Shown in pieces: positions 1-64,000 of a DNA stretch of 64,000 bases (position 1 is its first letter; the number at the start of each line of letters is the position of its first letter). The DNA is taken from NCBI RefSeq assembly GCF_003116585.1, contig NZ_QEHM01000009.1, positions 186,001-250,000 of the forward strand, in the 5' to 3' direction. This stretch comes from Albibacillus kandeliae. GTDB lineage: Bacteria > Pseudomonadota > Alphaproteobacteria > Rhodobacterales > Rhodobacteraceae. A program made the translations under genes and the position numbers. The notes below the pieces were generated by a model, which was not told the origin of the DNA, did no database searches, and was given only the letters and a program-made list of their open reading frames with translations.

Positions 1-596
1 ACCGCCAGCGCCCGCCGCCGGTAGCGCGCGGCGAGGATGTAGAGCTCGGCCGCTTCCATCTCGACCCCGAGGATGCCGTGGCGGGTCATCTCGGTGTTCA
101 GATCCGGCCGTTCGTCATAGAAGGTATCGGACGAATAGATCCCCCCCACATGCGTCGGGGTGCCCCTGGCCTCGGCGGCGGCGGCGGCGGCGCGCAGCAG
201 CGACCAGTCGGCGGAGGGGGCGAAATTGAGTTCCCGAAAGATGCCGAGCGAGGGCGTGCTCATGGTGGTCGCCGTCATCGCGAGGATCACGTCCCGCACC
301 TTGACCGCATCCTGCATCCCGCCGCACGACCCGATCCGGATCAGCGTCTTGGCGTCGTAGTCGCGGATCAGCTCGTTCACGTAGATCGAGAGCGAAGGCA
401 TTCCCATGCCGCTGCCCTGGATGGTGACCCGGTTCCCCTTCCACGTGCCGGTGAAGCCCAGCATGCCGCGCACCTCGTTCACCAGGCGCACGTCCGTCAG
501 GAAGGTTTCAGCCGCCCACCGGGCGCGATAAGGATCGCCGGGAAGCAGAACGGTTTCGGCGATATCGCCCGGCTTTGCGCCGATATGGACTGTCAT
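1..596 (-). CDS. deoD: Purine nucleoside phosphorylase, DeoD type (3' end beyond window)
   Basis: Phosphorolysis of purine (deoxy)nucleosides to the free base and (deoxy)ribose 1-phosphate in the cytosol. About 198 codons are visible from an ATG at 596; the C-terminus lies left of the window. The N-terminus [20 protein letters not shown] carries the DeoD-type GD phosphate-binding element. Later come RIGSCGG (phosphate site) and [10 protein letters not shown] (ribose-binding Met-Glu). These place it in the hexameric PNP family rather than the uridine phosphorylases. A nucleoside-type BMP ABC transporter is encoded 11 kb away, consistent with nucleoside salvage, but the two are not in one operon. 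Confidence 0.93.
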
Positions 597-611
597 GTCG
601 CGGTGTCGTTC

Positions 612-938
612 TCAGAGCTCGAGCTGTTCCGGCAACATGCCCTTGGCCATCGCGTCATGATACCACTGGGGTTTCCGACCGAGACCCGACCAGGTCTGAA
701 TGGGGTTCTCGGGATTGCGGTATTTCGCTTCAGACTTAGAGCGCTTTCCCCGCATCTTGCGTTTTCGCCCCTCCCCGGTCAGTTCATCAAGCGAGAAGCC
801 GTACTTTGCCGCGGCATCTTCGGCTGCTTTGAGGGCGCTCGTGCGCTCGCGTTCCGCGGCTTGCACGATTTCCTTGTCCACTTCGTCGCGCAGCTCCAGC
901 AACTCGCTGCGCGACATGGTCTTGAGATCTACTGCCAT
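612..938 (-). CDS. H-NS family nucleoid-associated regulator (HvrA-like)
   Basis: A 108-residue DNA-binding protein of the H-NS/HvrA type. Residues about 8-50 are a charged helical, coiled-coil-like oligomerisation part, followed by a basic linker (GRKRKMRGKRS). The C-terminal DNA-binding core contains the family motif TWSGLGRKPQW, matching the alphaproteobacterial variant of the H-NS TWTGxGRxP signature. Such proteins bind AT-rich DNA and silence or modulate genes; in Rhodobacter HvrA affects photosynthesis and nitrogen-fixation genes (family knowledge). It lies 15 bp upstream of deoD on the same strand, so read-through is possible. A start at 917 (MSRSEL) is an alternative. Confidence 0.9.
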   Translation of the reverse strand: MAVDLKTMSRSELLELRDEVDKEIVQAAERERTSALKAAEDAAAKYGFSLDELTGEGRKRKMRGKRSKSEAKYRNPENPIQTWSGLGRKPQWYHDAMAKGMLPEQLEL

Positions 939-1038
939 GCTTTGTTTCCCGTATCCTTGGCTGTCTGTCGCTATTTAGCGTCAGCTCTGCTACAATAGTG
1001 ACATTAGCCAGAAAAGGGTCGCAACGGAAAAATATTCT

Positions 1039-3006
1039 CTACTGGGCAGCCACCTGTGGCGGGTTTGCAAGGGAAACGATATCGCGCATGATGGAATTCA
1101 GCTCGAAATCCTTTGGCGTATAGACTTTCGCAACTCCCATGGCGATCAATTCCCGGCAGTCCTCCGTCGGAATAATTCCGCCTACGACCACGGGAATGTG
1201 AACCAGCCCCTCGGCCGCGAGCCGTTCCATGACCTCCTTGACAAGTGGAATGTGGCTGCCGGAAAGAATCGAAAGTCCGACCACGTGGGCGTTTTCTTCT
1301 TTCGCCGACATCACGATTTCTTCTGGTGTCATTCGGATGCCGTTATAAGAAATATCCATTCCGCAATCCCGGGCGCGGACCGCAATTTGCTCGGCGCCGT
1401 TGGAATGCCCGTCGAGCCCGGGTTTCCCGACAAGGAATTTCAGCCGCCGCCCGAGAGCATCGCTGGCGGCATTCACCGCGTCGCGAATGTCGTCCAGCCC
1501 CTCGGTCTGGTTCGAGGGCGACCCCGAGACCCCGGTCGGCCCGCGATAGGTGCCGAACACCCGGCGCATCTCTTCCGCCCACTCGCCGGTGGTGACCCCC
1601 GCTTTTGCAGCGACAATCGAAGGCTCCATAACGTTTTTCCCGGTCTGCGCCGCCTCGCGCAGCGCGGCCAGCGCGGCCTCGACGGCGGCGGCATCGCGCC
1701 CCGCGCGCCAGGCGTTCAGACGGTCGATCTGATCCTGTTCCACTGCCGGGTCGACGACCATGATGCCGCCGTCTTCGCTCATCAGCGGGGAGGGTTCGGT
1801 GGTCGTGAATTTATTAACTCCGACCACCACGGTTTCCCCGCCCTCGATGCGGTTCAACCTATCCGAGTTGGATTCAACCAGTCGCGATTTCATGTATTCG
1901 ATTGCAGAGATCGCGCCGCCCATACTTTCCAGGTTATCTAATTCGGCGCGGGCGCCTTTCTTCAATTCCTCGACCTTCGCGTCAACGACCGGGTTATTGT
2001 CGAACAGATCGCCATACTCCAAAAGATCAGTTTCGTAGGCAAGTATCTGCTGCATTCTCATGGACCACTGCTGGTCCCAGGGGCGCGGCAGGCCCAGCGC
2101 CTCGTTCCAGGCGGGCAGCTGGACGGCCCGGGCGCGTGCCTTTTTCGAGAGTGTGACGGCCAGCATTTCAATCAGGATGCGATAGACGTTGTTTTCCGGC
2201 TGTTGCTCGGTCAACCCAAGTGAATTGACCTGAACCCCGTAACGGAAGCGCCGGAACTTGGCATCACTGACGCCATATCGCGTCGCACAGATCTCGTCCC
2301 ACAGATCGACGAAGGCGCGCATCTTGCACATCTCGGTGACAAACCGGATGCCGGCGTTCACGAAGAACGAGATACGGCTCACCAGCAGCGGGAAATCCTC
2401 GTCCGGAACCTTGCCCCGCAATTCGTCCAGAACCGCCTGTGCGGTGGCGAGCGCAAAGGCCAATTCCTGTTCCGGCGTCGCCCCGGCTTCCTGAAGGTGA
2501 TAGGAACACACGTTCATCGGGTTCCATTTCGGCACATTGAGATAGCAATAGGCCGCAACGTCGGTGATCAGCTTCAGCGAGGGCTTCGGCGGACAGATGT
2601 AAGTGCCGCGCGACAGGTATTCCTTGATGATGTCGTTCTGCACGGTGCCCTGCAGCTTCGAGATATCGGCGCCCTGTTCCTCGGCCACCGCGATGTAGAG
2701 CGCCAGCAGCCAGGGCGCCGTCGCGTTGATCGTCATCGAGGTGTTCATCTGTTCCAGCGGGATCTGGTCGAACAGCGTCCGCATGTCGCCAAGGTGCGCC
2801 ACCGGCACGCCGACCTTACCCACTTCGCCCCGGGCGAGCACGTGGTCGCTGTCGTATCCCGTCTGCGTGGGCAGGTCGAAGGCGACCGAGAGGCCGGTCT
2901 GCCCTTTCGCGAGGTTGCCACGGTAGAGCGCATTCGATGCCTTGGCCGTGGAATGGCCCGCATAGGTGCGGATCAGCCAGGGGCGGTCTTTCTGGGTCTG
3001 CGTCAT
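1039..3006 (-). CDS. ecm: Ethylmalonyl-CoA mutase
   Basis: Coenzyme B12-dependent isomerisation of (2R)-ethylmalonyl-CoA to (2S)-methylsuccinyl-CoA in the ethylmalonyl-CoA pathway of acetate/C2 assimilation. 655 residues from the ATG at 3006. The N-terminal TIM-barrel mutase domain begins RPWLIRTYAGHSTAKASNAL, the Ecm-specific opening that separates it from methylmalonyl-CoA mutase. The C-terminal B12 domain has the DxHxxG cobalamin motif (GLDGHSNG, His near residue 534). The frame stays open upstream to 3348, but that extension has no family similarity and the 3006 start has a GAGG Shine-Dalgarno. ccr, the preceding pathway enzyme, lies 1.7 kb away on the other strand. Confidence 0.95.
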   Translation of the reverse strand: MTQTQKDRPWLIRTYAGHSTAKASNALYRGNLAKGQTGLSVAFDLPTQTGYDSDHVLARGEVGKVGVPVAHLGDMRTLFDQIPLEQMNTSMTINATAPWLLALYIAVAEEQGADISKLQGTVQNDIIKEYLSRGTYICPPKPSLKLITDVAAYCYLNVPKWNPMNVCSYHLQEAGATPEQELAFALATAQAVLDELRGKVPDEDFPLLVSRISFFVNAGIRFVTEMCKMRAFVDLWDEICATRYGVSDAKFRRFRYGVQVNSLGLTEQQPENNVYRILIEMLAVTLSKKARARAVQLPAWNEALGLPRPWDQQWSMRMQQILAYETDLLEYGDLFDNNPVVDAKVEELKKGARAELDNLESMGGAISAIEYMKSRLVESNSDRLNRIEGGETVVVGVNKFTTTEPSPLMSEDGGIMVVDPAVEQDQIDRLNAWRAGRDAAAVEAALAALREAAQTGKNVMEPSIVAAKAGVTTGEWAEEMRRVFGTYRGPTGVSGSPSNQTEGLDDIRDAVNAASDALGRRLKFLVGKPGLDGHSNGAEQIAVRARDCGMDISYNGIRMTPEEIVMSAKEENAHVVGLSILSGSHIPLVKEVMERLAAEGLVHIPVVVGGIIPTEDCRELIAMGVAKVYTPKDFELNSIMRDIVSLANPPQVAAQ

Positions 3007-3150
3007 TGGATACCTCGTGAATCGTGTGGGTAATAATCTTGCGCTGAGTGCTTCTAAACAGAAATTATCAGCCCGTGTCAATTCGCTGCGGCGCGGCATC
3101 AGGTTGCGCCCGCGAACTGTGAAACACCGATAGATGTTTACCTGCGGTGG

Positions 3151-3164
3151 TGTTGCCTGCAACA
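3151..3164. promoter_or_regulatory. Perfect 6-bp inverted repeat in the ecm/plsB-like divergent region
   Basis: TGTTGC and GCAACA are separated by 2 bp, ending 8 bp before the acyltransferase start codon and about 145 bp upstream of ecm. The position and symmetry suit a repressor or activator half-site pair. The half-site resembles the TTGC/GCAA core of short-chain acyl-CoA-responsive regulators, but that link is inference. Confidence 0.35.
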
Positions 3165-3172
3165 AATCCTCC

Positions 3173-4588
3173 ATGACTTCGACTGTGGAACTGCCGCTCT
3201 GGCTATTTCTGTTGATCCTGCTCTTCGCAGCGGTCACTTTCGCATCGCATTTCCTCTTCCCCTCGGTGCGCTGGTTCTTCCGCATCCGGCTCGAACGTGC
3301 AGTGGCCCGCCTTAACGAAAGGCTCGAGCGCCCGATCCAGCCGTTCAAGCTCGCCCGCCGCTACGACACCATCCAGCGCCTTATCTACGACCCCGAAGTG
3401 CTGAAGGCGGTCACCGACTACGCCGCCTCCGAGGGCGTGCCCGAGAACGTGGCAGCCGAACTGGCGCGGCGCTACGCCCGCGAGATCGTGCCCTCCTTCT
3501 CGGCCACGGCCTATTTCGGCTTCGCGATCCGCGCCGCGCGCTGGCTCGGCAACGCGCTCTACCTCGTCCGGCTCGGGCACTACGACGCCGAGGGGATCGG
3601 GCGGATCGACCCTAGGGCGACCGTGGTCTTCGTGATGAACCACCGCTCGAACATGGACTACGTGCTGGTCACCTATATCGCGGCGGAGCGTTCGGCCCTG
3701 TCCTACGCGGTCGGGGAATGGGCCCAGGTCTGGCCGCTCAGCTGGCTGATCCGCGCGATGGGCGCCTACTTCATCCGGCGCAAGTCGCGCAACGAACTCT
3801 ATCGCAAGGTTCTCTCGCGCTATGTCCAGATGGCAACCGGGGCAGGGGTCACGCAGGCGATCTTCCCCGAGGGCGGGCTCTCGCGCACCGGGGCGCTGAC
3901 GCCACCGCGCCTCGGCCTGCTGAAGTACGTGATCGACGGCTACCATGCCGGCGGACGCGACGTCGTCTTCGTTCCGGTCGCGCTGAACTACGACCGGGTT
4001 CTCGAAGACCGCAACCTGATCGCCGCCGCCAACCGCGAGGGGCATAGGTTCAACGCGGGGATCGGCGTGGTGATGCGGAACGCGCTGCGCCTGCTGTGGC
4101 TCCGCATGACCGGGCGCTACCACCGCTTCGGCCATGCCGCCGTCAGCTTCGGCTCGCCGGTGTCGCTCGCCAGGTTCCTCGACTCCGCTGGGGGAGAGGA
4201 CGTGACCGAGGCGCTGGCCGACGACCTGATGCGCCGCATAGGCGAGGTGGTGCCGGTTCTGCCGGTTCCCATGATCTGCTGGCTGCTGCTGGAAAAGGGT
4301 CCGCTCACCCGGGTCGAGATCGAACTGGGCCTCGCGCGGATCATGGAGGCGCTGCCCTCCGCCCATATCCACCTGCCGCGAGAGAATCGCGGGCTCGCGG
4401 CCGAGACCGGCCTGCTGCAACTGACCCGCCGCCGGGTGATCCGCGAAGCGGGCGAGGTCTACGAACCCGTGCCGGAACAGATCGAAATCCTGCGCTTCTA
4501 CGCGAACTCCATCCGGCACCTGTTTTCTGACGAGGAAACGATTGTTTCTGCATCTGCGAAGGAAATTTCTGCATCCGCAGGGTCATAA
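3173..4588 (+). CDS. PlsB-like glycerol-3-phosphate 1-O-acyltransferase
   Basis: Transfers an acyl chain to sn-glycerol 3-phosphate, the first step of phospholipid synthesis, at the inner membrane. 471 residues from the ATG at 3173; the frame is open to 3134 but the upstream part is not convincing. An N-terminal hydrophobic helix (about residues 7-28) precedes the acyltransferase domain. Visible are the NHRSNMD block (catalytic HxxxxD, His about 157) and IFPEGGLSRTG (substrate-binding block). Spacing and the long C-terminal part fit the GPAT/DHAPAT family better than PlsC. It lies between ecm and ccr and is probably co-transcribed with ccr, 111 bp downstream. Confidence 0.85.
   Translation: MTSTVELPLWLFLLILLFAAVTFASHFLFPSVRWFFRIRLERAVARLNERLERPIQPFKLARRYDTIQRLIYDPEVLKAVTDYAASEGVPENVAAELARRYAREIVPSFSATAYFGFAIRAARWLGNALYLVRLGHYDAEGIGRIDPRATVVFVMNHRSNMDYVLVTYIAAERSALSYAVGEWAQVWPLSWLIRAMGAYFIRRKSRNELYRKVLSRYVQMATGAGVTQAIFPEGGLSRTGALTPPRLGLLKYVIDGYHAGGRDVVFVPVALNYDRVLEDRNLIAAANREGHRFNAGIGVVMRNALRLLWLRMTGRYHRFGHAAVSFGSPVSLARFLDSAGGEDVTEALADDLMRRIGEVVPVLPVPMICWLLLEKGPLTRVEIELGLARIMEALPSAHIHLPRENRGLAAETGLLQLTRRRVIREAGEVYEPVPEQIEILRFYANSIRHLFSDEETIVSASAKEISASAGS
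4545..4578. promoter_or_regulatory. Direct repeat upstream of ccr, 21-bp period
   Basis: TTTCTGCATCTGC (4545-4557) and TTTCTGCATCCGC (4566-4578) match at 12 of 13 positions and start exactly 21 bp apart, two helical turns. They lie in the last codons of the acyltransferase gene, about 120 bp before ccr. Tandem sites on one DNA face are typical of a dimeric activator. It could equally reflect the repeated (V/I)SASA peptide encoded there. Confidence 0.35.
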
Positions 4589-4699
4589 AATTACAAAATA
4601 CCGCCAAGAGGCATTGCATTATTACTCGGTCAGCAATATCCCCTCCTGAGAACGCCGCGATTCCGCGTCGCGGCATGGCGAGCTCAAGAGGAGGCCGGC

Positions 4700-5986
4700 A
4701 TGGCTTTGGACACCAACGTCGACATCGCGCCCTACGATGCGCCCGAGAAGGATCTCTACGAGATGGGAGAGATCCCGCCGCTCGGCTATGTCCCGAAACA
4801 GATGTACGCATGGGCTATCCGCAAGGAGCGCCACGGCGAGCCGGACTCGGCGATGCTGCAAGAGGTGGTGGACGTTCCCCAGCTCGACAGCCAGGACGTG
4901 CTGGTTCTCGTGATGGCCGCCGGGATCAACTACAACGGTGTCTGGGCCGCGCTTGGCAAGCCGATCAGCCCCTTTGACGGCCACAAGCAGCCCTATCACA
5001 TCGCCGGTTCCGACGCCTCGGGCATCGTCTGGGCGGTTGGTGACAAGGTGAAGCGCTGGAAGGTCGGCGACGAGGTTGTGATCCACTGCAATCAGGACGA
5101 TGGCGACGACGAGGAATGCAACGGCGGCGACCCGATGTATTCACCGAGCCAGCGGATCTGGGGCTACGAGACGCCGGACGGCTCCTTTGCCCAGTTCACC
5201 CGCGTTCAGGCCCAGCAGCTGATGCCGCGCCCCAAGCACCTGACCTGGGAAGAGAGCGCCTGCTACACCCTGACGCTCGCCACCGCCTACCGGATGCTCT
5301 TCGGCCACGAACCGCACGACCTCAAGCCCGGCCAGAACGTTCTGGTCTGGGGCGCCTCGGGCGGCCTCGGCTCCTACGCGATCCAGCTGATCAACACCGC
5401 GGGCGCCAATGCCATCGGGGTGATTTCGGATGAATCCAAGCGCCAGTTCGTGATGGACATCGGGGCCAAGGGCGTCATCAACCGCAGGGACTTCAACTGC
5501 TGGGGCCAGCTGCCCACGGTCGGCACCCCGGAATACGCCGAGTGGTTCGCCGAGGCGCGCAAGTTCGGCAAGGCCATCTGGGACATCACCGGCAAGGGCA
5601 AGAACGTCGACATGGTGTTCGAGCACCCGGGCGAGGCGACCTTCCCGGTCTCGGTCTTCGTGGTGAAGAAGGGCGGCATGGTCGTGATCTGCGCCGGCAC
5701 CTCCGGCTTCAACCTGACCTTCGACGTGCGTTACATGTGGATGCACCAGAAGCGCCTGCAGGGCAGCCACTTTGCCCACCTCAAGCAGGCCAGCGCCGCC
5801 AACCAGCTGATGGTCGAGCGTCGCCTTGATCCCTGCATGTCCGAGGTCTTCTCCTGGGCCGACCTGCCGCAGGCGCACATGAAGATGATGCGCAACGAGC
5901 ACAAGCCGGGCAACATGTCGGTTCTGGTGCAGTCGCCCAAGACCGGCCTGCGCACGCTGGAAGAAGTGCTCGACGCGCGGTCGTGA
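4700..5986 (+). CDS. ccr: Crotonyl-CoA carboxylase/reductase
   Basis: NADPH-dependent reductive carboxylation of crotonyl-CoA to (2S)-ethylmalonyl-CoA, the key reaction of the ethylmalonyl-CoA pathway. 428 residues of the medium-chain dehydrogenase/reductase fold. The N-terminal GroES-like part contains the Ccr signature MYAWAIRKERHGEP and AAGINYNGVWAALGKP. A Rossmann motif (VLVWGASGGLGSYAIQL) follows, then the Ccr-characteristic EHPGEATFPVSVFVVKKGGM and MWMHQKRLQGSHFAH. Length and motifs fit CCR, not a simple crotonyl-CoA reductase. The ATG at 4700 follows an AGGAGG Shine-Dalgarno; a candidate 21-bp-periodic activator site lies upstream. Confidence 0.97.
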   Translation: MALDTNVDIAPYDAPEKDLYEMGEIPPLGYVPKQMYAWAIRKERHGEPDSAMLQEVVDVPQLDSQDVLVLVMAAGINYNGVWAALGKPISPFDGHKQPYHIAGSDASGIVWAVGDKVKRWKVGDEVVIHCNQDDGDDEECNGGDPMYSPSQRIWGYETPDGSFAQFTRVQAQQLMPRPKHLTWEESACYTLTLATAYRMLFGHEPHDLKPGQNVLVWGASGGLGSYAIQLINTAGANAIGVISDESKRQFVMDIGAKGVINRRDFNCWGQLPTVGTPEYAEWFAEARKFGKAIWDITGKGKNVDMVFEHPGEATFPVSVFVVKKGGMVVICAGTSGFNLTFDVRYMWMHQKRLQGSHFAHLKQASAANQLMVERRLDPCMSEVFSWADLPQAHMKMMRNEHKPGNMSVLVQSPKTGLRTLEEVLDARS

Positions 5987-6010
5987 CCGAACGACCGCTG
6001 AAACCACCGG

Positions 6011-6045
6011 GCCCGCGACTCAGGCAACTGGGGCGCGGGTCTTTT
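6011..6045 (+). terminator. Rho-independent terminator of ccr
   Basis: CCCGCG (6012-6017) pairs with CGCGGG (6034-6039) and is followed by TCTTTT, 25 bp after the ccr stop codon. The 16-nt loop is long, so strength is uncertain. Confidence 0.55.
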
Positions 6046-6117
6046 CGTTTCCGCGCGCCGTCATTGCCTCCAAGGGGTTGCCGGGGGCCCGCCCCGCTAT
6101 TTCTGTGGAGGAGAAAC

Positions 6118-6132
6118 TGGCGAATTTCGCCA
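6118..6132. promoter_or_regulatory. Perfect odd-centred palindrome upstream of the quorum-sensing genes
   Basis: TGGCGAA and TTCGCCA flank a single T, 60 bp upstream of the small frame that precedes luxR. The symmetry is exact over 14 bases, and no protein-coding frame explains it. It is a candidate operator for control of the luxR transcript; the binding protein is unknown. Confidence 0.4.
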
Positions 6133-6191
6133 CGCCGGGAAACGCGCTAGTCTCCTCTTTACCGTTTGTTAACTTGTCCAAGGCGACTGTG

Positions 6192-6410
6192 ATGACACAG
6201 AATGACTGGATACTGGACGTACTCGCCGACCTCAGGACCTTTGCACGCGCGAACGCTCTGAACGCGCTGGCCGAGCAGCTGGATGATACCACGCTGGTCG
6301 CCGCGGCCGAGTTATCGTCCAGGGCAAACGAGGCGTACGCGCACTACGATGGTGACGAAGGACAAGCTGAACAAGCTGCTCGCCGAGCTGGAGGCGACCA
6401 CCACCCTTGA
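6192..6410 (+). CDS. Small hypothetical protein preceding and overlapping luxR
   Basis: A 72-residue acidic frame beginning MTQNDWILDVLADLRTFARA and predicted mostly helical. It has no transmembrane segment and no motif I can name. It overlaps the start of luxR by 62 bp in another frame, so translation of the two would be coupled. From memory, similar short helical proteins with an N-terminal DWILDVLADLR stretch occur next to LuxR regulators in roseobacters. That recollection, the sensible length and the start at 6192 support a real gene, but it could not be checked. Confidence 0.6.
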   Translation: MTQNDWILDVLADLRTFARANALNALAEQLDDTTLVAAAELSSRANEAYAHYDGDEGQAEQAARRAGGDHHP

Positions 6411-7068
6411 AGGCCTGCAAAAGACAATCGTGCGGAGCCGCCACGTGTTCGGCGTGGATCACATCGTCTATCACTGGGTCGACTGCGCAGGCGAGCAATA
6501 CGGCTGCGGCAGCTACTCGCTCGACTGGATCCAGCGCTATGTCGACATGAATTACCTCCGGGTCGATCCGGTGGTGATCGGCTGCTACCAGCGCTTTCAC
6601 CCGATCGACTGGAAACGGCTCGACTGGTCGGGCCGCGCCGCGCGCGAGTTCTTTGCCGATGCCCAGCAATACGGGGTCGGGAACCAGGGCTATTCGATCC
6701 CCATCCGCGGCCCCAGCGGGCAGTTCGCCCTGTTCACCGCCAGCCACAACTGCGACGACGCGACATGGGCCGAGTTCATCGAGATCAACAGCCGCGACCT
6801 GCTGCTGATGGCCCACTACCTGAACCGCAAGGCGCTGGAATTCGAACCGGGCCGCCGGCCGGAACAGGTCCGCTCTCTCTCCCCGCGCGAGATCGACGCG
6901 ATGACCCTGCTGGCGATGGGCTACAGCCGCGCTCAGGTGGCCAGCACCCTGTCGATCTCGGAACACACGCTGCGGGCCTACATCGAAAGCGCGCGCTTCA
7001 AGCTCGGCGCGCAGAACACCACCCACGCGGTGGCGCGGGCCATCAACTTCGGTCTGATCGTGGTCTGA
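6349..7068 (+). CDS. LuxR-family acyl-homoserine-lactone-responsive regulator
   Basis: 239 residues. Residues about 20-160 form an autoinducer-binding domain with the usual aromatic/acidic ligand-pocket pattern (VYHWVD, YVDMNYLRVDPVV, then a W-[GS]-rich stretch). The C-terminal 60 residues are a LuxR HTH (LSPREIDAMTLLAMGYSRAQVASTLSISEHTLRAYIESARFKL). luxI follows 85 bp downstream, so this is a cognate quorum-sensing pair that couples cell density to transcription. The chosen start is the ATG at 6349, inside the preceding small frame; longer starts lack family similarity. Confidence 0.9.
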   Translation: MVTKDKLNKLLAELEATTTLEGLQKTIVRSRHVFGVDHIVYHWVDCAGEQYGCGSYSLDWIQRYVDMNYLRVDPVVIGCYQRFHPIDWKRLDWSGRAAREFFADAQQYGVGNQGYSIPIRGPSGQFALFTASHNCDDATWAEFIEINSRDLLLMAHYLNRKALEFEPGRRPEQVRSLSPREIDAMTLLAMGYSRAQVASTLSISEHTLRAYIESARFKLGAQNTTHAVARAINFGLIVV

Positions 7069-7122
7069 ACCGCACCGGGCGCGCGCCCCGTCGACAGCCG
7101 GTTAACCGCGCCGATGCTAGAA

Positions 7123-7143
7123 CGGCCGCTCTCCTATTGGCCG
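7123..7143. promoter_or_regulatory. Dyad upstream of luxI, candidate lux-type box
   Basis: CGGCC (7123-7127) and GGCCG (7139-7143) have an 11-bp spacer, 10 bp before the luxI ATG. A TCGACA/TGCTAG pair (-35/-10-like, 18-bp spacing) lies just upstream at 7091-7120. The span is about right for a 20-bp LuxR box, but the half-sites are short and GC-rich. Confidence 0.25.
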
Positions 7144-7153
7144 GGACCTCTCC

Positions 7154-7768
7154 ATGCTCCGTTATCTCCACGGCGATGCCCTGCACCGCCATCCGAAACT
7201 CGCCCGTACCATGTTCCGGGACCGGGCCGACCAGTTCCGCAACCGGCTGGGATGGGAGGTGCGGGTGAACGACGCGGGCGAGGAGTGGGACGAATACGAT
7301 CACGCCACCACGCTCTACGTGATCTGGCAGACGTCCGGGGGCGGGCACGGGGGCTCCATGCGGTTCCTGCCGACGACCGGCCCGATCATGGTGAACGACC
7401 ACTTTCCCGCGCTGACCGGAGGCCGCCCGCTCTGCGACCCATCGGTCTGGGAATGCACCCGCTTCTGTCTTGCGCCTGCCGCTGGACCAAGGGTCGCCGC
7501 CGCGCTCATGCTGGGCGGTGGCGAGCTGATGACCGGCTTTGGCGTCGCGCAGTTCGCCGGGGTCTTCGACGCCCGGATGGAACGCATCTACCGCGCCATC
7601 GGCGCCACGCCCCGCATCCTCGGATCGGACGGGGAGGGGCGGAACCGGATCAGCCTCGGCCTCTGGTCCTTCACCGAGGACGCGCGCCTGCGGGTGGCGC
7701 GCCGCGCTGGGTTGTCGCCCGTCATGGCGCGTCACTGGTTCCGCCGCGCCTTCGGCCGCGCTGCCTGA
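7154..7768 (+). CDS. Acyl-homoserine-lactone synthase, LuxI family
   Basis: Makes an N-acyl-homoserine lactone from S-adenosylmethionine and an acyl-ACP. 204 residues. The conserved LuxI residues are in place: Arg24, Phe28, Trp34, Asp46, Asp49 (EEWDEYD), Arg70 (GSMRFLP), Phe84, Glu100 and Arg103 (WECTRF). All are needed for SAM binding or catalysis in the family. It lies directly downstream of the LuxR gene. The acyl-chain specificity cannot be read from the sequence. Confidence 0.92.
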   Translation: MLRYLHGDALHRHPKLARTMFRDRADQFRNRLGWEVRVNDAGEEWDEYDHATTLYVIWQTSGGGHGGSMRFLPTTGPIMVNDHFPALTGGRPLCDPSVWECTRFCLAPAAGPRVAAALMLGGGELMTGFGVAQFAGVFDARMERIYRAIGATPRILGSDGEGRNRISLGLWSFTEDARLRVARRAGLSPVMARHWFRRAFGRAA

Positions 7769-7814
7769 CGCTTCATGTCTGGGCAAGGCTGCGCCGCCTC
7801 TCTATGGTCGCGCC

Positions 7815-9341
7815 ATGACCGCCCCTTCGCTCCAATTTTCCGAGGATCAGGCCAGCGCCTATGACAGCATCACCGAGATGCTGCGCGCCGCGGGCGTCGA
7901 TCTAGACGACAGCCTGCTGGTGCCGCCGCGCGGCAAGGAAAGCGGCGTCATGGCCGTGATCGGCAAGGCCGGCTCGGGCAAGACCCTGCTGCTGGCCGAG
8001 CTCTACAAGGCGCTGCAGAACGCCGGCGTCGAAGTGGTGTCGGGCGACTACGAAAGCCGCAAGGCGCGCGAGAAACGCACGCTCGCCATCCTCGCCCCGA
8101 CCAACAAGGCCGCCAGCGTCCTGCGCCTGCGCGGCGTGCCCGCAACCACGATCCACCGCATCCTCTACACCCCGGTCTACGACCCGGATTACGAGCGCAT
8201 CGCCGAATGGTTGGCGGGGGAGGGCGACAAGCCCGAGATCGAGGGGCTGAGCGAGACCGCGCTCGAGCGGGCCGAGGCGTTCTACGCCAACAACAAGTCG
8301 ATCCCCGGCGCACTCGCCGCTGCCGGTCTGCGCGGCTCGGATTTCATCACCGGCTGGAAACGGCGGGAAGAACCGCTCGACATCGGCTTCGTCGACGAAG
8401 CCTCGATGCTCGACGACCGCCAGTTCGACGACCTGAAGGAAATCTTCCCGAACCTCCTGCTGTTCGGCGATCCGGCCCAGCTCGCCCCGGTGAACCAGTC
8501 CGGCGCGATGGTCTTCGACTCGCTGCCGGAACCGCGCAAGCTGGTGCTGCACCGCATCCACCGGCAAGAGGCCGACAACCCGATCCTCGACCTCGCCCAT
8601 GCTCTGGCCGATCCGGCGCTCGAGTTCCACGATTTCGAACGCATGGTGGAGGAGACCGCCAAGCGCGATGACCGCGTGGTCTGGGGCCAACGGGTCGAGG
8701 TCGACCTGATGGCGCGCAGCCCGGTCCTGGTCTGGCGCAACGCCACCCGCATCCGCCTGATCAACGCCTTCCGCGCGGTCTACGGCGCGCCCGAGGACGA
8801 ACTGCTGGCCGGCGAGCCGCTGATCTGCGACGGGCTGGAACTGCCGCTGAAGCACCGCAAGAAACGGCTGGACCTCGAAGCGCGCGGGCTGATCAAGGGC
8901 GCGCAGGTGATCTACCTCGGGCCCGGCCGCAAGCCCGGGTTTTCCAAGCTGCACGTGATGGGCGCCGAGGACCCGCAGGTCAGCGCCGCCTCCATAGTCA
9001 AGATCGAGAAGCCGGACGAGGAAGAACCCTTCATTCCCTTCGCCGCGCGCATGGGTGCCACCTTCCTGCACGGCGCGGCCTGTACCATCCACAAGGCGCA
9101 GGGGTCGCAATGGGACACGGTGCAGGTCTTTGCGCCCGACCTCTACACCGCGGCCCGCATGGGGCGTGTCGAGGCAGGGCAGCCGCTGTGGAAACGGCTG
9201 GCCTACGTCGCCATCACCCGCGCGCAGGAACGGCTGATCTGGGTGGTGCGGGCCCGGCTGTCCAAGCCCTCGTACGGGTTGCGCACCGACGATCTCAAGG
9301 CGCCCGCCGTGGCGCTCAAGCTGGAAAGCGAGGAGCTATGA
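7815..9341 (+). CDS. ATP-dependent DNA helicase, RecD/Pif1-like (AAA_30 with UvrD_C_2)
   Basis: 508 residues of a superfamily 1 helicase. Walker A is GKAGSGKT (residues 50-57). TLAILAPTNKAASVLR is motif Ia, GFVDEASMLDD is motif II, and LLFGDPAQLAPV is motif III. Near the C-terminus are CTIHKAQGSQWDTVQVF and LAYVAITRAQERLIWV (motifs V and VI). The architecture is that of stand-alone RecD-like helicases, not a RecBCD subunit, since no recB or recC is nearby. It overlaps the following SDR gene by 4 bp (ATGA), so the two are translationally coupled. The specific role in repair or replication is unknown. Confidence 0.88.
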   Translation: MTAPSLQFSEDQASAYDSITEMLRAAGVDLDDSLLVPPRGKESGVMAVIGKAGSGKTLLLAELYKALQNAGVEVVSGDYESRKAREKRTLAILAPTNKAASVLRLRGVPATTIHRILYTPVYDPDYERIAEWLAGEGDKPEIEGLSETALERAEAFYANNKSIPGALAAAGLRGSDFITGWKRREEPLDIGFVDEASMLDDRQFDDLKEIFPNLLLFGDPAQLAPVNQSGAMVFDSLPEPRKLVLHRIHRQEADNPILDLAHALADPALEFHDFERMVEETAKRDDRVVWGQRVEVDLMARSPVLVWRNATRIRLINAFRAVYGAPEDELLAGEPLICDGLELPLKHRKKRLDLEARGLIKGAQVIYLGPGRKPGFSKLHVMGAEDPQVSAASIVKIEKPDEEEPFIPFAARMGATFLHGAACTIHKAQGSQWDTVQVFAPDLYTAARMGRVEAGQPLWKRLAYVAITRAQERLIWVVRARLSKPSYGLRTDDLKAPAVALKLESEEL

Positions 9342-10066
9342 AGTCGATCCTGATCACCGGTGCCAGTTCCGGCATCGGCCGCGCCACCGCCGAACTGTTC
9401 CTGTCGGAGGGATGGCGCGTCGGTCTTCTGGCGCGCTCGGCGGACAAGCTGCAAGAGATCGCGGCAACCAGCCCCAACGCCGTCGTCCTGCCCGCCGACG
9501 TGACCGACGCGGCGGCGGTCGAGGCGGCCTTTGCCACCTTCACGGGGCAGGCCGGGCATCTCGACGTGCTGTTCAACAACGCCGGTATCTTCACCCCGCA
9601 GGGCACCATCGACGAGATCCCGCTGCAGGACTGGCACGATGCCGTGGCGGTGAACCTCACCGGCATGTTCCTTGCCGCGCGCTGTGCCTTCGCCGCAATG
9701 CGCGCGCAGAGCCCGCAGGGCGGGCGGATCATCAACAACGGCTCGATCTCGGCCCATGTGCCGCGCCCCGGTTCGGTCACCTACACGGCGACCAAGCACG
9801 CGGTGACCGGGCTGACCCGCACCCTCTCGCTCGACGGACGCCCCTTCGACATCGCCTGCGGCCAGATCGACATCGGCAACGCCGAGACGCCGATGGTCAC
9901 CGGGCTGAAACAGCGGGCCGAAGCGGAAGGGGGCGAGGTGCCGCAGACGATGGACGTGATGGAGGCGGCGCGCTCGGTGCTGCACATGGCCTCGATGCCG
10001 CTCTCGGCCAACGTGCAGTTCATGACCGTGATGGCCACCAAGATGCCCTACATCGGCCGGGGCTGA
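9338..10066 (+). CDS. Short-chain dehydrogenase/reductase
   Basis: 242 residues. Classical SDR pattern: TGASSGIG (cofactor binding), NNAG, Ser of SISA, and YxxxK (YTATK) with Lys in place. The substrate is not predictable. The ATG lies inside the last codons of the helicase gene (ATGA overlap), an odd functional pairing for tight translational coupling. It is cytosolic, with no signal or membrane segment. Confidence 0.88.
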   Translation: MKSILITGASSGIGRATAELFLSEGWRVGLLARSADKLQEIAATSPNAVVLPADVTDAAAVEAAFATFTGQAGHLDVLFNNAGIFTPQGTIDEIPLQDWHDAVAVNLTGMFLAARCAFAAMRAQSPQGGRIINNGSISAHVPRPGSVTYTATKHAVTGLTRTLSLDGRPFDIACGQIDIGNAETPMVTGLKQRAEAEGGEVPQTMDVMEAARSVLHMASMPLSANVQFMTVMATKMPYIGRG

Positions 10067-10083
10067 GGACCGCCCGCGCCGAC

Positions 10084-10845
10084 CTACGAGTTGCGCAACA
10101 ACCTGAACGCCTCCGAGGCGCCCCAGCCCGCCGCAACGGCGATGGCCAGCGACATCAGCCCGTAAAGCATCGGCTGATTGCGCGACAGCGAGTAGAGCAA
10201 GCGCTCCAGCCCGACCTTGCGCACCTCGATCTCCGTCTCGTAGTTCGAGATCACGTCGCCGCCCCGGGTCAGAAAGATGCGCGTCTTGTAACGCCCCTCG
10301 GTCAGGTTCGCGGGCAGCCGCAGCGAGGTGCGGAACAGGGTCTGCTCGTCCAGTTCCACACCGCCCTCGTCCTCTAGGTAAAGGCCCCGGTGCTGACGGA
10401 TCCGGATCAGCGCATCGGTGAACCGCTCGGCGTCGAGGATGTTCGACGGCGCGCCGACCGAACGGATCGCGCGGTTGATCGAGATCTTGTAGCGCAGGTC
10501 CTCGATGTCCTTCAGCACATCCGTCATCGGCCCGGTGGTGGCCACGGCATAAAAGCTCGGCGCCACGTCCACGTCGACGGAATCGCGGTTCACCCAGATC
10601 CCGAAGGTCCGCTCCTTGCGGCGCACGGTGACGGCGGTGGAGGGGCCGGTCACGGTGATGATCACCTCCAGCGGCAGGTCCTGCCGGATTGGTTCCTCAC
10701 GCTTGACGGCGCCAAAGATCAGCAGCTCGGAGCCGTCGAAGTTCGCGGTGATCGCCACGTTGTTGCGCGACAGGCCCAACACCACTTCCTCGGCCTGGCC
10801 GAGGGCGGGGAGGAGGGTCAGCAGGAGAACCAGCAGCAGGCGCAT
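10084..10845 (-). CDS. TIGR02186/Alph_Pro_TM family membrane protein
   Basis: 253 residues with an N-terminal signal peptide (MRLLLVLLLTLLPALGQAEE), a beta-rich extracytoplasmic domain and one C-terminal transmembrane helix (about residues 228-247). The family is restricted to alphaproteobacteria and usually encoded beside a TauE/SafE exporter, as here (3 bp gap). This suggests an accessory role in sulfite or other organosulfonate-derived anion export. The biochemical activity is not known. Confidence 0.82.
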   Translation of the reverse strand: MRLLLVLLLTLLPALGQAEEVVLGLSRNNVAITANFDGSELLIFGAVKREEPIRQDLPLEVIITVTGPSTAVTVRRKERTFGIWVNRDSVDVDVAPSFYAVATTGPMTDVLKDIEDLRYKISINRAIRSVGAPSNILDAERFTDALIRIRQHRGLYLEDEGGVELDEQTLFRTSLRLPANLTEGRYKTRIFLTRGGDVISNYETEIEVRKVGLERLLYSLSRNQPMLYGLMSLAIAVAAGWGASEAFRLLRNS

Positions 10846-10848
10846 CGC

Positions 10849-11781
10849 TCAGCCCTCGCCGACCGGAGCGAGCGTGTAGAGCTCGCTCGGATGCAGCACC
10901 AGTTCAAGCCCCAGCTTGACGCAGACCATGACAACCAGCAGCGCCAGCAGGATCCGCAGCTGCTCGGCCTTCATCCGGGTGCCGATCTGGGTGCCGAACT
11001 GGGCCCCGATCACGCCGCCGATCAGCAGCAGCAGGGCCAGCACCACGTCGACGGTGTAGTTGGTGGTGGCGTGCAGGAAGGTGGTGAAACCCGCGACAAA
11101 GATGATCTGGAACAGCGAGGTGCCGATCACGACCTTGGTGGGCATGTGCAGCAGGTAGATCATCGCCGGCACCATGATGAAGCCCCCGCCAACCCCCATC
11201 ACCGCCGAGAGGATGCCGACGGCGAAGCCGACGAAGATCGGAGGAATGACCGAGATGTAGAGCCCCGAGGTCCGAAAACGCATCTTGAAGGGCAGGGCAT
11301 GGACCCAGTTGTGCTTGTTCCGCTTCACCGGAGCGCTGCGCCCGGCCTTGGCGGCCTGGCGGCTGCGGCGGATCGCATTGGCGCTCTCGATGAACATCAG
11401 CCCGCCGACGATGCCGAGGAAGACGACATAGCAGAGCCGGACCAGCAGATCGACCTGTCCGAGCGATTTGAGGTAGTTGAAGACCACGACCCCCAGCGCG
11501 GCGCCCATCAGGCCGCCCACCAGTGTCACGCATCCCATCTTCAGGTCCACCGTGCGCCGTCGGAAATGCGCCAGCACGCCCGAGATCGAAGAGGCGACGA
11601 TCTGGTTGGCCGAGGTGGCCACGGCGACCGCAGGCGGAATGCCGATGAAGAACAGCAGCGGGGTGATCAGGAACCCGCCTCCCACCCCGAACATGCCCGA
11701 GAGGACGCCTACCAGCCCCCCCAGTCCCAGGAGGAGAAACGCATTGACCGAGACCTCGGCGATGGGGAGGTAGATTTGCAT
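10849..11781 (-). CDS. Sulfite exporter, TauE/SafE family
   Basis: 310-residue integral membrane protein with about eight hydrophobic helices in two homologous halves. Both halves carry the family pattern of glycine-rich re-entrant segments (GGLVGVLSGMFGVGGGFLITPLL and GILSAVMGVGGGFIMVPAMI). These duplicated GVGGGF motifs define the TauE/SafE family, which exports sulfite or sulfoacetate. It is first in a two-gene operon with the TIGR02186 protein. Confidence 0.9.
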   Translation of the reverse strand: MQIYLPIAEVSVNAFLLLGLGGLVGVLSGMFGVGGGFLITPLLFFIGIPPAVAVATSANQIVASSISGVLAHFRRRTVDLKMGCVTLVGGLMGAALGVVVFNYLKSLGQVDLLVRLCYVVFLGIVGGLMFIESANAIRRSRQAAKAGRSAPVKRNKHNWVHALPFKMRFRTSGLYISVIPPIFVGFAVGILSAVMGVGGGFIMVPAMIYLLHMPTKVVIGTSLFQIIFVAGFTTFLHATTNYTVDVVLALLLLIGGVIGAQFGTQIGTRMKAEQLRILLALLVVMVCVKLGLELVLHPSELYTLAPVGEG

Positions 11782-11907
11782 GGCTGTTCCTAGTCGCTCT
11801 GCTCCACCGAAATCAATGCTGCGCCTGCAAAATCTGCCGGGAGGTCCGACAGGTCGCAGGAAACTGGACTTATCGGGCCCGGCGGCGCACGCCGGGGCCC
11901 CTCTGTG

Positions 11908-12873
11908 TCAGCGTTCCTTGACGTAGGGTTCGCCCCCCGCGCGCGGCGGGATGGCCTTGCCGACGAAACCTGCGAGAATCACCACGGTCAGGATGTAGGG
12001 CAGGGCGTCCATCACCTGCACCGGGATCACGAAGTCGCCAAGCTGGATGTTCTGGTAGCGCAGGGCCACGGCCTGCAGCAGACCGAAGAGCAGGCAGGCC
12101 CCCATCGACTGCCACGGGCGCCACTTGGCAAAGATCAGCGCGGCCAGCGCGATGTATCCGCGCCCGGCGGTCATGTCCTTGACGAAACCCGCCTGCAGCG
12201 CGGTGGCAAGGTAGGCGCCCGCGATGCCGCAGAGCAGCCCGCAGATGGCAACGGCGGCATAGCGCATCCCGACGACCGAGACCCCGGCGGTGTCGACCGC
12301 AGCGGGGTTCTCGCCCACCGCCCGCAGCCGCAGACCGAACCGCGTGCGGTAAAGGACCCACCAGGTGGCCGGAACGCAGAGGAAGGCGACATAGACGAGG
12401 ATCGAATGGCCCGAGATCAGCTCGTAGTAGATCGGCCCCAGCAGCGGCACGTCGCGCAGCGCCTCGGCAAAGGGCAGGGTCAACGGGCTGAAGCGCCCGC
12501 CCCCGATCAGCGAGGGGGTACGCCCGCCCTGCTGGAACCAGTCCTGCGCCACCAGCACGGTCATCCCGGCGGCAAGGAAGTTGATCGCCACGCCCGAGAT
12601 CAGCTGGTTGCCCCGGAAGGTGATCGAAGCAAGCCCGTGCAGCCCCGACAGCACCAGCGAGGCAACGGTGCCCGCCAGCAGCCCCAGCCAGACCGAACCG
12701 GTCACGGCGGCGATGGCGGCCGAGAAGAAGGCGGCGGCCAGCATCTTGCCTTCCAGCCCGATGTCGAAGATCCCGGCGCGTTCCGAGAACAGGCCGGCAA
12801 GGCAGGCCAGCAACAGCGGCGTCGACAGGCGGATCGTCGAATCCAGCACCTGGATGATGGTCAGGAAATCCAT
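11908..12873 (-). CDS. BMP-type nucleoside ABC transporter permease (second subunit)
   Basis: 321-residue polytopic permease of the branched-chain/CUT2-like family. It has the conserved loop (RTRFGLRLRAVGENPAAVDTAGVSV) that contacts the ATPase. The opening TIRLSTPLLLACLAGLFSERAGIFDIGLEGKML matches YufQ/NupQ-type permeases. It is the last of four genes (SBP, ATPase, permease, permease) on the minus strand, 4 bp after the first permease gene. The likely substrates are purine nucleosides. Confidence 0.9.
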   Translation of the reverse strand: MDFLTIIQVLDSTIRLSTPLLLACLAGLFSERAGIFDIGLEGKMLAAAFFSAAIAAVTGSVWLGLLAGTVASLVLSGLHGLASITFRGNQLISGVAINFLAAGMTVLVAQDWFQQGGRTPSLIGGGRFSPLTLPFAEALRDVPLLGPIYYELISGHSILVYVAFLCVPATWWVLYRTRFGLRLRAVGENPAAVDTAGVSVVGMRYAAVAICGLLCGIAGAYLATALQAGFVKDMTAGRGYIALAALIFAKWRPWQSMGACLLFGLLQAVALRYQNIQLGDFVIPVQVMDALPYILTVVILAGFVGKAIPPRAGGEPYVKER

Positions 12874-12877
12874 GTCG

Positions 12878-13966
12878 TCAGCCTTTCCGCATCCTCAGGA
12901 ACAGCCGTTCCAGCGGCATCCGCACCATGTTGTCCAGCGCCCCGGTGAACAGGATCACCAGCGCCTGAATCACCACGATCAGCTCGCGGGGAATCTTGGT
13001 CCAGAGCGCCAGCTCGGCCCCGCCCTGGTAGAGAAATCCGAACAGGATCGCGGCAAGGAACACGCCGAACGGATGGCTGCGGCCCATCAGCGCTACGGCG
13101 ATCCCGATGAAGCCCGCGCCTTCGGTGGCGTTCAGAACCAGCCGCTCGGCCTCGCCCATCGTGCTGTTCACCGCCATCAGGCCCGCCAGCCCGCCCGAGA
13201 TCAGCATCGAGATCATGATGATCCGGACCGGCGAGATCCCGGCATAAAGCGCCCCGGTCTCCGAATGGCCATAGGCGCGCAGGCCAAAGCCGAGGCGCGT
13301 CCGCCAGATCAGCGCCCAGACGGCGACGCAGGCCAGCACCGCAACCAGCAGGGTCACGTTGGCCGGGGCCGACTTGGAAAAGTTGATGCCCAGCGGTAGC
13401 AGCAGCTCGTGCAGCGTCGGCAGGTGAACCGCCGCCGGAAAGCGCTCGGTCGCCGGATCCATCGACCCGGCAGGGCGCATCAGATTCACCAGCACGTAGT
13501 TCAGCACCGCCGCGGCGATGAAGTTGAACATGATGGTGGTGATCACGATATGGCTGCCGCGCTTGGCCTGCAGGTAGGCCGGGATCGCCGCCCAGGCCGC
13601 CCCGAAGAGCGCCGCCCCGGCACAGGCCGCGACCAGCGCGATGGTCCAGTGCGGCCACGGCACGTAGAGACAGACCAGCGCGACCCCGAGGCCGCCCAGC
13701 ATCCCCTGACCTTCACCGCCGATGTTGAACATGCGGGCGTGGAAGGCCACGGCCACCGCCAGCCCGGTGAAGATGAAGTTGGTGGCGTAATAGAGCGTGT
13801 AGCCCCAGCCATAGGTCGAGCCGAGGGCCCCGTTGACCATGATCTCCACCGCGGCGATCGGGTCCTCGCCGATGCCGAGGATCACCACGGCCGAGAGGAT
13901 CGCGGCCAGCACCAGCGAAATCAGCGGGACGAGGATAACCTCGGCCCATTTCGGCATCACGTCCAT
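12878..13966 (-). CDS. BMP-type nucleoside ABC transporter permease (first subunit)
   Basis: 362 residues from the ATG at 13966, chosen because a GGAGG Shine-Dalgarno stands 8 bp upstream; the open frame extends 13 codons further without support. Multiple membrane helices are visible, together with NIGGEGQGMLGGLGVAL and the coupling loop RTRLGFGLRAYGHSETGALYAGI. It pairs with the downstream permease to form the channel of the importer. Confidence 0.9.
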   Translation of the reverse strand: MDVMPKWAEVILVPLISLVLAAILSAVVILGIGEDPIAAVEIMVNGALGSTYGWGYTLYYATNFIFTGLAVAVAFHARMFNIGGEGQGMLGGLGVALVCLYVPWPHWTIALVAACAGAALFGAAWAAIPAYLQAKRGSHIVITTIMFNFIAAAVLNYVLVNLMRPAGSMDPATERFPAAVHLPTLHELLLPLGINFSKSAPANVTLLVAVLACVAVWALIWRTRLGFGLRAYGHSETGALYAGISPVRIIMISMLISGGLAGLMAVNSTMGEAERLVLNATEGAGFIGIAVALMGRSHPFGVFLAAILFGFLYQGGAELALWTKIPRELIVVIQALVILFTGALDNMVRMPLERLFLRMRKG

Positions 13967-14025
13967 GCGCAAGCCTCCGCGGCCCATCCCGAGGGACGGA
14001 CACAAAAATTGCTACTCTTTGGCCG

Positions 14026-14043
14026 GGAGCTTTCGACAGCTCC
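14026..14043 (-). other. Hairpin between ATPase and permease genes
   Basis: GGAGCT/AGCTCC stem with a 6-nt loop in the 103-bp gap inside the ABC operon. On the minus strand a T5 run follows about 15 nt later (14006-14010). It may be a weak intra-operon attenuator or an RNA-stability element. Confidence 0.3.
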
Positions 14044-14069
14044 TGGCATCCGGGGGCGAAGGCTGGCGT

Positions 14070-15635
14070 TCATGCGGCCTCTCCCGCGACCCCTGCCATC
14101 AGCAGGCCAAGCTCTTTCTCATCGGTCGCGTCGGGCATCCGCTCGCCCATGATCTGGCCGTCGAACATGACCGCGATCCGGTCGGCGAGCGAGAAGATCT
14201 CGTCCAGTTCGACCGAGACCAGCAAAATCGCCTTGCCCTCGTCGCGCAGCGCCACGATCTCGTTGTGGATGAACTCGATGGCGCCGATGTCCACGCCGCG
14301 CGTCGGCTGACCGACCAGCAGCAGGTCCGGGTTGCGCTCGATCTCGCGCGCGACCACGATCTTCTGCTGGTTGCCGCCCGAGAAGTTCTTGGCCGCCAGC
14401 CACGGGTCGGGCGGGCGCACGTCGAACTTCTTCATCTTCGCCTCGGTGTCGGCACGCAGGGCGGCGTTGTTCATGAACAGCCCGTTGGCCTGGTACTTGG
14501 CGTCGTGATGATAGCCAAAGGCCACGTTCTCCCACGCGTGGAAGTCCATGATCAGCCCTTCGCGCTGCCGGTCCTCCGGCACGTGGGCAATGCCCTGCGC
14601 CCGGCGCGACTGGCCGTCCGACCCGGTGCCTTCAAGGATCAGGGGCTGCCCGTTGATCCGGATGGTGCCGGTGGCCGGGCGCATCCCGCCCAGCACCTCC
14701 AGCAGTTCCGACTGGCCATTGCCCGCGACCCCGGCGATGCCGAGGATCTCACCCGCCCGCACGGTCAGGTCGATGCCCTTGACCCGCTCGACCCCGGTCT
14801 CGTCGATCACGCGCAGGTTCTCGATCTCGAGGATCGGCTTGCCCACCTTCGCGGGCTGCTTGTCGACGCGCAGCAGAACCTTGCGCCCCACCATCAGCTC
14901 GGCGAGCTGCTCGGGGTTGGTTTCAGATGTCTTGACCGTCGCCGTCATCTCGCCGCGCCGCATCACGCTGACGGTGTCGGTGATCTCCATGATCTCGCGC
15001 AGCTTGTGGGTGATCAGGATGATCGTCTTGCCCTCTTCGCGCAGCCGCCCGAGGATGCGGAACAGCTGGTCGGCCTCTGCCGGGGTCAGCACCCCGGTGG
15101 GCTCATCGAGGATCAGGATTTCGGCCTGCCGGTACAGCGCCTTGAGGATCTCCACGCGCTGCTGCTTGCCCACGCCGATCTCTTCGATCACCGCGTCGGG
15201 GTCGACCTTCAGCCCGTATTCCTTCTCAAGCTCGATCAGGCTCTTGCGCGCCTTCGAGAGCGAGGGGCCCAGCAGCCCGCCGTCTTCCGCACCAAGGATG
15301 ATGTTCTCCAGCACGGTAAAGTTCTCGACCAGCTTGAAGTGCTGGAACACCATGCCGATGCCCGCCGCGATCGCCGCCTGGCTGTCGGGGATCTCGGTCT
15401 TCTGGCCGTTGATGAATATCTCGCCCTTGTCGGCCCGGTAGAAGCCGTAAAGGATGCTCATGAGCGTGGACTTGCCCGCGCCGTTCTCGCCGATGATCCC
15501 GTGGATGGTGCCGGGCATCACGCGGATCGAGATGTCCTTGTTCGCCTGCACGGGCCCGAAGGACTTCGAGATGCCCTTCAGTTCGATTGCCGGAACGGCG
15601 GGGTCCCGCCGTTCCGTGTTTGCTTTGGCCGTCAT
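14070..15635 (-). CDS. BMP-type nucleoside ABC transporter ATP-binding protein (tandem NBD)
   Basis: 521 residues with two fused nucleotide-binding domains, as in ribose/nucleoside importers. Domain 1 has Walker A GENGAGKST and Walker B LILDEPTGVLTP. Domain 2 has a degenerate Walker A (GVAGNGQSE), an intact signature FSGGNQQK and LLLVGQPTRGVD. Degeneracy of one site is normal for this subfamily. The gene is 2 bp from the substrate-binding-protein gene. Confidence 0.93.
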   Translation of the reverse strand: MTAKANTERRDPAVPAIELKGISKSFGPVQANKDISIRVMPGTIHGIIGENGAGKSTLMSILYGFYRADKGEIFINGQKTEIPDSQAAIAAGIGMVFQHFKLVENFTVLENIILGAEDGGLLGPSLSKARKSLIELEKEYGLKVDPDAVIEEIGVGKQQRVEILKALYRQAEILILDEPTGVLTPAEADQLFRILGRLREEGKTIILITHKLREIMEITDTVSVMRRGEMTATVKTSETNPEQLAELMVGRKVLLRVDKQPAKVGKPILEIENLRVIDETGVERVKGIDLTVRAGEILGIAGVAGNGQSELLEVLGGMRPATGTIRINGQPLILEGTGSDGQSRRAQGIAHVPEDRQREGLIMDFHAWENVAFGYHHDAKYQANGLFMNNAALRADTEAKMKKFDVRPPDPWLAAKNFSGGNQQKIVVAREIERNPDLLLVGQPTRGVDIGAIEFIHNEIVALRDEGKAILLVSVELDEIFSLADRIAVMFDGQIMGERMPDATDEKELGLLMAGVAGEAA

Positions 15636-15637
15636 GC

Positions 15638-16639
15638 TCAGAAGCTCAGAGCCGGGCAGCTGTCGTTCTCGTAATAGCTGACCACGTTGATCTTGCCGTC
15701 GATGATGTCCTGGCGGGCCTGGTCGACCTTCTCCTTCATCTCGGGGGTGATCAGCTTCTCGTTGTTCTCGTCCAGCGCATAGCCGACGCCGTCTTCGGCG
15801 AGGCCCAGCACCTCGGAACCGGTGCCCACGTCAGTGCCGGATTTCATGGTCTCGTACACGGCCACGTCAACGCGCTTGAGCATCGAGGTCAGGACCGAGC
15901 CCGGGTGCAGGTAGTTCTGGTTCGAGTCGACGCCGATCGAGTAGATGCCTTCGTCAGCCGCGGTCTGCAGCACGCCCACGCCGGTACCGCCCGCCGCGGC
16001 ATAGACCACGTCCGCACCCTGGCTGATCTGCGCCTTGGTCAGTTCGCTGCCCTTCACCGGGTCGTTCCACGCGGCCGGGGTGGTGCCGGTCATGTTGGCG
16101 ACGATCTTGATGTCGGGGTTCACGGCCTTGGCGCCTTGGGCGTAGCCGCAGCCAAAGTGACGGATCAGCGGGATGTCCATGCCACCGACGAAACCGATGG
16201 TGCCTGTCTTGGAGGCCATCGCGGCCAGCATGCCGACAAGGTAGGAGCCCTGGTGTTCCTGGAAGCTGATCAGCAGCACGTTCTCGGGGATCTCGGGCAG
16301 CCAGCCGTCGATGTTGACGAACTTGGTGTCGGGATAGTCGCCCGCGACGGCGTTCACCGGATCGGCAAAGGCAAAGCCGGTGGTGATCACCGGGTTGGCG
16401 CCGGCCTCGGCAAAGCGGCGCAGCGCCTGTTCGCGCTGGGCTTCGGATTGCAGTTCGACCTCGAGGAAGCTGCCGCCGGTTTCCTTGGCCCAGCGCTCGG
16501 CTCCGTTGAACGCGGCCTCGTTGAACGACTTGTCGAACTTGCCGCCCAGGTCGAAGATCAGAGCCGGTTCCGCCAGTGCCGCGCCCGCGGTGAGGGCAAG
16601 GCTGGCTGCGGCCCCGAGCAAGGATTTCATAAGGGTCAT
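15638..16639 (-). CDS. BMP family substrate-binding protein (nucleoside ABC transporter)
   Basis: 333 residues. A Sec signal peptide (MTLMKSLLGAAASLALTAGA, cleavage after ALA) precedes a periplasmic binding protein of the Bmp/Med family (DLGGKFDKSFNEAAFNGAERW, TGFAF, FVGGMDIPLIRHFGCGY). There is no lipobox Cys. The family binds purine nucleosides such as inosine or adenosine. The start at 16639 has a GGGAG Shine-Dalgarno; the frame stays open to 16720. It is the first gene of the operon. Confidence 0.92.
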   Translation of the reverse strand: MTLMKSLLGAAASLALTAGAALAEPALIFDLGGKFDKSFNEAAFNGAERWAKETGGSFLEVELQSEAQREQALRRFAEAGANPVITTGFAFADPVNAVAGDYPDTKFVNIDGWLPEIPENVLLISFQEHQGSYLVGMLAAMASKTGTIGFVGGMDIPLIRHFGCGYAQGAKAVNPDIKIVANMTGTTPAAWNDPVKGSELTKAQISQGADVVYAAAGGTGVGVLQTAADEGIYSIGVDSNQNYLHPGSVLTSMLKRVDVAVYETMKSGTDVGTGSEVLGLAEDGVGYALDENNEKLITPEMKEKVDQARQDIIDGKINVVSYYENDSCPALSF

Positions 16640-16791
16640 ATTCAGGTCTCCCGGTTCTTGTTTGTTTGGGGCTCGGCGATCTTTGTCGTCCGCCCGTTTC
16701 AGCGTGCCCAAGGGCCGCAATACAATGATTAAGGCCGTAGCCCGTGCAGGGGGTCAACCGCTTTTTGCTGGCAGGAGGCGGGATTAGGCGT

Positions 16792-17211
16792 TTACCGCTG
16801 GGTCAGGTCGCGCGTCATGATCACCGCGTCGACGGCGGACTTGCCCGGCACCTGATAATAGCCGCGACGCAGACCGGCCCGCTGGTAGCCCATGCCCGAA
16901 TAGAGGGCGATGGCGGCCTCGTTGTCGGCGGCCACCTCGAGAAAGGCGCGCTGCGCGCCCATCTCGCGGGCCCGGCCCTGCCAGGCATCCATCCGGGCGC
17001 GCGCCAGCCCCTCCCGGCGCCGGTCGGGATCGGTGGCGATGGTCAGCAGTTCGGCCTCGTCGAACAGCACCCGCACCAGCGCAAAGGAGGCCGAGTCGCC
17101 AATGGCAAAGGTGCCCGGCTGGGCGAGCAGGTCAGTGAACTCTTCCGCGCGCCACGGACGGGGATAGGCAAAGGCCATGCGATGCAGTGCGGCCATCTCC
17201 TCGGGGCGCAT
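16792..17211 (-). CDS. rimI: Ribosomal-protein-alanine N-acetyltransferase
   Basis: 139-residue GNAT acetyltransferase. The acetyl-CoA pyrophosphate loop is DRRREGLARA (motif A, R/Q-x-x-G-x-G/A-like). FLEVAADNEAAIALYSGMGYQRAGLRRGYY is the typical RimI C-terminal pattern. The ATG shares one base with the tsaB stop codon; the tsaB-rimI neighbourhood is common and supports RimI over a generic GNAT. Confidence 0.88.
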   Translation of the reverse strand: MRPEEMAALHRMAFAYPRPWRAEEFTDLLAQPGTFAIGDSASFALVRVLFDEAELLTIATDPDRRREGLARARMDAWQGRAREMGAQRAFLEVAADNEAAIALYSGMGYQRAGLRRGYYQVPGKSAVDAVIMTRDLTQR

Positions 17212-17783
17212 CAGTCGAGGATGACCGGAGGCGCATCGCGCGAGGGCGCGGCGTCGGCGGGCCGGATGTAGAGAGGGGCGGGGGGCGGTCCACCCGCTGC
17301 CGCTGTCGCGGCATGGCGCGCGATGGCCTCGGTCAGCGTAGCAGGGGCAGGGGGAAAGGCGGCATCCGCCGCCAGTTCCACCGCCACGAGGTCGGGCGAT
17401 CCGCCCACGGGCTTCAGGTAGACCTGGTCGCGGGGGGCAGGGACGGCTGCCGCCCGGCCGGGGGCGTCCACCGCGATGGCGTCAAAGGTCGAGACACCGA
17501 TCACCGGGATCCCCAGCGCAAGGCCAAGTCCGCGTGCGGCGGCCACCGAGATGCGGATGCCGGTAAAGTTGCCCGGCCCGATCCCGACTCCGATTCGTGC
17601 GAGGTCGTCCCAGCCCAGACCGGCCTCGGCCAGCAGCTCCTCCAGCAGCGGCACCAGCCGCTCGGCCTGCCCGCGGCCCATCTCCTCGGCCCGCGAAGCA
17701 AGAATGCGGTCGCCCGACAGCAAAGCGGCCGCGCAATGCGCGGCCGATGTGTCGAAACTCAGGACGACTGGGTCAGACGGCAA
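17211..17783 (-). CDS. tsaB: tRNA threonylcarbamoyladenosine biosynthesis protein TsaB
   Basis: 190 residues. An ASKHA-fold scaffold that works with TsaD and TsaE to make t6A37 in ANN-decoding tRNAs. The N-terminus LSFDTSAAHCAAALL and IGVGIGPGNFTGIRISVAAARGLGLAL are the TsaB hallmarks. It overlaps the preceding nfu-like gene by 11 bp and rimI by 1 bp, forming a compact cluster. Its C-terminal region is somewhat short, as in other Rhodobacteraceae. Confidence 0.93.
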   Translation of the reverse strand: MPSDPVVLSFDTSAAHCAAALLSGDRILASRAEEMGRGQAERLVPLLEELLAEAGLGWDDLARIGVGIGPGNFTGIRISVAAARGLGLALGIPVIGVSTFDAIAVDAPGRAAAVPAPRDQVYLKPVGGSPDLVAVELAADAAFPPAPATLTEAIARHAATAAAGGPPPAPLYIRPADAAPSRDAPPVILD

Positions 17784-18336
17784 CGGGCCGAACCTCGGTC
17801 ACCTCGGGAATGTAGTGGCGCAGCAGGTTCTCGATACCCATCTTCAGCGTCAGGGTCGACGACGGGCAACCGGCGCAGGCCCCCTGCATGTGCAGGTAGA
17901 CAACGCCACGCTCGAACCCGTGGAAGGTGATGTCGCCACCATCCTGCGCCACGGCCGGACGAACGCGGGTGTCCAGCAGTTCCTTGATCTGGCCGACGAT
18001 CTCGGCGTCTTCGCCGGTGTGCTCGGCATGGCCCGAGGCGGTGCCCTGGCCCTCGTCCATCACCGGGGCTCCGGACTGGTAGTGTTCCATCACCGCGCCG
18101 AGGATGGCGGGCTTGATGTGATCCCAGTCAACGCTCTCGGACTTGGTCACGGTCACGAAGTCATTGCCGAAGAACACGCCCTCGACGCCGTCGACGGCGA
18201 AGATGCGCGAGGCCAGCGGCGACTTGCCTGCGGCTTCGGCGGTGGGGAAATCGGCGGTGCCTGCGTCCAGAACGGTCTGGCCGGGCAGGAACTTGAGCGT
18301 CGCCGGGTTCGGGGTCGATTCGGTCTGGATAAACAT
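17773..18336 (-). CDS. NifU/Nfu-type iron-sulfur cluster scaffold
   Basis: 187 residues. The N-terminal Nfu domain (MFIQTESTPNPATLKFLPGQ) is followed by a C-terminal NifU domain. The cluster-binding pair lies in GACAGCPSS (CxxC), with the preceding RPAVAQDGGDITFHGFERGVVYLHMQGAC. It delivers or stores Fe-S clusters in the cytosol. The start at 18336 is preferred over 18363 because the family begins with MFIQTE. It is the first of three overlapping genes. Confidence 0.93.
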   Translation of the reverse strand: MFIQTESTPNPATLKFLPGQTVLDAGTADFPTAEAAGKSPLASRIFAVDGVEGVFFGNDFVTVTKSESVDWDHIKPAILGAVMEHYQSGAPVMDEGQGTASGHAEHTGEDAEIVGQIKELLDTRVRPAVAQDGGDITFHGFERGVVYLHMQGACAGCPSSTLTLKMGIENLLRHYIPEVTEVRPVAV

Positions 18337-18446
18337 CTGACATGCACCTTTCGTAAGGGTCATCCCTATATGCGCCTCCCCCGGGAGAGCGTCAAGGTTT
18401 AGAACCGTTCTAATGGCTGGGCGGGATGAATTACCGCGCCGGGCTG

Positions 18447-18839
18447 TCAGGCCGGGTCGAGCTGTAGCAGGTCCCAGCGGTTGCCGTAGGGGTCGCGGAA
18501 CACCGCGACCTTGCCATAGGGCTCGTCGCGGGGCGCTTCCTCGAACTGCACGCCCGCCGCGCTCAGCCGCGCGTGATCCCGGTCGAAATCGTCGGTGTGC
18601 AGAAACAGGAAGACACGTCCGCCGGTCTGGTTCCCGATACTGGCGACCTGCCTCGGGTTCACCGCGCGCGCCAGCAAAATCCGGGTCTCCGTCGCGCCGG
18701 GCGGGGCGACCATGACCCAGCGCTTGCCATTGCCCTGATCGGTGTCCTCGATCAGGTCGAACCCGAGGGTTCCGGCGTAGTAGGCGATGGCCTCGTCGTA
18801 GTCGGGAACCACCAGTGCCAGGGCGTGTACGTGCTGCAT
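18447..18839 (-). CDS. VOC (glyoxalase/bleomycin-resistance) family protein
   Basis: 130-residue single-chain VOC protein with paired beta-alpha-beta-beta-beta modules. VHALALVVPDYDEAIAYYAGTLGFDL opens the first and VFLFLHTDDFDRDHARLSAAGVQF the second; FRDPYGNRWDLLQL closes the fold with a metal-ligand-like Asp/Asn region. The function (glyoxalase, dioxygenase or binding protein) is not predictable. It overlaps usp by one base, so the two are co-translated. Confidence 0.85.
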   Translation of the reverse strand: MQHVHALALVVPDYDEAIAYYAGTLGFDLIEDTDQGNGKRWVMVAPPGATETRILLARAVNPRQVASIGNQTGGRVFLFLHTDDFDRDHARLSAAGVQFEEAPRDEPYGKVAVFRDPYGNRWDLLQLDPA

Positions 18840-19294
18840 CAGGTGATGGCTTCCAGCTTTTCCTTGCTCAGGTCGCCGGGGACGATGGTGATCGGAATCG
18901 GCAGCGACCCCGCGGTCCGGCTCATCTGCGACACCAGAGGGCCGGGGCCCTTCTTGTCGGTGCCGGCCCCGAGGACCAGCACGCCGATTTCCGGGTCTTC
19001 CTTGATCTGGCCGATGATCTCCGGCACCGCCTCGCCTTCGCGGATGATCAGCTCGGGATCAACGCCCTGGCGGTCCCGCATCCACTTGGCGAAGACCTCG
19101 AAATGGGCGTGGATCCTCTCGCGGGCCTCCTCGCGCATCACTTCGCCAACCCCGATCCAGTGGTTGAATTCGTCTGGCGGAATGATCGAGATGATGGTCA
19201 CGCCACCGCCCGTCTTTGCCGCGCGCATCGCGGCGAACCGCATCGCGTTGAGGCATTCGCGGCTGTCGTCAAGAACGACAAGGAACTTGCGCAT
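18839..19294 (-). CDS. Universal stress protein, UspA family
   Basis: 151 residues. MRKFLVVLDDSRECLNAMRFAAMRAAKTGGGVTIISII is the typical Usp opening. The C-terminal GVLVLGAG(x9)GPLVSQMSRTAGSLPIPITIVP matches the nucleotide-binding G-x2-G-x9-G-S pattern only in part. The start at 19294 is supported by a GGGAG Shine-Dalgarno. It is coupled to the downstream VOC gene. Confidence 0.9.
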   Translation of the reverse strand: MRKFLVVLDDSRECLNAMRFAAMRAAKTGGGVTIISIIPPDEFNHWIGVGEVMREEARERIHAHFEVFAKWMRDRQGVDPELIIREGEAVPEIIGQIKEDPEIGVLVLGAGTDKKGPGPLVSQMSRTAGSLPIPITIVPGDLSKEKLEAIT

Positions 19295-19372
19295 TTCACG
19301 GGTCTCCCTCTGGCCCCCGATCATGGAGCAACGGTCAGGCAGGTGCAATAGAGCCGTCGCGGAACGAGGGCC

Positions 19373-19831
19373 TCAAGCCTTTGGCGCGGCTGAGGATTCG
19401 ATTCGACGCAGGGTCCGGTGGGTCAGCGGCTGGCGGGTCTCGGAGTCCACCACCAGAGGCTCGACATGCGCCCCGGTCTCGCGGTCGCGCAGGATCTTGT
19501 CGTCCTGCTCGGGGTGCGGTTCCCAGGTGTTGGCCCACTGGATCAGCGTCACCAGTATCGGCAGCAGCGCCAGCCCCTTCTCGGTCAGGCGGTACTCGTG
19601 CCGGGGCGGGCGGTCCTGATAGAGGCGGCGTTCCAGCACCCCGTCCTCCTCCAGCTTGCGCAGGCGGTCGGCCAGCACGTGCCGGGTGATGCCAAGACGT
19701 TTCTGGAAATCGTCGAAGCGGCGAATGCCCTGAAAGCAATCGCGCAATACCATCATGGTCCAGCGATCGCCGATGACCGAGAGGCCGCGGGCGACGGGAC
19801 AGCTTTCTTCCTTGAGATCATTCCAGCGCAT
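19373..19831 (-). CDS. HxlR-family winged-helix transcriptional regulator
   Basis: 152 residues. The family's redox-type N-terminal Cys (EESCPVARGLSVIGDRWTMMVLRDCF) is followed by the winged helix (FDDFQKRLGITRHVLADRLRKLEEDGVLERRLYQDRPPRHEYRLTEKG). It probably represses the divergent thioesterase-MATE operon and itself through the inverted repeat at 19869-19890. The start could also be 19840 or 19849; 19831 is preferred because MRWND fits family alignments from memory. Confidence 0.88.
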   Translation of the reverse strand: MRWNDLKEESCPVARGLSVIGDRWTMMVLRDCFQGIRRFDDFQKRLGITRHVLADRLRKLEEDGVLERRLYQDRPPRHEYRLTEKGLALLPILVTLIQWANTWEPHPEQDDKILRDRETGAHVEPLVVDSETRQPLTHRTLRRIESSAAPKA

Positions 19832-19868
19832 GACTCCCATATAGCGCAACTTGACAGGTTCTGAAAGA

Positions 19869-19890
19869 GAACTTACTCATAAGTGAGTTC
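19869..19890. promoter_or_regulatory. HxlR-type operator between hxlR and the thioesterase gene
   Basis: Half-sites GAACTTACT and AGTGAGTTC are separated by 4 bp and are symmetric except for one base pair. The ACTTACT/AGTGAGT core is the classic HxlR/YybR-type repeat. A TTGACA element lies at 19851-19856, so the dyad covers the presumed -10 region of the plus-strand promoter, as expected for repression. Confidence 0.7.
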
Positions 19891-19936
19891 TAAATCGGAA
19901 CCCTTGGTTCACAGCCCTTGATTCACGGAGAGCCCC

Positions 19937-20470
19937 ATGCCCGATGGCAGCAAACCGTCCGACATCCGGACCCGCACCTACGAATACTCGGTCAAGACCT
20001 TCGACATCGCCGCCGCGCGCGAACTGACGGGACTGGAGTACATGCGCTCGCTGCTCTCGGGTGACATCGGGGCAAAGCCGTCCATCTCGGACACCATGAA
20101 CATGTCCGTCCCGGTCCATCTCGACTTCGGGGAGGCCGCGTTCCTCGCGGACCCGGCAGACTTCCTGCTGAACCCGCTCGGCACCGTGCACGGCGGTTTC
20201 GCGGCCACGCTGCTCGACTCGGCCCTCGGCTGCGCCATCCACACCGCGCTCCCCAAGGCCACGGGCTATACCACCGCCGAACTCTCGGTGAACTACACCC
20301 GCGCCATCCGCCCCGACAGCGGCCGCCTTCGGGCCGAGGGCAAGGTGATCCACGTCGGCCGTCAGATGGCCACCGCCGAGGCGCGGCTGATCGGCGAGGA
20401 AGACGGCAAGCTCTACGCCCACGGCAAGACCACCTGCTTCGTCTTCCCGCTGCCGCCCGCGAAAGGCTGA
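19937..20470 (+). CDS. PaaI-family hotdog thioesterase
   Basis: 177 residues. Hotdog fold with NPLGTVHGGFAATLLDSALG, where the HGG(x)5-7D/E-type catalytic segment is characteristic of PaaI/YdiI-like acyl-CoA thioesterases. An N-terminal extension of about 60 residues is longer than in PaaI. It is the first gene of a two-gene operon with the MATE transporter, 3 bp apart, and sits under the HxlR operator. The substrate is unknown. Confidence 0.85.
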   Translation: MPDGSKPSDIRTRTYEYSVKTFDIAAARELTGLEYMRSLLSGDIGAKPSISDTMNMSVPVHLDFGEAAFLADPADFLLNPLGTVHGGFAATLLDSALGCAIHTALPKATGYTTAELSVNYTRAIRPDSGRLRAEGKVIHVGRQMATAEARLIGEEDGKLYAHGKTTCFVFPLPPAKG

Positions 20471-20473
20471 ACC

Positions 20474-21874
20474 ATGTCCGTCGCCGCCGATTTCACCGCC
20501 CATGAGGCTCGCCAGGCTGCCGCCAACTCCGCCCGCGCCGCGCGGACCCGCCTGCTGCTCGAGGGGCCGGTGGGCCGGACCCTCACCAAGCTGGCGGCGC
20601 CCAACGTGCTGGCCATGCTGGTGGCGGCGGCCATGAACATCGCCGAGGGTGCCTTCGCGGGCATGCTCGGGGTGACCTCGCTCGCCGGGCTCGCGCTGGT
20701 CTACCCGCTGGTGATGCTGGTGCAGATGCTCTCGGGCGGCTCCATCGGCGGCGCGATCTCTTCTGCCGTGGCGCGGGCGCTGGGCGCCGGTGATCCGGAG
20801 CGCGCGGGCCGTCTGGCCGTCGCCGCATGGGTCATCGCGGCGGTCATCGCGCTTGTCTTCGGCATGCTGGTCCTCTGGTTCGGCCGGGCCATGTTCCTTG
20901 CCCTCGGCGGCAGCGAGGCGGTGGTGAACGAGGCGATGTCCTACGCCGCGGTCTACTTCCCCGGCTGCGCGACGGTCTGGATCGCCTATGCCTCGACCTC
21001 GGTGATCCGGGGCACCGGCAACATGATGACCCCCTCGGTCCTCCTGCTTCTGGCCTCGGTCCTGTCGATCCCGCTCGCGGGCGGGCTGGCTCTGGGCTGG
21101 GGGCCTCTCCCGGCGCTCGGCATGGCGGGGCTCGCCACCGGGCAGATCACGGCATTCGGGCTGATCGCGATCATGGCGGTCGGCTACCTCCTTGCAGGGC
21201 GCGCGGGGCTCCTTCCCACGGTCCGCGGCCTTGCAGGCGACCACTTCGCAGCTATTCTCCGCGTCGGAGTGGTCGCCTCCTTGAGTGCAATCCAGACGGT
21301 CGTCACCATCGTCGCCATGACGGCGCTGATCGGGCGCTTCGGCGCCGCGGCGCTGGCGGGCTACGGGCTCGGCGCGCGTCTGGAATTCATCATGGTCCCC
21401 GTCGTCTTCGGCGTCGGCGCGGCCATGACCGCGATGGTCGGCGCCAATATCGGCGCGGGGCAGGCGGCCCGGGCCAAGCGCATCGCATGGACCGGCACTG
21501 CCGCCGCCGCCGTCATCGTGGGCGCCATCGGCCTGTTCTTTGCCACCTTCCCGGATGTCTGGCTGCGCCTGTTCCTCGCCGCGCAGGACGAGGCCGCACT
21601 GGAGACCGGTCGCCTCTATTTCCGCACCGTCGCCCCCTTCTACTGCTTCTTCGCCGCCGGTCTCGCGCTCTACTTCGCCAGCCAGGGCGCGGGCCGCGTG
21701 GCATGGCCGGTCTCGGCGGGCTTCGTGCGGATGTTCGTCGCCATCGGCGGCGGCTACCTGCTGGCCCAGTCGATGGAACCGGGGCTGCCCGGCGTACTCG
21801 TCGCCATCGCGGGTGGCATGGTCGCCTACGGTCTCGTCACCATCTACGGGACATGGCGCACCCGCTGGGGTTAA
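20474..21874 (+). CDS. MATE family efflux transporter
   Basis: 466 residues with about 12 transmembrane helices in two homologous halves. The opening GPVGRTLTKLAAPNVLAMLVAAAMNIAEGAFAGMLG and the internal repeat (ATFPDVWLRLF) are typical of the NorM/MepA family of Na+ or H+ driven multidrug exporters. It is 3 bp from the thioesterase gene and likely induced with it through HxlR. Its TAA stop overlaps the stop codon of the convergent gene in a shared TTAA. Confidence 0.9.
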   Translation: MSVAADFTAHEARQAAANSARAARTRLLLEGPVGRTLTKLAAPNVLAMLVAAAMNIAEGAFAGMLGVTSLAGLALVYPLVMLVQMLSGGSIGGAISSAVARALGAGDPERAGRLAVAAWVIAAVIALVFGMLVLWFGRAMFLALGGSEAVVNEAMSYAAVYFPGCATVWIAYASTSVIRGTGNMMTPSVLLLLASVLSIPLAGGLALGWGPLPALGMAGLATGQITAFGLIAIMAVGYLLAGRAGLLPTVRGLAGDHFAAILRVGVVASLSAIQTVVTIVAMTALIGRFGAAALAGYGLGARLEFIMVPVVFGVGAAMTAMVGANIGAGQAARAKRIAWTGTAAAAVIVGAIGLFFATFPDVWLRLFLAAQDEAALETGRLYFRTVAPFYCFFAAGLALYFASQGAGRVAWPVSAGFVRMFVAIGGGYLLAQSMEPGLPGVLVAIAGGMVAYGLVTIYGTWRTRWG

Positions 21875-22932
21875 ACCCGCCGCACCACCACGCGCCACGC
21901 GCGAAGGCCAAGCCAGCCCGCGAAGGTCAGTAGGATCTGCAGCACCGCAAGGTAGAGCAGGGCCCCCGCGGTCAGGGCAAGATCGGACAGGCGGACCAGC
22001 GCGCGGAACGCCCGCTGCTTGCCCAGCGTATCGAATACCGCCCGCGTCTTCGGCCCTGTCACGTCCGAGACGCGGGCCAGCCGGGCCGCGTCCTCGGCAG
22101 TATCGACGTTCTTCATCAGGTAGATCGTATCGGTGACCGAGGTGTTCGACACCACCCGCGCTAGGTCCGTGCTGACCTCCGAAAGCCGGGCCAGCCGCGC
22201 CGAGTCGACCACCTCGTCCATCACCGCGTCACCCCGCAGGTAGGGTTGCAGGCGCTCGGTCCGGATCGCCCCGCGCGTGAGGTCCCCCAGCATCCCGGCA
22301 AAGCGCTCGGTCAGCCGCCCGGTGCGCCGGGCGATGCGCAGGACTCCCGCACCGGCCTTCACCGTCAACGACGACCCGCCCGAGACCACGACCGTCGCGG
22401 TCGCGCCAAGCCCCACCACGGCAAGGCTCGCGTCCAGCGTGTCGATCTCTTCGCCCTTCAACGTCGCCGCACCCGCGCGCCGCAGGGCGTTGACGTCGCC
22501 CAGCGGCGTCAGTTCAAAGGGTACGCCGCACATGGCCATCATCCGCAGCGAGGGGCACGTGGCGATATCGGCCATGCAGACGCCACAGGTCTGCGCCTGC
22601 GCGAGCCATCCGGTCTGTTCCTCGCGCAGCGCCTCGATGCGGGCCTCCTGCTCCGGTGAAGGCGCCAGCCCCTGATCGGTCCCGATCAGAACGAGGGTCT
22701 CGACCCGGTCGAGGTCCTTCGCCGCCAGCGCCTCGTCCAGCTCCGCCGCCAGCCACGGCAGCGTCACCTGCCGTGCCATCGCCCGCTCCAGCGCGCGCTC
22801 GACCTGTGCGGGGGCCGCCTCGATGAAGGGTTGGGTAAAGGGATTGGTGGCCAGCGACCAGCCCGCCAAGGTGACCGAGGCGAGGAAGGGCGAGGCGCGC
22901 AGCGCGCCTCGCAACAGGGTCAGCCGCGCCAA
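21871..22932 (-). CDS. Conserved-looking hypothetical membrane protein downstream of gcvP
   Basis: 353 residues; I do not recognise the family. An N-terminal hydrophobic segment (about residues 14-28) and a C-terminal helix (about 317-340) bracket a soluble part. Residues about 110-140 hold four cysteines (CGVCMADIATCPSLRMMAMC), a pattern that could bind metal or form disulfides. A glycine/valine-rich hydrophobic stretch (about 166-190) may be another membrane segment. It abuts gcvP with no gap (next base) and is probably read through from the gcv operon. A role in glycine metabolism is not implied by sequence. Confidence 0.7.
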   Translation of the reverse strand: MARLTLLRGALRASPFLASVTLAGWSLATNPFTQPFIEAAPAQVERALERAMARQVTLPWLAAELDEALAAKDLDRVETLVLIGTDQGLAPSPEQEARIEALREEQTGWLAQAQTCGVCMADIATCPSLRMMAMCGVPFELTPLGDVNALRRAGAATLKGEEIDTLDASLAVVGLGATATVVVSGGSSLTVKAGAGVLRIARRTGRLTERFAGMLGDLTRGAIRTERLQPYLRGDAVMDEVVDSARLARLSEVSTDLARVVSNTSVTDTIYLMKNVDTAEDAARLARVSDVTGPKTRAVFDTLGKQRAFRALVRLSDLALTAGALLYLAVLQILLTFAGWLGLRAWRVVVRRV

Positions 22933-25782
22933 TTACTCTGCCGCTTCGGCGTAATCCTCCATCGGCGGGCAGATGCAGACGAGGTTCCGGTCGCCATAGA
23001 CGTTGTCGACCCGGTTGACCGGCGGCCAGTACTTGTCGACCCGGAAGGCGCCCGGCGGGAAACAGCCCTGTTCGCGGGTATAGGGCCGGTCCCAGTCCTT
23101 CACGAGGTCTTCCATCGTGTGCGGCGCGTTCTTCAGCGGGTTGTTCTCGCGCGCCATCCGGCCATCCTCGATTTCGCGGATCTCCTCGCGGATCGCCAGC
23201 ATGGCATCGCAGAAACGGTCGAGCTCGGCCTTGGTCTCGCTCTCGGTCGGCTCGATCATCAGCGTCCCCGCCACCGGGAAGGACATGGTCGGCGCGTGGA
23301 ACCCGTTGTCGATAAGCCGCTTGGCGATGTCGTCCACCGTCACGCCAGCCGATTTCTCGAACGGACGCGTGTCGATGATGCACTCGTGCGCCACGCGCCG
23401 GTTGCGGCCCCGGTACAGCACCTCAAAGGCGCCCTCGAGCCGTTCGGCGATGTAGTTGGCGTTCAGGATCGCCACACGCGTCGCCTGCGTCAGCCCTTCG
23501 CCGCCCATCATCAGGATATAGGCCCACGAGATCGGCAGCAGCGAGGGCGACCCGAAGGGCGCGGCCGAGACCGGCCCCTCCGTCCCGCCGGTCACCGGAT
23601 GGCCCGGCAGGTGCGGCACGAGGTGCGGTTTCACCCCGATCGGACCCATGCCGGGGCCGCCGCCGCCATGCGGAATGCAGAACGTCTTGTGCAGGTTCAG
23701 GTGGCTCACGTCTCCGCCCACATCGCCCGGACGGGCAAGGCCGACCATCGCGTTCATGTTGGCCCCGTCGATGTAGACCTGCCCGCCGTGGTCATGGGTG
23801 ATCTGGCAGACGTCGCGCACGGTCTCCTCGAAAACCCCGTGGGTCGAGGGATAGGTGATCATGCAGGCTGCCAGCGTATCGGCATACTGCGCGGCCTTGG
23901 TGCGGAAATCGTCGAGGTCGATATCGCCGTTCTCGGCGGTCTTCACGGGCACCACCTTCCAGCCGACCATCTGCGCGCTGGCCGGGTTGGTGCCATGCGC
24001 GCTCATCGGGATCAGGCAGACGTTGCGCTCGCCCTGTCCCTGCGCGCGGTGATAGGCGGCGATGGTCAGCAGCCCGGCATATTCTCCCTGCGCGCCCGAG
24101 TTCGGCTGCATCGAGATCGCCGCATAGCCGGTGATATCGCAGAGCTTGGCCGAAAGATCGTCGATCAGTTCCTTGTACCCCAGCGCCTGATCGGCCGGGG
24201 CAAAGGGATGCAGCCGCGAGAAGTCGCGCCAGGTGATCGCCTCCATCTCGGCCGCCGCGTTCAGCTTCATGGTGCAGGACCCGAGCGGGATCATCGCGCG
24301 GTCCAGCGCAAGGTCGCGGTCGGCCAGGCGGCGCATGTAGCGCATCATCTCGGTCTCGGCCCGGTTCATGTGGAAGATCGGGTGTTCGAGATAGCCCGAG
24401 GTCCGCACCAGCGGGTCCGGCAGGCGGTACTCCGGCGTGAAGTCGTCATCCTCCATCAGGATGCCAAAGGCCTTCCACACCTTCTCGATGGTCGCGGGGC
24501 GGGTGCATTCGTCCAGCGTGATGCCTACGCGGGTCTCGCCCACGCGGCGCAGGTTCACGCCCTCGCGCACGGCGGCCTGCAACACGCCACGCTGCAGCAG
24601 ACCCACGTCCACAGTGATGGTGTCGAAGAAGGTCGCGGGCTCTACCTTGAACCCGGCCTTTTCCAGCCCGCGCGCCAGCCGCACCGTCTTGCGGTGCACG
24701 CGCTGCGCAATGGCCCGCAGGCCCACGGGGCCGTGGAACACGGCGTAGAACCCGGCCATGACCGCCAGCAGCGCCTGCGCGGTACAGACGTTCGACGTCG
24801 CCTTCTCGCGGCGGATATGCTGCTCGCGGGTCTGCAGCGACAGACGGTAGGCGCGGTTGCCGTGGCTGTCGATGCTGACACCCACGATGCGCCCCGGCAT
24901 CGAACGCGCGTATTGCTGGTGCGTCGCCATATAGGCGGCGTGCGGGCCGCCATAGCCAAGCGGAACGCCGAAGCGCTGGGTCGACCCCACGGCAATATCG
25001 GCGCCCATGGCGCCCGGTTCCTTCAGCAGGCACAGCGCAAGGATATCGGCCGCCACGACACCCACGGCCTTGGCCTCGTGCAGGGCGGCGATGGGCGCCG
25101 AGAAATCGCGCAGGTCGCCATAGGTGCCCGGGTATTGGAAGATCGCGCCGAACACCTTCTCCGGCTCCAGCGCCTCGGGCGCCCCGACGATGATCTCGAT
25201 CCCCAGCGGCGCGGCACGCGTCCGCATCACCGCGATGTTCTGCGGGTGGCAGTTCTCGTCCACGAAAAACGCGTTGGCCTTCGACTTGGCGATCCGCTGC
25301 GCCATGGTCATCGCCTCGGCGCAGGCGGTGGATTCATCCAGCAGCGAGGCGTTGGCGATCTCCAGACCGGTCAGGTCGCTGACCATGGTCTGGTAGTTCA
25401 GCAGCGCCTCCAGCCGCCCCTGCGAGATCTCGGGCTGGTAGGGGGTATAGGCGGTGTACCACGCCGGGTTCTCGAGAATGTTCCGCTGGATCGCGGGCGG
25501 CGTGACGGTGCCGTGATAGCCCTGACCGATCAGCGAGGTCAGAACCTTGTTCTTCTCCGCCGTCTTCCGCATGTGGTAGAGCAGCTCGCGCTCGGATTTC
25601 GGCTTGCCGAAGTCCAGCGGCTTTTCCTGCCGGATCGCGGCCGGAACGGTCTGGTCGATCAGATCCTCCAGCGAACCGGCGCCGACGACCTTCAGCATGT
25701 CCTCCATTTCAGCCGGGGAGGGGCCGATATGACGGCGGTTGGCAAAATCGTAGGGCAGGTAATCGGTGGGCTTGTAGCTCAT
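22933..25782 (-). CDS. gcvP: Glycine dehydrogenase (decarboxylating), P-protein
   Basis: 949 residues, the full length of the fused P-protein. It decarboxylates glycine and transfers the aminomethyl group to the lipoyl arm of GcvH. The PLP-binding Lys is in [19 protein letters not shown] (near residue 700), with the glycine-rich loop adjacent. The N-terminal half begins [18 protein letters not shown]. It lies downstream of gcvT, gcvH and a VOC gene, in the riboswitch-controlled operon. Confidence 0.97.
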
Positions 25783-25795
25783 TGCAGGCTCCGGT

Positions 25796-26149
25796 TCAGG
25801 AGGTATGTGCGAGGACGTTCACCAGCGTGCCGTCCGGGTCGCGGATAAAGAAGCGTCTGACGCCCCAGGGTTCGTCCACGGGGCCATATTCAGGTTCGAT
25901 CCCGGACGCGCGGGCGCGGGCCAGGGTGTCGTCCAGATCGTCCACCTCGATGGACAGGGCGGGCAGCGGGGTGCCCGAACCGCCCTCCGAGGCCATCGTC
26001 AGCTGCACGCCCTGCTCGGACGCTCCGGACAGGGTGACGATCCAGCCCATGTCCATCGCGGTGTCGAGCCCGAAGACGCTGCGGTAAAACTCCGCAAGCG
26101 CCCCCGGGGTGGCCGACGGGAGATTGGTGACGATACGCCGGACAGCCAA
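25796..26149 (-). CDS. VOC family protein within the gcv operon
   Basis: 117-residue VOC-fold protein ([71 protein letters not shown]). It sits between gcvH (2 bp gap) and gcvP (13 bp gap) on the same strand. Its position inside a well-defined metabolic operon is unusual and suggests co-expression with glycine cleavage. No specific activity can be read from the sequence. Confidence 0.82.
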
Positions 26150-26151
26150 GG

Positions 26152-26514
26152 TCAGTCCCCGATGAAGTCCTTGTAGGCGGCCTCGTCCATGTAATCCTCC
26201 ATGGGCGACAGGTCACTCGGCTTGATCTTGAAGAACCAGGCATCGCCCATCGGGTCTTCGTTGACCTTGCCGGGGTTGTCGGTCAGGGCCGAGTTCACTT
26301 CGACGATCTCGCCGTCCAGCGGCGACAGGATGTCGGAAGCGGCCTTGACCGACTCGATCACCACGACCTCGTCATCCTTGGAGACCTCGGTGCCCTCCTC
26401 GGGCAGCTCGACGAAGACGACGTCGCCCAGTTGTTCGGCGGCGTACTCGGTGATGCCGACGACGATCAGCTCGCCTTCCTCCATCAGCCACTCGTGTTCT
26501 TCGGTGTACTTCAT
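26152..26514 (-). CDS. gcvH: Glycine cleavage system H protein
   Basis: 120 residues. It carries the lipoyl group on Lys57 in [21 protein letters not shown] and shuttles the methylamine intermediate between GcvP, GcvT and the L-protein. The length and the conserved TEEHEWL N-terminus fit the family. It is the second gene of the operon. Confidence 0.97.
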
Positions 26515-26543
26515 GCGGGGTTCTCCCTGTTGGTAACGCTTGG

Positions 26544-27668
26544 TTATCGTTTGAAATTCGCAGCCACGAAGGGCAGGGCAGTCACGACCAGCGGCAACCG
26601 CTTGCCGCGCAGCTCGCCATAGACGGTGGTGCCGGTCGCGCTCTGGTCAACCGGCAGGTAGCCCATGGCGACCGGGCCGCCGACGGTAGGGCCGAAGCCG
26701 CCCGAGGTGATCTTGCCGATGGCCTCGCCGCCGCCTTCGGCCGCAAAGATCTCGACACCCTCGCGCATCGGCGCACGGCCCTCGGGGCGCAGGCCCACAC
26801 GCTTGCGCGCCGCGCCCTCCACCAGTTGCGGCAGGATCACGTCAGCGCCCGGAAAGCCGCCCGCGCGCTCGCCGCCCGTGCGGCGGGCCTTCTGGATGGC
26901 CCAGTTCAGCGCGGCCTCGGTCGGGGTTGTCGTGGTGTCGATGTCATGACCGTAGAGGCACAGCCCGGCCTCCAGCCGCAGGCTGTCGCGCGCGCCAAGC
27001 CCGATGGGCAGCACGTCCTCGTGGGCCAGCAGCGTCCGGGCCAGCGCCTCGGCCTGCTCCGCCGGCACCGACAGCTCGTAACCGTCCTCGCCCGTGTAGC
27101 CGGAGCGCGAAACCCAGCACTCGACCCCGTCGAGGCTCAGCGTCGCCACGTCCATGAACCGCATCCCGGCGGCTTCGGGCGCGAGGCCCGACAGCACCTT
27201 CTCGGCGGCCGGGCCCTGCAGTGCCAGCAGTGCGCGGTCGGTGACCGGCGTAACGCTCAGCTCGGGTTCCAGCACGGATTTCATATGGGCGATGTCCTGC
27301 GCCTTGCAGGCCGCGTTCACCACGACAAACAGGTGGTCGCCCCGGTTGGCGAACATCAGGTCGTCAAGGATGCCGCCCGCCGTGTCGGTGAACAGCCCAT
27401 AGCGCTGGCGGTTCTCGCCAAGGTCCAGCACGTTCATAGGCACCAGCGTCTCGAAGGCCGTCGCGACGGCCTCCCACGAGCCGCCCGAGACAATCACCTG
27501 GCCCATGTGACTGACATCGAACAGCCCCGCCTTGTCGCGGGTGTGCTGATGTTCAGCCATGATCCCGGTCTTGTACTGTACCGGCAGTTCATAGCCCGCG
27601 AACGGCACCATCTTGCCGCCAAGCTCCACGTGGAGCGCGTGAAGAGGGGTAGAGAGCAACTCCGTCAT
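26544..27668 (-). CDS. gcvT: Aminomethyltransferase, T-protein of glycine cleavage
   Basis: 374 residues from the ATG at 27668. It transfers the C1 unit from the aminomethyl-lipoyl intermediate to tetrahydrofolate. [26 protein letters not shown] and DVSHMGQ (family catalytic region) are present. The open frame continues to 27746 into the riboswitch leader, but that part is non-coding. A glycine riboswitch lies in the leader at 27755-27907. Confidence 0.96.
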
Positions 27669-27693
27669 ACCTGATCCAAATCCCAGGCCGACC

Positions 27694-27711
27694 TGATTCT
27701 CAAGAAAATCA
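27694..27711. promoter_or_regulatory. 18-bp dyad just upstream of gcvT
   Basis: TGATTCTC and GAAAATCA face each other across 2 bp and are symmetric but for one pair. They lie 26 bp before the gcvT start, between the riboswitch and the gene. It could be a protein operator or part of the expression platform. Confidence 0.3.
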
Positions 27712-27754
27712 TCCGGCATCCCAATATCCACGGGCCCCATGCCCACGGTTGCGA

Positions 27755-27907
27755 TGCCCCCTCTGTCCCTTCGCCTGAGATCGTTATCCCTTCGGCGACC
27801 CGGGCGCGCCGGGTTCTCTCCAGAGTTCTGTCACGCGCACGGTCCTTTGGCCTGAGAGTTTCCGGGGCGGTTGCTCCTTCGGCACCGGGTCGGACCCGGT
27901 TCTCCCA
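27755..27907 (-). promoter_or_regulatory. Tandem glycine riboswitch
   Basis: On the minus strand two aptamers follow one another. The first contains GGGAGA, CCGAAGGAGCAA and CTCTCAGGCCAAAGGACCGT. A short linker leads to the second, with TCTGGAGAGA, GCCGAAGGGATAA, CTCAGGCGAAGGGACAGA. These are the conserved joining elements of glycine aptamers; the pair binds two glycines with cooperativity. The element precedes gcvT by about 87 bp and switches the operon on when glycine is plentiful (family knowledge). Confidence 0.95.
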
Positions 27908-27954
27908 TACGCATGTCGGTTCACATAGCCAAAGGGTCGCATTCCGGCAAGGCG

Positions 27955-27983
27955 GAAAATGCCCCGGGCGGCTTTGCGCCCGG
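27955..27983 (-). terminator. Terminator of the downstream histidine kinase gene
   Basis: CCGGGCG/CGCCCGG stem (27964-27983) with a 6-nt loop, 12 bp beyond the kinase stop codon. A TTTT run follows on the minus strand. Confidence 0.6.
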
Positions 27984-27994
27984 TCCCGTCCGGG

Positions 27995-30091
27995 TCACTG
28001 CACAGCGGTCAGGCGCGAGCGCTCCGTGAGCGTGCCGGTGTCCTCGTCCGCGGGCGCGGTTTCGAGGTCGAACTCGAACCGGCTGCCCTTGCCCAGTTCG
28101 CTGGTCGCGCGCAGGGTGCCGCCATGCAGCAAAACGATCTGGCGGGCGATGCTCAGCCCCAGACCGAAGCCGCCAAAGGCGCGGGTGGCCGAGCCGTCAA
28201 CCTGCTGGAAACGCTCAAAGATCATTTCCATGTTCTCGGGCGCAATCCCGCAGCCGGTATCTTCCACGGCGAACAGGGTCCGTTCACCCTGGCCGGTAAT
28301 GATCACGGTGATCGAGCCCTCGTTGGTGAACTTCAGCGCGTTGCCCACGAGGTTGTAGATCACCTGCCGCAGACGCGAGGGATCTGCGATGACCTTCTCG
28401 CCGTCGCACTTGCAGTCCAGCGCGATGCCCTTGGACTGCGCCATCTGCTTCATCTCGTCCAACATGTTGCCGACCAGTTCCGAGGGGTCCACCACCACGG
28501 GCGCCACGCTCAGGTTGCCGCCCTCGGCCTTGGCCCAGTCGAGCAGGTCGTTCACCATCGTCAGCATGTGCTGCGAGGCCGAAAGGATCTTTTCGCCATG
28601 CGTCGTGATCAGCGCCGAATGCGCGCTCACGTTGCGCCGCAGTTCGCCAAGGTCCGGGGCAGGACCCTCGGCATCCAGCAGCTTGGCGATCTTCTTCGAA
28701 TTCGGAAGCTTCGAGTCATTGGCAAGGAAGGCCGCGTGGCCGGAGATGACTGTCAGCGGAGTGCGCAGTTCATGCGTGACGTTGCTGAGGAATTCCGACT
28801 TCTGGCGGTTCGCGGCCTCGGCGGCCAGCTGGGCCTCCTTCTGGGCCGAGATGTCGGACCAGACGGCGGCGGTGAACCCCTCGGGCGTCTTGGCCTTGGA
28901 TATATTGACCCAGCGCCCGCCCTCGACCTGCAACATCTGGCTCTCGGCGTTGCGGTGGGCCTCCATCTGTTCCTTCAGCCACGCGCTCTCGCGGCCGACC
29001 GCATCGGGGAAGATCCCCTGCAGGGCGGCGACACGGTACAGCAGTTCGCAAGAGGTGCCGGGCTTCACCACTTCCTTCGAGGTCCCGAAGGCATCCTTGT
29101 ACTTGGAGTTCGCCATCAGCAGGTTGTCGTCCGCATCGAACAGCACGAACGACTCGTCCAGCGCCTCGACCGCGTGCGAAAGCACGTTGTAGGCCTCCTG
29201 CCGGCGCTGCGCGAAGTGGCGGATCGAGAAGATTGCGCCGATGATCACGAAGATCGAGGCCAGCGTCATCATCACCAGCATGGTCTGGTTCGGCGCAGCC
29301 GTGGCCCAGCCGTTCTGCGGCACGCCCGCCAGTTGCCATGTCGCGCCAAAGACCTTCAGGGTCTCGATGGCCGGGTCCTGCTCGAACAGGCTCTTATCGC
29401 CGTAGATCGACCGCCCGGGGCTGCCGTCGCGGTTCAGCTCACGAATGGCGAAGGTGTTGTCCTGCGTATAGGCGGTGCCCTCGTCGTTCGAAATGAACAG
29501 CCCGTTCTCCGACAGCACGATCGAGATCACGCCCCAGAACCGGTCGCCCGCCGCGCCGGGCCGTGCGACGAAGACGGGATAACGCAGGATGTAGCCGCGC
29601 CCGCCCTGGATCAGGTTGACCGGCCCGTCGATCACCGGGCTCTGCGTACGGTAGGCCCGCGCGATGCTGGCAAGCTGGGTTGGCACCTGCCAGTACTTCG
29701 TACCGATCACCTTCTCGTTGCCCTTCAGCGGAGCGATCCGGGTCACCACGAGGTCGGGGGCCACGGCCACGCTCACCACGTCGGTGTTCAGCGCCACCAG
29801 CCGGTCCGCCGCGCGCGCGACCGCCGTGCGCGAGATGTCCTTGGTGCTCGAGACGTAGCGCGCCAGCCGGTCCGCAACCACTTCCATCCCGAAGAACTTG
29901 GTCTCGATCTGCGAGGCGATGTGGTTGGTGTCCTTGACGGTATTGGCCCGCTGCTGGCTGACGAAATAGGTATTTTCCTTACGGATGACCAAATAGCCCG
30001 CGCAGACGCACAGGATCGTCGTGAAAACAATCAGGAACAGGTAAAGTTTCGAGATCGCGCCCGAAAATGTCGTTTTCATCTGTTCTGTCAC
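27995..30091 (-). CDS. Membrane sensor histidine kinase with extracytoplasmic and PAS domains
   Basis: 698 residues: transmembrane helix about 14-36, a periplasmic CHASE-like sensor about 40-270, helix about 270-290, a PAS-like region about 305-420, HisKA with His440 in NVTHELRTPLT, and HATPase_c with DTGCGIAPE and GLGLSIA. No receiver domain follows, so phosphoryl transfer must be to a separate regulator. No response regulator is adjacent. The ligand is unknown. It is divergent from the desaturase gene. Confidence 0.88.
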   Translation of the reverse strand: MTEQMKTTFSGAISKLYLFLIVFTTILCVCAGYLVIRKENTYFVSQQRANTVKDTNHIASQIETKFFGMEVVADRLARYVSSTKDISRTAVARAADRLVALNTDVVSVAVAPDLVVTRIAPLKGNEKVIGTKYWQVPTQLASIARAYRTQSPVIDGPVNLIQGGRGYILRYPVFVARPGAAGDRFWGVISIVLSENGLFISNDEGTAYTQDNTFAIRELNRDGSPGRSIYGDKSLFEQDPAIETLKVFGATWQLAGVPQNGWATAAPNQTMLVMMTLASIFVIIGAIFSIRHFAQRRQEAYNVLSHAVEALDESFVLFDADDNLLMANSKYKDAFGTSKEVVKPGTSCELLYRVAALQGIFPDAVGRESAWLKEQMEAHRNAESQMLQVEGGRWVNISKAKTPEGFTAAVWSDISAQKEAQLAAEAANRQKSEFLSNVTHELRTPLTVISGHAAFLANDSKLPNSKKIAKLLDAEGPAPDLGELRRNVSAHSALITTHGEKILSASQHMLTMVNDLLDWAKAEGGNLSVAPVVVDPSELVGNMLDEMKQMAQSKGIALDCKCDGEKVIADPSRLRQVIYNLVGNALKFTNEGSITVIITGQGERTLFAVEDTGCGIAPENMEMIFERFQQVDGSATRAFGGFGLGLSIARQIVLLHGGTLRATSELGKGSRFEFDLETAPADEDTGTLTERSRLTAVQ

Positions 30092-30395
30092 TCTCGATTA
30101 TGGGCTTTCTTATTGGTCGGGCCGGGTGAGCCATTTCAGGATAAATGATCGCTCAACGGGGCGAAATTGTGGCGGAAAGGTGAACTATGATCCCGGCAAG
30201 CCGGAACGCGCCATTGTGCTGCAAAACAAGGCGTTCGCCGCTGGTCTCAAGGGGCGCGGCGAGGGCTTTTGGGGGCGCGCGGCCCACTTTGACTGTCTCT
30301 CTAATGGAAACGCTGGCAGCTGTGACAAAGCTGTTGTCTGACCATTTCCGGCTAATCTGCGGCCTCTCGGTTCGCCCCTTGGAAAGGAGGATGCC
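30092..30395. other. Divergent intergenic region, histidine kinase / desaturase
   Basis: About 300 bp with no convincing gene on either strand. It must hold promoters for both flanking genes. I see no strong inverted repeat. A GGAGG Shine-Dalgarno at 30386-30390 precedes the GTG start of the desaturase; the ATG at 30391 is out of frame. Confidence 0.6.
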
Positions 30396-31283
30396 GTGGA
30401 TCATCGCGCATTCCTGAAATCCCTGTCCGTCGCGCAGAAGAACGCGCTGACCAGCCGCAGCGACAGCGCCGGGCTGCTGCATCTCGCCGGCCACGTCGGC
30501 CTGATCCTGCTGCTTGGTCTTCTGATCGGCCTCGGCATGCCCTTCTGGTGGCTGCTGATCGTGCCGCAGGGCATCGCCATCGCCTTCCTCTTCACGCTCC
30601 AGCACGAATGCACCCACAAGACCCCGTTTCGGAGCGACTGGCTGAACGAATGGGCCGGGCAGGCCACCGGGTTTCTCATCGTCCAGCCGTTCCTCTGGTT
30701 CCGCTACTTCCACTTCGCCCATCACCGTTTCACCAACCTGCCCGAGGGCGACCCCGAACTGTCGGGCCTGCCCAAGCCCGACAGCTGGCCCAGCTTCTGG
30801 TGGCACCTGTCGACTGTCACCTACTGGCGCGACAAGGTCGTGCTGCTCTGGACCAATGCGGTCGGCGACCCTTCGGCCGACTACCTGCCGGTCAACGCGA
30901 TTCCGCGCATCCGGCGCGAGGCGCGCCTGATGATCGCGGGCTATGCGCTGGTCCTGCTGTTCACGCTCGCGGTCTCGCCGGTGCTGTTCTGGGTCTGGGT
31001 CCTGCCGCTGATGACCGGCTTCCCCGTCCTCCGGCTCTACCTCCTGGCCGAACATGGGCGCTGTCCGACCGTCGCGAACATGTTCGAGAACACCCGCACG
31101 ACCTTCACCAACCGCATCGTCCGTTTCCTCGCCTGGAACATGCCCTATCACTGCGAACACCATACCTATCCGCAGGTACCCTTCTTCCGCCTGGCCGAGC
31201 TCCACGTCATCCTGCGCGACCGCCTCAGGGTGACGTCGGACGGCTACCGCGAGTTCACCAACGACTACGTCAGCAGGTTCTGA
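30396..31283 (+). CDS. Fatty acid desaturase, membrane-bound di-iron type
   Basis: 295 residues. The three His clusters of membrane desaturases/hydroxylases are present: HECTH (about residue 70), HFAHHR (about 109) and CEHHTYP (about 250). Four hydrophobic helices separate them. It inserts a double bond or hydroxyl using O2 and reductant from a ferredoxin-like donor. The substrate is uncertain. GTG is the start, placed 5 bp after GGAGG. Confidence 0.88.
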   Translation: MDHRAFLKSLSVAQKNALTSRSDSAGLLHLAGHVGLILLLGLLIGLGMPFWWLLIVPQGIAIAFLFTLQHECTHKTPFRSDWLNEWAGQATGFLIVQPFLWFRYFHFAHHRFTNLPEGDPELSGLPKPDSWPSFWWHLSTVTYWRDKVVLLWTNAVGDPSADYLPVNAIPRIRREARLMIAGYALVLLFTLAVSPVLFWVWVLPLMTGFPVLRLYLLAEHGRCPTVANMFENTRTTFTNRIVRFLAWNMPYHCEHHTYPQVPFFRLAELHVILRDRLRVTSDGYREFTNDYVSRF

Positions 31284-31293
31284 CGGCCCGCTC

Positions 31294-31317
31294 ATCAGTT
31301 GATCAAACATCTGATCA
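31294..31317. promoter_or_regulatory. TGATCA-rich dyad between desaturase and aminotransferase genes
   Basis: ATCAG and CTGAT face each other across 12 bp, and TGATCA occurs twice in the element (31300 and 31312). It lies just past the desaturase stop codon and 237 bp before the aminotransferase start. Possible operator; no protein is suggested by the sequence. Confidence 0.25.
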
Positions 31318-31340
31318 CCCGGTGCGCCCTGCGCACCAGA

Positions 31341-31373
31341 CGCGCCGCTATCATGGCGCGACAGCCTGTTTTT
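31341..31373 (+). terminator. Terminator of the desaturase gene
   Basis: CGCGCC (31341-31346) pairs with GGCGCG (31355-31360), and a T5 run ends at 31373. A second perfect 7-bp hairpin (31321-31337) precedes it. Confidence 0.5.
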
Positions 31374-31443
31374 AGGCGAAAACCTGCCATCTCGCCGCGC
31401 GCGCAAGGCATGTGCCACCGTCTTGGGCGGCATCACAAGATTT

Positions 31444-31459
31444 GATCATTTTTATGATC
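31444..31459. promoter_or_regulatory. Perfect 6-bp inverted repeat upstream of the aminotransferase
   Basis: GATCAT and ATGATC are separated by TTTT, 94 bp before the ATG at 31554. AT-rich and symmetric, it is a reasonable operator for the aminotransferase gene. Confidence 0.4.
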
Positions 31460-31553
31460 GCCAAGATTGACCGAAGGGCAATCCTCGGGCATCCCGGTGC
31501 TGCAAAGCCTGCCACGCGCATGTTTTGCCGAACCCGTTACCAGAGGACAGATC

Positions 31554-32924
31554 ATGGATACCCTGCCGAACTCCATCGAAGCGCGCGATGGCCGCTACCA
31601 CATGCACTCCTATTCCAACGCCCGTGTTCTGCAGGAGCAGGGGCCGCTGATCATGGAGAAGGGCGAGGGCATCTACGTCTACGACAACAACGGCAAGCGC
31701 TACACCGAGGCGATGGCCGGCCTGTGGAGCGTCGGCCTCGGCTTCTCCGAGCAGCGCCTTGTGGATGCCGCCACCGAGCAGATGAAAAAGCTGCCCTACT
31801 ACCACACCTTCTCGCATCGCGGGCACACCCCGGCAGCGGAACTGGCCGAGAAGCTGGTCGAGATCGCACCGGTGCCGATGAGCAAGGCGTTCTTCACCAA
31901 TTCCGGTTCCGAGGCGAACGATACCGCGGTCAAGATGCTCTGGTATCGCGCCAACGCGCTGGGCACTCCGGAAAAGCGCAAGGTGATCAGCCGCCTGCGC
32001 GGGTATCACGGGATCACCGCCGTCGCCGCCTCGATGACCGGCCTGCCGATGAACCATATGTCCTTCGGCCTGCCGCTGCCCGGGTTCCTGCACACCGGCA
32101 GCCCGCATTACTGGAAGGATTGCGAGCCGGGCGAGACCGAGGAACAGTTCTCGGTCCGCCGCGCCGCCGAGCTCGAAGCCCTGATCCTCGAAGAGGGCCC
32201 CGAGACCATCGCCGCCTTCATCGGCGAGCCGGTGCCGGGCGCGGGCGGCGTGATCGTGCCGCCGGAAACCTACTGGCCCAAGATCCAGGCGGTCCTGCAG
32301 AAGTACGACATCATGCTGATCGCCGACGAGGTGATCTGCGGGTTCGGCCGCACCGGCAAGATGTTCGGCACCGAGACCTTCGATCTCAAGCCCGACATCA
32401 TGACCCTGTCCAAGCAGATCTCCTCCTCCTATCAGCCCATCTCGGCCCTGCTGCTCAGCGAAAAGATGTTCGAGCCGCTGGCGGATGAATCGAACCGCAT
32501 CGGCGCGTTCGGCCACGGCTACACCGGGGCAGGGCACCCGGTCGCGGCGGCGGTCGCGCTGGAGAACATCAAGATCATCGAGGAACGCAAGCTGGTCGAC
32601 AATGCTGCCATCGTCGGTGCGCACATGCAAAAGCGCCTGTCCGAGTTCGCAGGTCACAAGCTGGTCGGCGAACATCGCGGCGTCGGCCTGATCGCGGCAC
32701 TCGAACTGGTGGCCGACAAGGAGACCAAGGCAGGGCTCGAAAAGCCCGGCCTGATCGGCACCCCGATGATGAACAACCTGCTCGAAGCGGGCGTCATCTC
32801 GCGCGCGATGGGCGATGCGATGGCCTTCTGCCCGCCGATGATCATCACCGAGGCGCAGGTCGACGAGATGATGGACAAGGTCGGCGACTGCCTCGACAAG
32901 ACGGCGGCCGATCTCGGTCTCTGA
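31554..32924 (+). CDS. Class III PLP-dependent aminotransferase
   Basis: 456 residues from the ATG at 31554, after an AGAGGA Shine-Dalgarno; an ATG at 31467 in frame lacks similarity. YDNNGKRYTEAMAGLWSVGLGF opens the omega-aminotransferase/putrescine-type fold. FFTNSGSEANDTAVKM binds PLP phosphate, IADEVICGFGRTG carries the PLP-ring Asp, and the Schiff-base Lys is in TLSKQISSSYQPIS. The amine substrate (taurine, beta-alanine or a polyamine are plausible) cannot be decided. A two-component kinase gene follows downstream. Confidence 0.9.
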   Translation: MDTLPNSIEARDGRYHMHSYSNARVLQEQGPLIMEKGEGIYVYDNNGKRYTEAMAGLWSVGLGFSEQRLVDAATEQMKKLPYYHTFSHRGHTPAAELAEKLVEIAPVPMSKAFFTNSGSEANDTAVKMLWYRANALGTPEKRKVISRLRGYHGITAVAASMTGLPMNHMSFGLPLPGFLHTGSPHYWKDCEPGETEEQFSVRRAAELEALILEEGPETIAAFIGEPVPGAGGVIVPPETYWPKIQAVLQKYDIMLIADEVICGFGRTGKMFGTETFDLKPDIMTLSKQISSSYQPISALLLSEKMFEPLADESNRIGAFGHGYTGAGHPVAAAVALENIKIIEERKLVDNAAIVGAHMQKRLSEFAGHKLVGEHRGVGLIAALELVADKETKAGLEKPGLIGTPMMNNLLEAGVISRAMGDAMAFCPPMIITEAQVDEMMDKVGDCLDKTAADLGL

Positions 32925-32966
32925 CCCCTCTGGCCCGGGGCTCCGGCTCCGGGCATACTGGCGGCC

Positions 32967-34337
32967 ATGACGCGGACCGAACACCATGACAGGTCCCGCC
33001 CGTCCGGCGCGGCGCTCTCCTTTCTGCGCTTCCGCCGGTCGCTCAAGCGGGGCATCAACAACCTCCTGCCGCGCAGCCTTTACGGCCGCGCGGCTCTGAT
33101 CCTTCTGGTGCCGGTGGTCACGGTGCAACTGGTCGTGTCGACCAGCTTCATCCAGCGCCTCTACGAAGGCGTCACCATCCAGATGACCGACAATCTCGCG
33201 GTCGAGATCGACCTGCTGCTCGATACGCTGGCCTCGGGCGGTGATCTCAGCGAACCGGCGGGCATTCTCCAGCTCGAAGTGTCGCGGCCCGAGGCCCCGG
33301 TCTCCGACCGGCGCAACTTCTACGACCTCTCGGGCAAGGTGGTGACAGAAACGCTGCACGCCCGGTTTCCCCGGCTCATCGGTGTGGACCTGCTGACCGA
33401 CAAGTCCCGCGTGCACCTCTCCTTCGCGGACGAAACAGGGCTGCTCGACATCAACTTCTCGCGCCGCCGCGTCTCGGCGGCCAACCCGCACCAGTTGCTG
33501 GTGCTGATGACCTTCACCAGTGCGCTGATGACCTTCATCGCCTACTTCTTCCTGCGCAGCCAACTGCGCCCGATCCGCCGTCTTGCCCTTGCGGCCGAGG
33601 CCTTCGGCAAGGGCAACGAGTTCCACTATTCGCCCGGCGGCGCCGACGAGGTGCGGACCGCGGGCGAGAGCTTTCTCGACATGCGCGCACGCATCGAACG
33701 GGCGATGGAGCAGCGCACCATGATGCTCTCCGGTGTCAGCCACGACCTGCGCACGCCGCTGACCCGGCTGCGGCTGGCCCTCTCGCTGCAGGACGAGACG
33801 GAAGACACCCGCGACATGCTCGCGGATCTGACCGAGATGGAGCAGCTGATCGACGCCTTCCTCGATTTCGCCCGCGCCGACGCGACCGGAACGCTCGAAA
33901 GCACCAACATGGGAGAGCTGGTCACCGGTGTCGTGGCCAAGGCCTGCCGCGCCCGCAAGGACGTCACCCTCGCCCCGCTGCCGGAGGGGCCGCTGACGAT
34001 GAAGATTCACCCGCTCTCCATCGCGCGGTCCATCGAGAATCTCGTGGGCAACGCGGTCCGTTACGGCAAGAAAGCGCGCGTGACGCTGGTGCGGGAGGCC
34101 GAGGCCATGCGCGTCGTCGTCGAGGACGACGGGCCGGGCATTCCGCCCGAACTGCACCAGCAGGCGCTTAAGCCCTTTGCGCGGCTCGATGCCGCACGCA
34201 ACCAGAACAAGGGCAGCGGCGTGGGGCTGGGCCTCTCCATCGCGGCCGATATAGCCCTGTCGCACGGCGGCGAGCTGCGGCTCGGCACCAGCGAAGATCT
34301 TGGCGGGCTGAAGGCCGAAATCGTTCTGCCGATGTAA
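32967..34337 (+). CDS. EnvZ-like sensor histidine kinase (no adjacent regulator)
   Basis: 456 residues: transmembrane helices about 42-62 and 177-197 flank a periplasmic domain. HAMP (LRPIRRLALAAEAFGKG) is followed by HisKA with His259 in SGVSHDLRTPLTRLRL, and HATPase_c (NLVGNAVRYG, DDGPGIP, GVGLGLSI). A cognate OmpR-type regulator usually lies next to EnvZ; none is adjacent here. Co-transcription with the aminotransferase (42 bp away) is likely. Confidence 0.9.
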   Translation: MTRTEHHDRSRPSGAALSFLRFRRSLKRGINNLLPRSLYGRAALILLVPVVTVQLVVSTSFIQRLYEGVTIQMTDNLAVEIDLLLDTLASGGDLSEPAGILQLEVSRPEAPVSDRRNFYDLSGKVVTETLHARFPRLIGVDLLTDKSRVHLSFADETGLLDINFSRRRVSAANPHQLLVLMTFTSALMTFIAYFFLRSQLRPIRRLALAAEAFGKGNEFHYSPGGADEVRTAGESFLDMRARIERAMEQRTMMLSGVSHDLRTPLTRLRLALSLQDETEDTRDMLADLTEMEQLIDAFLDFARADATGTLESTNMGELVTGVVAKACRARKDVTLAPLPEGPLTMKIHPLSIARSIENLVGNAVRYGKKARVTLVREAEAMRVVVEDDGPGIPPELHQQALKPFARLDAARNQNKGSGVGLGLSIAADIALSHGGELRLGTSEDLGGLKAEIVLPM

Positions 34338-34352
34338 TTTTTGCCCTTGATC

Positions 34353-34366
34353 GAACTGTACGGTTC
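34353..34366. promoter_or_regulatory. TetR-type operator upstream of the RND pump
   Basis: The 14-bp element GAACTGTACGGTTC is palindromic but for one base pair and centred on GTAC. It is followed at 34367-34371 by another GGTTC half-site. It lies about 130 bp before the first adaptor gene. The shape is that of a TetR-family operator, yet no TetR gene is nearby. Confidence 0.45.
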
Positions 34367-34494
34367 GGTTCACGTTGCGTCCGATGCTGCCAAAGGCGGT
34401 TGGCGGCGGCGCGGTGGTCGCGCTAGGGTAGGGTGCGGGAACGCCTCGTCTCCTCCGGCAAGGGTCGCTCACGCCATTGAAGAAGGTTGTTTGA

Positions 34495-35589
34495 ATGCTG
34501 CACACCGGCCTCAGCCCCTGCAGTCGAGCGCTCCTTGTGCTCGGTGCGGGCCTTTTCCTCGCCCCGCCCCTGCCACTCGCCGCCGATGGAATGCTGCCGG
34601 TCCGCGTCACCATCGCGGAAATGACCGAAACCAGCCTGCATCCCTCGCTGACCGGCGAGATCGCGGCGCGCGACACGGTCAGCGCAGCTTTCCCCACGGG
34701 GGGCCGAATCTCCGAACTGCTGGTGGATGTGGGCGACAAGGTCGCCGCCGGCGCCGTGCTGGCCCGTATCGAGCGGGTGCAGCAGGAACAGGACCTGCGT
34801 AGCGCCAAGGCCCAGCTTGCCGCCGCCGAGGCCGAGTATGCCGCCGCGAGCGATGCCAACGACCGCCAGAACGCCCTGCTGGAACGCGGCGCGACCACCC
34901 GCGCATCGCGCGATGCGGCCTCCGACCGGCTCGCCGTGGCCGCCGCCGGGCGGGCACAGGCCGAGGCCGGTCTCACCCAGGCCGAGGACGCGCTGGACGA
35001 CACCGTGCTCTACGCCAGCACCGACGCGACGGTAACCAGCCGCCTTGCCGAGCCGGGGCAGGTCGTCGGGGCGGCCCAGCCGATCGTCGAACTGGCGCTG
35101 GGGCAGGGTTACGAGGCGGTCTTCGACGTGCCCGAGAGCCAGCTGATCCAGCAGTCGGGGGTCAACGCGCCCGTCGACATCACCCTCACGCCGCTGGATC
35201 GCACCAGCCCCACCGTGATCGGCCACGTCCGCGAAATCTCCCCGCTGGTCGAGGCGACTACCGGCACCGTCGAGGTCAAGGTCACGCTGGAAGAACCGCT
35301 GGCCGGGCTCACCTACGGCGACCCGGTGCGCGGCACCACGGTCCTCAGCGAAGGTGCGAACATCAGCCTGCCGTGGTCGGCCATCTCGGCCACTGTCGAC
35401 GGCCCCGCGGTCTGGATCGTGGACCCGGCGACCAATCAGGTCTCGCTGCGGCAGGTCGAGCTTCAGCGCTACGCCAGCGACGCGATCCTGATCGCCAGCG
35501 GGGTGGAACCCGGCGAGATGGTGGTGACGCTCGGCACCCAGCTGCTCTACCCGGGCCGCGTGATCCAGCCGCTTGAGGATAACAACTGA
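34495..35589 (+). CDS. RND efflux pump periplasmic adaptor subunit (first)
   Basis: 364 residues. Signal peptide (about residues 1-30), then the biotinyl-lipoyl-like halves (TGEIAARDTVSAAFPTGGRISELLVDVGDKVAAGAVLARI; VTSRLAEPGQVVGAAQPIVEL). They bracket an alpha-helical hairpin (about 95-165), and a beta-barrel domain follows. It connects the inner-membrane RND protein to an outer-membrane channel. It is one base from a second adaptor gene, an unusual duplication. Confidence 0.9.
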   Translation: MLHTGLSPCSRALLVLGAGLFLAPPLPLAADGMLPVRVTIAEMTETSLHPSLTGEIAARDTVSAAFPTGGRISELLVDVGDKVAAGAVLARIERVQQEQDLRSAKAQLAAAEAEYAAASDANDRQNALLERGATTRASRDAASDRLAVAAAGRAQAEAGLTQAEDALDDTVLYASTDATVTSRLAEPGQVVGAAQPIVELALGQGYEAVFDVPESQLIQQSGVNAPVDITLTPLDRTSPTVIGHVREISPLVEATTGTVEVKVTLEEPLAGLTYGDPVRGTTVLSEGANISLPWSAISATVDGPAVWIVDPATNQVSLRQVELQRYASDAILIASGVEPGEMVVTLGTQLLYPGRVIQPLEDNN

Positions 35590-36674
35590 TGCGCCAGGTT
35601 CTTCTTGTCACCGCGCTGCTGGGCGCGGCCCTTGCCATGCCCGCCAGCGCCCAGGACGCCCCGCCGCGCCCGGTCATTTCCGAGATCGTGGCGCCCCAGT
35701 CCGGCATCGCGAATTCCTGGGTCGGGACCGTGACCGCGTCGAGCGAGATCGACCTCGGGTTCCTCAAGATCGGCACCCTTGCCGAGCGGCTGGTAGAGGT
35801 CGGCGACACCGTCTCGCGCGGCGACGTCCTCGCCCGCCTCGATGCGGTCGACCTCGAATCCGAACTGCGCGCCGCCCAGGCGGGCGTCTCCATCGCCGAG
35901 GCCAACCTGCACACCGCGCAGGACGCCTACGACCGGGTCAAGACGCTGGCCGACCGTGGCGTCAACAGCGTCTCGGCGCTGGAAGACACCCGCAACGACC
36001 TCGCCGCCGCCGAGGCCTCGCTGGAACAGGCGCGCGCCGCCGAGGCCCGCGCCGAGGACGCCCGCGATTACGCCAACCTCCGCGCCCCGATCGACGGGGT
36101 GATCACCAGCGTCTCCGCCGATCCCGGCAGCACCATCGCCAGCGGCGAAGCCGTGCTGACCCTTGCCGCCATCGCCGACCGCGAGGTGGTCATCGCGCTC
36201 TCCGAGGAGGACGCGACCGGCATGGCGCCCGAAAGCGAGTTCCAGGTGCGCCTGCTGTCCAACCCCTCGATGCTCACCGCCGCCACCCTCGACCGGATCG
36301 ACCCGGTCTCGTCGCGCGCCAGCCGCAACCGCGACGCGCACCTCAAGCTTTCGGATGCCGACCAGACCGCCTTCCGCCTCGGCGCGCTGGTCACGGTCAC
36401 GCTCAAGGAAGGGCAGGAGACGATCATGACAGTGCCCGTCTCGGCTCTGATCGGGGACGGCACCGTGCCTGAAGTCTGGCGGGTCACCCCCGATGACCGC
36501 AAGGTCCAGCGCGTCGATGTCGTCACCGGGCCGCAGGGCGGCGGGCGCGTCGTCATCCTCTCCGGGCTCTCGGTCGGCGACGAAGTCGTCACCCGGGGTG
36601 TCCATTCCCTCGCCGAAGGTCAGACCGTCGGGCGCCGCGTGGCCCCGGGCAAGATTTCAGGAGCCGGCCAATGA
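35589..36674 (+). CDS. RND efflux pump periplasmic adaptor subunit (second)
   Basis: 361 residues: signal peptide (cleavage near ASAQ, residue 22), lipoyl halves (SSEIDLGFLKIGTLAERLVEVGDTVSRGDVLARL; VITSVSADPGSTIASGEAVLTL), helical hairpin and barrel domain. It differs clearly from the first adaptor and overlaps it by one base. Its ATG-to-stop region ends 4 bp inside the RND gene. Two different adaptors for one pump occur in some alpha- and gammaproteobacterial loci. Confidence 0.9.
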   Translation: MRQVLLVTALLGAALAMPASAQDAPPRPVISEIVAPQSGIANSWVGTVTASSEIDLGFLKIGTLAERLVEVGDTVSRGDVLARLDAVDLESELRAAQAGVSIAEANLHTAQDAYDRVKTLADRGVNSVSALEDTRNDLAAAEASLEQARAAEARAEDARDYANLRAPIDGVITSVSADPGSTIASGEAVLTLAAIADREVVIALSEEDATGMAPESEFQVRLLSNPSMLTAATLDRIDPVSSRASRNRDAHLKLSDADQTAFRLGALVTVTLKEGQETIMTVPVSALIGDGTVPEVWRVTPDDRKVQRVDVVTGPQGGGRVVILSGLSVGDEVVTRGVHSLAEGQTVGRRVAPGKISGAGQ

Positions 36675-39600
36675 ACCGCTTCAACCTGTCCGACTGGGCG
36701 CTCAACCACCGGTCCTTCGTGTGGTTCCTGATGATCATCTGCGTGGTCGCCGGGGCAATCTCCTACGTCCGCATCGGCCGCGAGGAGGATCCGAACTTCG
36801 CGATCAAGACGATGGTCGTTTCGGCCTCGCTGCCCGGCGCCTCGGTCGAGCAGACGCTGACACAGGTCACCGACCGCATCGAGAAGAAGCTCGAGGAACT
36901 GGACGAACTGGACAAGACCAAGTCGATCAGCCGCCCGGGCACCTCCATCGTCTATGTCGAGCTGCGCGACGACACCCCGGCCAAGAACCTGCCCGAGATC
37001 TGGCAGCGCGTGCGCAACATGATGTCCGATATCCGGGGCGATTTCCCGGATGAATTCAGCGGCTTCCAGTTCAACGACAACTTCGGTGACGTCTTCGGCA
37101 ACGTCTACGCCTTCACCTCCGACGGCTTCACCCCGCGCGAGATCCGCGATTACGCCGAGGACGCCCGCCGCGCGGTGCAGGCGCTGCCCGACTCCGGCAA
37201 GGTCGAGATCTTCGGCACCCGCGATCAGGTCGTCTACCTCGAATTCTCCACCGAACGCCTCGCGGCGCTGGGTGTCAGCCAGTCCGAGGTTCAGGCAACC
37301 CTCGCAGCACAGAACGCGATCCTGCCCTCCGGCGTGATCGACGCCGGGCCGGAACGTGTGCTGGTGCGGATCGGCGGCGCCTTCGAGGGCGCCCAGAGCC
37401 TGACCGAAGTCAACCTGCGCGTCGGCGACCAGTTCTTCCGCCTGACCGACGTGGCGACCGTGCGCCTCGGCTACGAGGACCCGCCAGAGGAACTGGTCCG
37501 CTTCAACGGGCAGGACGCGGTCGGCCTCGCCATCGGGATGCGCGAAGGGGCCAATATCATCGACTTCGGCGAGGAACTGAGCGCGGCGATGGACGAGTTC
37601 GAGGCCAGCCTGCCCATCGGCGTCTCGATCCATCAGGTCGCCGACCAGCCCCATGTCGTCGAGGAGGCCGTGGGCCACTTCATCCAGGCGCTGATCGAGG
37701 CCGTGGTAATCGTGCTTGCCGTGTCCTTCGTCAGCCTCGGGCTGCGCGCCGGTCTCGTGGTGACGCTGACGATCCCGCTGGTGCTGGCGATTACCTTTGT
37801 GGTGATGGATTACACCGGCTTCACCCTCCAGCGGATCTCGCTCGGCGCCCTGATCATCGCGCTCGGCCTGCTGGTCGACGATGCCATGATCGCCATCGAA
37901 ACCATGATCTCGCGGCTGGAAGTCGGCGAGAGCCTGACCAAGGCCGCCTCCTTTGCCTGGACCTCCATCGCCTTCCCGATGCTCTCGGGCACGCTGGTCA
38001 CCGTCGCGGGCTTCATCCCCATCGGCCTGAACGACTCGGCGGCGGGCGAATTCACCTTCTCGCTCTTCGTCGTCATCGCGGTCTCGCTGCTGGTCTCGTG
38101 GATCGTCGCGGTCCTGTTCGCCCCGCTGATCGGGGTGACCATGCTGCCGTCCAAATGGAAGCATCACTCCGGCGAGCCCGGCGCGGTCCGACGCATGTTC
38201 CACCGTGTGCTGCGCGCCGCCATGCGCTTCCGCTGGATCACCATCGCCCTCACCATCGCGGTCTTCGCCTTCTCGGTCTGGAGCATGCGCTTCGTCGAGA
38301 ACCAGTTCTTTCCCTCTTCGGACCGGCCCGAGCTGATCATCGACTTCACGCTCCAGCAGAACGCCTCCATCGCGGCGACCCGCGACGCCATCGAGCGGTT
38401 CGAGAAGGACTTTGCCGATGACGAGGACGTCCTGTTCTGGACCTCCTACATCGGGCGCAGCGCCCCGCGCTTCATCCTCGCCTACGACGTGCTGACCTCG
38501 GGCCCGAACATCGGCCAGATCGTGATCCAGACGCCGGGGATCGAGGCGCGCAACCGGCTTCGCGAAAAGCTGGTCGACCTCGCCCGCACCGACTTCCCGG
38601 GCATCGACATCTTCGTCAAGCTGCTCGAGATCGGGCCCCCGGTCGGGCGTCCGGTGCAATACCGCATCGTCGGGCCGGACCCGGAGATCCTGCGCGACCA
38701 CGCGCGCGATCTGGCCGCCGTCATCGCCACCGATACCCGCACCAGCAACATCGTGCTCGACTGGAACGAGCCCGCCCGCGTGGTTCGCGTGAACATCGTT
38801 CAGGACCGGATGCGCCTTCTGGGGCTCACCTCGCGCGACGTGGCCTCGGCGCTGAACGCGATCTACGACGGCAGCTCGGTGACCGAACTGCGCGACGACA
38901 CTTACCTGATCAACATCCTCGCGCGCGGCAGCGCCGAGGCGCGCAGTTCCGTCGAGGCGCTGACCAACCTGCAACTGCCCAGCAGCAACGGCGACCCGAT
39001 CCCGCTGTCGTCGCTCGCGGTGTTCGAATACGCCACCGAGCAGCCGGTGATCCGTCAGGAGAACCGGATGCCGACGATCACGGTCAAGGCAGCGATCCTC
39101 ACCGACGACCAGCCCGATACCATCGTCTCGGGCCTCACCGGCCGCATCGCCGAGTTCGACGAGACCCTGCCGCCGGGCTACCGGGTCGAGGTCGGCGGCA
39201 CCGTGGAGTCAAGCTCCGAGAGCCAGCAGCCCATTGCCGAGGTCGTGCCGCTCATGCTGCTGATCATGGCAACGCTGGTGATGATCCAGATGCAGAGCTT
39301 CCGCGATGCCTTCGTGGTCTTCGCCGCCGCACCGCTCGGGCTGATCGGCGTCGTTGCGGCCCTCGTGCCCTCGGGCGCGCCGCTGGGCTTCGTGGCCATC
39401 CTCGGGGTGCTCGCGCTGATCGGCATCCTGATCCGGAACTCGATCATCCTCGTCCACGAGATCGACAACCAGCGCCGCTCGGGCGCAACGCCCTGGGACG
39501 CGGTGTTCCTCGCCTCCGACAGCCGGGCCCGCCCGATCCTGCTCACGGCAGCCGCCGCCAGCCTCGCGCTGATCCCGATCTCTCGGCAGATTTTCTGGGG

Positions 39601-39709
39601 TCCGATGGCCTATGCCATGATGGGCGGCATCATCGCCGGCACGGTGGTGACGCTGGTCTTCGTTCCCGCGCTCTATCTCGCGGTACACCGGATCCGTCGT
39701 CCCGGGTAA
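36671..39709 (+). CDS. RND family efflux transporter, inner-membrane subunit
   Basis: 1012 residues of the AcrB/MexB superfamily: 12 membrane helices and two large periplasmic loops. TM4 has the proton-relay pair Asp403-Asp404 (LGLLVDDAMIAIE). Drug or other amphiphile export driven by the proton gradient is expected. Substrates cannot be read from sequence. It is the last gene of an adaptor-adaptor-pump operon; an outer-membrane channel is not encoded here. Confidence 0.93.
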   Translation: MNRFNLSDWALNHRSFVWFLMIICVVAGAISYVRIGREEDPNFAIKTMVVSASLPGASVEQTLTQVTDRIEKKLEELDELDKTKSISRPGTSIVYVELRDDTPAKNLPEIWQRVRNMMSDIRGDFPDEFSGFQFNDNFGDVFGNVYAFTSDGFTPREIRDYAEDARRAVQALPDSGKVEIFGTRDQVVYLEFSTERLAALGVSQSEVQATLAAQNAILPSGVIDAGPERVLVRIGGAFEGAQSLTEVNLRVGDQFFRLTDVATVRLGYEDPPEELVRFNGQDAVGLAIGMREGANIIDFGEELSAAMDEFEASLPIGVSIHQVADQPHVVEEAVGHFIQALIEAVVIVLAVSFVSLGLRAGLVVTLTIPLVLAITFVVMDYTGFTLQRISLGALIIALGLLVDDAMIAIETMISRLEVGESLTKAASFAWTSIAFPMLSGTLVTVAGFIPIGLNDSAAGEFTFSLFVVIAVSLLVSWIVAVLFAPLIGVTMLPSKWKHHSGEPGAVRRMFHRVLRAAMRFRWITIALTIAVFAFSVWSMRFVENQFFPSSDRPELIIDFTLQQNASIAATRDAIERFEKDFADDEDVLFWTSYIGRSAPRFILAYDVLTSGPNIGQIVIQTPGIEARNRLREKLVDLARTDFPGIDIFVKLLEIGPPVGRPVQYRIVGPDPEILRDHARDLAAVIATDTRTSNIVLDWNEPARVVRVNIVQDRMRLLGLTSRDVASALNAIYDGSSVTELRDDTYLINILARGSAEARSSVEALTNLQLPSSNGDPIPLSSLAVFEYATEQPVIRQENRMPTITVKAAILTDDQPDTIVSGLTGRIAEFDETLPPGYRVEVGGTVESSSESQQPIAEVVPLMLLIMATLVMIQMQSFRDAFVVFAAAPLGLIGVVAALVPSGAPLGFVAILGVLALIGILIRNSIILVHEIDNQRRSGATPWDAVFLASDSRARPILLTAAAASLALIPISRQIFWGPMAYAMMGGIIAGTVVTLVFVPALYLAVHRIRRPG

Positions 39710-39799
39710 GGCAACTGGCAGTCGGGGAGGGGAGCAGGCTCTTTTCCCCGGCGCAGTCCGGAGAACGGCCCGAGCGGGGCTAAGAGGTCAGGCCTTGAT

Positions 39800-40183
39800 T
39801 CAGGCCTCGATCAGGCTCCGCAGGCTCTTTTCAAGCTGGTCGGCACGGGTCGGCTTGGGGCAGAAGCCCGCTTCGGGAAAATCGCGGTACAGGGCCTCCG
39901 GCTCGGCATGGCCCGAGTGGAACACGATGTGCGTGCCCAGCTTCTGCAGCTCACGCGCAAGCGGAAAGACTTCGCCGTCCTTGACCCGCACGTCCAGTAT
40001 GGCGGCATCGGGGCGCACCTTGCTCAACAGCTTCATGCCCTCGGCAACGCTGGCGCACTGACCGACGACCTCGTAGCCGAGATCGCTCAGCATGAACATG
40101 ATGTCCATCGAGACGACGATCTCGTCCTCGCAGATAAGAACCCTCGTGGGGCGTGCCTCCCCTGTTCCGTTATGTGTCATCAT
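39800..40183 (-). CDS. Single-domain response regulator (CheY-like)
   Basis: 127 residues. Receiver fold with acidic pair Glu19-Asp20, phosphoacceptor Asp64 (AAILDVRV), Ser90 in the switch position (VFHSG) and Lys110 (CPKP). No output domain is present. The N-terminus shows a conserved ICEDE. It may receive phosphate from either orphan kinase encoded in this window or a remote one; that pairing is inference. Confidence 0.88.
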   Translation of the reverse strand: MMTHNGTGEARPTRVLICEDEIVVSMDIMFMLSDLGYEVVGQCASVAEGMKLLSKVRPDAAILDVRVKDGEVFPLARELQKLGTHIVFHSGHAEPEALYRDFPEAGFCPKPTRADQLEKSLRSLIEA

Positions 40184-40411
40184 CGATCAGCCTCATCGTC
40201 TGACATGCCCGGGGCATCTGGTCGGTTTTCCGCTTTCGCCCTGCTCAGTGACAGTTCTTGGGCACGCGACCAAGGGTCCCGCGCGACTGTTGCATGATTT
40301 AATGCGTGGCCGCGCGGTTGGTTCCATGAAAAAATGCTCTATTTGGCCATTTTTTCCGCCCTGTTGTGGCCGGGGGACGATTCCGGACGTGATCGGCAGA
40401 CCCCGGAGCGC

Positions 40412-41188
40412 TCACGACACGCGGGTTTGCGGCAGGACAAAGGGGATTCCCAGCGGCGGAACCGTGTTCACCTGCAACGGGCAGCCATAGATCGTCTGCA
40501 TCAGATCGGTGGTCAGCGTATCGCGCGGCGCACCGCTCGCGGCGACCCGTCCGCGGTGCATGACCCAGACCTTGTCGGCGAACATCGCGGTCAGGTTCAG
40601 GTCATGCATCACCGCGATCACGCCGCCCCCCGATGCCGCGAATTCCCGGGCGATATCCATCACGGTGAACTGGTGCCCCACGTCGAGGCTCGCTACCGGT
40701 TCATCCAGCAGCAGCCAGCGCGGCTGGCCCTCCGACATCGGCTCCCAGATCTGGGTCAGCACCCGGGCCAGCTGGACCCGTTGCTGCTCGCCCCCGGACA
40801 GGTCGTTGTAGTACCGCCCGGCGAACCCGGCGAGGTCCACCCGCGCCAGCGCCTGCAGCGCCCTCCGGTCATCGCCGCCGCCCCGACCCGAGGACAGGCC
40901 GATGCGCACCACCTCGATCACGGTAAAGGGAAAGGCGAGGGCGCTCGCCTGCGGCAGCACCCCGCGCATCTCGGCCACCTGCCAGCCGCGCAGGTCGGTC
41001 AGCGCCGTGCCGTTCAGCCGCACCGGTCCGACCCCCTTCAGCTCTCCCGACAGGGCCTTCAGCAGCGTGGTCTTGCCTGCCCCGTTCGGTCCCACGATGG
41101 CGGTGACCTCGCCGGGGGCGGCGGTGAAATCCACCGACTCGAGGATCGTCTTGCCGCCAAGGGCCAGCGTCAGTCCGCGCGCCTCCAT
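40412..41188 (-). CDS. hmuV: Heme ABC transporter ATP-binding protein
   Basis: 258 residues. Walker A GPNGAGKTT, signature LSGGEQQR and Walker B WLLLDEPVASLD. The C-terminal VNTVPPLGIPFVLPQTR is typical of HmuV. It powers heme import through HmuU. The ATG at 41188 lies 2 bp past the hmuU stop codon. It is the last gene of the minus-strand order hmuS, hmuT, hmuU, hmuV. Confidence 0.93.
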   Translation of the reverse strand: MEARGLTLALGGKTILESVDFTAAPGEVTAIVGPNGAGKTTLLKALSGELKGVGPVRLNGTALTDLRGWQVAEMRGVLPQASALAFPFTVIEVVRIGLSSGRGGGDDRRALQALARVDLAGFAGRYYNDLSGGEQQRVQLARVLTQIWEPMSEGQPRWLLLDEPVASLDVGHQFTVMDIAREFAASGGGVIAVMHDLNLTAMFADKVWVMHRGRVAASGAPRDTLTTDLMQTIYGCPLQVNTVPPLGIPFVLPQTRVS

Positions 41189-41190
41189 GC

Positions 41191-42267
41191 TCACAGCCCC
41201 ATCGCCGCATGGCGGCGCAGCAGGATCCACAGGAACACCGGCGTGCCCATCAGCGCGGTCACGATCCCGATGGGCAGTTCCGCAGGGCTGACAATGACCC
41301 GCGCGATGATATCGGCGAACAGCAGCAGCGCAGCGCCGAAGAGGGCGCAGTTGGGCAGCAGCCCGTGATGATCCGGCCCGGTCGCCAGCCGCAGCAGGTG
41401 CGGCACGATGATCCCGATGAAACCGATGCCGCCGGAAACCGCCACCGCCGTCCCGGTCAGAACCGCGGTACAGAGGATCGCCGCCCCCTTGGTGCGCTGC
41501 ACCGGGATGCCCAGATGCGCCGCCACGGCCTCGCCCATCGCCAGCGCGTTCAGGCCCCGCGCCAGCAGCATCGCCGCGCCAAGCGCCAGCAGGATCACCG
41601 GCCCGGTGACCTGCAGCTTGCCCCATGTCGCCCCGGCAAGAGAGCCCATGTTCCAGAAGGTAAGGTCGCGCAGCTGGCTGTCGTTGGCCATGAAGACCAT
41701 TACGCCCGAGAGCGCCATCGCCAGCGCGGTGAACGCCACCCCGGCCAGCAGCATGGTCGCGACCGAGGTCTGGCCGTTGCGCGTCGACACCCGGTAAAGC
41801 AGCAGGGTCAGGAGCCACGCGCCAAGGAAGGCCGAGAGCGCCACCAGCGAGGGGCCCGCCCAGGCCAGCACCGTAGCAGGCAGCAGGCCGCCAAGGACGA
41901 TGGCCGTGATGGCGCCAAGGCTGGCGCCCGCGCTGACCCCCACGATGCCCGGGTCCGCCAGCGGGTTGCGGAACAGCCCCTGCAGGATCGCCCCTGCCAC
42001 GGCCAGCGCGGCGCCGACTGTCATGCACATCAGCGTGCGCGGCAGGCGGATGTCGAACAGGATCACCCGCTCCGACGTGGCCAGTTCGCGCCCCGCCGCA
42101 AGGTCGGCCAGCGCACCCCAGAGCGAGGTGCCCGTGGCGCCGATCGCCGCGCTCGCCACCGCGAGGATGCCAAGCACGAGGATCAGAACCACGGTCATCC
42201 GCCGGGCCAGAATCCGGCGGTCGAGGGGCAGGTCGCCGCCCGACCGCAGCAGGCCGGTCATGGTCAC
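41191..42267 (-). CDS. hmuU: Heme ABC transporter permease
   Basis: 358 residues with about nine to ten transmembrane helices of the FecCD/BtuC fold. Conserved are RLPRTLMCMTVGAALAVAGAILQGLFRNPLADPGIVGVSAGAS and GGIGFIGIIVPHLLRL, the core of this permease family. It overlaps the hmuT end by 4 bp (ATGA). Confidence 0.93.
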   Translation of the reverse strand: MTMTGLLRSGGDLPLDRRILARRMTVVLILVLGILAVASAAIGATGTSLWGALADLAAGRELATSERVILFDIRLPRTLMCMTVGAALAVAGAILQGLFRNPLADPGIVGVSAGASLGAITAIVLGGLLPATVLAWAGPSLVALSAFLGAWLLTLLLYRVSTRNGQTSVATMLLAGVAFTALAMALSGVMVFMANDSQLRDLTFWNMGSLAGATWGKLQVTGPVILLALGAAMLLARGLNALAMGEAVAAHLGIPVQRTKGAAILCTAVLTGTAVAVSGGIGFIGIIVPHLLRLATGPDHHGLLPNCALFGAALLLFADIIARVIVSPAELPIGIVTALMGTPVFLWILLRRHAAMGL

Positions 42268-43145
42268 GTCCGCGACGCCCCGTAGAGCGCCTCGGCCAGT
42301 GCCGTGATCGCGCTCGCCGTGCGCGGACCGAAGCCCAGCAGGTGCAGCCCGTTCATCCGCACCACGCTGCGGGACTCTCCCGCCGGGGTCGCGGCGATGG
42401 CGGGCAGGGCGAACAGGTCGTCATCCGTCAGGGCCATCGGTCCGCCGTGGGACATCAGCAGGATCACGTCGGGCGCCGCGCCGACAATGGCCTCGTCGGT
42501 CATCGGCTTGTAGCCCTCAAAGCCGCCTGCCGCGTTCACCGCGCCGGACATGGTGATGATCGCGTCCGCCGCCGTCTCGGTGCCGCCCGCCATGATCCGT
42601 CCGCCCTGCGCCGACAGGATGAACAGCACCCGGCGCGGCGCGCCGTCCGCCGCCACCTTCGCGTGGGCCTCCGCCGCCTCGATCTCGGCGGTGACCTTGC
42701 CCACGAGCGCCTCGCCCGCGTCACCTGCATCCAGCGCTGCCGCAACCGCGCGGATCTTGGCCGCAATGGCCTCGGTCGAATACCCCTCGGGCACCTCGAC
42801 CAGCGGAATCTCGGCCTCGCGCAGCACGTCGAGCGCCTGCGGCGGGCCCGATCCCTCGATGGCGACGATCAGGTCGGGGTTCACCGACAGGACGCCCTCG
42901 GGCGAGAGCGCCCGCATGTAGCCCACGTCGGGCAGCGCCTCGGCGGCGGGCGGGAACATCGAGGTGCTGTCGCGCGCGATGACCCGGTCCTGCTGCCCGA
43001 GATCAAAGGCGATCTCGGTCACCGCCCCGCCGATGGTGACGATTCGCTGCGCCCCGGCGCCCTCGGCCACCGCCGCCGTGCCTGCAAGTGCGCTCGCCGC
43101 CAGCAGGGCCAGCGGCAAGGCGAAACGGGTGAACCGGCGACCCAT
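42264..43145 (-). CDS. hmuT: Periplasmic heme-binding protein
   Basis: 293 residues. Signal peptide (LPLALLAASALAGTAAVAEG), then the helical-backbone binding-protein fold (VTIGGAVTEIAFDLGQQDRVIARDSTSMFPPAAEALPDVGYMRALSPEGVLSVNPDLIVA). It captures heme in the periplasm for HmuUV. Its ATG lies on the last base of hmuS. The reading frame is open far upstream inside hmuS, but that is antithetical to the HmuS frame. Confidence 0.93.
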   Translation of the reverse strand: MGRRFTRFALPLALLAASALAGTAAVAEGAGAQRIVTIGGAVTEIAFDLGQQDRVIARDSTSMFPPAAEALPDVGYMRALSPEGVLSVNPDLIVAIEGSGPPQALDVLREAEIPLVEVPEGYSTEAIAAKIRAVAAALDAGDAGEALVGKVTAEIEAAEAHAKVAADGAPRRVLFILSAQGGRIMAGGTETAADAIITMSGAVNAAGGFEGYKPMTDEAIVGAAPDVILLMSHGGPMALTDDDLFALPAIAATPAGESRSVVRMNGLHLLGFGPRTASAITALAEALYGASRT

Positions 43146-44209
43146 CAGGCGAGTTCCGTGACCGGCAGGGGCGTCAGCCCCGCGACGATCTCGTTCCACT
43201 CCGGGCGCCAGTCGCGCGATCCGCCCTTGCGGCCGAAGGCCTGGAAAATCAGCCCGCCCTCGGCGTCGAAGGCCTCGACCGAAGTCGCCATGCCGCGTCG
43301 GGTCGGCTTGTGCACCGCCCACACCTCGGCAATGTGATCGGCCCGCAGGTGCAGGTTGAAGCCCGGATCCAGCACGTTCTGCCAGGGTCCCATCGGTTTC
43401 AGCGTGTGCACGGGGCCATTGTGAATCTCGATGCAGCCCCGGTTGCCGACGAAAACCATGATCTCCAGCCCGTCGTCCGCGCGCGCCTGCACCGCCTCGA
43501 ACATCTGGTTCACCGCCTCCAGCGCCAGCGGCTGCACATAGGGCGCGCCCGCGATGCGATAGGCGCCCAGCCGGTTCATCCGCAGCTTCGAGGTCAGCCG
43601 CAGGAACTGGTGGGTGTCGGTCATCGCGTCCCATTCCTGCCGCAGGATGTCGAGCTTCTCGGGGTTGCTCTTGGCCGCCTCGGTCAGCTCGCGCGCCTCC
43701 ACGGTCAGCGTCTCCTCCTGCTCCGGCAGGGTCAGCTCCGCCACCAGCGCCGCCCAGGCGTCGAGGTCGGAGGAGTCGCGCAGGTGGATCTTGTGGACCG
43801 CGTCGCCGGCGGCATCAAACACCTGCAGGCTGCGGCGCGGCCCCTGATCGGAATCCTTCACGACGGCAAAGGCGGTGACCCAGTGCACGGGGAACAGCCG
43901 CATGTCGATCTCTTCGCCCAGCAGCATCGAGGCGTGGGGCCCGCCGCGATAGTCGCGGTAGGTGCCGACCTTCTCGATCACGCAGGATTCGTTGCGGGTC
44001 AGCGCCATGACATCGCCCAGCTTCTCGACCAGCGGCATGATCCGGTCCGGGTTCGCGTCGATGCGGGTCGCGTAGTGGCCGACATGCGCGGCGACAAGCT
44101 GGGCCTCGCGGATCCCGAGCTTGTCGCAGAAGTCACGGTCGCGCAGGCCGGGGTCCGCCGCGCGGGCCTCCCGGATCTGGACAGGGGAGGGGGGCGCCAT
44201 TTCGGTCAT
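43145..44209 (-). CDS. hmuS: Hemin-degrading factor / heme chaperone HmuS
   Basis: 354 residues of the HemS/ChuS/ShuS family, two repeats with a heme pocket (family His-containing loops; GPWQNVLDPGFNLHLRADHIAEVWAVHKPTRRG in the C-terminal copy). It binds heme in the cytosol and in some members degrades it. The start at 44209 (MTEMAPPS) is chosen over 44302, where the extension is low in similarity. It is the first gene of the hmu operon, with an AT-rich candidate iron-regulated region upstream. Confidence 0.9.
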   Translation of the reverse strand: MTEMAPPSPVQIREARAADPGLRDRDFCDKLGIREAQLVAAHVGHYATRIDANPDRIMPLVEKLGDVMALTRNESCVIEKVGTYRDYRGGPHASMLLGEEIDMRLFPVHWVTAFAVVKDSDQGPRRSLQVFDAAGDAVHKIHLRDSSDLDAWAALVAELTLPEQEETLTVEARELTEAAKSNPEKLDILRQEWDAMTDTHQFLRLTSKLRMNRLGAYRIAGAPYVQPLALEAVNQMFEAVQARADDGLEIMVFVGNRGCIEIHNGPVHTLKPMGPWQNVLDPGFNLHLRADHIAEVWAVHKPTRRGMATSVEAFDAEGGLIFQAFGRKGGSRDWRPEWNEIVAGLTPLPVTELA

Positions 44210-44609
44210 GGGAACTCTCGTTTGTGAATGTCGGGAACCGGGCTGGCTGGCCGTGGCTGCCGAAAACGCAGACGAGGCTAAGCTGGCGGGCATCTGGATC
44301 ATGCCATATTTATTGACAAATTTAGTCGGTTACTTCCCCCGGCACAAGCCGATTCACCCCTGCAACCCTCCGTCGCGCAGCTTCCGCCCTCCCGGTGCGC
44401 GTCCGGTGATCGCCCCGGCCCGGTGCGGCCCTTCGGCTGCCCACCGATGGGGCAGGACGGGCCGGGGGTGATCATTTCCGTAGCGTCAGGCGCCTCCCGG
44501 CCCGCTTATCCACACCGAGCGGCCCGCACGTCACAAAACTTTTGCGCAACCGACACAAAGCGGTGACCCAGCGCCCCTAGCGGTGGCGCCGGGACTTTTG
44601 GGGACGTCA
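44210..44609. promoter_or_regulatory. Divergent regulatory region hmuS / phnC
   Basis: 400 bp without a gene. The hmuS side has an AT-rich island (44300-44332) containing GAC-N7-GTC (44315-44327), which resembles palindromic iron-response sites. The phnC side has tandem TCACAAA (44531) and ACACAAA (44553), 22 bp apart, a weak match to a Pho box. No copy of the PhnF operator found before phnG is visible here. Both assignments are tentative. Confidence 0.4.
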
Positions 44610-45422
44610 ATGCTCGTAGTAGAAAACCTGACCAAGCGTTTCGGGGGCAATGTGGCCGTCGATAACGCCTCCTTCACCGTGGACCGCCCGATCATGCTCG
44701 GCATCATCGGACGCTCCGGCGCCGGCAAGTCGACGTTCCTGCGGATGATGAACCGCCTGACCGACGCGACCACCGGCAGCCTCAAGGTCGAGGGGCAGGA
44801 CGTGCTGCGGCTCACCGGCGCCGCCCGCCGCGAATGGCAGTCGCAATGCGCGATGATCTTCCAGCAGTTCAACCTGGTGCCGCGCATGGACGTGGTTTCG
44901 AACGTGCTGCACGGCACGCTGAACCGCCGCTCGACGCTGGCGACCATGTTCAACCTCTTCCCGCGCGAGGACATCCACCGCGCCATCGACATCCTCGACC
45001 GCCTCGGCATCGTCCAGCACGCCGCCAAGCGCGCCGAGGCGCTCTCGGGCGGCCAGCAGCAGCGCGTCGCCATCGCCCGCGCCCTGATGCAGGACCCCAA
45101 GGTCATCCTCGCCGATGAACCCATCGCCTCGCTCGATCCGATGAACGCCCAGATCGTCATGGACGCCCTGCGCCGGATTCACGACGAGGACGGCCGCATG
45201 GTCATCGCCAACCTCCACACGCTCGACACCGCGCGCCGCTACTGCGACCGGGTGATCGGCATGCGCGACGGGCGCATCGTCTTCGACGGCACGCCCGAGC
45301 AACTGACGACCGGCGTCGCCCGCGACATCTACGGCGCCGACGAAACCTTTTCCGAAGAGGCGACCTCGACGGAAATCCGCGATCACCGTGCCGCCCCCGT
45401 GCGCGCGGCGACGCCCGCCTGA
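44610..45422 (+). CDS. phnC: Phosphonate ABC transporter ATP-binding protein
   Basis: 270 residues. Walker [18 protein letters not shown] and [39 protein letters not shown] is the PhnC-specific stretch that separates it from other polar-compound ATPases. It powers import of phosphonates bound by PhnD. The frame begins at 44583, but the ATG at 44610 starts the conserved sequence. Confidence 0.95.
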
Positions 45423-45483
45423 TCACTCGAACCTGATCAACCCATCCTGATCTCAACCAGACCAAATCCAAACGGAGAGAGAC

Positions 45484-46383
45484 ATGAAAACCCTTATCGC
45501 TGCTGCTCTGGCGACCACTGCCCTGGTCGGCGCGGCTTCCGCCCAGGAGATTTCCGAATTCCGCCTCGGCATCCTCGGCGGCGAGAACGCCCAGGACCGC
45601 ATGACCTCGAACCAGTGCTTTGCCGACAAGATCGCCGAAGCTCTGGGCGTCGAGGTCAAGGTCTTCACCCCCGCCGACTACAACGGCGTGATGCAGGGCC
45701 TGCTGGGCGGCACCATCGACGCCGCATGGATGGGCGCCTCCTCCTACGCGGGCACCTATCTGGCCGATCCCGAAGCGGTCGAGCCGGTGCTGGTCAAGCA
45801 GAACATGGACGGCTCCATCGGCTACTACTCGATCGGTTTCGCCCGCAAGGACGCCGGCGTGACCTCGCTGGAAGACCTGAAGGGCAAGAAATTCGGCTTC
45901 GGTGACCCGAACTCGACCTCCGGCTACCTGATCCCCTCGATCGAAATTGCCGACGCCGGCTTCGACATGACCCCCGGCACCTTCTTCGGCGACGTCGTCT
46001 TCACCGGCGGCCACGAGCAGACCATCGTTGCCGTGAACAACGGTGACGTAGACGCCGGCGTGACCTGGGCCGACGGCCAGGGCAACTGGGAAGACGGCTA
46101 CAACTCGGGCGCCCTGCGCAAGGCAGTTGACGCCGGCCTCGTCGACATGAACGACCTGGTCCAGATCTGGCAGTCCAAGATCATCCCCGAAGGCCCGTTC
46201 GTTCTCCGCAAGGCCCTGCCGCAGGACGTCAAGGACAAGGTCACCACGCTGACCGCGAACCTGTGGGAAGAAGATCCGGATTGCGCCTACGGCGTTGCCG
46301 CCGGTGACGCGAAAGACTTCATCCCGGTGACCCACGCCGAGTACGAGTCGATCGTCGCCGCCCGTAAGTCCAAGAGCAACTAA
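45484..46383 (+). CDS. phnD: Phosphonate-binding periplasmic protein
   Basis: 299 residues. Signal peptide MKTLIAAALATTALVGAASA, then FRLGILGGENAQDRMTSNQ and GGTIDAAWMGASSYAGTYL, typical of PhnD. It binds alkyl- or aminoalkyl-phosphonates for PhnC/PhnE1/PhnE2. It is followed by a strong hairpin before phnE1, which would make the binding protein more abundant than the permeases. Confidence 0.95.
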   Translation: MKTLIAAALATTALVGAASAQEISEFRLGILGGENAQDRMTSNQCFADKIAEALGVEVKVFTPADYNGVMQGLLGGTIDAAWMGASSYAGTYLADPEAVEPVLVKQNMDGSIGYYSIGFARKDAGVTSLEDLKGKKFGFGDPNSTSGYLIPSIEIADAGFDMTPGTFFGDVVFTGGHEQTIVAVNNGDVDAGVTWADGQGNWEDGYNSGALRKAVDAGLVDMNDLVQIWQSKIIPEGPFVLRKALPQDVKDKVTTLTANLWEEDPDCAYGVAAGDAKDFIPVTHAEYESIVAARKSKSN

Positions 46384-46400
46384 GCCGCTCTGACCCCCAG

Positions 46401-46440
46401 CCGGGCTCCGCACTGCACCCGCGGAGCCCGGTGCCTTTTT
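46401..46440 (+). terminator. Attenuating hairpin between phnD and phnE1
   Basis: Perfect 11-bp stem (CCGGGCTCCGC at 46401, GCGGAGCCCGG at 46421-46431) with a 9-nt loop and a T5 run at 46436-46440. Partial termination after a binding-protein gene is common in ABC operons and would raise the PhnD to permease ratio. Confidence 0.75.
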
Positions 46441-46451
46441 ACGAGAACACG

Positions 46452-47312
46452 ATGGCCCTATCCCCCAGTCCCACGTCCGATCCGCACGGACACTACCTTG
46501 CGCTGGTCCAGCGCAAGCGGCTCTACGGCGGTCTCACCCTCGCCATTTTCGTTCTCATGATGGTCTCGGGCTTCATGCTCGCCGACTCGCGCAACGCCGG
46601 GGGCTTCTGGTCCGGCCTGCCGCAGATCTTCGACTTCCCGGCCGACGTGCTGGCCGACACCGCGACCAAGCTCCATCTCCTGCCCGAGCACCTGGTCCGC
46701 TATTTCCCCGCGCTGCTGGAGACGATCAACATCGCGGCCGCCTCGACCCTGATCGGCGCCGCCCTCGCACTGATCCTGTCGCTGCTCGCCACCCGCGGGC
46801 TGGCCCTCTGGCCGCGCGCCATTCCCGTCTTCCGCCGGATCATGGACATCATGCGCGCCGTCCCCGAGATCGTGATCGCGCTGGTGCTGATCTTCGTCCT
46901 CGGCGGCGGCCCGGTCCCGGCGATGATCGCCATCGCCTTCCACACCACCGGCGCGCTGGGCAAGCTGTTCTCCGAAGTGAACGAGAACGCCGACCTCAAG
47001 CCCGTTGAGGGGCTGACCTCGGTCGGCGCCAGCTGGCTGCAGCGCATGTGGCTCGGCGTGGTGCCGCAGGTTTCGCCCAACTACTTCAGCTACGCCCTGC
47101 TGCGCTTCGAGATCAACATCCGCGCCTCCGCCATCCTCGGCTTCGTCGGGGCAGGCGGCATCGGCTACGAACTCAAGAACGCCATGTCCTGGGGCAAGGG
47201 CCGCTTCGACGAGGCGGCAGCAATCTTCATCCTCCTGTTCCTGACCATCGTCGTCTTCGACCAGCTGTCGAGCCACGTGCGCGGGCGCCTGATCCACAAG
47301 GGAGGCCACTGA
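46452..47312 (+). CDS. phnE: Phosphonate ABC transporter permease (first)
   Basis: 286 residues; about six helices and the permease loop EVNENADLKPVEGLTSVGASWLQRM. The ATG at 46452 is used, since the GTG at 46431 lies inside the hairpin's 3' arm. It overlaps the second permease by one base. Phosphonate uptake as a heterodimer is expected. Confidence 0.93.
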   Translation: MALSPSPTSDPHGHYLALVQRKRLYGGLTLAIFVLMMVSGFMLADSRNAGGFWSGLPQIFDFPADVLADTATKLHLLPEHLVRYFPALLETINIAAASTLIGAALALILSLLATRGLALWPRAIPVFRRIMDIMRAVPEIVIALVLIFVLGGGPVPAMIAIAFHTTGALGKLFSEVNENADLKPVEGLTSVGASWLQRMWLGVVPQVSPNYFSYALLRFEINIRASAILGFVGAGGIGYELKNAMSWGKGRFDEAAAIFILLFLTIVVFDQLSSHVRGRLIHKGGH

Positions 47313-48619
47313 TGGCCGACGCCGCGATCTATCAACAGGCCGAGCGGCTGTTCCTCGGCAAGCGCATCATGGCCTTCGGGCTGCCGCTGCTGGTGCTGGC
47401 CTATCTTGGCTACATCTTCTTCGCCTTCGACCTGCCGGGCCTCGCCCAGCGCGCGCGCTGGGATCACGCCCAGACCCTGCTGTCGGATACCTACAGCTAC
47501 AAGACCCACGTGACCCGCGACAACCGCACCGGCGAGGTCGCCGCCGCCATCGAGGGCGAGCGCAAGGGCCAATATCCCGGCAACACCGTGCCGGGCTGGG
47601 TCACGCGCGAGGGCGACGAGACCCGCGTCGACCTCGGCCGCGGCAACGTGGTCGAGTTCCTGCCGGGCAACGGCCTGCGCTACGACGTTCCGGGCTTCGG
47701 CCCGATCGAGGCCCGCGTCGAGGGCCGCGAGATCGTCACCAACCTCGGCGCCGACGTGCCCGACTGGATCTCGGTCTCGGGCACCCGCCTCGCCATCACC
47801 ACTGAGGCAGGCCGCGTCTCGCTGACCCGCAGCCGCACCGAGGTCTTCCGCTACTTCTTAGGCTGGGAGCTCTTCTTCTTCACCCTCGACAGCCCCTATC
47901 ACGGCCACTCGCTCCCCGAGATACTCTTCGGCGCGCAGATCGACCCGGCCCGCTCGAACCTCGCGGGCGCCTGGCACGACTTCTGGAAGAACGACATGTG
48001 GCACCACGCCGACGTGGCCTGGGCCCTGTTCGAGACCGTGCTGATGGCCTTCCTCGGCACCTTCGGCGCCGCCATCGTGGCGCTGCCGGTGGCTTTCCTC
48101 GCGGCCCGGAACTTCACCCCGCTCGGCCCGCTGCGCTTCGCCATGCGCCGCATGTTCGACTTCCTGCGCGGCGTCGACGGGCTGATCTGGACCATCGTGC
48201 TGTCCCGTGCCTTCGGGCCCGGCCCCCTGACCGGCTCGCTGGCGATCCTGCTGACCGACACCGGCAGCTTCGGCAAGATGTTCTCCGAGGCGCTCGAGAA
48301 CGTCGATCGCAAGCAGATCGAGGGCGTCAGTTCGACCGGCGCCAATGCCGCGCAGCGCTACCGCTTCGGGGTGATCCCGCAGATCATGCCGGTACTGCTG
48401 AGCCAGGTGCTCTACTTCCTCGAATCCAACACCCGCAGCGCGACGATCATCGGCGCCATCACCGGCGGCGGCATCGGCCTGCTGCTGACCCAGGCCATGA
48501 TCACCCAGAAGGACTGGGAAGAAGTCACCTATTACATCATCCTCGTTGTGCTGATGGTCATGGTGATGGACAGTGTCTCGGGCTGGCTGCGCCGCCGCCT
48601 GATCCAGGGCGACGCCTGA
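47312..48619 (+). CDS. phnE: Phosphonate ABC transporter permease (second) with large N-terminal insert
   Basis: 435 residues. The C-terminal part (about 240-430) is the usual permease with EALENVDRKQIEGVSSTGANAAQRYRFGVIPQI. Between the first helix (about 20-43) and that part is an extra soluble region of about 150 residues, beta-rich and polar, probably periplasmic. Such long second PhnE proteins occur in several alphaproteobacteria from memory; the insert's role is unknown. Confidence 0.9.
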   Translation: MADAAIYQQAERLFLGKRIMAFGLPLLVLAYLGYIFFAFDLPGLAQRARWDHAQTLLSDTYSYKTHVTRDNRTGEVAAAIEGERKGQYPGNTVPGWVTREGDETRVDLGRGNVVEFLPGNGLRYDVPGFGPIEARVEGREIVTNLGADVPDWISVSGTRLAITTEAGRVSLTRSRTEVFRYFLGWELFFFTLDSPYHGHSLPEILFGAQIDPARSNLAGAWHDFWKNDMWHHADVAWALFETVLMAFLGTFGAAIVALPVAFLAARNFTPLGPLRFAMRRMFDFLRGVDGLIWTIVLSRAFGPGPLTGSLAILLTDTGSFGKMFSEALENVDRKQIEGVSSTGANAAQRYRFGVIPQIMPVLLSQVLYFLESNTRSATIIGAITGGGIGLLLTQAMITQKDWEEVTYYIILVVLMVMVMDSVSGWLRRRLIQGDA

Positions 48620-48635
48620 ATACCCGGAGACCCGA

Positions 48636-49250
48636 ATGACACAACTGACACCCGACAGCCCGGTCATCGAACCGGGCTGTGACATCACCGACTCGACCTT
48701 CGGCCGCTACTGCGAGATCAAGCAGGGCACCCGCGTGGCCTTCTCGAGCTTTGGCGACTACTCCTACTGCGACCGCTCCTGTGACATCGCCAACGCGACC
48801 ATCGGCAAGTTCGCCAATATCGCCAGCTTCGTGCGGATCGGCGCCACCGACCACCCGCTCGACCGCGCCAGCCTGCACCACTTCATGTACCGCTCGGACA
48901 TGTACTGGGAGGACGCAGAACCCGACGCCGCCTTCTTCGAGCACCGCCGCTCGCGCCGCGCCAGCATCGGGCACGACACCTGGCTGGGCCATGCCACGAT
49001 GATCAAGCCCGAGGTCACCATCGGCCACGGCGCCGTCGTGGCGTCCGGCGCGGTGGTGACAAAGGACGTCGCCCCCTACACCATCGTCGCGGGCACCCCG
49101 GCCAGGGTCATGCGCCTGCGCCAGCCGCCCGAGATCGCCGAACGCCTGATGGACCTCGCCTGGTGGGACTGGAGCCACGAGGCGATCCGCGCCAGCCTCG
49201 GCGATTTCCGCAGCCTCACGGCCGAAGCCTTCCTCGAAAAATACGCCTGA
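48636..49250 (+). CDS. Left-handed beta-helix acyltransferase of the phosphonate locus
   Basis: 204 residues with hexapeptide repeats (FGDYSYCDRSCDIANATIGKFANIASF, IGHDTWLGHATMIKPEVTIGHGAVVASGAVVTKDV). The C-terminal YTIVAGTPARVMR is typical of xenobiotic-acetyltransferase-like LbH enzymes. A family of this type is regularly encoded with C-P lyase genes (TIGR03308-like) and may acylate an aminoalkylphosphonate. It sits 16 bp after phnE2. Confidence 0.85.
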   Translation: MTQLTPDSPVIEPGCDITDSTFGRYCEIKQGTRVAFSSFGDYSYCDRSCDIANATIGKFANIASFVRIGATDHPLDRASLHHFMYRSDMYWEDAEPDAAFFEHRRSRRASIGHDTWLGHATMIKPEVTIGHGAVVASGAVVTKDVAPYTIVAGTPARVMRLRQPPEIAERLMDLAWWDWSHEAIRASLGDFRSLTAEAFLEKYA

Positions 49251-49273
49251 CCCCCGGCGCCGCGCGGGCGTCG

Positions 49274-49345
49274 GCCGTCCGCCTGAGTATTTGCAAAGGA
49301 AAGAAGCAGCGGACGGCGCCCGCTTCTTTGGGTCGCAAATATCCC
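49274..49345. repeat. Imperfect inverted repeat between the phn acyltransferase gene and phnF
   Basis: The arms TATTTGC and AAAGAAGC on the left return as GCTTCTTT and GCAAATA on the right, around a short GC-rich loop; internal mismatches are symmetric. The pattern recalls dispersed Rhodobacteraceae intergenic elements. It probably works as a bidirectional terminator for the convergent genes on either side. Confidence 0.5.
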
Positions 49346-49372
49346 CGCCGGAGGCCTGCGCCGCAGGCGCAA

Positions 49373-50089
49373 TCAGCTGTCCTCGCTGCTCACCGTCAGG
49401 GTGACGCGGTCGCCGGCGAACCAGGTCAGGCCGTATTCCACCGGGGTGCCGTCCAGTTCGGTGTTGATGCCGACGGTCTTCAGCAGCGGGTCGCCCTCGC
49501 GCAGGCGCAGGTGCAAGGCCTGGGTGGCGCTGGCGCGCTCGGCAGTGAGCCGGGTCTCGGCCCGGACGTAGTCGGGCACGCCGTTCAGCCGCAGCGCCTC
49601 GGTGACCGAGGGGGTTTCGGCCAGCGTGGCGGGCAGGCCGGGCAGGCGGGGCTCGGGAAAGATGCTCTGGAAATGGGCGATGGGGGTGGCATTGGCCAGC
49701 GACAGCCCCTCGTAGACCACCACCGGGGTGCCGGGTTTCAGGCCCAGCGCCTTGCACTCGGTGGCATCGCCCGGGCGCACCTCGACGCGCAGCACCTGTT
49801 TCTGCGGCAGTCGTCCGGTGGCGCGCACGTTCTGGTGAAAGCGGACGCGGCGGCCGATGGGGTAGTCGGCGGGGGGCGCCTCGACAAAGACCCCGGCGCC
49901 TCGGCGCGAACGCAGGATGCCGCGCTCGGACATGTCGGCGAGGGCGCGGCGCACGGTGTGGCGGTTGACGCCGAAGCGCGCGGAGAGCGCGGATTCGGTC
50001 GGCAGCTTGTCGCCGGGGCCGTAATGGCCGGCGGCGATATCCCGCTCCAGCGTGTTCGCGATTTCCTTCCAGACCGGGGTTCGGGTCAT
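49373..50089 (-). CDS. phnF: GntR/HutC-family phosphonate repressor
   Basis: 238 residues. N-terminal winged helix (YGPGDKLPTESALSARFGVNRHTVRRALADMSERGILRSRRGAGVF), then an UTRA effector-binding domain (residues about 85-235). It is divergent from phnG with the operator between them, and is expected to repress the C-P lyase operon until a phosphonate-related effector appears. Confidence 0.93.
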   Translation of the reverse strand: MTRTPVWKEIANTLERDIAAGHYGPGDKLPTESALSARFGVNRHTVRRALADMSERGILRSRRGAGVFVEAPPADYPIGRRVRFHQNVRATGRLPQKQVLRVEVRPGDATECKALGLKPGTPVVVYEGLSLANATPIAHFQSIFPEPRLPGLPATLAETPSVTEALRLNGVPDYVRAETRLTAERASATQALHLRLREGDPLLKTVGINTELDGTPVEYGLTWFAGDRVTLTVSSEDS

Positions 50090-50145
50090 CTGTCACCAAA
50101 TCTTCATGCTTGTCCCCCTTGCCGGATCGGGTCGGGAGGCGTATT

Positions 50146-50179
50146 GATTTGTCTAGTTGTATAGTAATCTAGACAAATC
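50146..50179. promoter_or_regulatory. PhnF operator in the phnF/phnG intergenic region
   Basis: GATTTGTCTAG (50146-50156) and CTAGACAAATC (50169-50179) form a perfect 11-bp inverted repeat with a 12-bp spacer. Two further half-site echoes (TTGTATAG at 50158, TGTCTAA at 50187) surround it. The GTCTA/TAGAC core is typical for HutC-type repressors. It lies between phnF and phnG, covering the likely phnG promoter. Confidence 0.75.
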
Positions 50180-50193
50180 GGCAAGGTGTCTAA

Positions 50194-50649
50194 ATGACCA
50201 TCCAGACGACAGAGACCGAGGCCCGCCGGGCCTGGATGGGCCTGCTGGCCAAGGCGGCCCCGGCGCGGCTCGACGCGCTGCTGGGCGAGGTCGGCGACCT
50301 GCCCGACTTCACCTGGCTCCGCCGTCCCGAGGCGGGCGGCGTGATGGTGCGCGGCCGCATGGGCGGCACCGGCCAGCCCTTCAACCTCGGCGAGATGACG
50401 GTGACCCGCTGCGCCCTGCAGATCGCGGGCGGCGCGGTCGGCCATGCCTACGTGCAGGGCCGCGACAAGCGTCATGCGGAACAGGCGGCGCTGGTCGATG
50501 CGCTGATGCAGACCGAGCGCGCGAGCGACCTGCGCCGGACCGTGCTCGACAGGCTGGCCGCCGAACGCGCGGCCCGGGCCGAGGGACGCGCCGCCAAGGC
50601 TGCGGCGACCAGGGTCGATTTCTTTACCATGGTGCGGGGAGAGGACTGA
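50194..50649 (+). CDS. phnG: C-P lyase subunit PhnG
   Basis: 151 residues. Component of the PhnGHIJ core that breaks the C-P bond. WMGLLAKAAPARLDALLGEVGDLPDFTWLRRPEAGGVMVRGRMGGTGQPFNLGEMTVTRC is diagnostic of PhnG. It is first in the catabolic operon and overlaps phnH by one base. Confidence 0.95.
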   Translation: MTIQTTETEARRAWMGLLAKAAPARLDALLGEVGDLPDFTWLRRPEAGGVMVRGRMGGTGQPFNLGEMTVTRCALQIAGGAVGHAYVQGRDKRHAEQAALVDALMQTERASDLRRTVLDRLAAERAARAEGRAAKAAATRVDFFTMVRGED

Positions 50650-51218
50650 TGCAGACCGAAGCACTGACCGGCGGGTTCGCCAATCCGCCCGTAGAGGCCT
50701 CCCGCGGGTTCCGCGCGGCGCTCAACGCGCTGGCCCGGCCCGGCACCATCGAGACCGTCGCGGGGGCAGGGGCCCCGGCGCCGGTCTCCACCGCGGCGGC
50801 GGTTCTGCTGCTCACGCTCTGTGACGCGGAGACGCCGCTCTACCTCGCGCCCGGACATGACGGGCAGGCGGTCCGCGACTGGATCGCCTTCCACATCGGC
50901 GCCCCCATCGCCGATGCGGGCGAGGCCATGTTCGCCCTCGGCACCTGGGAGGCGCTGCAACCGCTGGCGCCCTTCCGCGCCGGGACGTCGGAATACCCCG
51001 ACCGGTCGGTCACTCTGTTCGTCGAGATGGAGGGGCTGGAGCAGAAGGGCGCGCGCCTGACCGGCCCCGGCATCCGCGAGGCGGCGCACCTGTCGTTGCC
51101 CGAGATCGCGGCCTTCCAGGCCAACCGCGCCGCCTTCCCGCTGGGGCGTGATTTCTATTTCTGCGCCGGAGACCGCCTTGCCGGTCTGCCGCGCTCGACC
51201 ATGGTGGAGGCGGGCTGA
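50649..51218 (+). CDS. phnH: C-P lyase subunit PhnH
   Basis: 189 residues. GFANPPVEASRGFRAALNALARPGTIETVAG is the PhnH opening. It is a structural component of the core complex. It overlaps phnG and phnI by one base each (TGATG), a tightly coupled arrangement. Confidence 0.95.
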   Translation: MQTEALTGGFANPPVEASRGFRAALNALARPGTIETVAGAGAPAPVSTAAAVLLLTLCDAETPLYLAPGHDGQAVRDWIAFHIGAPIADAGEAMFALGTWEALQPLAPFRAGTSEYPDRSVTLFVEMEGLEQKGARLTGPGIREAAHLSLPEIAAFQANRAAFPLGRDFYFCAGDRLAGLPRSTMVEAG

Positions 51219-52303
51219 TGTATGTAGCCGTCAAGGGTGGCGAACGCGCCATCGACAATGCCCACAGCTGGCTCGCCGAGGAGCGGCGCGGCGATACTGA
51301 TATCGCCGAGCTCTCCATCGCGCAGATCCGTGAACAGCTCTCCATTGCCGTGAACCGGGTGATGGCCGAGGGCTCGCTCTACGACCCCGACCTCGCGGCG
51401 CTGGCGATCAAGCAGGCGCGCGGCGACATGATCGAGGCGATCTTCCTGATCCGCGCCTATCGCACCACGCTGCCCCGCATCGGCCACTCCAAACCGGTCG
51501 ATACCGGCGCGATGGCCTGCGACCGCCGCATCTCGGCCACCTTCAAGGACGCGCCGGGCGGGCAGGTGCTGGGGCCGACCTTCGACTACACCCACCGCCT
51601 GCTCGATTTCAAACTGGCGGCCGAGGGCGAGCTTCCCGAGACCCCGAAGGACGCGCCGCTGAAAGGCGACATGCCCCGGATCACCGAGTTCCTCAACCGC
51701 GACGGGCTGATCCAGTCCGAGGACCGTGGCGACGAGACCCCGCCCGACATGACCCGCCAGCCGATGGAATACCCCGCCAACCGCGCCCTGCGCCTGCAGG
51801 CGCTCACCCGCGGCGACGAGGGGTTCGTGCTCGCGATGGCCTATTCCACCCAGCGCGGCTATGCCAAGAACCACCCCTTCGTGGGCGAGCTGCGCATCGG
51901 CACGGTCGGGGTCGAGATGGACATCCCCGAGCTCGGCTTCTCGGTCGAGATCGGCGAGCTGACCCTCAGCGAATGCGAGACGGTCAACCAGTTCACCGGC
52001 TCCAAGACCGAGCCGCCGCAGTTCACCCGCGGCTATGGCCTCGTCTTCGGCCAGAGCGAGCGCAAGGCGATCTCGATGGCCCTCGTCGACCGGGCCCTGC
52101 GCTGGGAGGAACTCGGCGAGGACAACAAGGGCGCCCCGGCGCAGGACGAGGAATTCGTGCTGTCCCACGCCGACAACATCCAGGCCAGCGGGTTCCTCGA
52201 ACACATCAAGCTGCCCCATTACGTCGACTTCCAGTCCGAACTGGAGCTGGTGCGCAAGATCCGCGCCGAGGCGATGGGTGCCCATAGGGAGGCCGCGGAA
52301 TGA
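51218..52303 (+). CDS. phnI: C-P lyase subunit PhnI
   Basis: 361 residues. It couples the phosphonate to the ribose of ATP by displacing adenine, giving the alpha-D-ribose 1-phosphonate triphosphate intermediate with PhnG/H/L. YVAVKGGERAIDNAHSWL is the PhnI start; FVLSHADNIQASGFLEHIKLPHYVDFQSELELVR closes it. It overlaps the HAD gene by 4 bp. Confidence 0.96.
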   Translation: MYVAVKGGERAIDNAHSWLAEERRGDTDIAELSIAQIREQLSIAVNRVMAEGSLYDPDLAALAIKQARGDMIEAIFLIRAYRTTLPRIGHSKPVDTGAMACDRRISATFKDAPGGQVLGPTFDYTHRLLDFKLAAEGELPETPKDAPLKGDMPRITEFLNRDGLIQSEDRGDETPPDMTRQPMEYPANRALRLQALTRGDEGFVLAMAYSTQRGYAKNHPFVGELRIGTVGVEMDIPELGFSVEIGELTLSECETVNQFTGSKTEPPQFTRGYGLVFGQSERKAISMALVDRALRWEELGEDNKGAPAQDEEFVLSHADNIQASGFLEHIKLPHYVDFQSELELVRKIRAEAMGAHREAAE

Positions 52304-52896
52304 AGGCCGTCGTCTTCGACATCGGGCAGGTTCTGGTCCGCTGGGATCCGCATCTCGCCTACCTCGATGCACTCGGCAGCCGCGAGGCCGCCGCCGCCTT
52401 CCTCGAACGGGTCGACTTCCCGGCACGCAACCTGCGCGCCGACGGGGGCGAGACCTTCACGGACATCGCGACCGAGATCGACGACCCCGAGGATGCCGCG
52501 CTCTTCACCGCCTACCTCGACCGCTATCACCTCACGGTGCCGGAGAAGATCGAAGGAACCTGGGCTCTGATGGAGCGCCTGCGGGGGCGCGGGCTGGAAA
52601 TCCACGCGATCACCAACTGGTCGGCCGAAACCTGGCCCGCCGGGGTGGCCGCGCACCCGGAACTCGGGCGGGCCTTCGGTGTCACTGTCGTCTCGGGACA
52701 GGAGAAGATGCTTAAACCCGACCCGCGCATCTTCGCGCTGCTCTGCGAGCGTGCCGGGCTGCTGCCGCAGGACTGCGTCTTTGTCGATGACAGTCTCAAG
52801 AACGTTGCCGGGGCGCTCGGCTCCGGCATGGACGCGATCCATTTCACTTCGCCCGAGGCGCTGGAACAGGCGCTGACGGAAAGGGGGCTGCTATGA
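52300..52896 (+). CDS. HAD-superfamily hydrolase embedded between phnI and phnJ
   Basis: 198 residues. Nucleophile Asp7 in VVFDIGQVLVRWDP, motif II AITNWSAETW, motif III Lys in EKMLKPDPRIF, motif IV CVFVDDSLKNV. Asp+2 is Gly, as in the YihX sugar-phosphatase branch. It overlaps phnI and phnJ by 4 bp each, so it must be made with the core complex. Since phnP is absent locally, a sugar-phosphate phosphatase role in the pathway is plausible but unproven. Confidence 0.88.
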   Translation: MKAVVFDIGQVLVRWDPHLAYLDALGSREAAAAFLERVDFPARNLRADGGETFTDIATEIDDPEDAALFTAYLDRYHLTVPEKIEGTWALMERLRGRGLEIHAITNWSAETWPAGVAAHPELGRAFGVTVVSGQEKMLKPDPRIFALLCERAGLLPQDCVFVDDSLKNVAGALGSGMDAIHFTSPEALEQALTERGLL

Positions 52897-53762
52897 GCGA
52901 CTACAACTTCGCCTACCTCGACGAACAGACCAAGCGGATGATCCGCCGCGCCATCCTCAAGGGCGTCGCGGTGCCGGGCTACCAGGTCCCCTTCGCCAGC
53001 CGCGAGATGCCTATGCCCTATGGCTGGGGCACCGGCGGGGTTCAGGTATCGGCGGCCTGCCTCACGCCCGAGGATACGCTCAAGGTGATCGACCAGGGCG
53101 CCGACGACACCACCAACGCCGTCTCGATCCGCAAGTTCTTCGAGAAGACCGCCGAGGTGGCGACGACCGAACACACGGGCGAGGCGACGGTGATCCAGAC
53201 CCGCCACCGCATCCCCGAAGAGCCCCTGACCGAGGATCAGATCCTCGTCTATCAGGTGCCGATCCCGGAGCCGCTGCGCTTCCTCGAACCGCGCGAGACC
53301 GAAACCCGCAAGATGCACGCGCTCGAGGAATACGGCCTCATGCACGTCAAGCTCTACGAGGACATCTCGCGCCACGGCGAGATCGCGACCTCCTACGCCT
53401 ACCCGGTCAAGGTCGAGGGGCGCTACGTGATGGACCCGTCGCCGATCCCCAAGTTCGACAACCCGAAACTCGAAATGGCCGCAATCCAGCTCTTCGGGGC
53501 AGGGCGCGAACAGCGCATCTACGCCATCCCGCCCTACACGCAGGTGGTGAGCCTCGATTTCGAGGACTACCCCTTCGTCGCCTCCAAGGCGAACCACGCC
53601 TGCGCGCTCTGCGGGGCGGGGGACACCTACCTCGACGAGGTGATCGTCGATGACGAGGGCGGCCGCATGTATGTGTGCTCCGACACCGACTACTGCTCGG
53701 GCCGTCAGGACAAGGGCCATCGCGGCGAGATGGCCGCGCCCTACATGGAGGTCGCGGAATGA
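52893..53762 (+). CDS. phnJ: C-P lyase catalytic subunit PhnJ
   Basis: 289 residues. Radical-SAM enzyme that cleaves the C-P bond to release alkane and ribosyl cyclic phosphate. The unusual cluster ligands Cys237, Cys240 and Cys262 and the catalytic Cys268 have the spacing 3-22-6 found in the E. coli enzyme. NHACALCGAGDTYLDEVIVDD and CSDTDYCSGR are visible. It ends in an ATGA overlap with a 24-codon frame. Confidence 0.97.
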   Translation: MSDYNFAYLDEQTKRMIRRAILKGVAVPGYQVPFASREMPMPYGWGTGGVQVSAACLTPEDTLKVIDQGADDTTNAVSIRKFFEKTAEVATTEHTGEATVIQTRHRIPEEPLTEDQILVYQVPIPEPLRFLEPRETETRKMHALEEYGLMHVKLYEDISRHGEIATSYAYPVKVEGRYVMDPSPIPKFDNPKLEMAAIQLFGAGREQRIYAIPPYTQVVSLDFEDYPFVASKANHACALCGAGDTYLDEVIVDDEGGRMYVCSDTDYCSGRQDKGHRGEMAAPYMEVAE

Positions 53763-53833
53763 GTGACGCAAGCCAAATCCGGCTGCTGCAGGTCACTCGC
53801 ACTCCGGTGACCGGCCCGGGACCTGTGGCATGA
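53759..53833 (+). CDS. 24-codon frame linking phnJ to a VOC gene
   Basis: An ATG at 53759 overlaps the phnJ stop (ATGA). The frame ends in a TGA that overlaps the VOC ATG at 53830 (ATGA again), giving 24 residues (MSDASQIRLLQ...). No similarity is recognised. It may be the scar of the displaced original start of the gene that followed phnJ, or a leader peptide coupling translation. Confidence 0.35.
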   Translation: MSDASQIRLLQVTRTPVTGPGPVA

Positions 53834-54228
53834 CCGATCTTCAGGGCATCGACCACCTCGGCCTGACCGTCTCCGACCTGCAGGCATCGCTGGGGTTCTT
53901 CACGGATGCGCTCGGCTGGGAACAGACTGGCGGCAATCCGTCCTACCCGGCGGCCTATGTCACCAACGGGCAGGCCAGGATCACTCTCTGGCAACAGAAG
54001 GGCGACCACCGGCGCGGGTTCGACCGGCACACGAATGTCGGTCTGCACCACTTCGCCCTCAGGGTTGCCAGCCAAGAAGCGCTCGATCGCCTGTTCGAAC
54101 GTGTTCAGGACTGGCCGGGCGTCGAGGTCGAGTTCGCGCCCGAGTTCTCCGGAACCGGGCCCAAGGTCCACTTCATGATCAGCGAACCGGGCGGGACCCG
54201 GATGGAATTCAGCTATGACCCAAGATAA
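53830..54228 (+). CDS. VOC family protein embedded between phnJ and phnK
   Basis: 132 residues. Glyoxalase/dioxygenase fold (DHLGLTVSDLQASLGFFTDALGW; HHFALRVASQEALDRLFERVQ; GTRMEFSYD). It ends 14 bp inside phnK. It is not part of the known C-P lyase. It may act on a phosphonate-derived aldehyde or serve a detoxification role, but its specificity is unreadable. Confidence 0.85.
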   Translation: MTDLQGIDHLGLTVSDLQASLGFFTDALGWEQTGGNPSYPAAYVTNGQARITLWQQKGDHRRGFDRHTNVGLHHFALRVASQEALDRLFERVQDWPGVEVEFAPEFSGTGPKVHFMISEPGGTRMEFSYDPR

Positions 54229-54994
54229 TCCGCTCCTCTCTGTCCGCGACATCGAAAAGCGCTACGGCGCCCGGATCGGCTGCACCGACGTCTCCTTCGA
54301 TCTCTGGCCCGGCGAGGTCATGGGCATCGTGGGTGAATCCGGCTCGGGCAAGTCCACGCTGCTGAACTGCCTCGCGGGACACATCGCCCCCGACGGCGGC
54401 CGCATCCTGTTCGACACACGCGCCGAGGGTCTGAAGGACACCGCGCAGATGTCCGAACCCGAACGCCGGATGCTCTCGCGCACCGACTGGGCCTTTGTCC
54501 ACCAGAACGCCCGCGACGGCCTGCGGATGAGCGTCAGCGCGGGCGGCAACGTGGGCGAGCGGCTGATGGCCGTGGGCGCGCGTCACTACGGCGACATCCG
54601 CGATCAGGCCACCGACTGGCTCGGCCGGGTCGAGATCGCCGCCGACCGCATCGACGACCGCCCCACCGCCTTCTCGGGCGGGATGCAGCAGCGCCTCCAG
54701 ATCGCGCGCAACCTCGTCACCGGCCCGCGCCTCGTCTTCATGGACGAGCCGACCGGCGGCCTCGACGTCTCGGTGCAGGCCCGCCTGCTCGACCTGCTGC
54801 GCGGCCTCGTGCGCGAGATGGGCCTCTCGGCCATCATCGTGACCCACGACCTCGCGGTGGTGCGGCTGCTGGCGGACCGGCTGATGGTGATGAAATCGGG
54901 TCGCGTGGTCGAAACCGGCCTGACCGATCAGGTCCTCGACGATCCGCAACACGCCTATACCCAGCTTCTCGTTTCCTCGGTACTTCAGGTCTGA
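54215..54994 (+). CDS. phnK: C-P lyase ATP-binding subunit PhnK
   Basis: 259 residues. ABC-type domain (GESGSGKST, FSGGMQQR, LVFMDEPTGGLDV) that binds PhnJ in the core complex. LSVRDIEKRYGARIGCTDVSFDLWPGEVMGIVGESGSG and QHAYTQLLVSSVLQV match PhnK. Overlaps the VOC gene by 14 bp. Confidence 0.95.
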   Translation: MTQDNPLLSVRDIEKRYGARIGCTDVSFDLWPGEVMGIVGESGSGKSTLLNCLAGHIAPDGGRILFDTRAEGLKDTAQMSEPERRMLSRTDWAFVHQNARDGLRMSVSAGGNVGERLMAVGARHYGDIRDQATDWLGRVEIAADRIDDRPTAFSGGMQQRLQIARNLVTGPRLVFMDEPTGGLDVSVQARLLDLLRGLVREMGLSAIIVTHDLAVVRLLADRLMVMKSGRVVETGLTDQVLDDPQHAYTQLLVSSVLQV

Positions 54995-55021
54995 CTGACG
55001 GAAATCGAGGAGGACCTTCGC

Positions 55022-55981
55022 ATGATCTACAGCTACGCCCCGGGTGAACACGGCCTGGTCCGGACAGAGGGCCTCGATCCCTCTGCGCTGTGGTTCGAGC
55101 TGTTCCAGCCCAGCGTGCCGGAACGCAAGAAGGCCTCCGAGATGGTCGGCTACCAGTTGCCCAGCCTCGAGGTGCAGGAAGAGATCGAGCACAGCTCGCG
55201 CTTCTACGTCGAGAAGGACGCGCCGGTGATGACCCTGCTCGTCCCGGTGCGCCAGACCGATGGCACGATGCGGTCCTCGCCCGTGACCTTCCTGCTGACG
55301 GCGACGCAGCTGGTGACCATCCGCCATCAGGCGCACGGGGCCTTCGCGACCTACCTCGAGAACGCCTCGCGCGCCTCGAACGGGGTCGCCACGCCCGCGC
55401 GGGTCCTGCTGGGACTGCTGGGCGCGATCATCGACCGCGTGGCCGACGCGACCGAGCAGATCGGGCGTGACATCGAGGTGCTGATGCATTCGGCCTTCCG
55501 CGATGACAAGGACGCCGCGCAGACCCTCGACCAGAAGACCCGCCTGCGCCAGATCGGTCGCTACGACACCGTGGTCATGAGCCTTCGCGAAAGCCTCGTC
55601 CTGATGGAGCGGATGCTGGAGTTCCTCGCGGCCTTCCTCGCCGAGACGCGGGGCAAGGACGACGCGCGCCGCACCATGAAGAGCCTTCAGCGCGACGTGC
55701 GCGCGATCCGCGAACAGACGAACTTCCTCAGCCAGAAGACCGCGCTGCTGCTCGATGCGACGCTCGGCATGATCGAGATCGAGCAGAGCCACATCGTCAA
55801 GATCTTCTCGGTCGTCGCGGCGCTGTTCCTGCCGCCGACGCTGATCGCGTCGATCTACGGAATGAACTTCGAACACATGGATATCCTCGCATGGCGCTGG
55901 GGCTATCCTTTCATGTTGGTCCTGATGCTGCTGTCGGCGGTGGTGCCGCTCTGGTGGTTCAGACGCAAGGGCTGGCTCTAG
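55022..55981 (+). CDS. CorA-family divalent cation transporter embedded between phnK and phnL
   Basis: 319 residues. Two C-terminal helices with the family signature GMN at 280-282 (IYGMNF), long coiled helical stalk in the middle (REQTNFLSQKTALLLDATLGMIEIEQSHIVKIFSVVAALFLPPTLIAS). It imports Mg2+ or Co2+. GAGGAGG Shine-Dalgarno precedes it; no overlap with phnK or phnL. C-P lyase needs ATP-Mg and the locus is thus supplied with an ion channel, though this link is inference. Confidence 0.88.
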   Translation: MIYSYAPGEHGLVRTEGLDPSALWFELFQPSVPERKKASEMVGYQLPSLEVQEEIEHSSRFYVEKDAPVMTLLVPVRQTDGTMRSSPVTFLLTATQLVTIRHQAHGAFATYLENASRASNGVATPARVLLGLLGAIIDRVADATEQIGRDIEVLMHSAFRDDKDAAQTLDQKTRLRQIGRYDTVVMSLRESLVLMERMLEFLAAFLAETRGKDDARRTMKSLQRDVRAIREQTNFLSQKTALLLDATLGMIEIEQSHIVKIFSVVAALFLPPTLIASIYGMNFEHMDILAWRWGYPFMLVLMLLSAVVPLWWFRRKGWL

Positions 55982-55998
55982 CCGGCAAAGGAGATGGG

Positions 55999-56679
55999 AT
56001 GATCGATATCCAGAACGTCAGCAAGAGTTTCACCCTGCACAATCAGGGCGGCGCCGAGATCCCGGTGATGGCAGGTGCCACGCTGCGCGTCGCCCCCGGG
56101 GAATGCGTGGCGCTCACCGGCAGTTCCGGCGCGGGCAAGTCCACGCTGATGCGGATGATCTACGGCAACTACCTTGCCGCCTCGGGGCGCATCCTCGTCG
56201 GCGACACCGACGTTGCCCGCGCCGAGCCGCGCCAGATCGTCCGGCTGCGGCGCGAGACGCTGGGCTATGTCAGCCAGTTCCTGCGGGTGGTCCCGCGCGT
56301 CGCCACCGTCGACATCGTCGCCGAACCGCTCCTCGCACTCGGCACGCCCCGCGACGAGGCCCGCGCCCGGGCCGAGCACCTGCTGCAACGCCTCAACATC
56401 CCCGAGACGCTGTGGTCGCTCTCGCCCACCACCTTCTCGGGCGGCGAACAGCAGCGGGTCAACATCGCGCGCGGCTTTGCCTACCGCTATCCCGCGCTGC
56501 TGCTGGACGAGCCGACGGCCAGCCTCGACGCGGGCAACCGGGCCACGGTGCTCGACCTGATCGACGAGGCCAAGGCGGCGGGGGCCGCGATCATCGGCAT
56601 CTTCCACGACCTCGAAGCGCGCGAGCGGGTCGCCGACCGCGAGGTCGATGTCTCGCAGTTCACCCCAAGGCTCGCGTGA
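55999..56679 (+). CDS. phnL: C-P lyase ATP-binding subunit PhnL
   Basis: 226 residues. ABC-type subunit working with PhnI in the nucleophilic step. [26 protein letters not shown] and LLLDEPTASLDAGNR are intact. Its stop codon overlaps the phnN start. Confidence 0.95.
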   Translation: MIDIQNVSKSFTLHNQGGAEIPVMAGATLRVAPGECVALTGSSGAGKSTLMRMIYGNYLAASGRILVGDTDVARAEPRQIVRLRRETLGYVSQFLRVVPRVATVDIVAEPLLALGTPRDEARARAEHLLQRLNIPETLWSLSPTTFSGGEQQRVNIARGFAYRYPALLLDEPTASLDAGNRATVLDLIDEAKAAGAAIIGIFHDLEARERVADREVDVSQFTPRLA

Positions 56680-57221
56680 TGGCCGGCCGCCTCTTTGCCG
56701 TGGTCGGCCCCTCCGGGGTCGGGAAGGACACGCTGATGACGGCGGCCCGTCAGGCGCGGCCCGGCCTGACGCTGGTGCGCCGTGTCATCACCCGCCCCGC
56801 CGAGGCAGGCGGCGAGGATTTCGAGAGCGTGACGCCGCAGGTCTTCGAGGCGCGCCTCAGGAACGGCGATTTCGTGCTGCACTGGCAGGCCCACGGCCTG
56901 TCCTACGGCATCCCCAAGGGCGTGCACTCGGTCCTCGCCTCGGGCCGCGACGCCCTGTTCAACGGCTCGCGCGCCATGCTGGACGAGGCCGCGCGGGCCT
57001 TCCCGGGCCTCCACGTCCTGCACATCACCGCGAAACCCGAGGTGCTGGCCGAACGCCTCGCCGCCCGGGGCCGCGAGACTCCCGACGAGATCAGGCGCCG
57101 GCTCGCCCGCGCGCCCCTGCCGCTGCCCGAAGGGCTGTCGGTCATCGAAATAGACAATTCCGACCCGGTCGAGCAGACACTCCCCCGTCTGCTGGCCGCG
57201 CTCGATTCCGAAAAGGTGTGA
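56679..57221 (+). CDS. phnN: Ribose 1,5-bisphosphate phosphokinase
   Basis: 180 residues. P-loop kinase (AVVGPSGVGKDTLM; RVITRPAEAGGEDFESV). Converts ribose 1,5-bisphosphate to PRPP, recycling the ribosyl part of the C-P lyase product. It overlaps phnL by one base. Confidence 0.94.
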   Translation: MAGRLFAVVGPSGVGKDTLMTAARQARPGLTLVRRVITRPAEAGGEDFESVTPQVFEARLRNGDFVLHWQAHGLSYGIPKGVHSVLASGRDALFNGSRAMLDEAARAFPGLHVLHITAKPEVLAERLAARGRETPDEIRRRLARAPLPLPEGLSVIEIDNSDPVEQTLPRLLAALDSEKV

Positions 57222-57224
57222 CCC

Positions 57225-58385
57225 ATGCAGATGAGATTTGAAACCGGCGAGACCATTCTCACCAACGCGCGCCTCGTGCTGCCCGGCGAGGTGGTGCAGG
57301 GCACCCTTCGCATCCGCGACGGACGCATCACCTCGATCGACCAGACCGGGTCGATGGCCCCCGGCGCCATCGACTGCGGCGGCGACCTGCTGATCCCCGG
57401 GCTGATCGAGCTGCACACCGACAACCTCGAACGCCACATCCAGCCGCGCCCCAAGGTCGACTGGCCCCACGCGGCGGCCATCCTCGCCCATGACGGCGAA
57501 CTGGCCAGCACCGGCATCACCACCGTCTTCGATGCCATGCGCGTCGGGTCGGTCACCACCAACCCGCGCACCGACTACCGCGAGTATGCCCGTTCGCTGG
57601 CCTCGGAACTGCTGGAGGTCCGGGCGAAGGGGATGCTGCGCATCAGCCACTTCCTGCACCTGCGCGCCGAGATCTGCTCGGAAACCCTGATCGACGAACT
57701 GGCCAAGTTCAGCAGCGAGGACCGCGTCGGGATTGTCTCGCTGATGGACCACACCCCGGGCCAGCGCCAGTTCCGCGACCTCTCCAAGCTCAAGGACTAC
57801 GTCTGCGGCAAGCACGGCCTCTCGGAGGAGCAGTTCGCCGACCACGTGGCCGAACAGCAGGAACGCCGCGCCCGGCTGGGCGAGGCGCACGAGGCAGCGG
57901 CCGTCGCGGCCGCCGCGACCTTCGGCGCAGTGCTGGCCAGCCATGACGACACCACCGCCGATCACGTCGCGGTCAGCGCCGCCCACGGCATTCGTCTGGC
58001 CGAGTTCCCGACCACCGTCGAGGCGGCGCAGGCCTGCCACGACCACGGCATCGCCGTGATGATGGGCGCGCCCAACCTGATCCGGGGCGGGTCGCACTCG
58101 GGCAACGTCGCCGCCGAGGACCTCGCCCGCGCCGACCTGCTCGACATCCTGTCGTCCGACTACGTGCCGTCCTCGCTGCTGCTGGCGGCCTTCCGCCTCG
58201 CCCGCATCTGGGACGATATCCCGCGCGGCATCGCCACGGTCACCTCCGCCCCCGCCGCGGCAACCGGGCTTCAGGACCGGGGCCGTATCGAAGAGGGGCT
58301 TCTGGCCGACCTCGTGCGGGTGACCGAGCTGGACAGCGGCCCGGTGGTCCGGGGCGTCTGGTCGCACGGTCGGCAGGTCGGCTGA
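57225..58385 (+). CDS. phnM: Alpha-D-ribose 1-methylphosphonate 5-triphosphate diphosphatase
   Basis: 386 residues. Amidohydrolase-fold metalloenzyme removing pyrophosphate from the ribosyl-phosphonate triphosphate before PhnJ acts. PGLIELHTDNLERHIQPRPKVDW is its hallmark metal motif; SSDYVPSSLLLAAFRLA follows near the C-terminus. It is last in the operon, 3 bp after phnN. Confidence 0.95.
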   Translation: MQMRFETGETILTNARLVLPGEVVQGTLRIRDGRITSIDQTGSMAPGAIDCGGDLLIPGLIELHTDNLERHIQPRPKVDWPHAAAILAHDGELASTGITTVFDAMRVGSVTTNPRTDYREYARSLASELLEVRAKGMLRISHFLHLRAEICSETLIDELAKFSSEDRVGIVSLMDHTPGQRQFRDLSKLKDYVCGKHGLSEEQFADHVAEQQERRARLGEAHEAAAVAAAATFGAVLASHDDTTADHVAVSAAHGIRLAEFPTTVEAAQACHDHGIAVMMGAPNLIRGGSHSGNVAAEDLARADLLDILSSDYVPSSLLLAAFRLARIWDDIPRGIATVTSAPAAATGLQDRGRIEEGLLADLVRVTELDSGPVVRGVWSHGRQVG

Positions 58386-58388
58386 GCC

Positions 58389-59474
58389 TCAGGCCTCCGG
58401 CGGGATCCGCGAGGAGAACAGCCGCGCCACGGTGATCGCCAGCACGATCCGCGCCACGTGGTGCGTGCTGACATAAAGCGCCGAGATGTGCATGGAGAGC
58501 GCCACCAGCGACATCTCGGCCAGCCCGCCCGGGGCAAAGGCGAGGATCACCGCCTCGACCCTCTCGCCGACGATCTGATGCAGCACCAGCGCCGCGATCA
58601 CGGCGAGGATCAGGGTGAACACGATATTGGTCAGCGCCAGTTTCAGGGCCCGGCCGAAATCGCGCACCGGCATATCGGCAAACCGCGCGCCCAGCGTCAC
58701 CCCGATGACCAGCTGCGTCGCCTGGATCAGCCACCAGGGCGGCGCGGCCTCCAGCAGCCCGCTCAGGTGACCAAGGCCCGAGGCCAGGATCGGCCCGGTG
58801 ACAAGGTAGGCCGGCATGTTCAGCCGCCGCCCGCCAAAGAACCCGATCACCGCCAGAATGGTCTGCCAAAAGGCCTCCTCGGCGGTGAAGGGCGCTCGCG
58901 CGGCGCTCATCACCACGCCCGCGGCCGAACCCACCGCGCCCCCGTTCAGGATAGAAAAGGCCAGCGGCACCAGCATCAGCGACAGGATCAGCCGCATGAA
59001 CTGCAGCGCCGCCAGCATCTGCACGTTGGCGCCGTGCTGCTCGCCCAGGGTCACGGATTCGATCAGCCCGCCGGGCACCGACCCGAAATAGGCGGTAACC
59101 GGGGGCAGCCCGCCCAGACGGCGAAAGGTCTGGTACCCGACGAAATGCGCCAGCGGGATGTAGATCAGCAGTGACAGCAGCGACGGCCACCAGCCACGCG
59201 CCTCCTCGAGGATCCCGGGCGTGAAGTTCGCACCGACCGAGAGGCCGATCACCGGAACAAAGCACGCCCGCAGCTTCTGCGGCACCCGCAACGGCTGCCC
59301 GAGCGGCCTGACGCCAAAGACCGCCATCGCCCCGACCACCACGATGGACCCCAGCATCATCGGCAGCGGCGCCCCGATGAAGTGCGCGATCTCCCCGCCG
59401 GCAAAGCCCGCGACAAAGACGGCAATCACCGAGGGGATGTGAACGGTTTCTCCCGCGATCCGTATCGGTTTCAT
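58389..59474 (-). CDS. AbrB-family (ammonia-monooxygenase-like) membrane protein
   Basis: 361 residues with about ten hydrophobic helices in two halves. The family was named for a putative regulator but is a membrane protein of unknown function (PF05145-like); GSVPGGLIESVTLGEQHGANVQ and FAPGGLAEMSLVALSMH are the repeated signature. Convergent with phnM, only 3 bp between the stop codons. Confidence 0.82.
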   Translation of the reverse strand: MKPIRIAGETVHIPSVIAVFVAGFAGGEIAHFIGAPLPMMLGSIVVVGAMAVFGVRPLGQPLRVPQKLRACFVPVIGLSVGANFTPGILEEARGWWPSLLSLLIYIPLAHFVGYQTFRRLGGLPPVTAYFGSVPGGLIESVTLGEQHGANVQMLAALQFMRLILSLMLVPLAFSILNGGAVGSAAGVVMSAARAPFTAEEAFWQTILAVIGFFGGRRLNMPAYLVTGPILASGLGHLSGLLEAAPPWWLIQATQLVIGVTLGARFADMPVRDFGRALKLALTNIVFTLILAVIAALVLHQIVGERVEAVILAFAPGGLAEMSLVALSMHISALYVSTHHVARIVLAITVARLFSSRIPPEA

Positions 59475-59618
59475 CTCGCTCTGCGCCCCGCCGAAGGAAT
59501 AGTTAACTTTGAGTAGGAGTTTCGCTTCCGCCGGTCAACGTGCGGGCAGGGGGCATTCGACGGCGGGTTCCGGCACGGGGCCGCAACGGGGGTTGCAGCA
59601 GGGCCTTGGACTCCTTAG

Positions 59619-59658
59619 CCTCCCCGCTGTGCGGAATGATGTTTCGCATAGCGGGAGG
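59619..59658 (+). promoter_or_regulatory. Hairpin occluding the acyl-CoA synthetase Shine-Dalgarno
   Basis: In the leader the arms at 59619-59633 and 59645-59658 can form 14 pairs (one bulged C, one G-U) around an 11-nt loop. The right arm includes GGGAGG, the Shine-Dalgarno of the ATG at 59665. Ribosome access would depend on melting or binding; this is a structural prediction. Confidence 0.5.
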
Positions 59659-59664
59659 AGCTAC

Positions 59665-61341
59665 ATGAAGACCAACGAAGTGACGGGCAACCGCCCGTGG
59701 CGCGTGCATTACACGCACGGCATCGACGCGGATTTCAAGGCGCCGCAGACCACGTGGAACGCGCTGATGACGGCCGCGTTCGAGCGCTACGCCGACGAGG
59801 TCCTGATCGAATACTACGGCAAGAGCTACACCTATGCCGAGATGCGGGCGCTCGCCGCGCGGGCCGCCGCCGCGCTCCGGGCGCATGGTGTGGGCAAGGG
59901 CGACCGGGTGGCGCTGCACCTGCCGAACTGCCCATGGCATCCGATCTTCTTCTTCGGGGCGCTGGCGCTCGGCGCGGCGGTGACGCATCTCAGCCCGCTC
60001 GACGCGGACCGCGAGATCGCGCACAAGCTGAAGGTCAGCGGCGCCAAGGTGGCCGTCACCCTGACCACGCCGGAACTCGCCAACCACTTCAAGCCGCTGC
60101 TCGCCAGCGGCGAGACGCCCCTGCTGGTGCAATGCCCCGACCCGGTCTCGGCGATGGGCCGCGATTGCCCGGTCTTCGACGGCGCGATGGGCGTCGACGC
60201 GTTCTGGGCCGGCCACGAGGGCGCGGCCTATGATCCCGTCGCGGTCGACCCCGGCGACCTCGCCCTGCTGCAATTCACCGGCGGCACCACCGGTGTGCCC
60301 AAGGCCGCCGTGCTCAGCCACGCCAACCTCACCTCGGCGGTCCTGATCTTCTCCGAGAAATCGCGCGACGATCCATCCTCCGAGCCGGGCAAGAACAGCC
60401 TCGTCTACTCGCCGCTGTTCCACATCATGGGGCTGGTCGTCGGCCTACTGAAGCGCACGCACGAGGGCGGCACCATCCACCTGCGCCTGCGCTACGACCC
60501 GCTGCAGGCGGTGAAGGAGATCGAGGACAAGAAGATCACCTCCTTCGGCGGCGTGCCGACCACGTGGATCGCGCTGCTGCAGGTTCCCGACATCGAAAAG
60601 CGCGACCTCAGTTCGCTGGAATACGCCGGTTCCGGCGGTGCGCCCATGCCGGTCGAGGTCTACCGCCGCGTCCTGCAACTCACCGGCTGCAAGGTGCGCG
60701 GCGGCTGGGGCATGACCGAGACCGCGGCCGCAGGCACCGCCATGCCGCCCGACATGCCCGAAGACAAGCTCGGGACGGTGGGCATCCCGCTGCCGGGGAT
60801 CGATATCCGCATCGTGGACACGGACAACCCGAAGCAGGCGCTGGCCCCCGGCGAGATCGGCGAGATGGTCATCAAGGGCCCGAACGTTCTGGGCGAGTAC
60901 TGGAACAACCCCGAGGAGACGGCGGCGGCCTTCGTCGACGGCTGGCTGCTGACCGGCGACATCGGCTACATGGACGAAGACGGGTATTTCTACCTCGTCG
61001 ACCGCAAGAAGGACATGATCCTGTCGAGCGGCTTCAACGTCTACCCGCTGATGATCGAGAAGGCGGTGCACCAGCATCCCGACGTGTCCGAGGCCATCGC
61101 CATCGGCGTTCCCGACGACTATCGCGGGGAAAGCGCCAAGGTCTTCGTGGTGCTGAACACCGGGGCCAAACCCTTCACGCTAGAGTCGCTGCAAGGCTTC
61201 CTCGAAGACAAGCTCGGCCGCCACGAGATCCCGCGCCACCTCGAATTCCGCGAGGAACTGCCCCACACACCGGTCGGCAAACCCGACCGCAAGGCGCTGA
61301 AGATCGAGGAAAAAGCCCGGCGGGAGACGGTCGAGGGCTGA
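59665..61341 (+). CDS. Acyl-CoA synthetase (AMP-forming)
   Basis: 558 residues. It activates a carboxylic acid to its CoA thioester through an acyl-AMP. The motifs LLQFTGGTTGVPKAAVLSHANL (P-loop), GWGMTETAA and LLTGDIGYMDEDGYFYLVDRKKDMI (ANL family) and the catalytic Lys in TPVGKPDRKAL are present. FadD-type long-chain acid specificity is likely but not fixed. The ATG at 59665 follows GGGAGGAG; the frame opens at 59509. Confidence 0.92.
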   Translation: MKTNEVTGNRPWRVHYTHGIDADFKAPQTTWNALMTAAFERYADEVLIEYYGKSYTYAEMRALAARAAAALRAHGVGKGDRVALHLPNCPWHPIFFFGALALGAAVTHLSPLDADREIAHKLKVSGAKVAVTLTTPELANHFKPLLASGETPLLVQCPDPVSAMGRDCPVFDGAMGVDAFWAGHEGAAYDPVAVDPGDLALLQFTGGTTGVPKAAVLSHANLTSAVLIFSEKSRDDPSSEPGKNSLVYSPLFHIMGLVVGLLKRTHEGGTIHLRLRYDPLQAVKEIEDKKITSFGGVPTTWIALLQVPDIEKRDLSSLEYAGSGGAPMPVEVYRRVLQLTGCKVRGGWGMTETAAAGTAMPPDMPEDKLGTVGIPLPGIDIRIVDTDNPKQALAPGEIGEMVIKGPNVLGEYWNNPEETAAAFVDGWLLTGDIGYMDEDGYFYLVDRKKDMILSSGFNVYPLMIEKAVHQHPDVSEAIAIGVPDDYRGESAKVFVVLNTGAKPFTLESLQGFLEDKLGRHEIPRHLEFREELPHTPVGKPDRKALKIEEKARRETVEG

Positions 61342-61365
61342 TCCCCCGCAACCGCTAAAGCGCTA

Positions 61366-61393
61366 CGAAACCCGGGCCACGGCCCGGGTTTTT
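61366..61393. terminator. Terminator after the acyl-CoA synthetase gene
   Basis: AAACCCGGG and CCCGGGTTT form a near-perfect palindrome, followed by further T residues. It is 25 bp beyond the stop codon. Confidence 0.7.
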
Positions 61394-61673
61394 CGTATCC
61401 CACGATCTACCCTCAGTTGTGACCCGTCCAGAACGGGGGCCCAAGCGCCGCGCCCGGTGTCTCGCCCGCCTGTGCCGAAAACAATCCCGCCCTCCACCAT
61501 CCGAAATTGACTCCAATGGAAACAATGGGCTAGCAAACGTAAACATTTGAAAGATCATTATGTCCGAGAGCATTTCGCGTGGGGTTCCCATGGTCGCGAG
61601 CTTCTTGCTCGCATGTCACGACTTTCCCCCCTTTCGCCGGGCCGCCGGGGCCTCAGCGGGTGCGGTCCGCTAG
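61394..61673. other. Intergenic region upstream of the sulfotransferase-like gene
   Basis: A low-GC tract at 61501-61560 has a promoter-like TTGACT (61507) and TAGCAA (61531) pair with 18-bp spacing. A perfect 6-bp hairpin (GCGAGC/GCTCGC, 61596-61612) lies in the presumed leader. No gene is convincing here. Confidence 0.45.
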
Positions 61674-62666
61674 ATGACGCGGTTCGAGTTCATCCATATC
61701 GGCCACGGCAAATGCCTCTCCACCATGCTCCAGCGCCGCTGGGCCGAGTCCGACCGCTACAACTACTGTCACGGGCTCGCCGCCGGGAACATGCTGTCCG
61801 ACGCCTTCCTCGCCGGGTCACGCGATCCGTCCCGCCACCCGGTGCGCTTTGCGCTCAACGACCAGAACCCGAATGTCCTCTCCTACGAGTGCTTCACCTT
61901 CTTCGGCTGCGCGCCGGACGTGCCGACCCACCGGCGCCACATGACGCTCGATCGTCAGGCGTTCATCGCCTCGGCGCTCGCACCTTTCTCCGACCGGGTG
62001 CTGCTGGTGCTGCGCGACCCCAAGGACTGGATCCGTTCCTGCCACGCGCAATACGTCAAGTACGGCGGCGCGCTCAGCCTGCAGGGCTACTTCGACGCCT
62101 TCAGGGTGCCGTTGCTCGACAACCTGCGCCTCGACCGCATCCTGCAGATCTGGCGGGAGAGGGGGTTTGCCCCGGTCGCGCTGGCGATGGAGGCCTACAC
62201 CTCGGATCCCCGCAGCTTCTGGGCAGACTACGAACGCCAGACCGGGCTGCCCGAACCGGGCGAGATCGCCGAGGACGATGCCGCCGACAACCGGACCGAT
62301 CACGACAAGCTGGAACCGCGCGCGTTGGCGAACGGAGCCATCGAGATGCTGATCCGGCTGATGGAACGCAACGAGCTCTACCAGCTCAGCCCGCAGCACC
62401 GGAAGGAGCTCGAGGTCTTCTCGACGATAAACAAGAGCTTCCAGACCTGGACGGTGCGGCGCGCCTTCGAGGCGATGGACACGGAGGATCTCCGGGCCTT
62501 CTGCAACCATATCAACTTCGTGCCGTCCAGCGACTTCCTGCAACTCGAGCTGGACGATGCCGCCCGTGACCTGCTGACCGAGAGCTATGTCGAGCCGCTG
62601 AGCGGTTTCGCGGCCTTCGAGCCGCATCTGGACGGCTACCGCGCCAGCCTCGCAGGCGCGCAGTAG
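61674..62666 (+). CDS. Sulfotransferase-like P-loop protein
   Basis: 330 residues. N-terminal FIHIGHGKCLSTMLQ resembles the 5'-phosphosulfate-binding loop of PAPS sulfotransferases, and VLLVLRDPKDWIRSCHAQYVKYGG the 3'-phosphate-binding motif (RDP...S). The middle and C-terminal parts look unlike well-known members. The acceptor is unknown. No membrane segment is visible. Confidence 0.65.
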   Translation: MTRFEFIHIGHGKCLSTMLQRRWAESDRYNYCHGLAAGNMLSDAFLAGSRDPSRHPVRFALNDQNPNVLSYECFTFFGCAPDVPTHRRHMTLDRQAFIASALAPFSDRVLLVLRDPKDWIRSCHAQYVKYGGALSLQGYFDAFRVPLLDNLRLDRILQIWRERGFAPVALAMEAYTSDPRSFWADYERQTGLPEPGEIAEDDAADNRTDHDKLEPRALANGAIEMLIRLMERNELYQLSPQHRKELEVFSTINKSFQTWTVRRAFEAMDTEDLRAFCNHINFVPSSDFLQLELDDAARDLLTESYVEPLSGFAAFEPHLDGYRASLAGAQ

Positions 62667-62673
62667 CCGCGCG

Positions 62674-62694
62674 GCCCCGGCACGAGGCCGGGGC
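62674..62694. terminator. Hairpin between convergent genes
   Basis: GCCCCGGC and GCCGGGGC form a perfect 8-bp stem with a 5-nt loop, midway between the two stop codons. There is no T-run; it may serve both strands. Confidence 0.5.
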
Positions 62695-62703
62695 AGGGCG
62701 GGA

Positions 62704-63681
62704 TCAGCCCGCCATCGCGAACATGCGGGCCTTGGCGGCGTCGTATTCGCGGGTCAGGCGCGCAACCAGATCGGCGGCGGGTACAACCTTGTCCACCGCG
62801 CCGATGCCCTGACCCGAGCCCCAGATCTCCTTCCAGCTCTTCGGCTTGGAACTGCCGGAGCCGAAATCCATCTTCGACGGGTCGGAGCGTTCGAGGTTGT
62901 CGGGGTCCATCCCCTGCGCCGCGATCGAGGGCTTCAGGTAGTTGCCCCAGACCCCGGTGAAGAGGTCGGAGTATACGATGTCGGACGCGCCGTTCTCGAC
63001 GATCATCTGCTTGTAACCCTCGACCGCGTTCGCCTCTTCCGTCGCGATGAAGGCCGACCCGATATAGGCGAAATCGGCGCCCATGGCCTGCGCCGCAAGG
63101 ATGCTGTCGCCCCGCGCGATGGCGCCGGACAGCGCCAGCGGGCCGTCGAACCATTCGCGGATCTCCTGCACCAGCGCAAAGGGAGACAGCGCCCCGGCAT
63201 GGCCACCGGCCCCGGCGGCCACGGCGATCAGCCCGTCCGCGCCCTTTTCGATAGCCTTCTTGGCAAAGCGGTTGTTGATCACGTCATGCATCGAGATGCC
63301 GCCGCAGGAATGCGCGGCCTCGTTGACCCACTCCTGCGCACCCAGCGAGGTGATCCAGACCGGCACCTTGTACTTGGCGCAGATCTCCACATCGCGCTCC
63401 AGTCGCGCGTTCGAGCGGTGCACGATCTGGTTCACGGCAAAAGGTGCGGCGGGGCTGTCGGGATTCGCCTGGTTGTGGCGGTCCAGCTCCTCGGTGATCC
63501 GGGTCAGCCAGCGCTCCAGCTCGATCGGTTCACCCTCCTTCTCGCGCGCATTCAGCGCCGGGAAGGACCCGACGATCCCGGCCTTGCACTGTGCGATGAC
63601 CAGGTCGGGGTTTGAGATGATGAACAGCGGCGAGCCGATGACCGGCAGGCGCAGCGTTTTCAGCATGTCGGGTATCGACAC
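62704..63681 (-). CDS. Nitronate monooxygenase (2-nitropropane dioxygenase family)
   Basis: 325 residues. FMN-dependent TIM-barrel enzyme. The N-terminus LRLPVIGSPLFIISNPDLVIAQCKAGIVGSFPALNAR is typical; ADGLIAVAAGAGGHAG and ALSGAIARGDSILAAQAMGADFAYIGSAFIATEEA are the flavin-binding elements. It oxidises alkyl nitronates or a related substrate. Divergent from the partial frame at the right edge. Confidence 0.9.
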   Translation of the reverse strand: MSIPDMLKTLRLPVIGSPLFIISNPDLVIAQCKAGIVGSFPALNAREKEGEPIELERWLTRITEELDRHNQANPDSPAAPFAVNQIVHRSNARLERDVEICAKYKVPVWITSLGAQEWVNEAAHSCGGISMHDVINNRFAKKAIEKGADGLIAVAAGAGGHAGALSPFALVQEIREWFDGPLALSGAIARGDSILAAQAMGADFAYIGSAFIATEEANAVEGYKQMIVENGASDIVYSDLFTGVWGNYLKPSIAAQGMDPDNLERSDPSKMDFGSGSSKPKSWKEIWGSGQGIGAVDKVVPAADLVARLTREYDAAKARMFAMAG

Positions 63682-63871
63682 TTGGGGAATCCTCCTGTTT
63701 CGGCGCCTCCTGCGCCGCTCTCGGCCGGTACCCTAAGCCGCTGTCCCGGTTTGTAAACAGGCTCCCCTCGTGACGTTGCGCTCCATCTGTCGCGCCCTCC
63801 GCACGGAACCTCCGGGCGCGCTCCGCGTTGCACCGAAGGGAGCATGTTCCGCCTTGCCTGGACCGGGAGCG

Positions 63872-64000
63872 ATGATGAAGGACACCGAGCTGCAAGACAG
63901 CCTGATGCACAAGGGCGCCTGCCTGATAGCAAATGATGCGTCGGGCAAGGGTGAGGCTGCCGAACGCCTTGAACTGCTGCGCGGCTGGCTGGAACGGCAG
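63872..64000 (+). CDS. Start of an unidentified gene, cut by the window edge
   Basis: 43 codons are visible from ATGATG after GGGAG. The peptide MMKDTELQDSLMHKGACLIA... is charged and helical with no motif I recognise. The start could be 63872 or 63875. Its continuation to the right is unknown. Confidence 0.45.
   Translation, partial: MMKDTELQDSLMHKGACLIANDASGKGEAAERLELLRGWLERQ

Follow-up and report, generated by a model that had tools for sequence, protein, structure and literature searches.

A predicted CorA-family cation channel gene recurs between phnK and phnL in C-P lyase operons of Rhodobacteraceae

The stretch of DNA analyzed here, referred to as the window, comprises 64,000 nucleotides of the Albibacillus kandeliae genome and contains a complete C-P lyase region, in which an intact corA reading frame lies between phnK and phnL (Table 1). 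The presence of a CorA-type gene at this place had been proposed in an earlier note made from the letters alone, and both the coordinates and the profile matches of the three genes (PF01544, TIGR02323, and TIGR02324) agree with it. The region opens with phnC, phnD, and two phnE genes, followed by a hexapeptide transferase gene (48636-49250; TIGR03308, 304 bits) and a divergent phnF, after which phnG, phnH, phnI, a HAD gene, phnJ, a VOC gene, phnK, corA, phnL, phnN, and phnM follow in the same direction; the names phnC to phnE, phnF, and phnG to phnI are those that we take to apply. The HAD and VOC genes, which the earlier note had singled out as further accessory genes, are both real (PF00702 and PF00903, respectively). 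A gap of 27 nt separates the phnK stop codon from corA and one of 17 nt separates corA from the ATG of phnL, and the strong Shine-Dalgarno sequence ascribed to corA corresponds to a Shine-Dalgarno-like GAGGAGG run just 5' of its ATG. The absence of overlaps, also pointed out previously, does set corA apart from the phnG/phnH, phnH/phnI, phnI/HAD, HAD/phnJ, VOC/phnK, and phnL/phnN junctions, where the genes overlap or abut, but the contrast is not absolute, as 67 nt lie between phnJ and the VOC gene. From the spacing we infer that corA is likely to be translated from the phn message together with phnK and phnL.

Table 1. Features of the C-P lyase region, in window coordinates
Feature	Position	Strand	Basis
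phnC, phnD, phnE, phnE and hexapeptide transferase	44583..49250	+	transporter genes: ORF and conserved position
phnF-type GntR regulator	49373..50089	-	ORF; conserved divergent position
phnG, phnH, phnI	50194..52303	+	end-overlapping ORFs; same-order homologues by similarity in related operons
HAD hydrolase, phnI/phnJ junction	52300..52896	+	PF00702
phnJ, C-P lyase radical SAM subunit	52893..53762	+	PF06007, 480 bits
VOC/glyoxalase-superfamily gene, phnJ/phnK junction	53830..54228	+	PF00903
phnK, left neighbor of corA	54215..54994	+	TIGR02323, 388 bits, above cut-off
Shine-Dalgarno-like GAGGAGG region, upstream of corA	55006..55014	+	sequence reading
corA, CorA-family divalent cation channel (predicted)	55022..55981	+	319 aa, ATG start, PF01544
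phnL, right neighbor of corA	55999..56679	+	TIGR02324, 319 bits, above cut-off
phnN and phnM	56679..58385	+	phnM: NF011984, 558 bits; phnN: position and similarity to phnL neighbors in related operons

Judged by its sequence and predicted fold, the product of the window gene is almost certainly a member of the CorA family. PF01544 matches residues 22-315 with an E-value of 5.3e-45 (154.4 bits, cut-off 27), two hydrophobic segments span residues 256-282 and 292-315, and a GMN motif is found at residues 280-282, which is invariant both in the 27 family CorAs encoded between phnK and phnL (hereafter slot CorAs) and in the 59 sequences of a larger alignment. The sequence relatives in the PDB are CorA channels, the best being that of Thermotoga maritima (2.3e-19). 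Prediction from the single sequence was poor (pLDDT 56.5), hence an AlphaFold2 model was built from the 59 sequences (mean pLDDT 91.5), for which the top Foldseek matches are CorA structures, with the E. coli cytosolic domain first, a best E-value of 8.5e-16, and TM-scores of up to 0.77 by query length. The identity of the transported ion is uncertain, because the score of 171.8 bits lies below the 200.75-bit cut-off of the Mg/Co CorA equivalog TIGR00383; the cut-off of the ZntB zinc transporter profile NF007092 is likewise not reached (30 vs. 292 bits). The missed equivalog cut-off would suit a channel that admits Mn2+, Co2+, Ni2+, or Zn2+, rather than Mg2+, for the late metal-dependent enzymes of the pathway (PhnM and the PHP phosphoesterase), and passage of Co2+ and Ni2+ is known for CorA relatives. 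However, the GMN motif is retained together with the aspartate position that we take to be the pore residue (24 D, 2 E, and 1 G among the 27 slot CorAs), and the best structural matches are Mg2+ CorAs, which argues against this reading (see also below).

How often CorA lies inside phn operons, a count that the earlier note had proposed, was determined for 295 genomes of the Rhodobacteraceae, one per genus. The window CorA has a match in 109 of these genomes, and 81 matches with at least 120 bits were kept, the weaker ones being left out, while PhnJ was found in 147 genomes (with positions listed for 143). A third of the strong matches (27/81, the window included) are on the phnJ strand and 0.8-1.5 kb downstream of that gene, all of them in the order phnK-corA-phnL and with intact reading frames, so that the arrangement is seen in 27 of the 147 PhnJ-bearing genera of the family. 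This position is far above chance, since every phnJ-near CorA of the family (27/27) occupies the same junction. The other 54 strong matches are located away from phnJ, 24 in genomes with PhnJ and 30 in genomes without a listed PhnJ position, one of which (G074) has PhnJ at an unlisted position and a CorA locus (L099) that shows no phn core gene. Outside the family, no CorA was found near phnJ in 98 PhnJ-bearing genomes (sets of 61 and 37, with coordinates compared by eye), where CorA matches are present in 48/61 and 36/37 genomes and come no closer to phnJ than ~32 kb. A profile scan of named genomes returned 80 CorA loci, of which 12 have phnK-corA-phnL and 4 have part of it; after removal of a chimeric locus (L305) and a duplicate (L282, the same gene as L080), and addition of a locus whose contig begins inside phnK and which was counted as a slot case (L291), 11 new cases result. 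The new carriers include Frigidibacter oleivorans, Mameliella sediminis, Tritonibacter horizontis, and one Sediminimonas MAG. In the same scan, none of 37 Hyphomicrobiales CorA loci has a phn context, and the same is true of the plasmid copies in the annotated contexts H1 and H5. The excluded locus L305 shows phnK-CorA-phnL in a "Gammaproteobacteria" MAG; its contig is probably chimeric, as its CorA is 99.7% identical to that of L085 and its PhnL merges into another ABC protein. For a known type of gene, the phnK-phnL slot is a new setting, which is recurrent, limited to the family, and probably functional.

The state of the junction without CorA was assessed in 100 operons, fetched from the 116 listed PhnJ genomes that lack CorA near phnJ. 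Both phnK and phnL were seen in 98 of these, with a median gap of 14 nt and with 95 gaps of at most 111 nt; the junction is therefore normally closed, and CorA is its usual occupant when it is open. Wider gaps occur in L195 (369 nt), L222 (465 nt), and L248 (317 nt), and no convincing CorA remnant was found in these three (best tblastn E-value 0.002 over 34 residues). The gap in L222 contains a short frame that by eye resembles an acetyltransferase.

A tree of the 81 same-family CorAs, built with a quick method and with SH-aLRT support only, has a fully supported split into clade A (29 sequences, 6 of them slot CorAs, including that of the window) and clade B (52 sequences, 21 slot CorAs), and a single clade for all slot CorAs is rejected (AU p 2e-54). 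The slot CorAs hence derive from at least two CorA lineages. Their junctions also differ in spacing: the gap between phnK and corA is 13-55 nt in all six clade A cases, and it ranges from -1 to 7 nt throughout the 21 of clade B, where corA often overlaps or abuts the start of phnL; among the 26 fetched loci the gap between corA and phnL has a median of 5 nt, with seven at -4. Two lineages with distinct junctions point to repeated recruitment or to exchange in situ. In a larger FastTree tree, which is quick and has a weak base, Hyphomicrobiales CorAs fall on the A side only, and the Sediminimonas slot CorA is separate from the group of the window, which would make a third recruitment possible.

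A tree of 125 operons was built from PhnI, PhnJ, PhnK, and PhnL, on which the presence of CorA requires 22 changes, at least 10 of them forced by starred branches, compared to a mean of 24.7 for shuffled labels (38 of 500 shuffles as low as 22), and the nearest sister operons of the window, namely L209 (88% identity), L214, and L215, have no CorA. CorA is therefore gained and lost often, since the distribution is hardly better than shuffled and the closest operons are without it. The clean exchange of the gene would be accounted for by recombination across the phnK and phnL flanks that the operons share. Such scatter, together with the clean junctions of CorA-less operons and the many CorA relatives at other places, could also be expected if an ordinary CorA had landed between phnK and phnL as cargo of little or no benefit, which homologous recombination across the flanks would add and remove, with no specific tie to phosphonates. 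That cargo from at least two lineages should reach the same junction, that almost no other gene should occupy it in the 98 CorA-less operons, that all slot reading frames should be intact, and that CorAs outside the operon should still adjoin TIGR03223/DUF1045, PhnM, or PHP genes speaks against this explanation, which we regard as rather unlikely.

Among same-family sequences, the six closest to the window CorA are five copies from the phnK-phnL junction and one that adjoins TIGR03223/DUF1045. The 54 strong matches away from phnJ, two of which are overlapping views of one tandem pair, were inspected with 5.5 kb flanks: TIGR03223/DUF1045, PhnM, or a CehA/McbA-type PHP metallohydrolase lies near 11 of them (10/31 loci of clade B and 1/23 of clade A, the latter, L089, in the subclade of the window), and no phn-type neighbor was seen at 43. 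The earlier note had held that close relatives located elsewhere with no phn link would speak against its proposal, and this is found in part, as most strong matches are not near phnJ and the sister operons lack the gene, whereas five of the six closest relatives occupy the slot. In two genomes (G241 and G034) DUF1045 is missing from the stretch with the phn operon, and CorA and DUF1045 are found together elsewhere (L104 with L266, and L131 with L193), while in a third (G273) nothing was seen past phnN in the operon stretch and CorA-DUF1045-PhnM-PHP is encoded on another contig (L116 and L265). In Tropicimonas (L303) the order is CorA-phnN-DUF1045-phnM, and at L293 a PhnM-like gene and DUF1045 flank CorA, an arrangement that resembles a deletion remnant. 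As remnants of operon loss could yield such neighbors without any function, adjacency outside the operon is only moderate evidence. At L115, L116, and L140, which are not part of a phnGHIJKL operon, CorA is accompanied by convergent DUF1045 and PhnM genes, and at L115 and L116 also by PHP; the genomes G040 and G124 gave no PhnJ match. On a conjugative plasmid of Sulfitobacter faviae (L274; NZ_CP116426.1, 6777-11443), corA precedes genes for a calcium/sodium antiporter and for a PhoD-like alkaline phosphatase, a further case of CorA in the vicinity of phosphorus genes.

The neighbors outside the operon bear on two further readings. Genes kept beside CorA outside the operon include PHP and PhnM (L108, L111, L115, L116, L125, L127, L135, and L140), which would suit a transition-metal channel, but the operon of the window has neither PHP nor DUF1045, and with the conserved pore and Mg2+-type structural matches such a channel is improbable. 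Alternatively, CorA could be a membrane partner of the ABC-type ATPases PhnK and PhnL, through which the C-P lyase complex would become membrane-associated, given that the gene lies exactly between both ATPase genes in 27/27 family cases. This is very improbable, as CorA is also found beside phn genes without adjoining PhnK or PhnL (L303, L115, L116, and L140), the fold is that of a standard CorA channel, and adjacency of genes is not contact of proteins.

The genome of the window (5.48 Mb, 30 contigs) encodes two PF01544 proteins, the second on a different contig, while in 21 of the 26 other slot genomes the slot CorA is the sole PF01544 protein; MgtE is present in 25 of the 27 slot genomes, that of the window included. 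Being usually the single CorA of genomes that almost all have MgtE, the slot CorA is accessory rather than housekeeping. It is absent beside phnJ in 120 of the 147 PhnJ-bearing genera, which indicates that C-P lyase works without it, and the CorA-less sister operons likewise indicate that it is not essential. Matches to a Pho box in the window occur at chance level only.

The same slot is filled in many relatives and from at least two branches, and for this reason CorA and phosphonate functions are probably linked; with the adjacency to phosphonate genes outside the operon, the functional tie to the phn system that the earlier note had envisaged gains support, and on this genomic basis we consider it highly probable. 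The explanation that we favor, at about even confidence, is that a canonical CorA channel entered the phn operons in more than one event, as an optional accessory, and would most likely admit Mg2+ during the assimilation of phosphonate phosphorus. Phosphonate use consumes Mg-ATP and yields triphosphate, PPi, and Pi, the ATP pool is refilled, and ATP binds Mg2+. CorA would accordingly admit Mg2+, and perhaps also Mn2+ or Co2+, while phosphonate-derived phosphate is assimilated: the demand may stem from a pathway that uses Mg-ATP, passes through triphosphate and PPi intermediates, and ends in metal-dependent phosphoesterases, and the refilled ATP pool would bind further Mg2+. CorA would not be a subunit required for cleavage of the C-P bond. 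A link of phosphate assimilation to cytoplasmic Mg2+ was reportedly described in Salmonella by Bruna et al. in 2021. Mg2+ supply as the reason for the presence of CorA in the phn operon falls slightly short of an even chance. A stronger proposal, which we consider doubtful, is that of a dedicated ion channel of the phosphonate pathway, in which two (possibly three) CorA lineages convergently joined C-P lyase and act with PhnM, the rcsF-type DUF1045 protein, and PHP, so that metal entry is coupled to phosphorus release. C-P lyase operons provide marine and freshwater bacteria with a main route for the use of phosphonates and for methane release in oxygenated water, and if the channel is dedicated, Mg or another metal would be a direct control point of both phosphonate use and aerobic methane release. 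Repeated CorA recruitment into a single junction suggests that phosphonate use has a metal requirement, and natural strain pairs that differ in the gene exist, since operons that are otherwise alike may have it or lack it.

The C-P lyase operon described for Rhodobacterales (Sosa et al., 2017; PMC5649143) shares phnGHIJKLMN, phnF, the hexapeptide transferase, and phnCDE with the window according to the accessible part of that paper, where phnM1, rcsF, and a transferase are given as the extra genes of Rhodobacteraceae phn operons and corA is not named; the window adds the HAD, VOC, and CorA genes. In many family operons (L063-L088 and related loci) a divergent second PhnM-like gene lies on the opposite strand beside phnF, which is probably the phnM1 of PMC5649143 and was not seen in the operon of the window. 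The HAD gene is a common optional gene of the family operons (28/100 CorA-less and 4/27 CorA-bearing loci), hence HAD, VOC, and CorA need not form one package. A VOC gene between phnJ and phnK was found in none of 126 other family operon loci; at the Tritonibacter horizontis locus (L302) a VOC gene with 69.5% identity is in the same place, and the window copy overlaps the start of phnK. In the literature searched, which included few subscription papers and was seen in part (PMC9381506, PMC10574752, PMC10734472, PMC5649143, and PMC12226003), CorA inside a phn operon is not reported, and a membrane cation channel has so far not been counted among the parts of C-P lyase operons. A close parallel in behavior is rcsF, a 2H-phosphodiesterase gene of phn operons without phnP (PMC10574752, section 5.3), to which TIGR03223 (DUF1045) would correspond: like CorA, it is optional and accessory in phn operons and moves along with them, as well as with CorA itself, and the TIGR03223 copy in the genome of the window is located on another contig. 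In contrast to CorA, its product is a soluble enzyme that is proposed to replace PhnP. With the CorA family of E. coli, T. maritima, and M. jannaschii, the window CorA has the domain, the GMN motif, the two C-terminal membrane helices, and the fold in common, but it differs from these in scoring under the TIGR00383 cut-off and in being encoded inside a phosphonate operon, and slot CorAs are usually the sole CorA beside MgtE.
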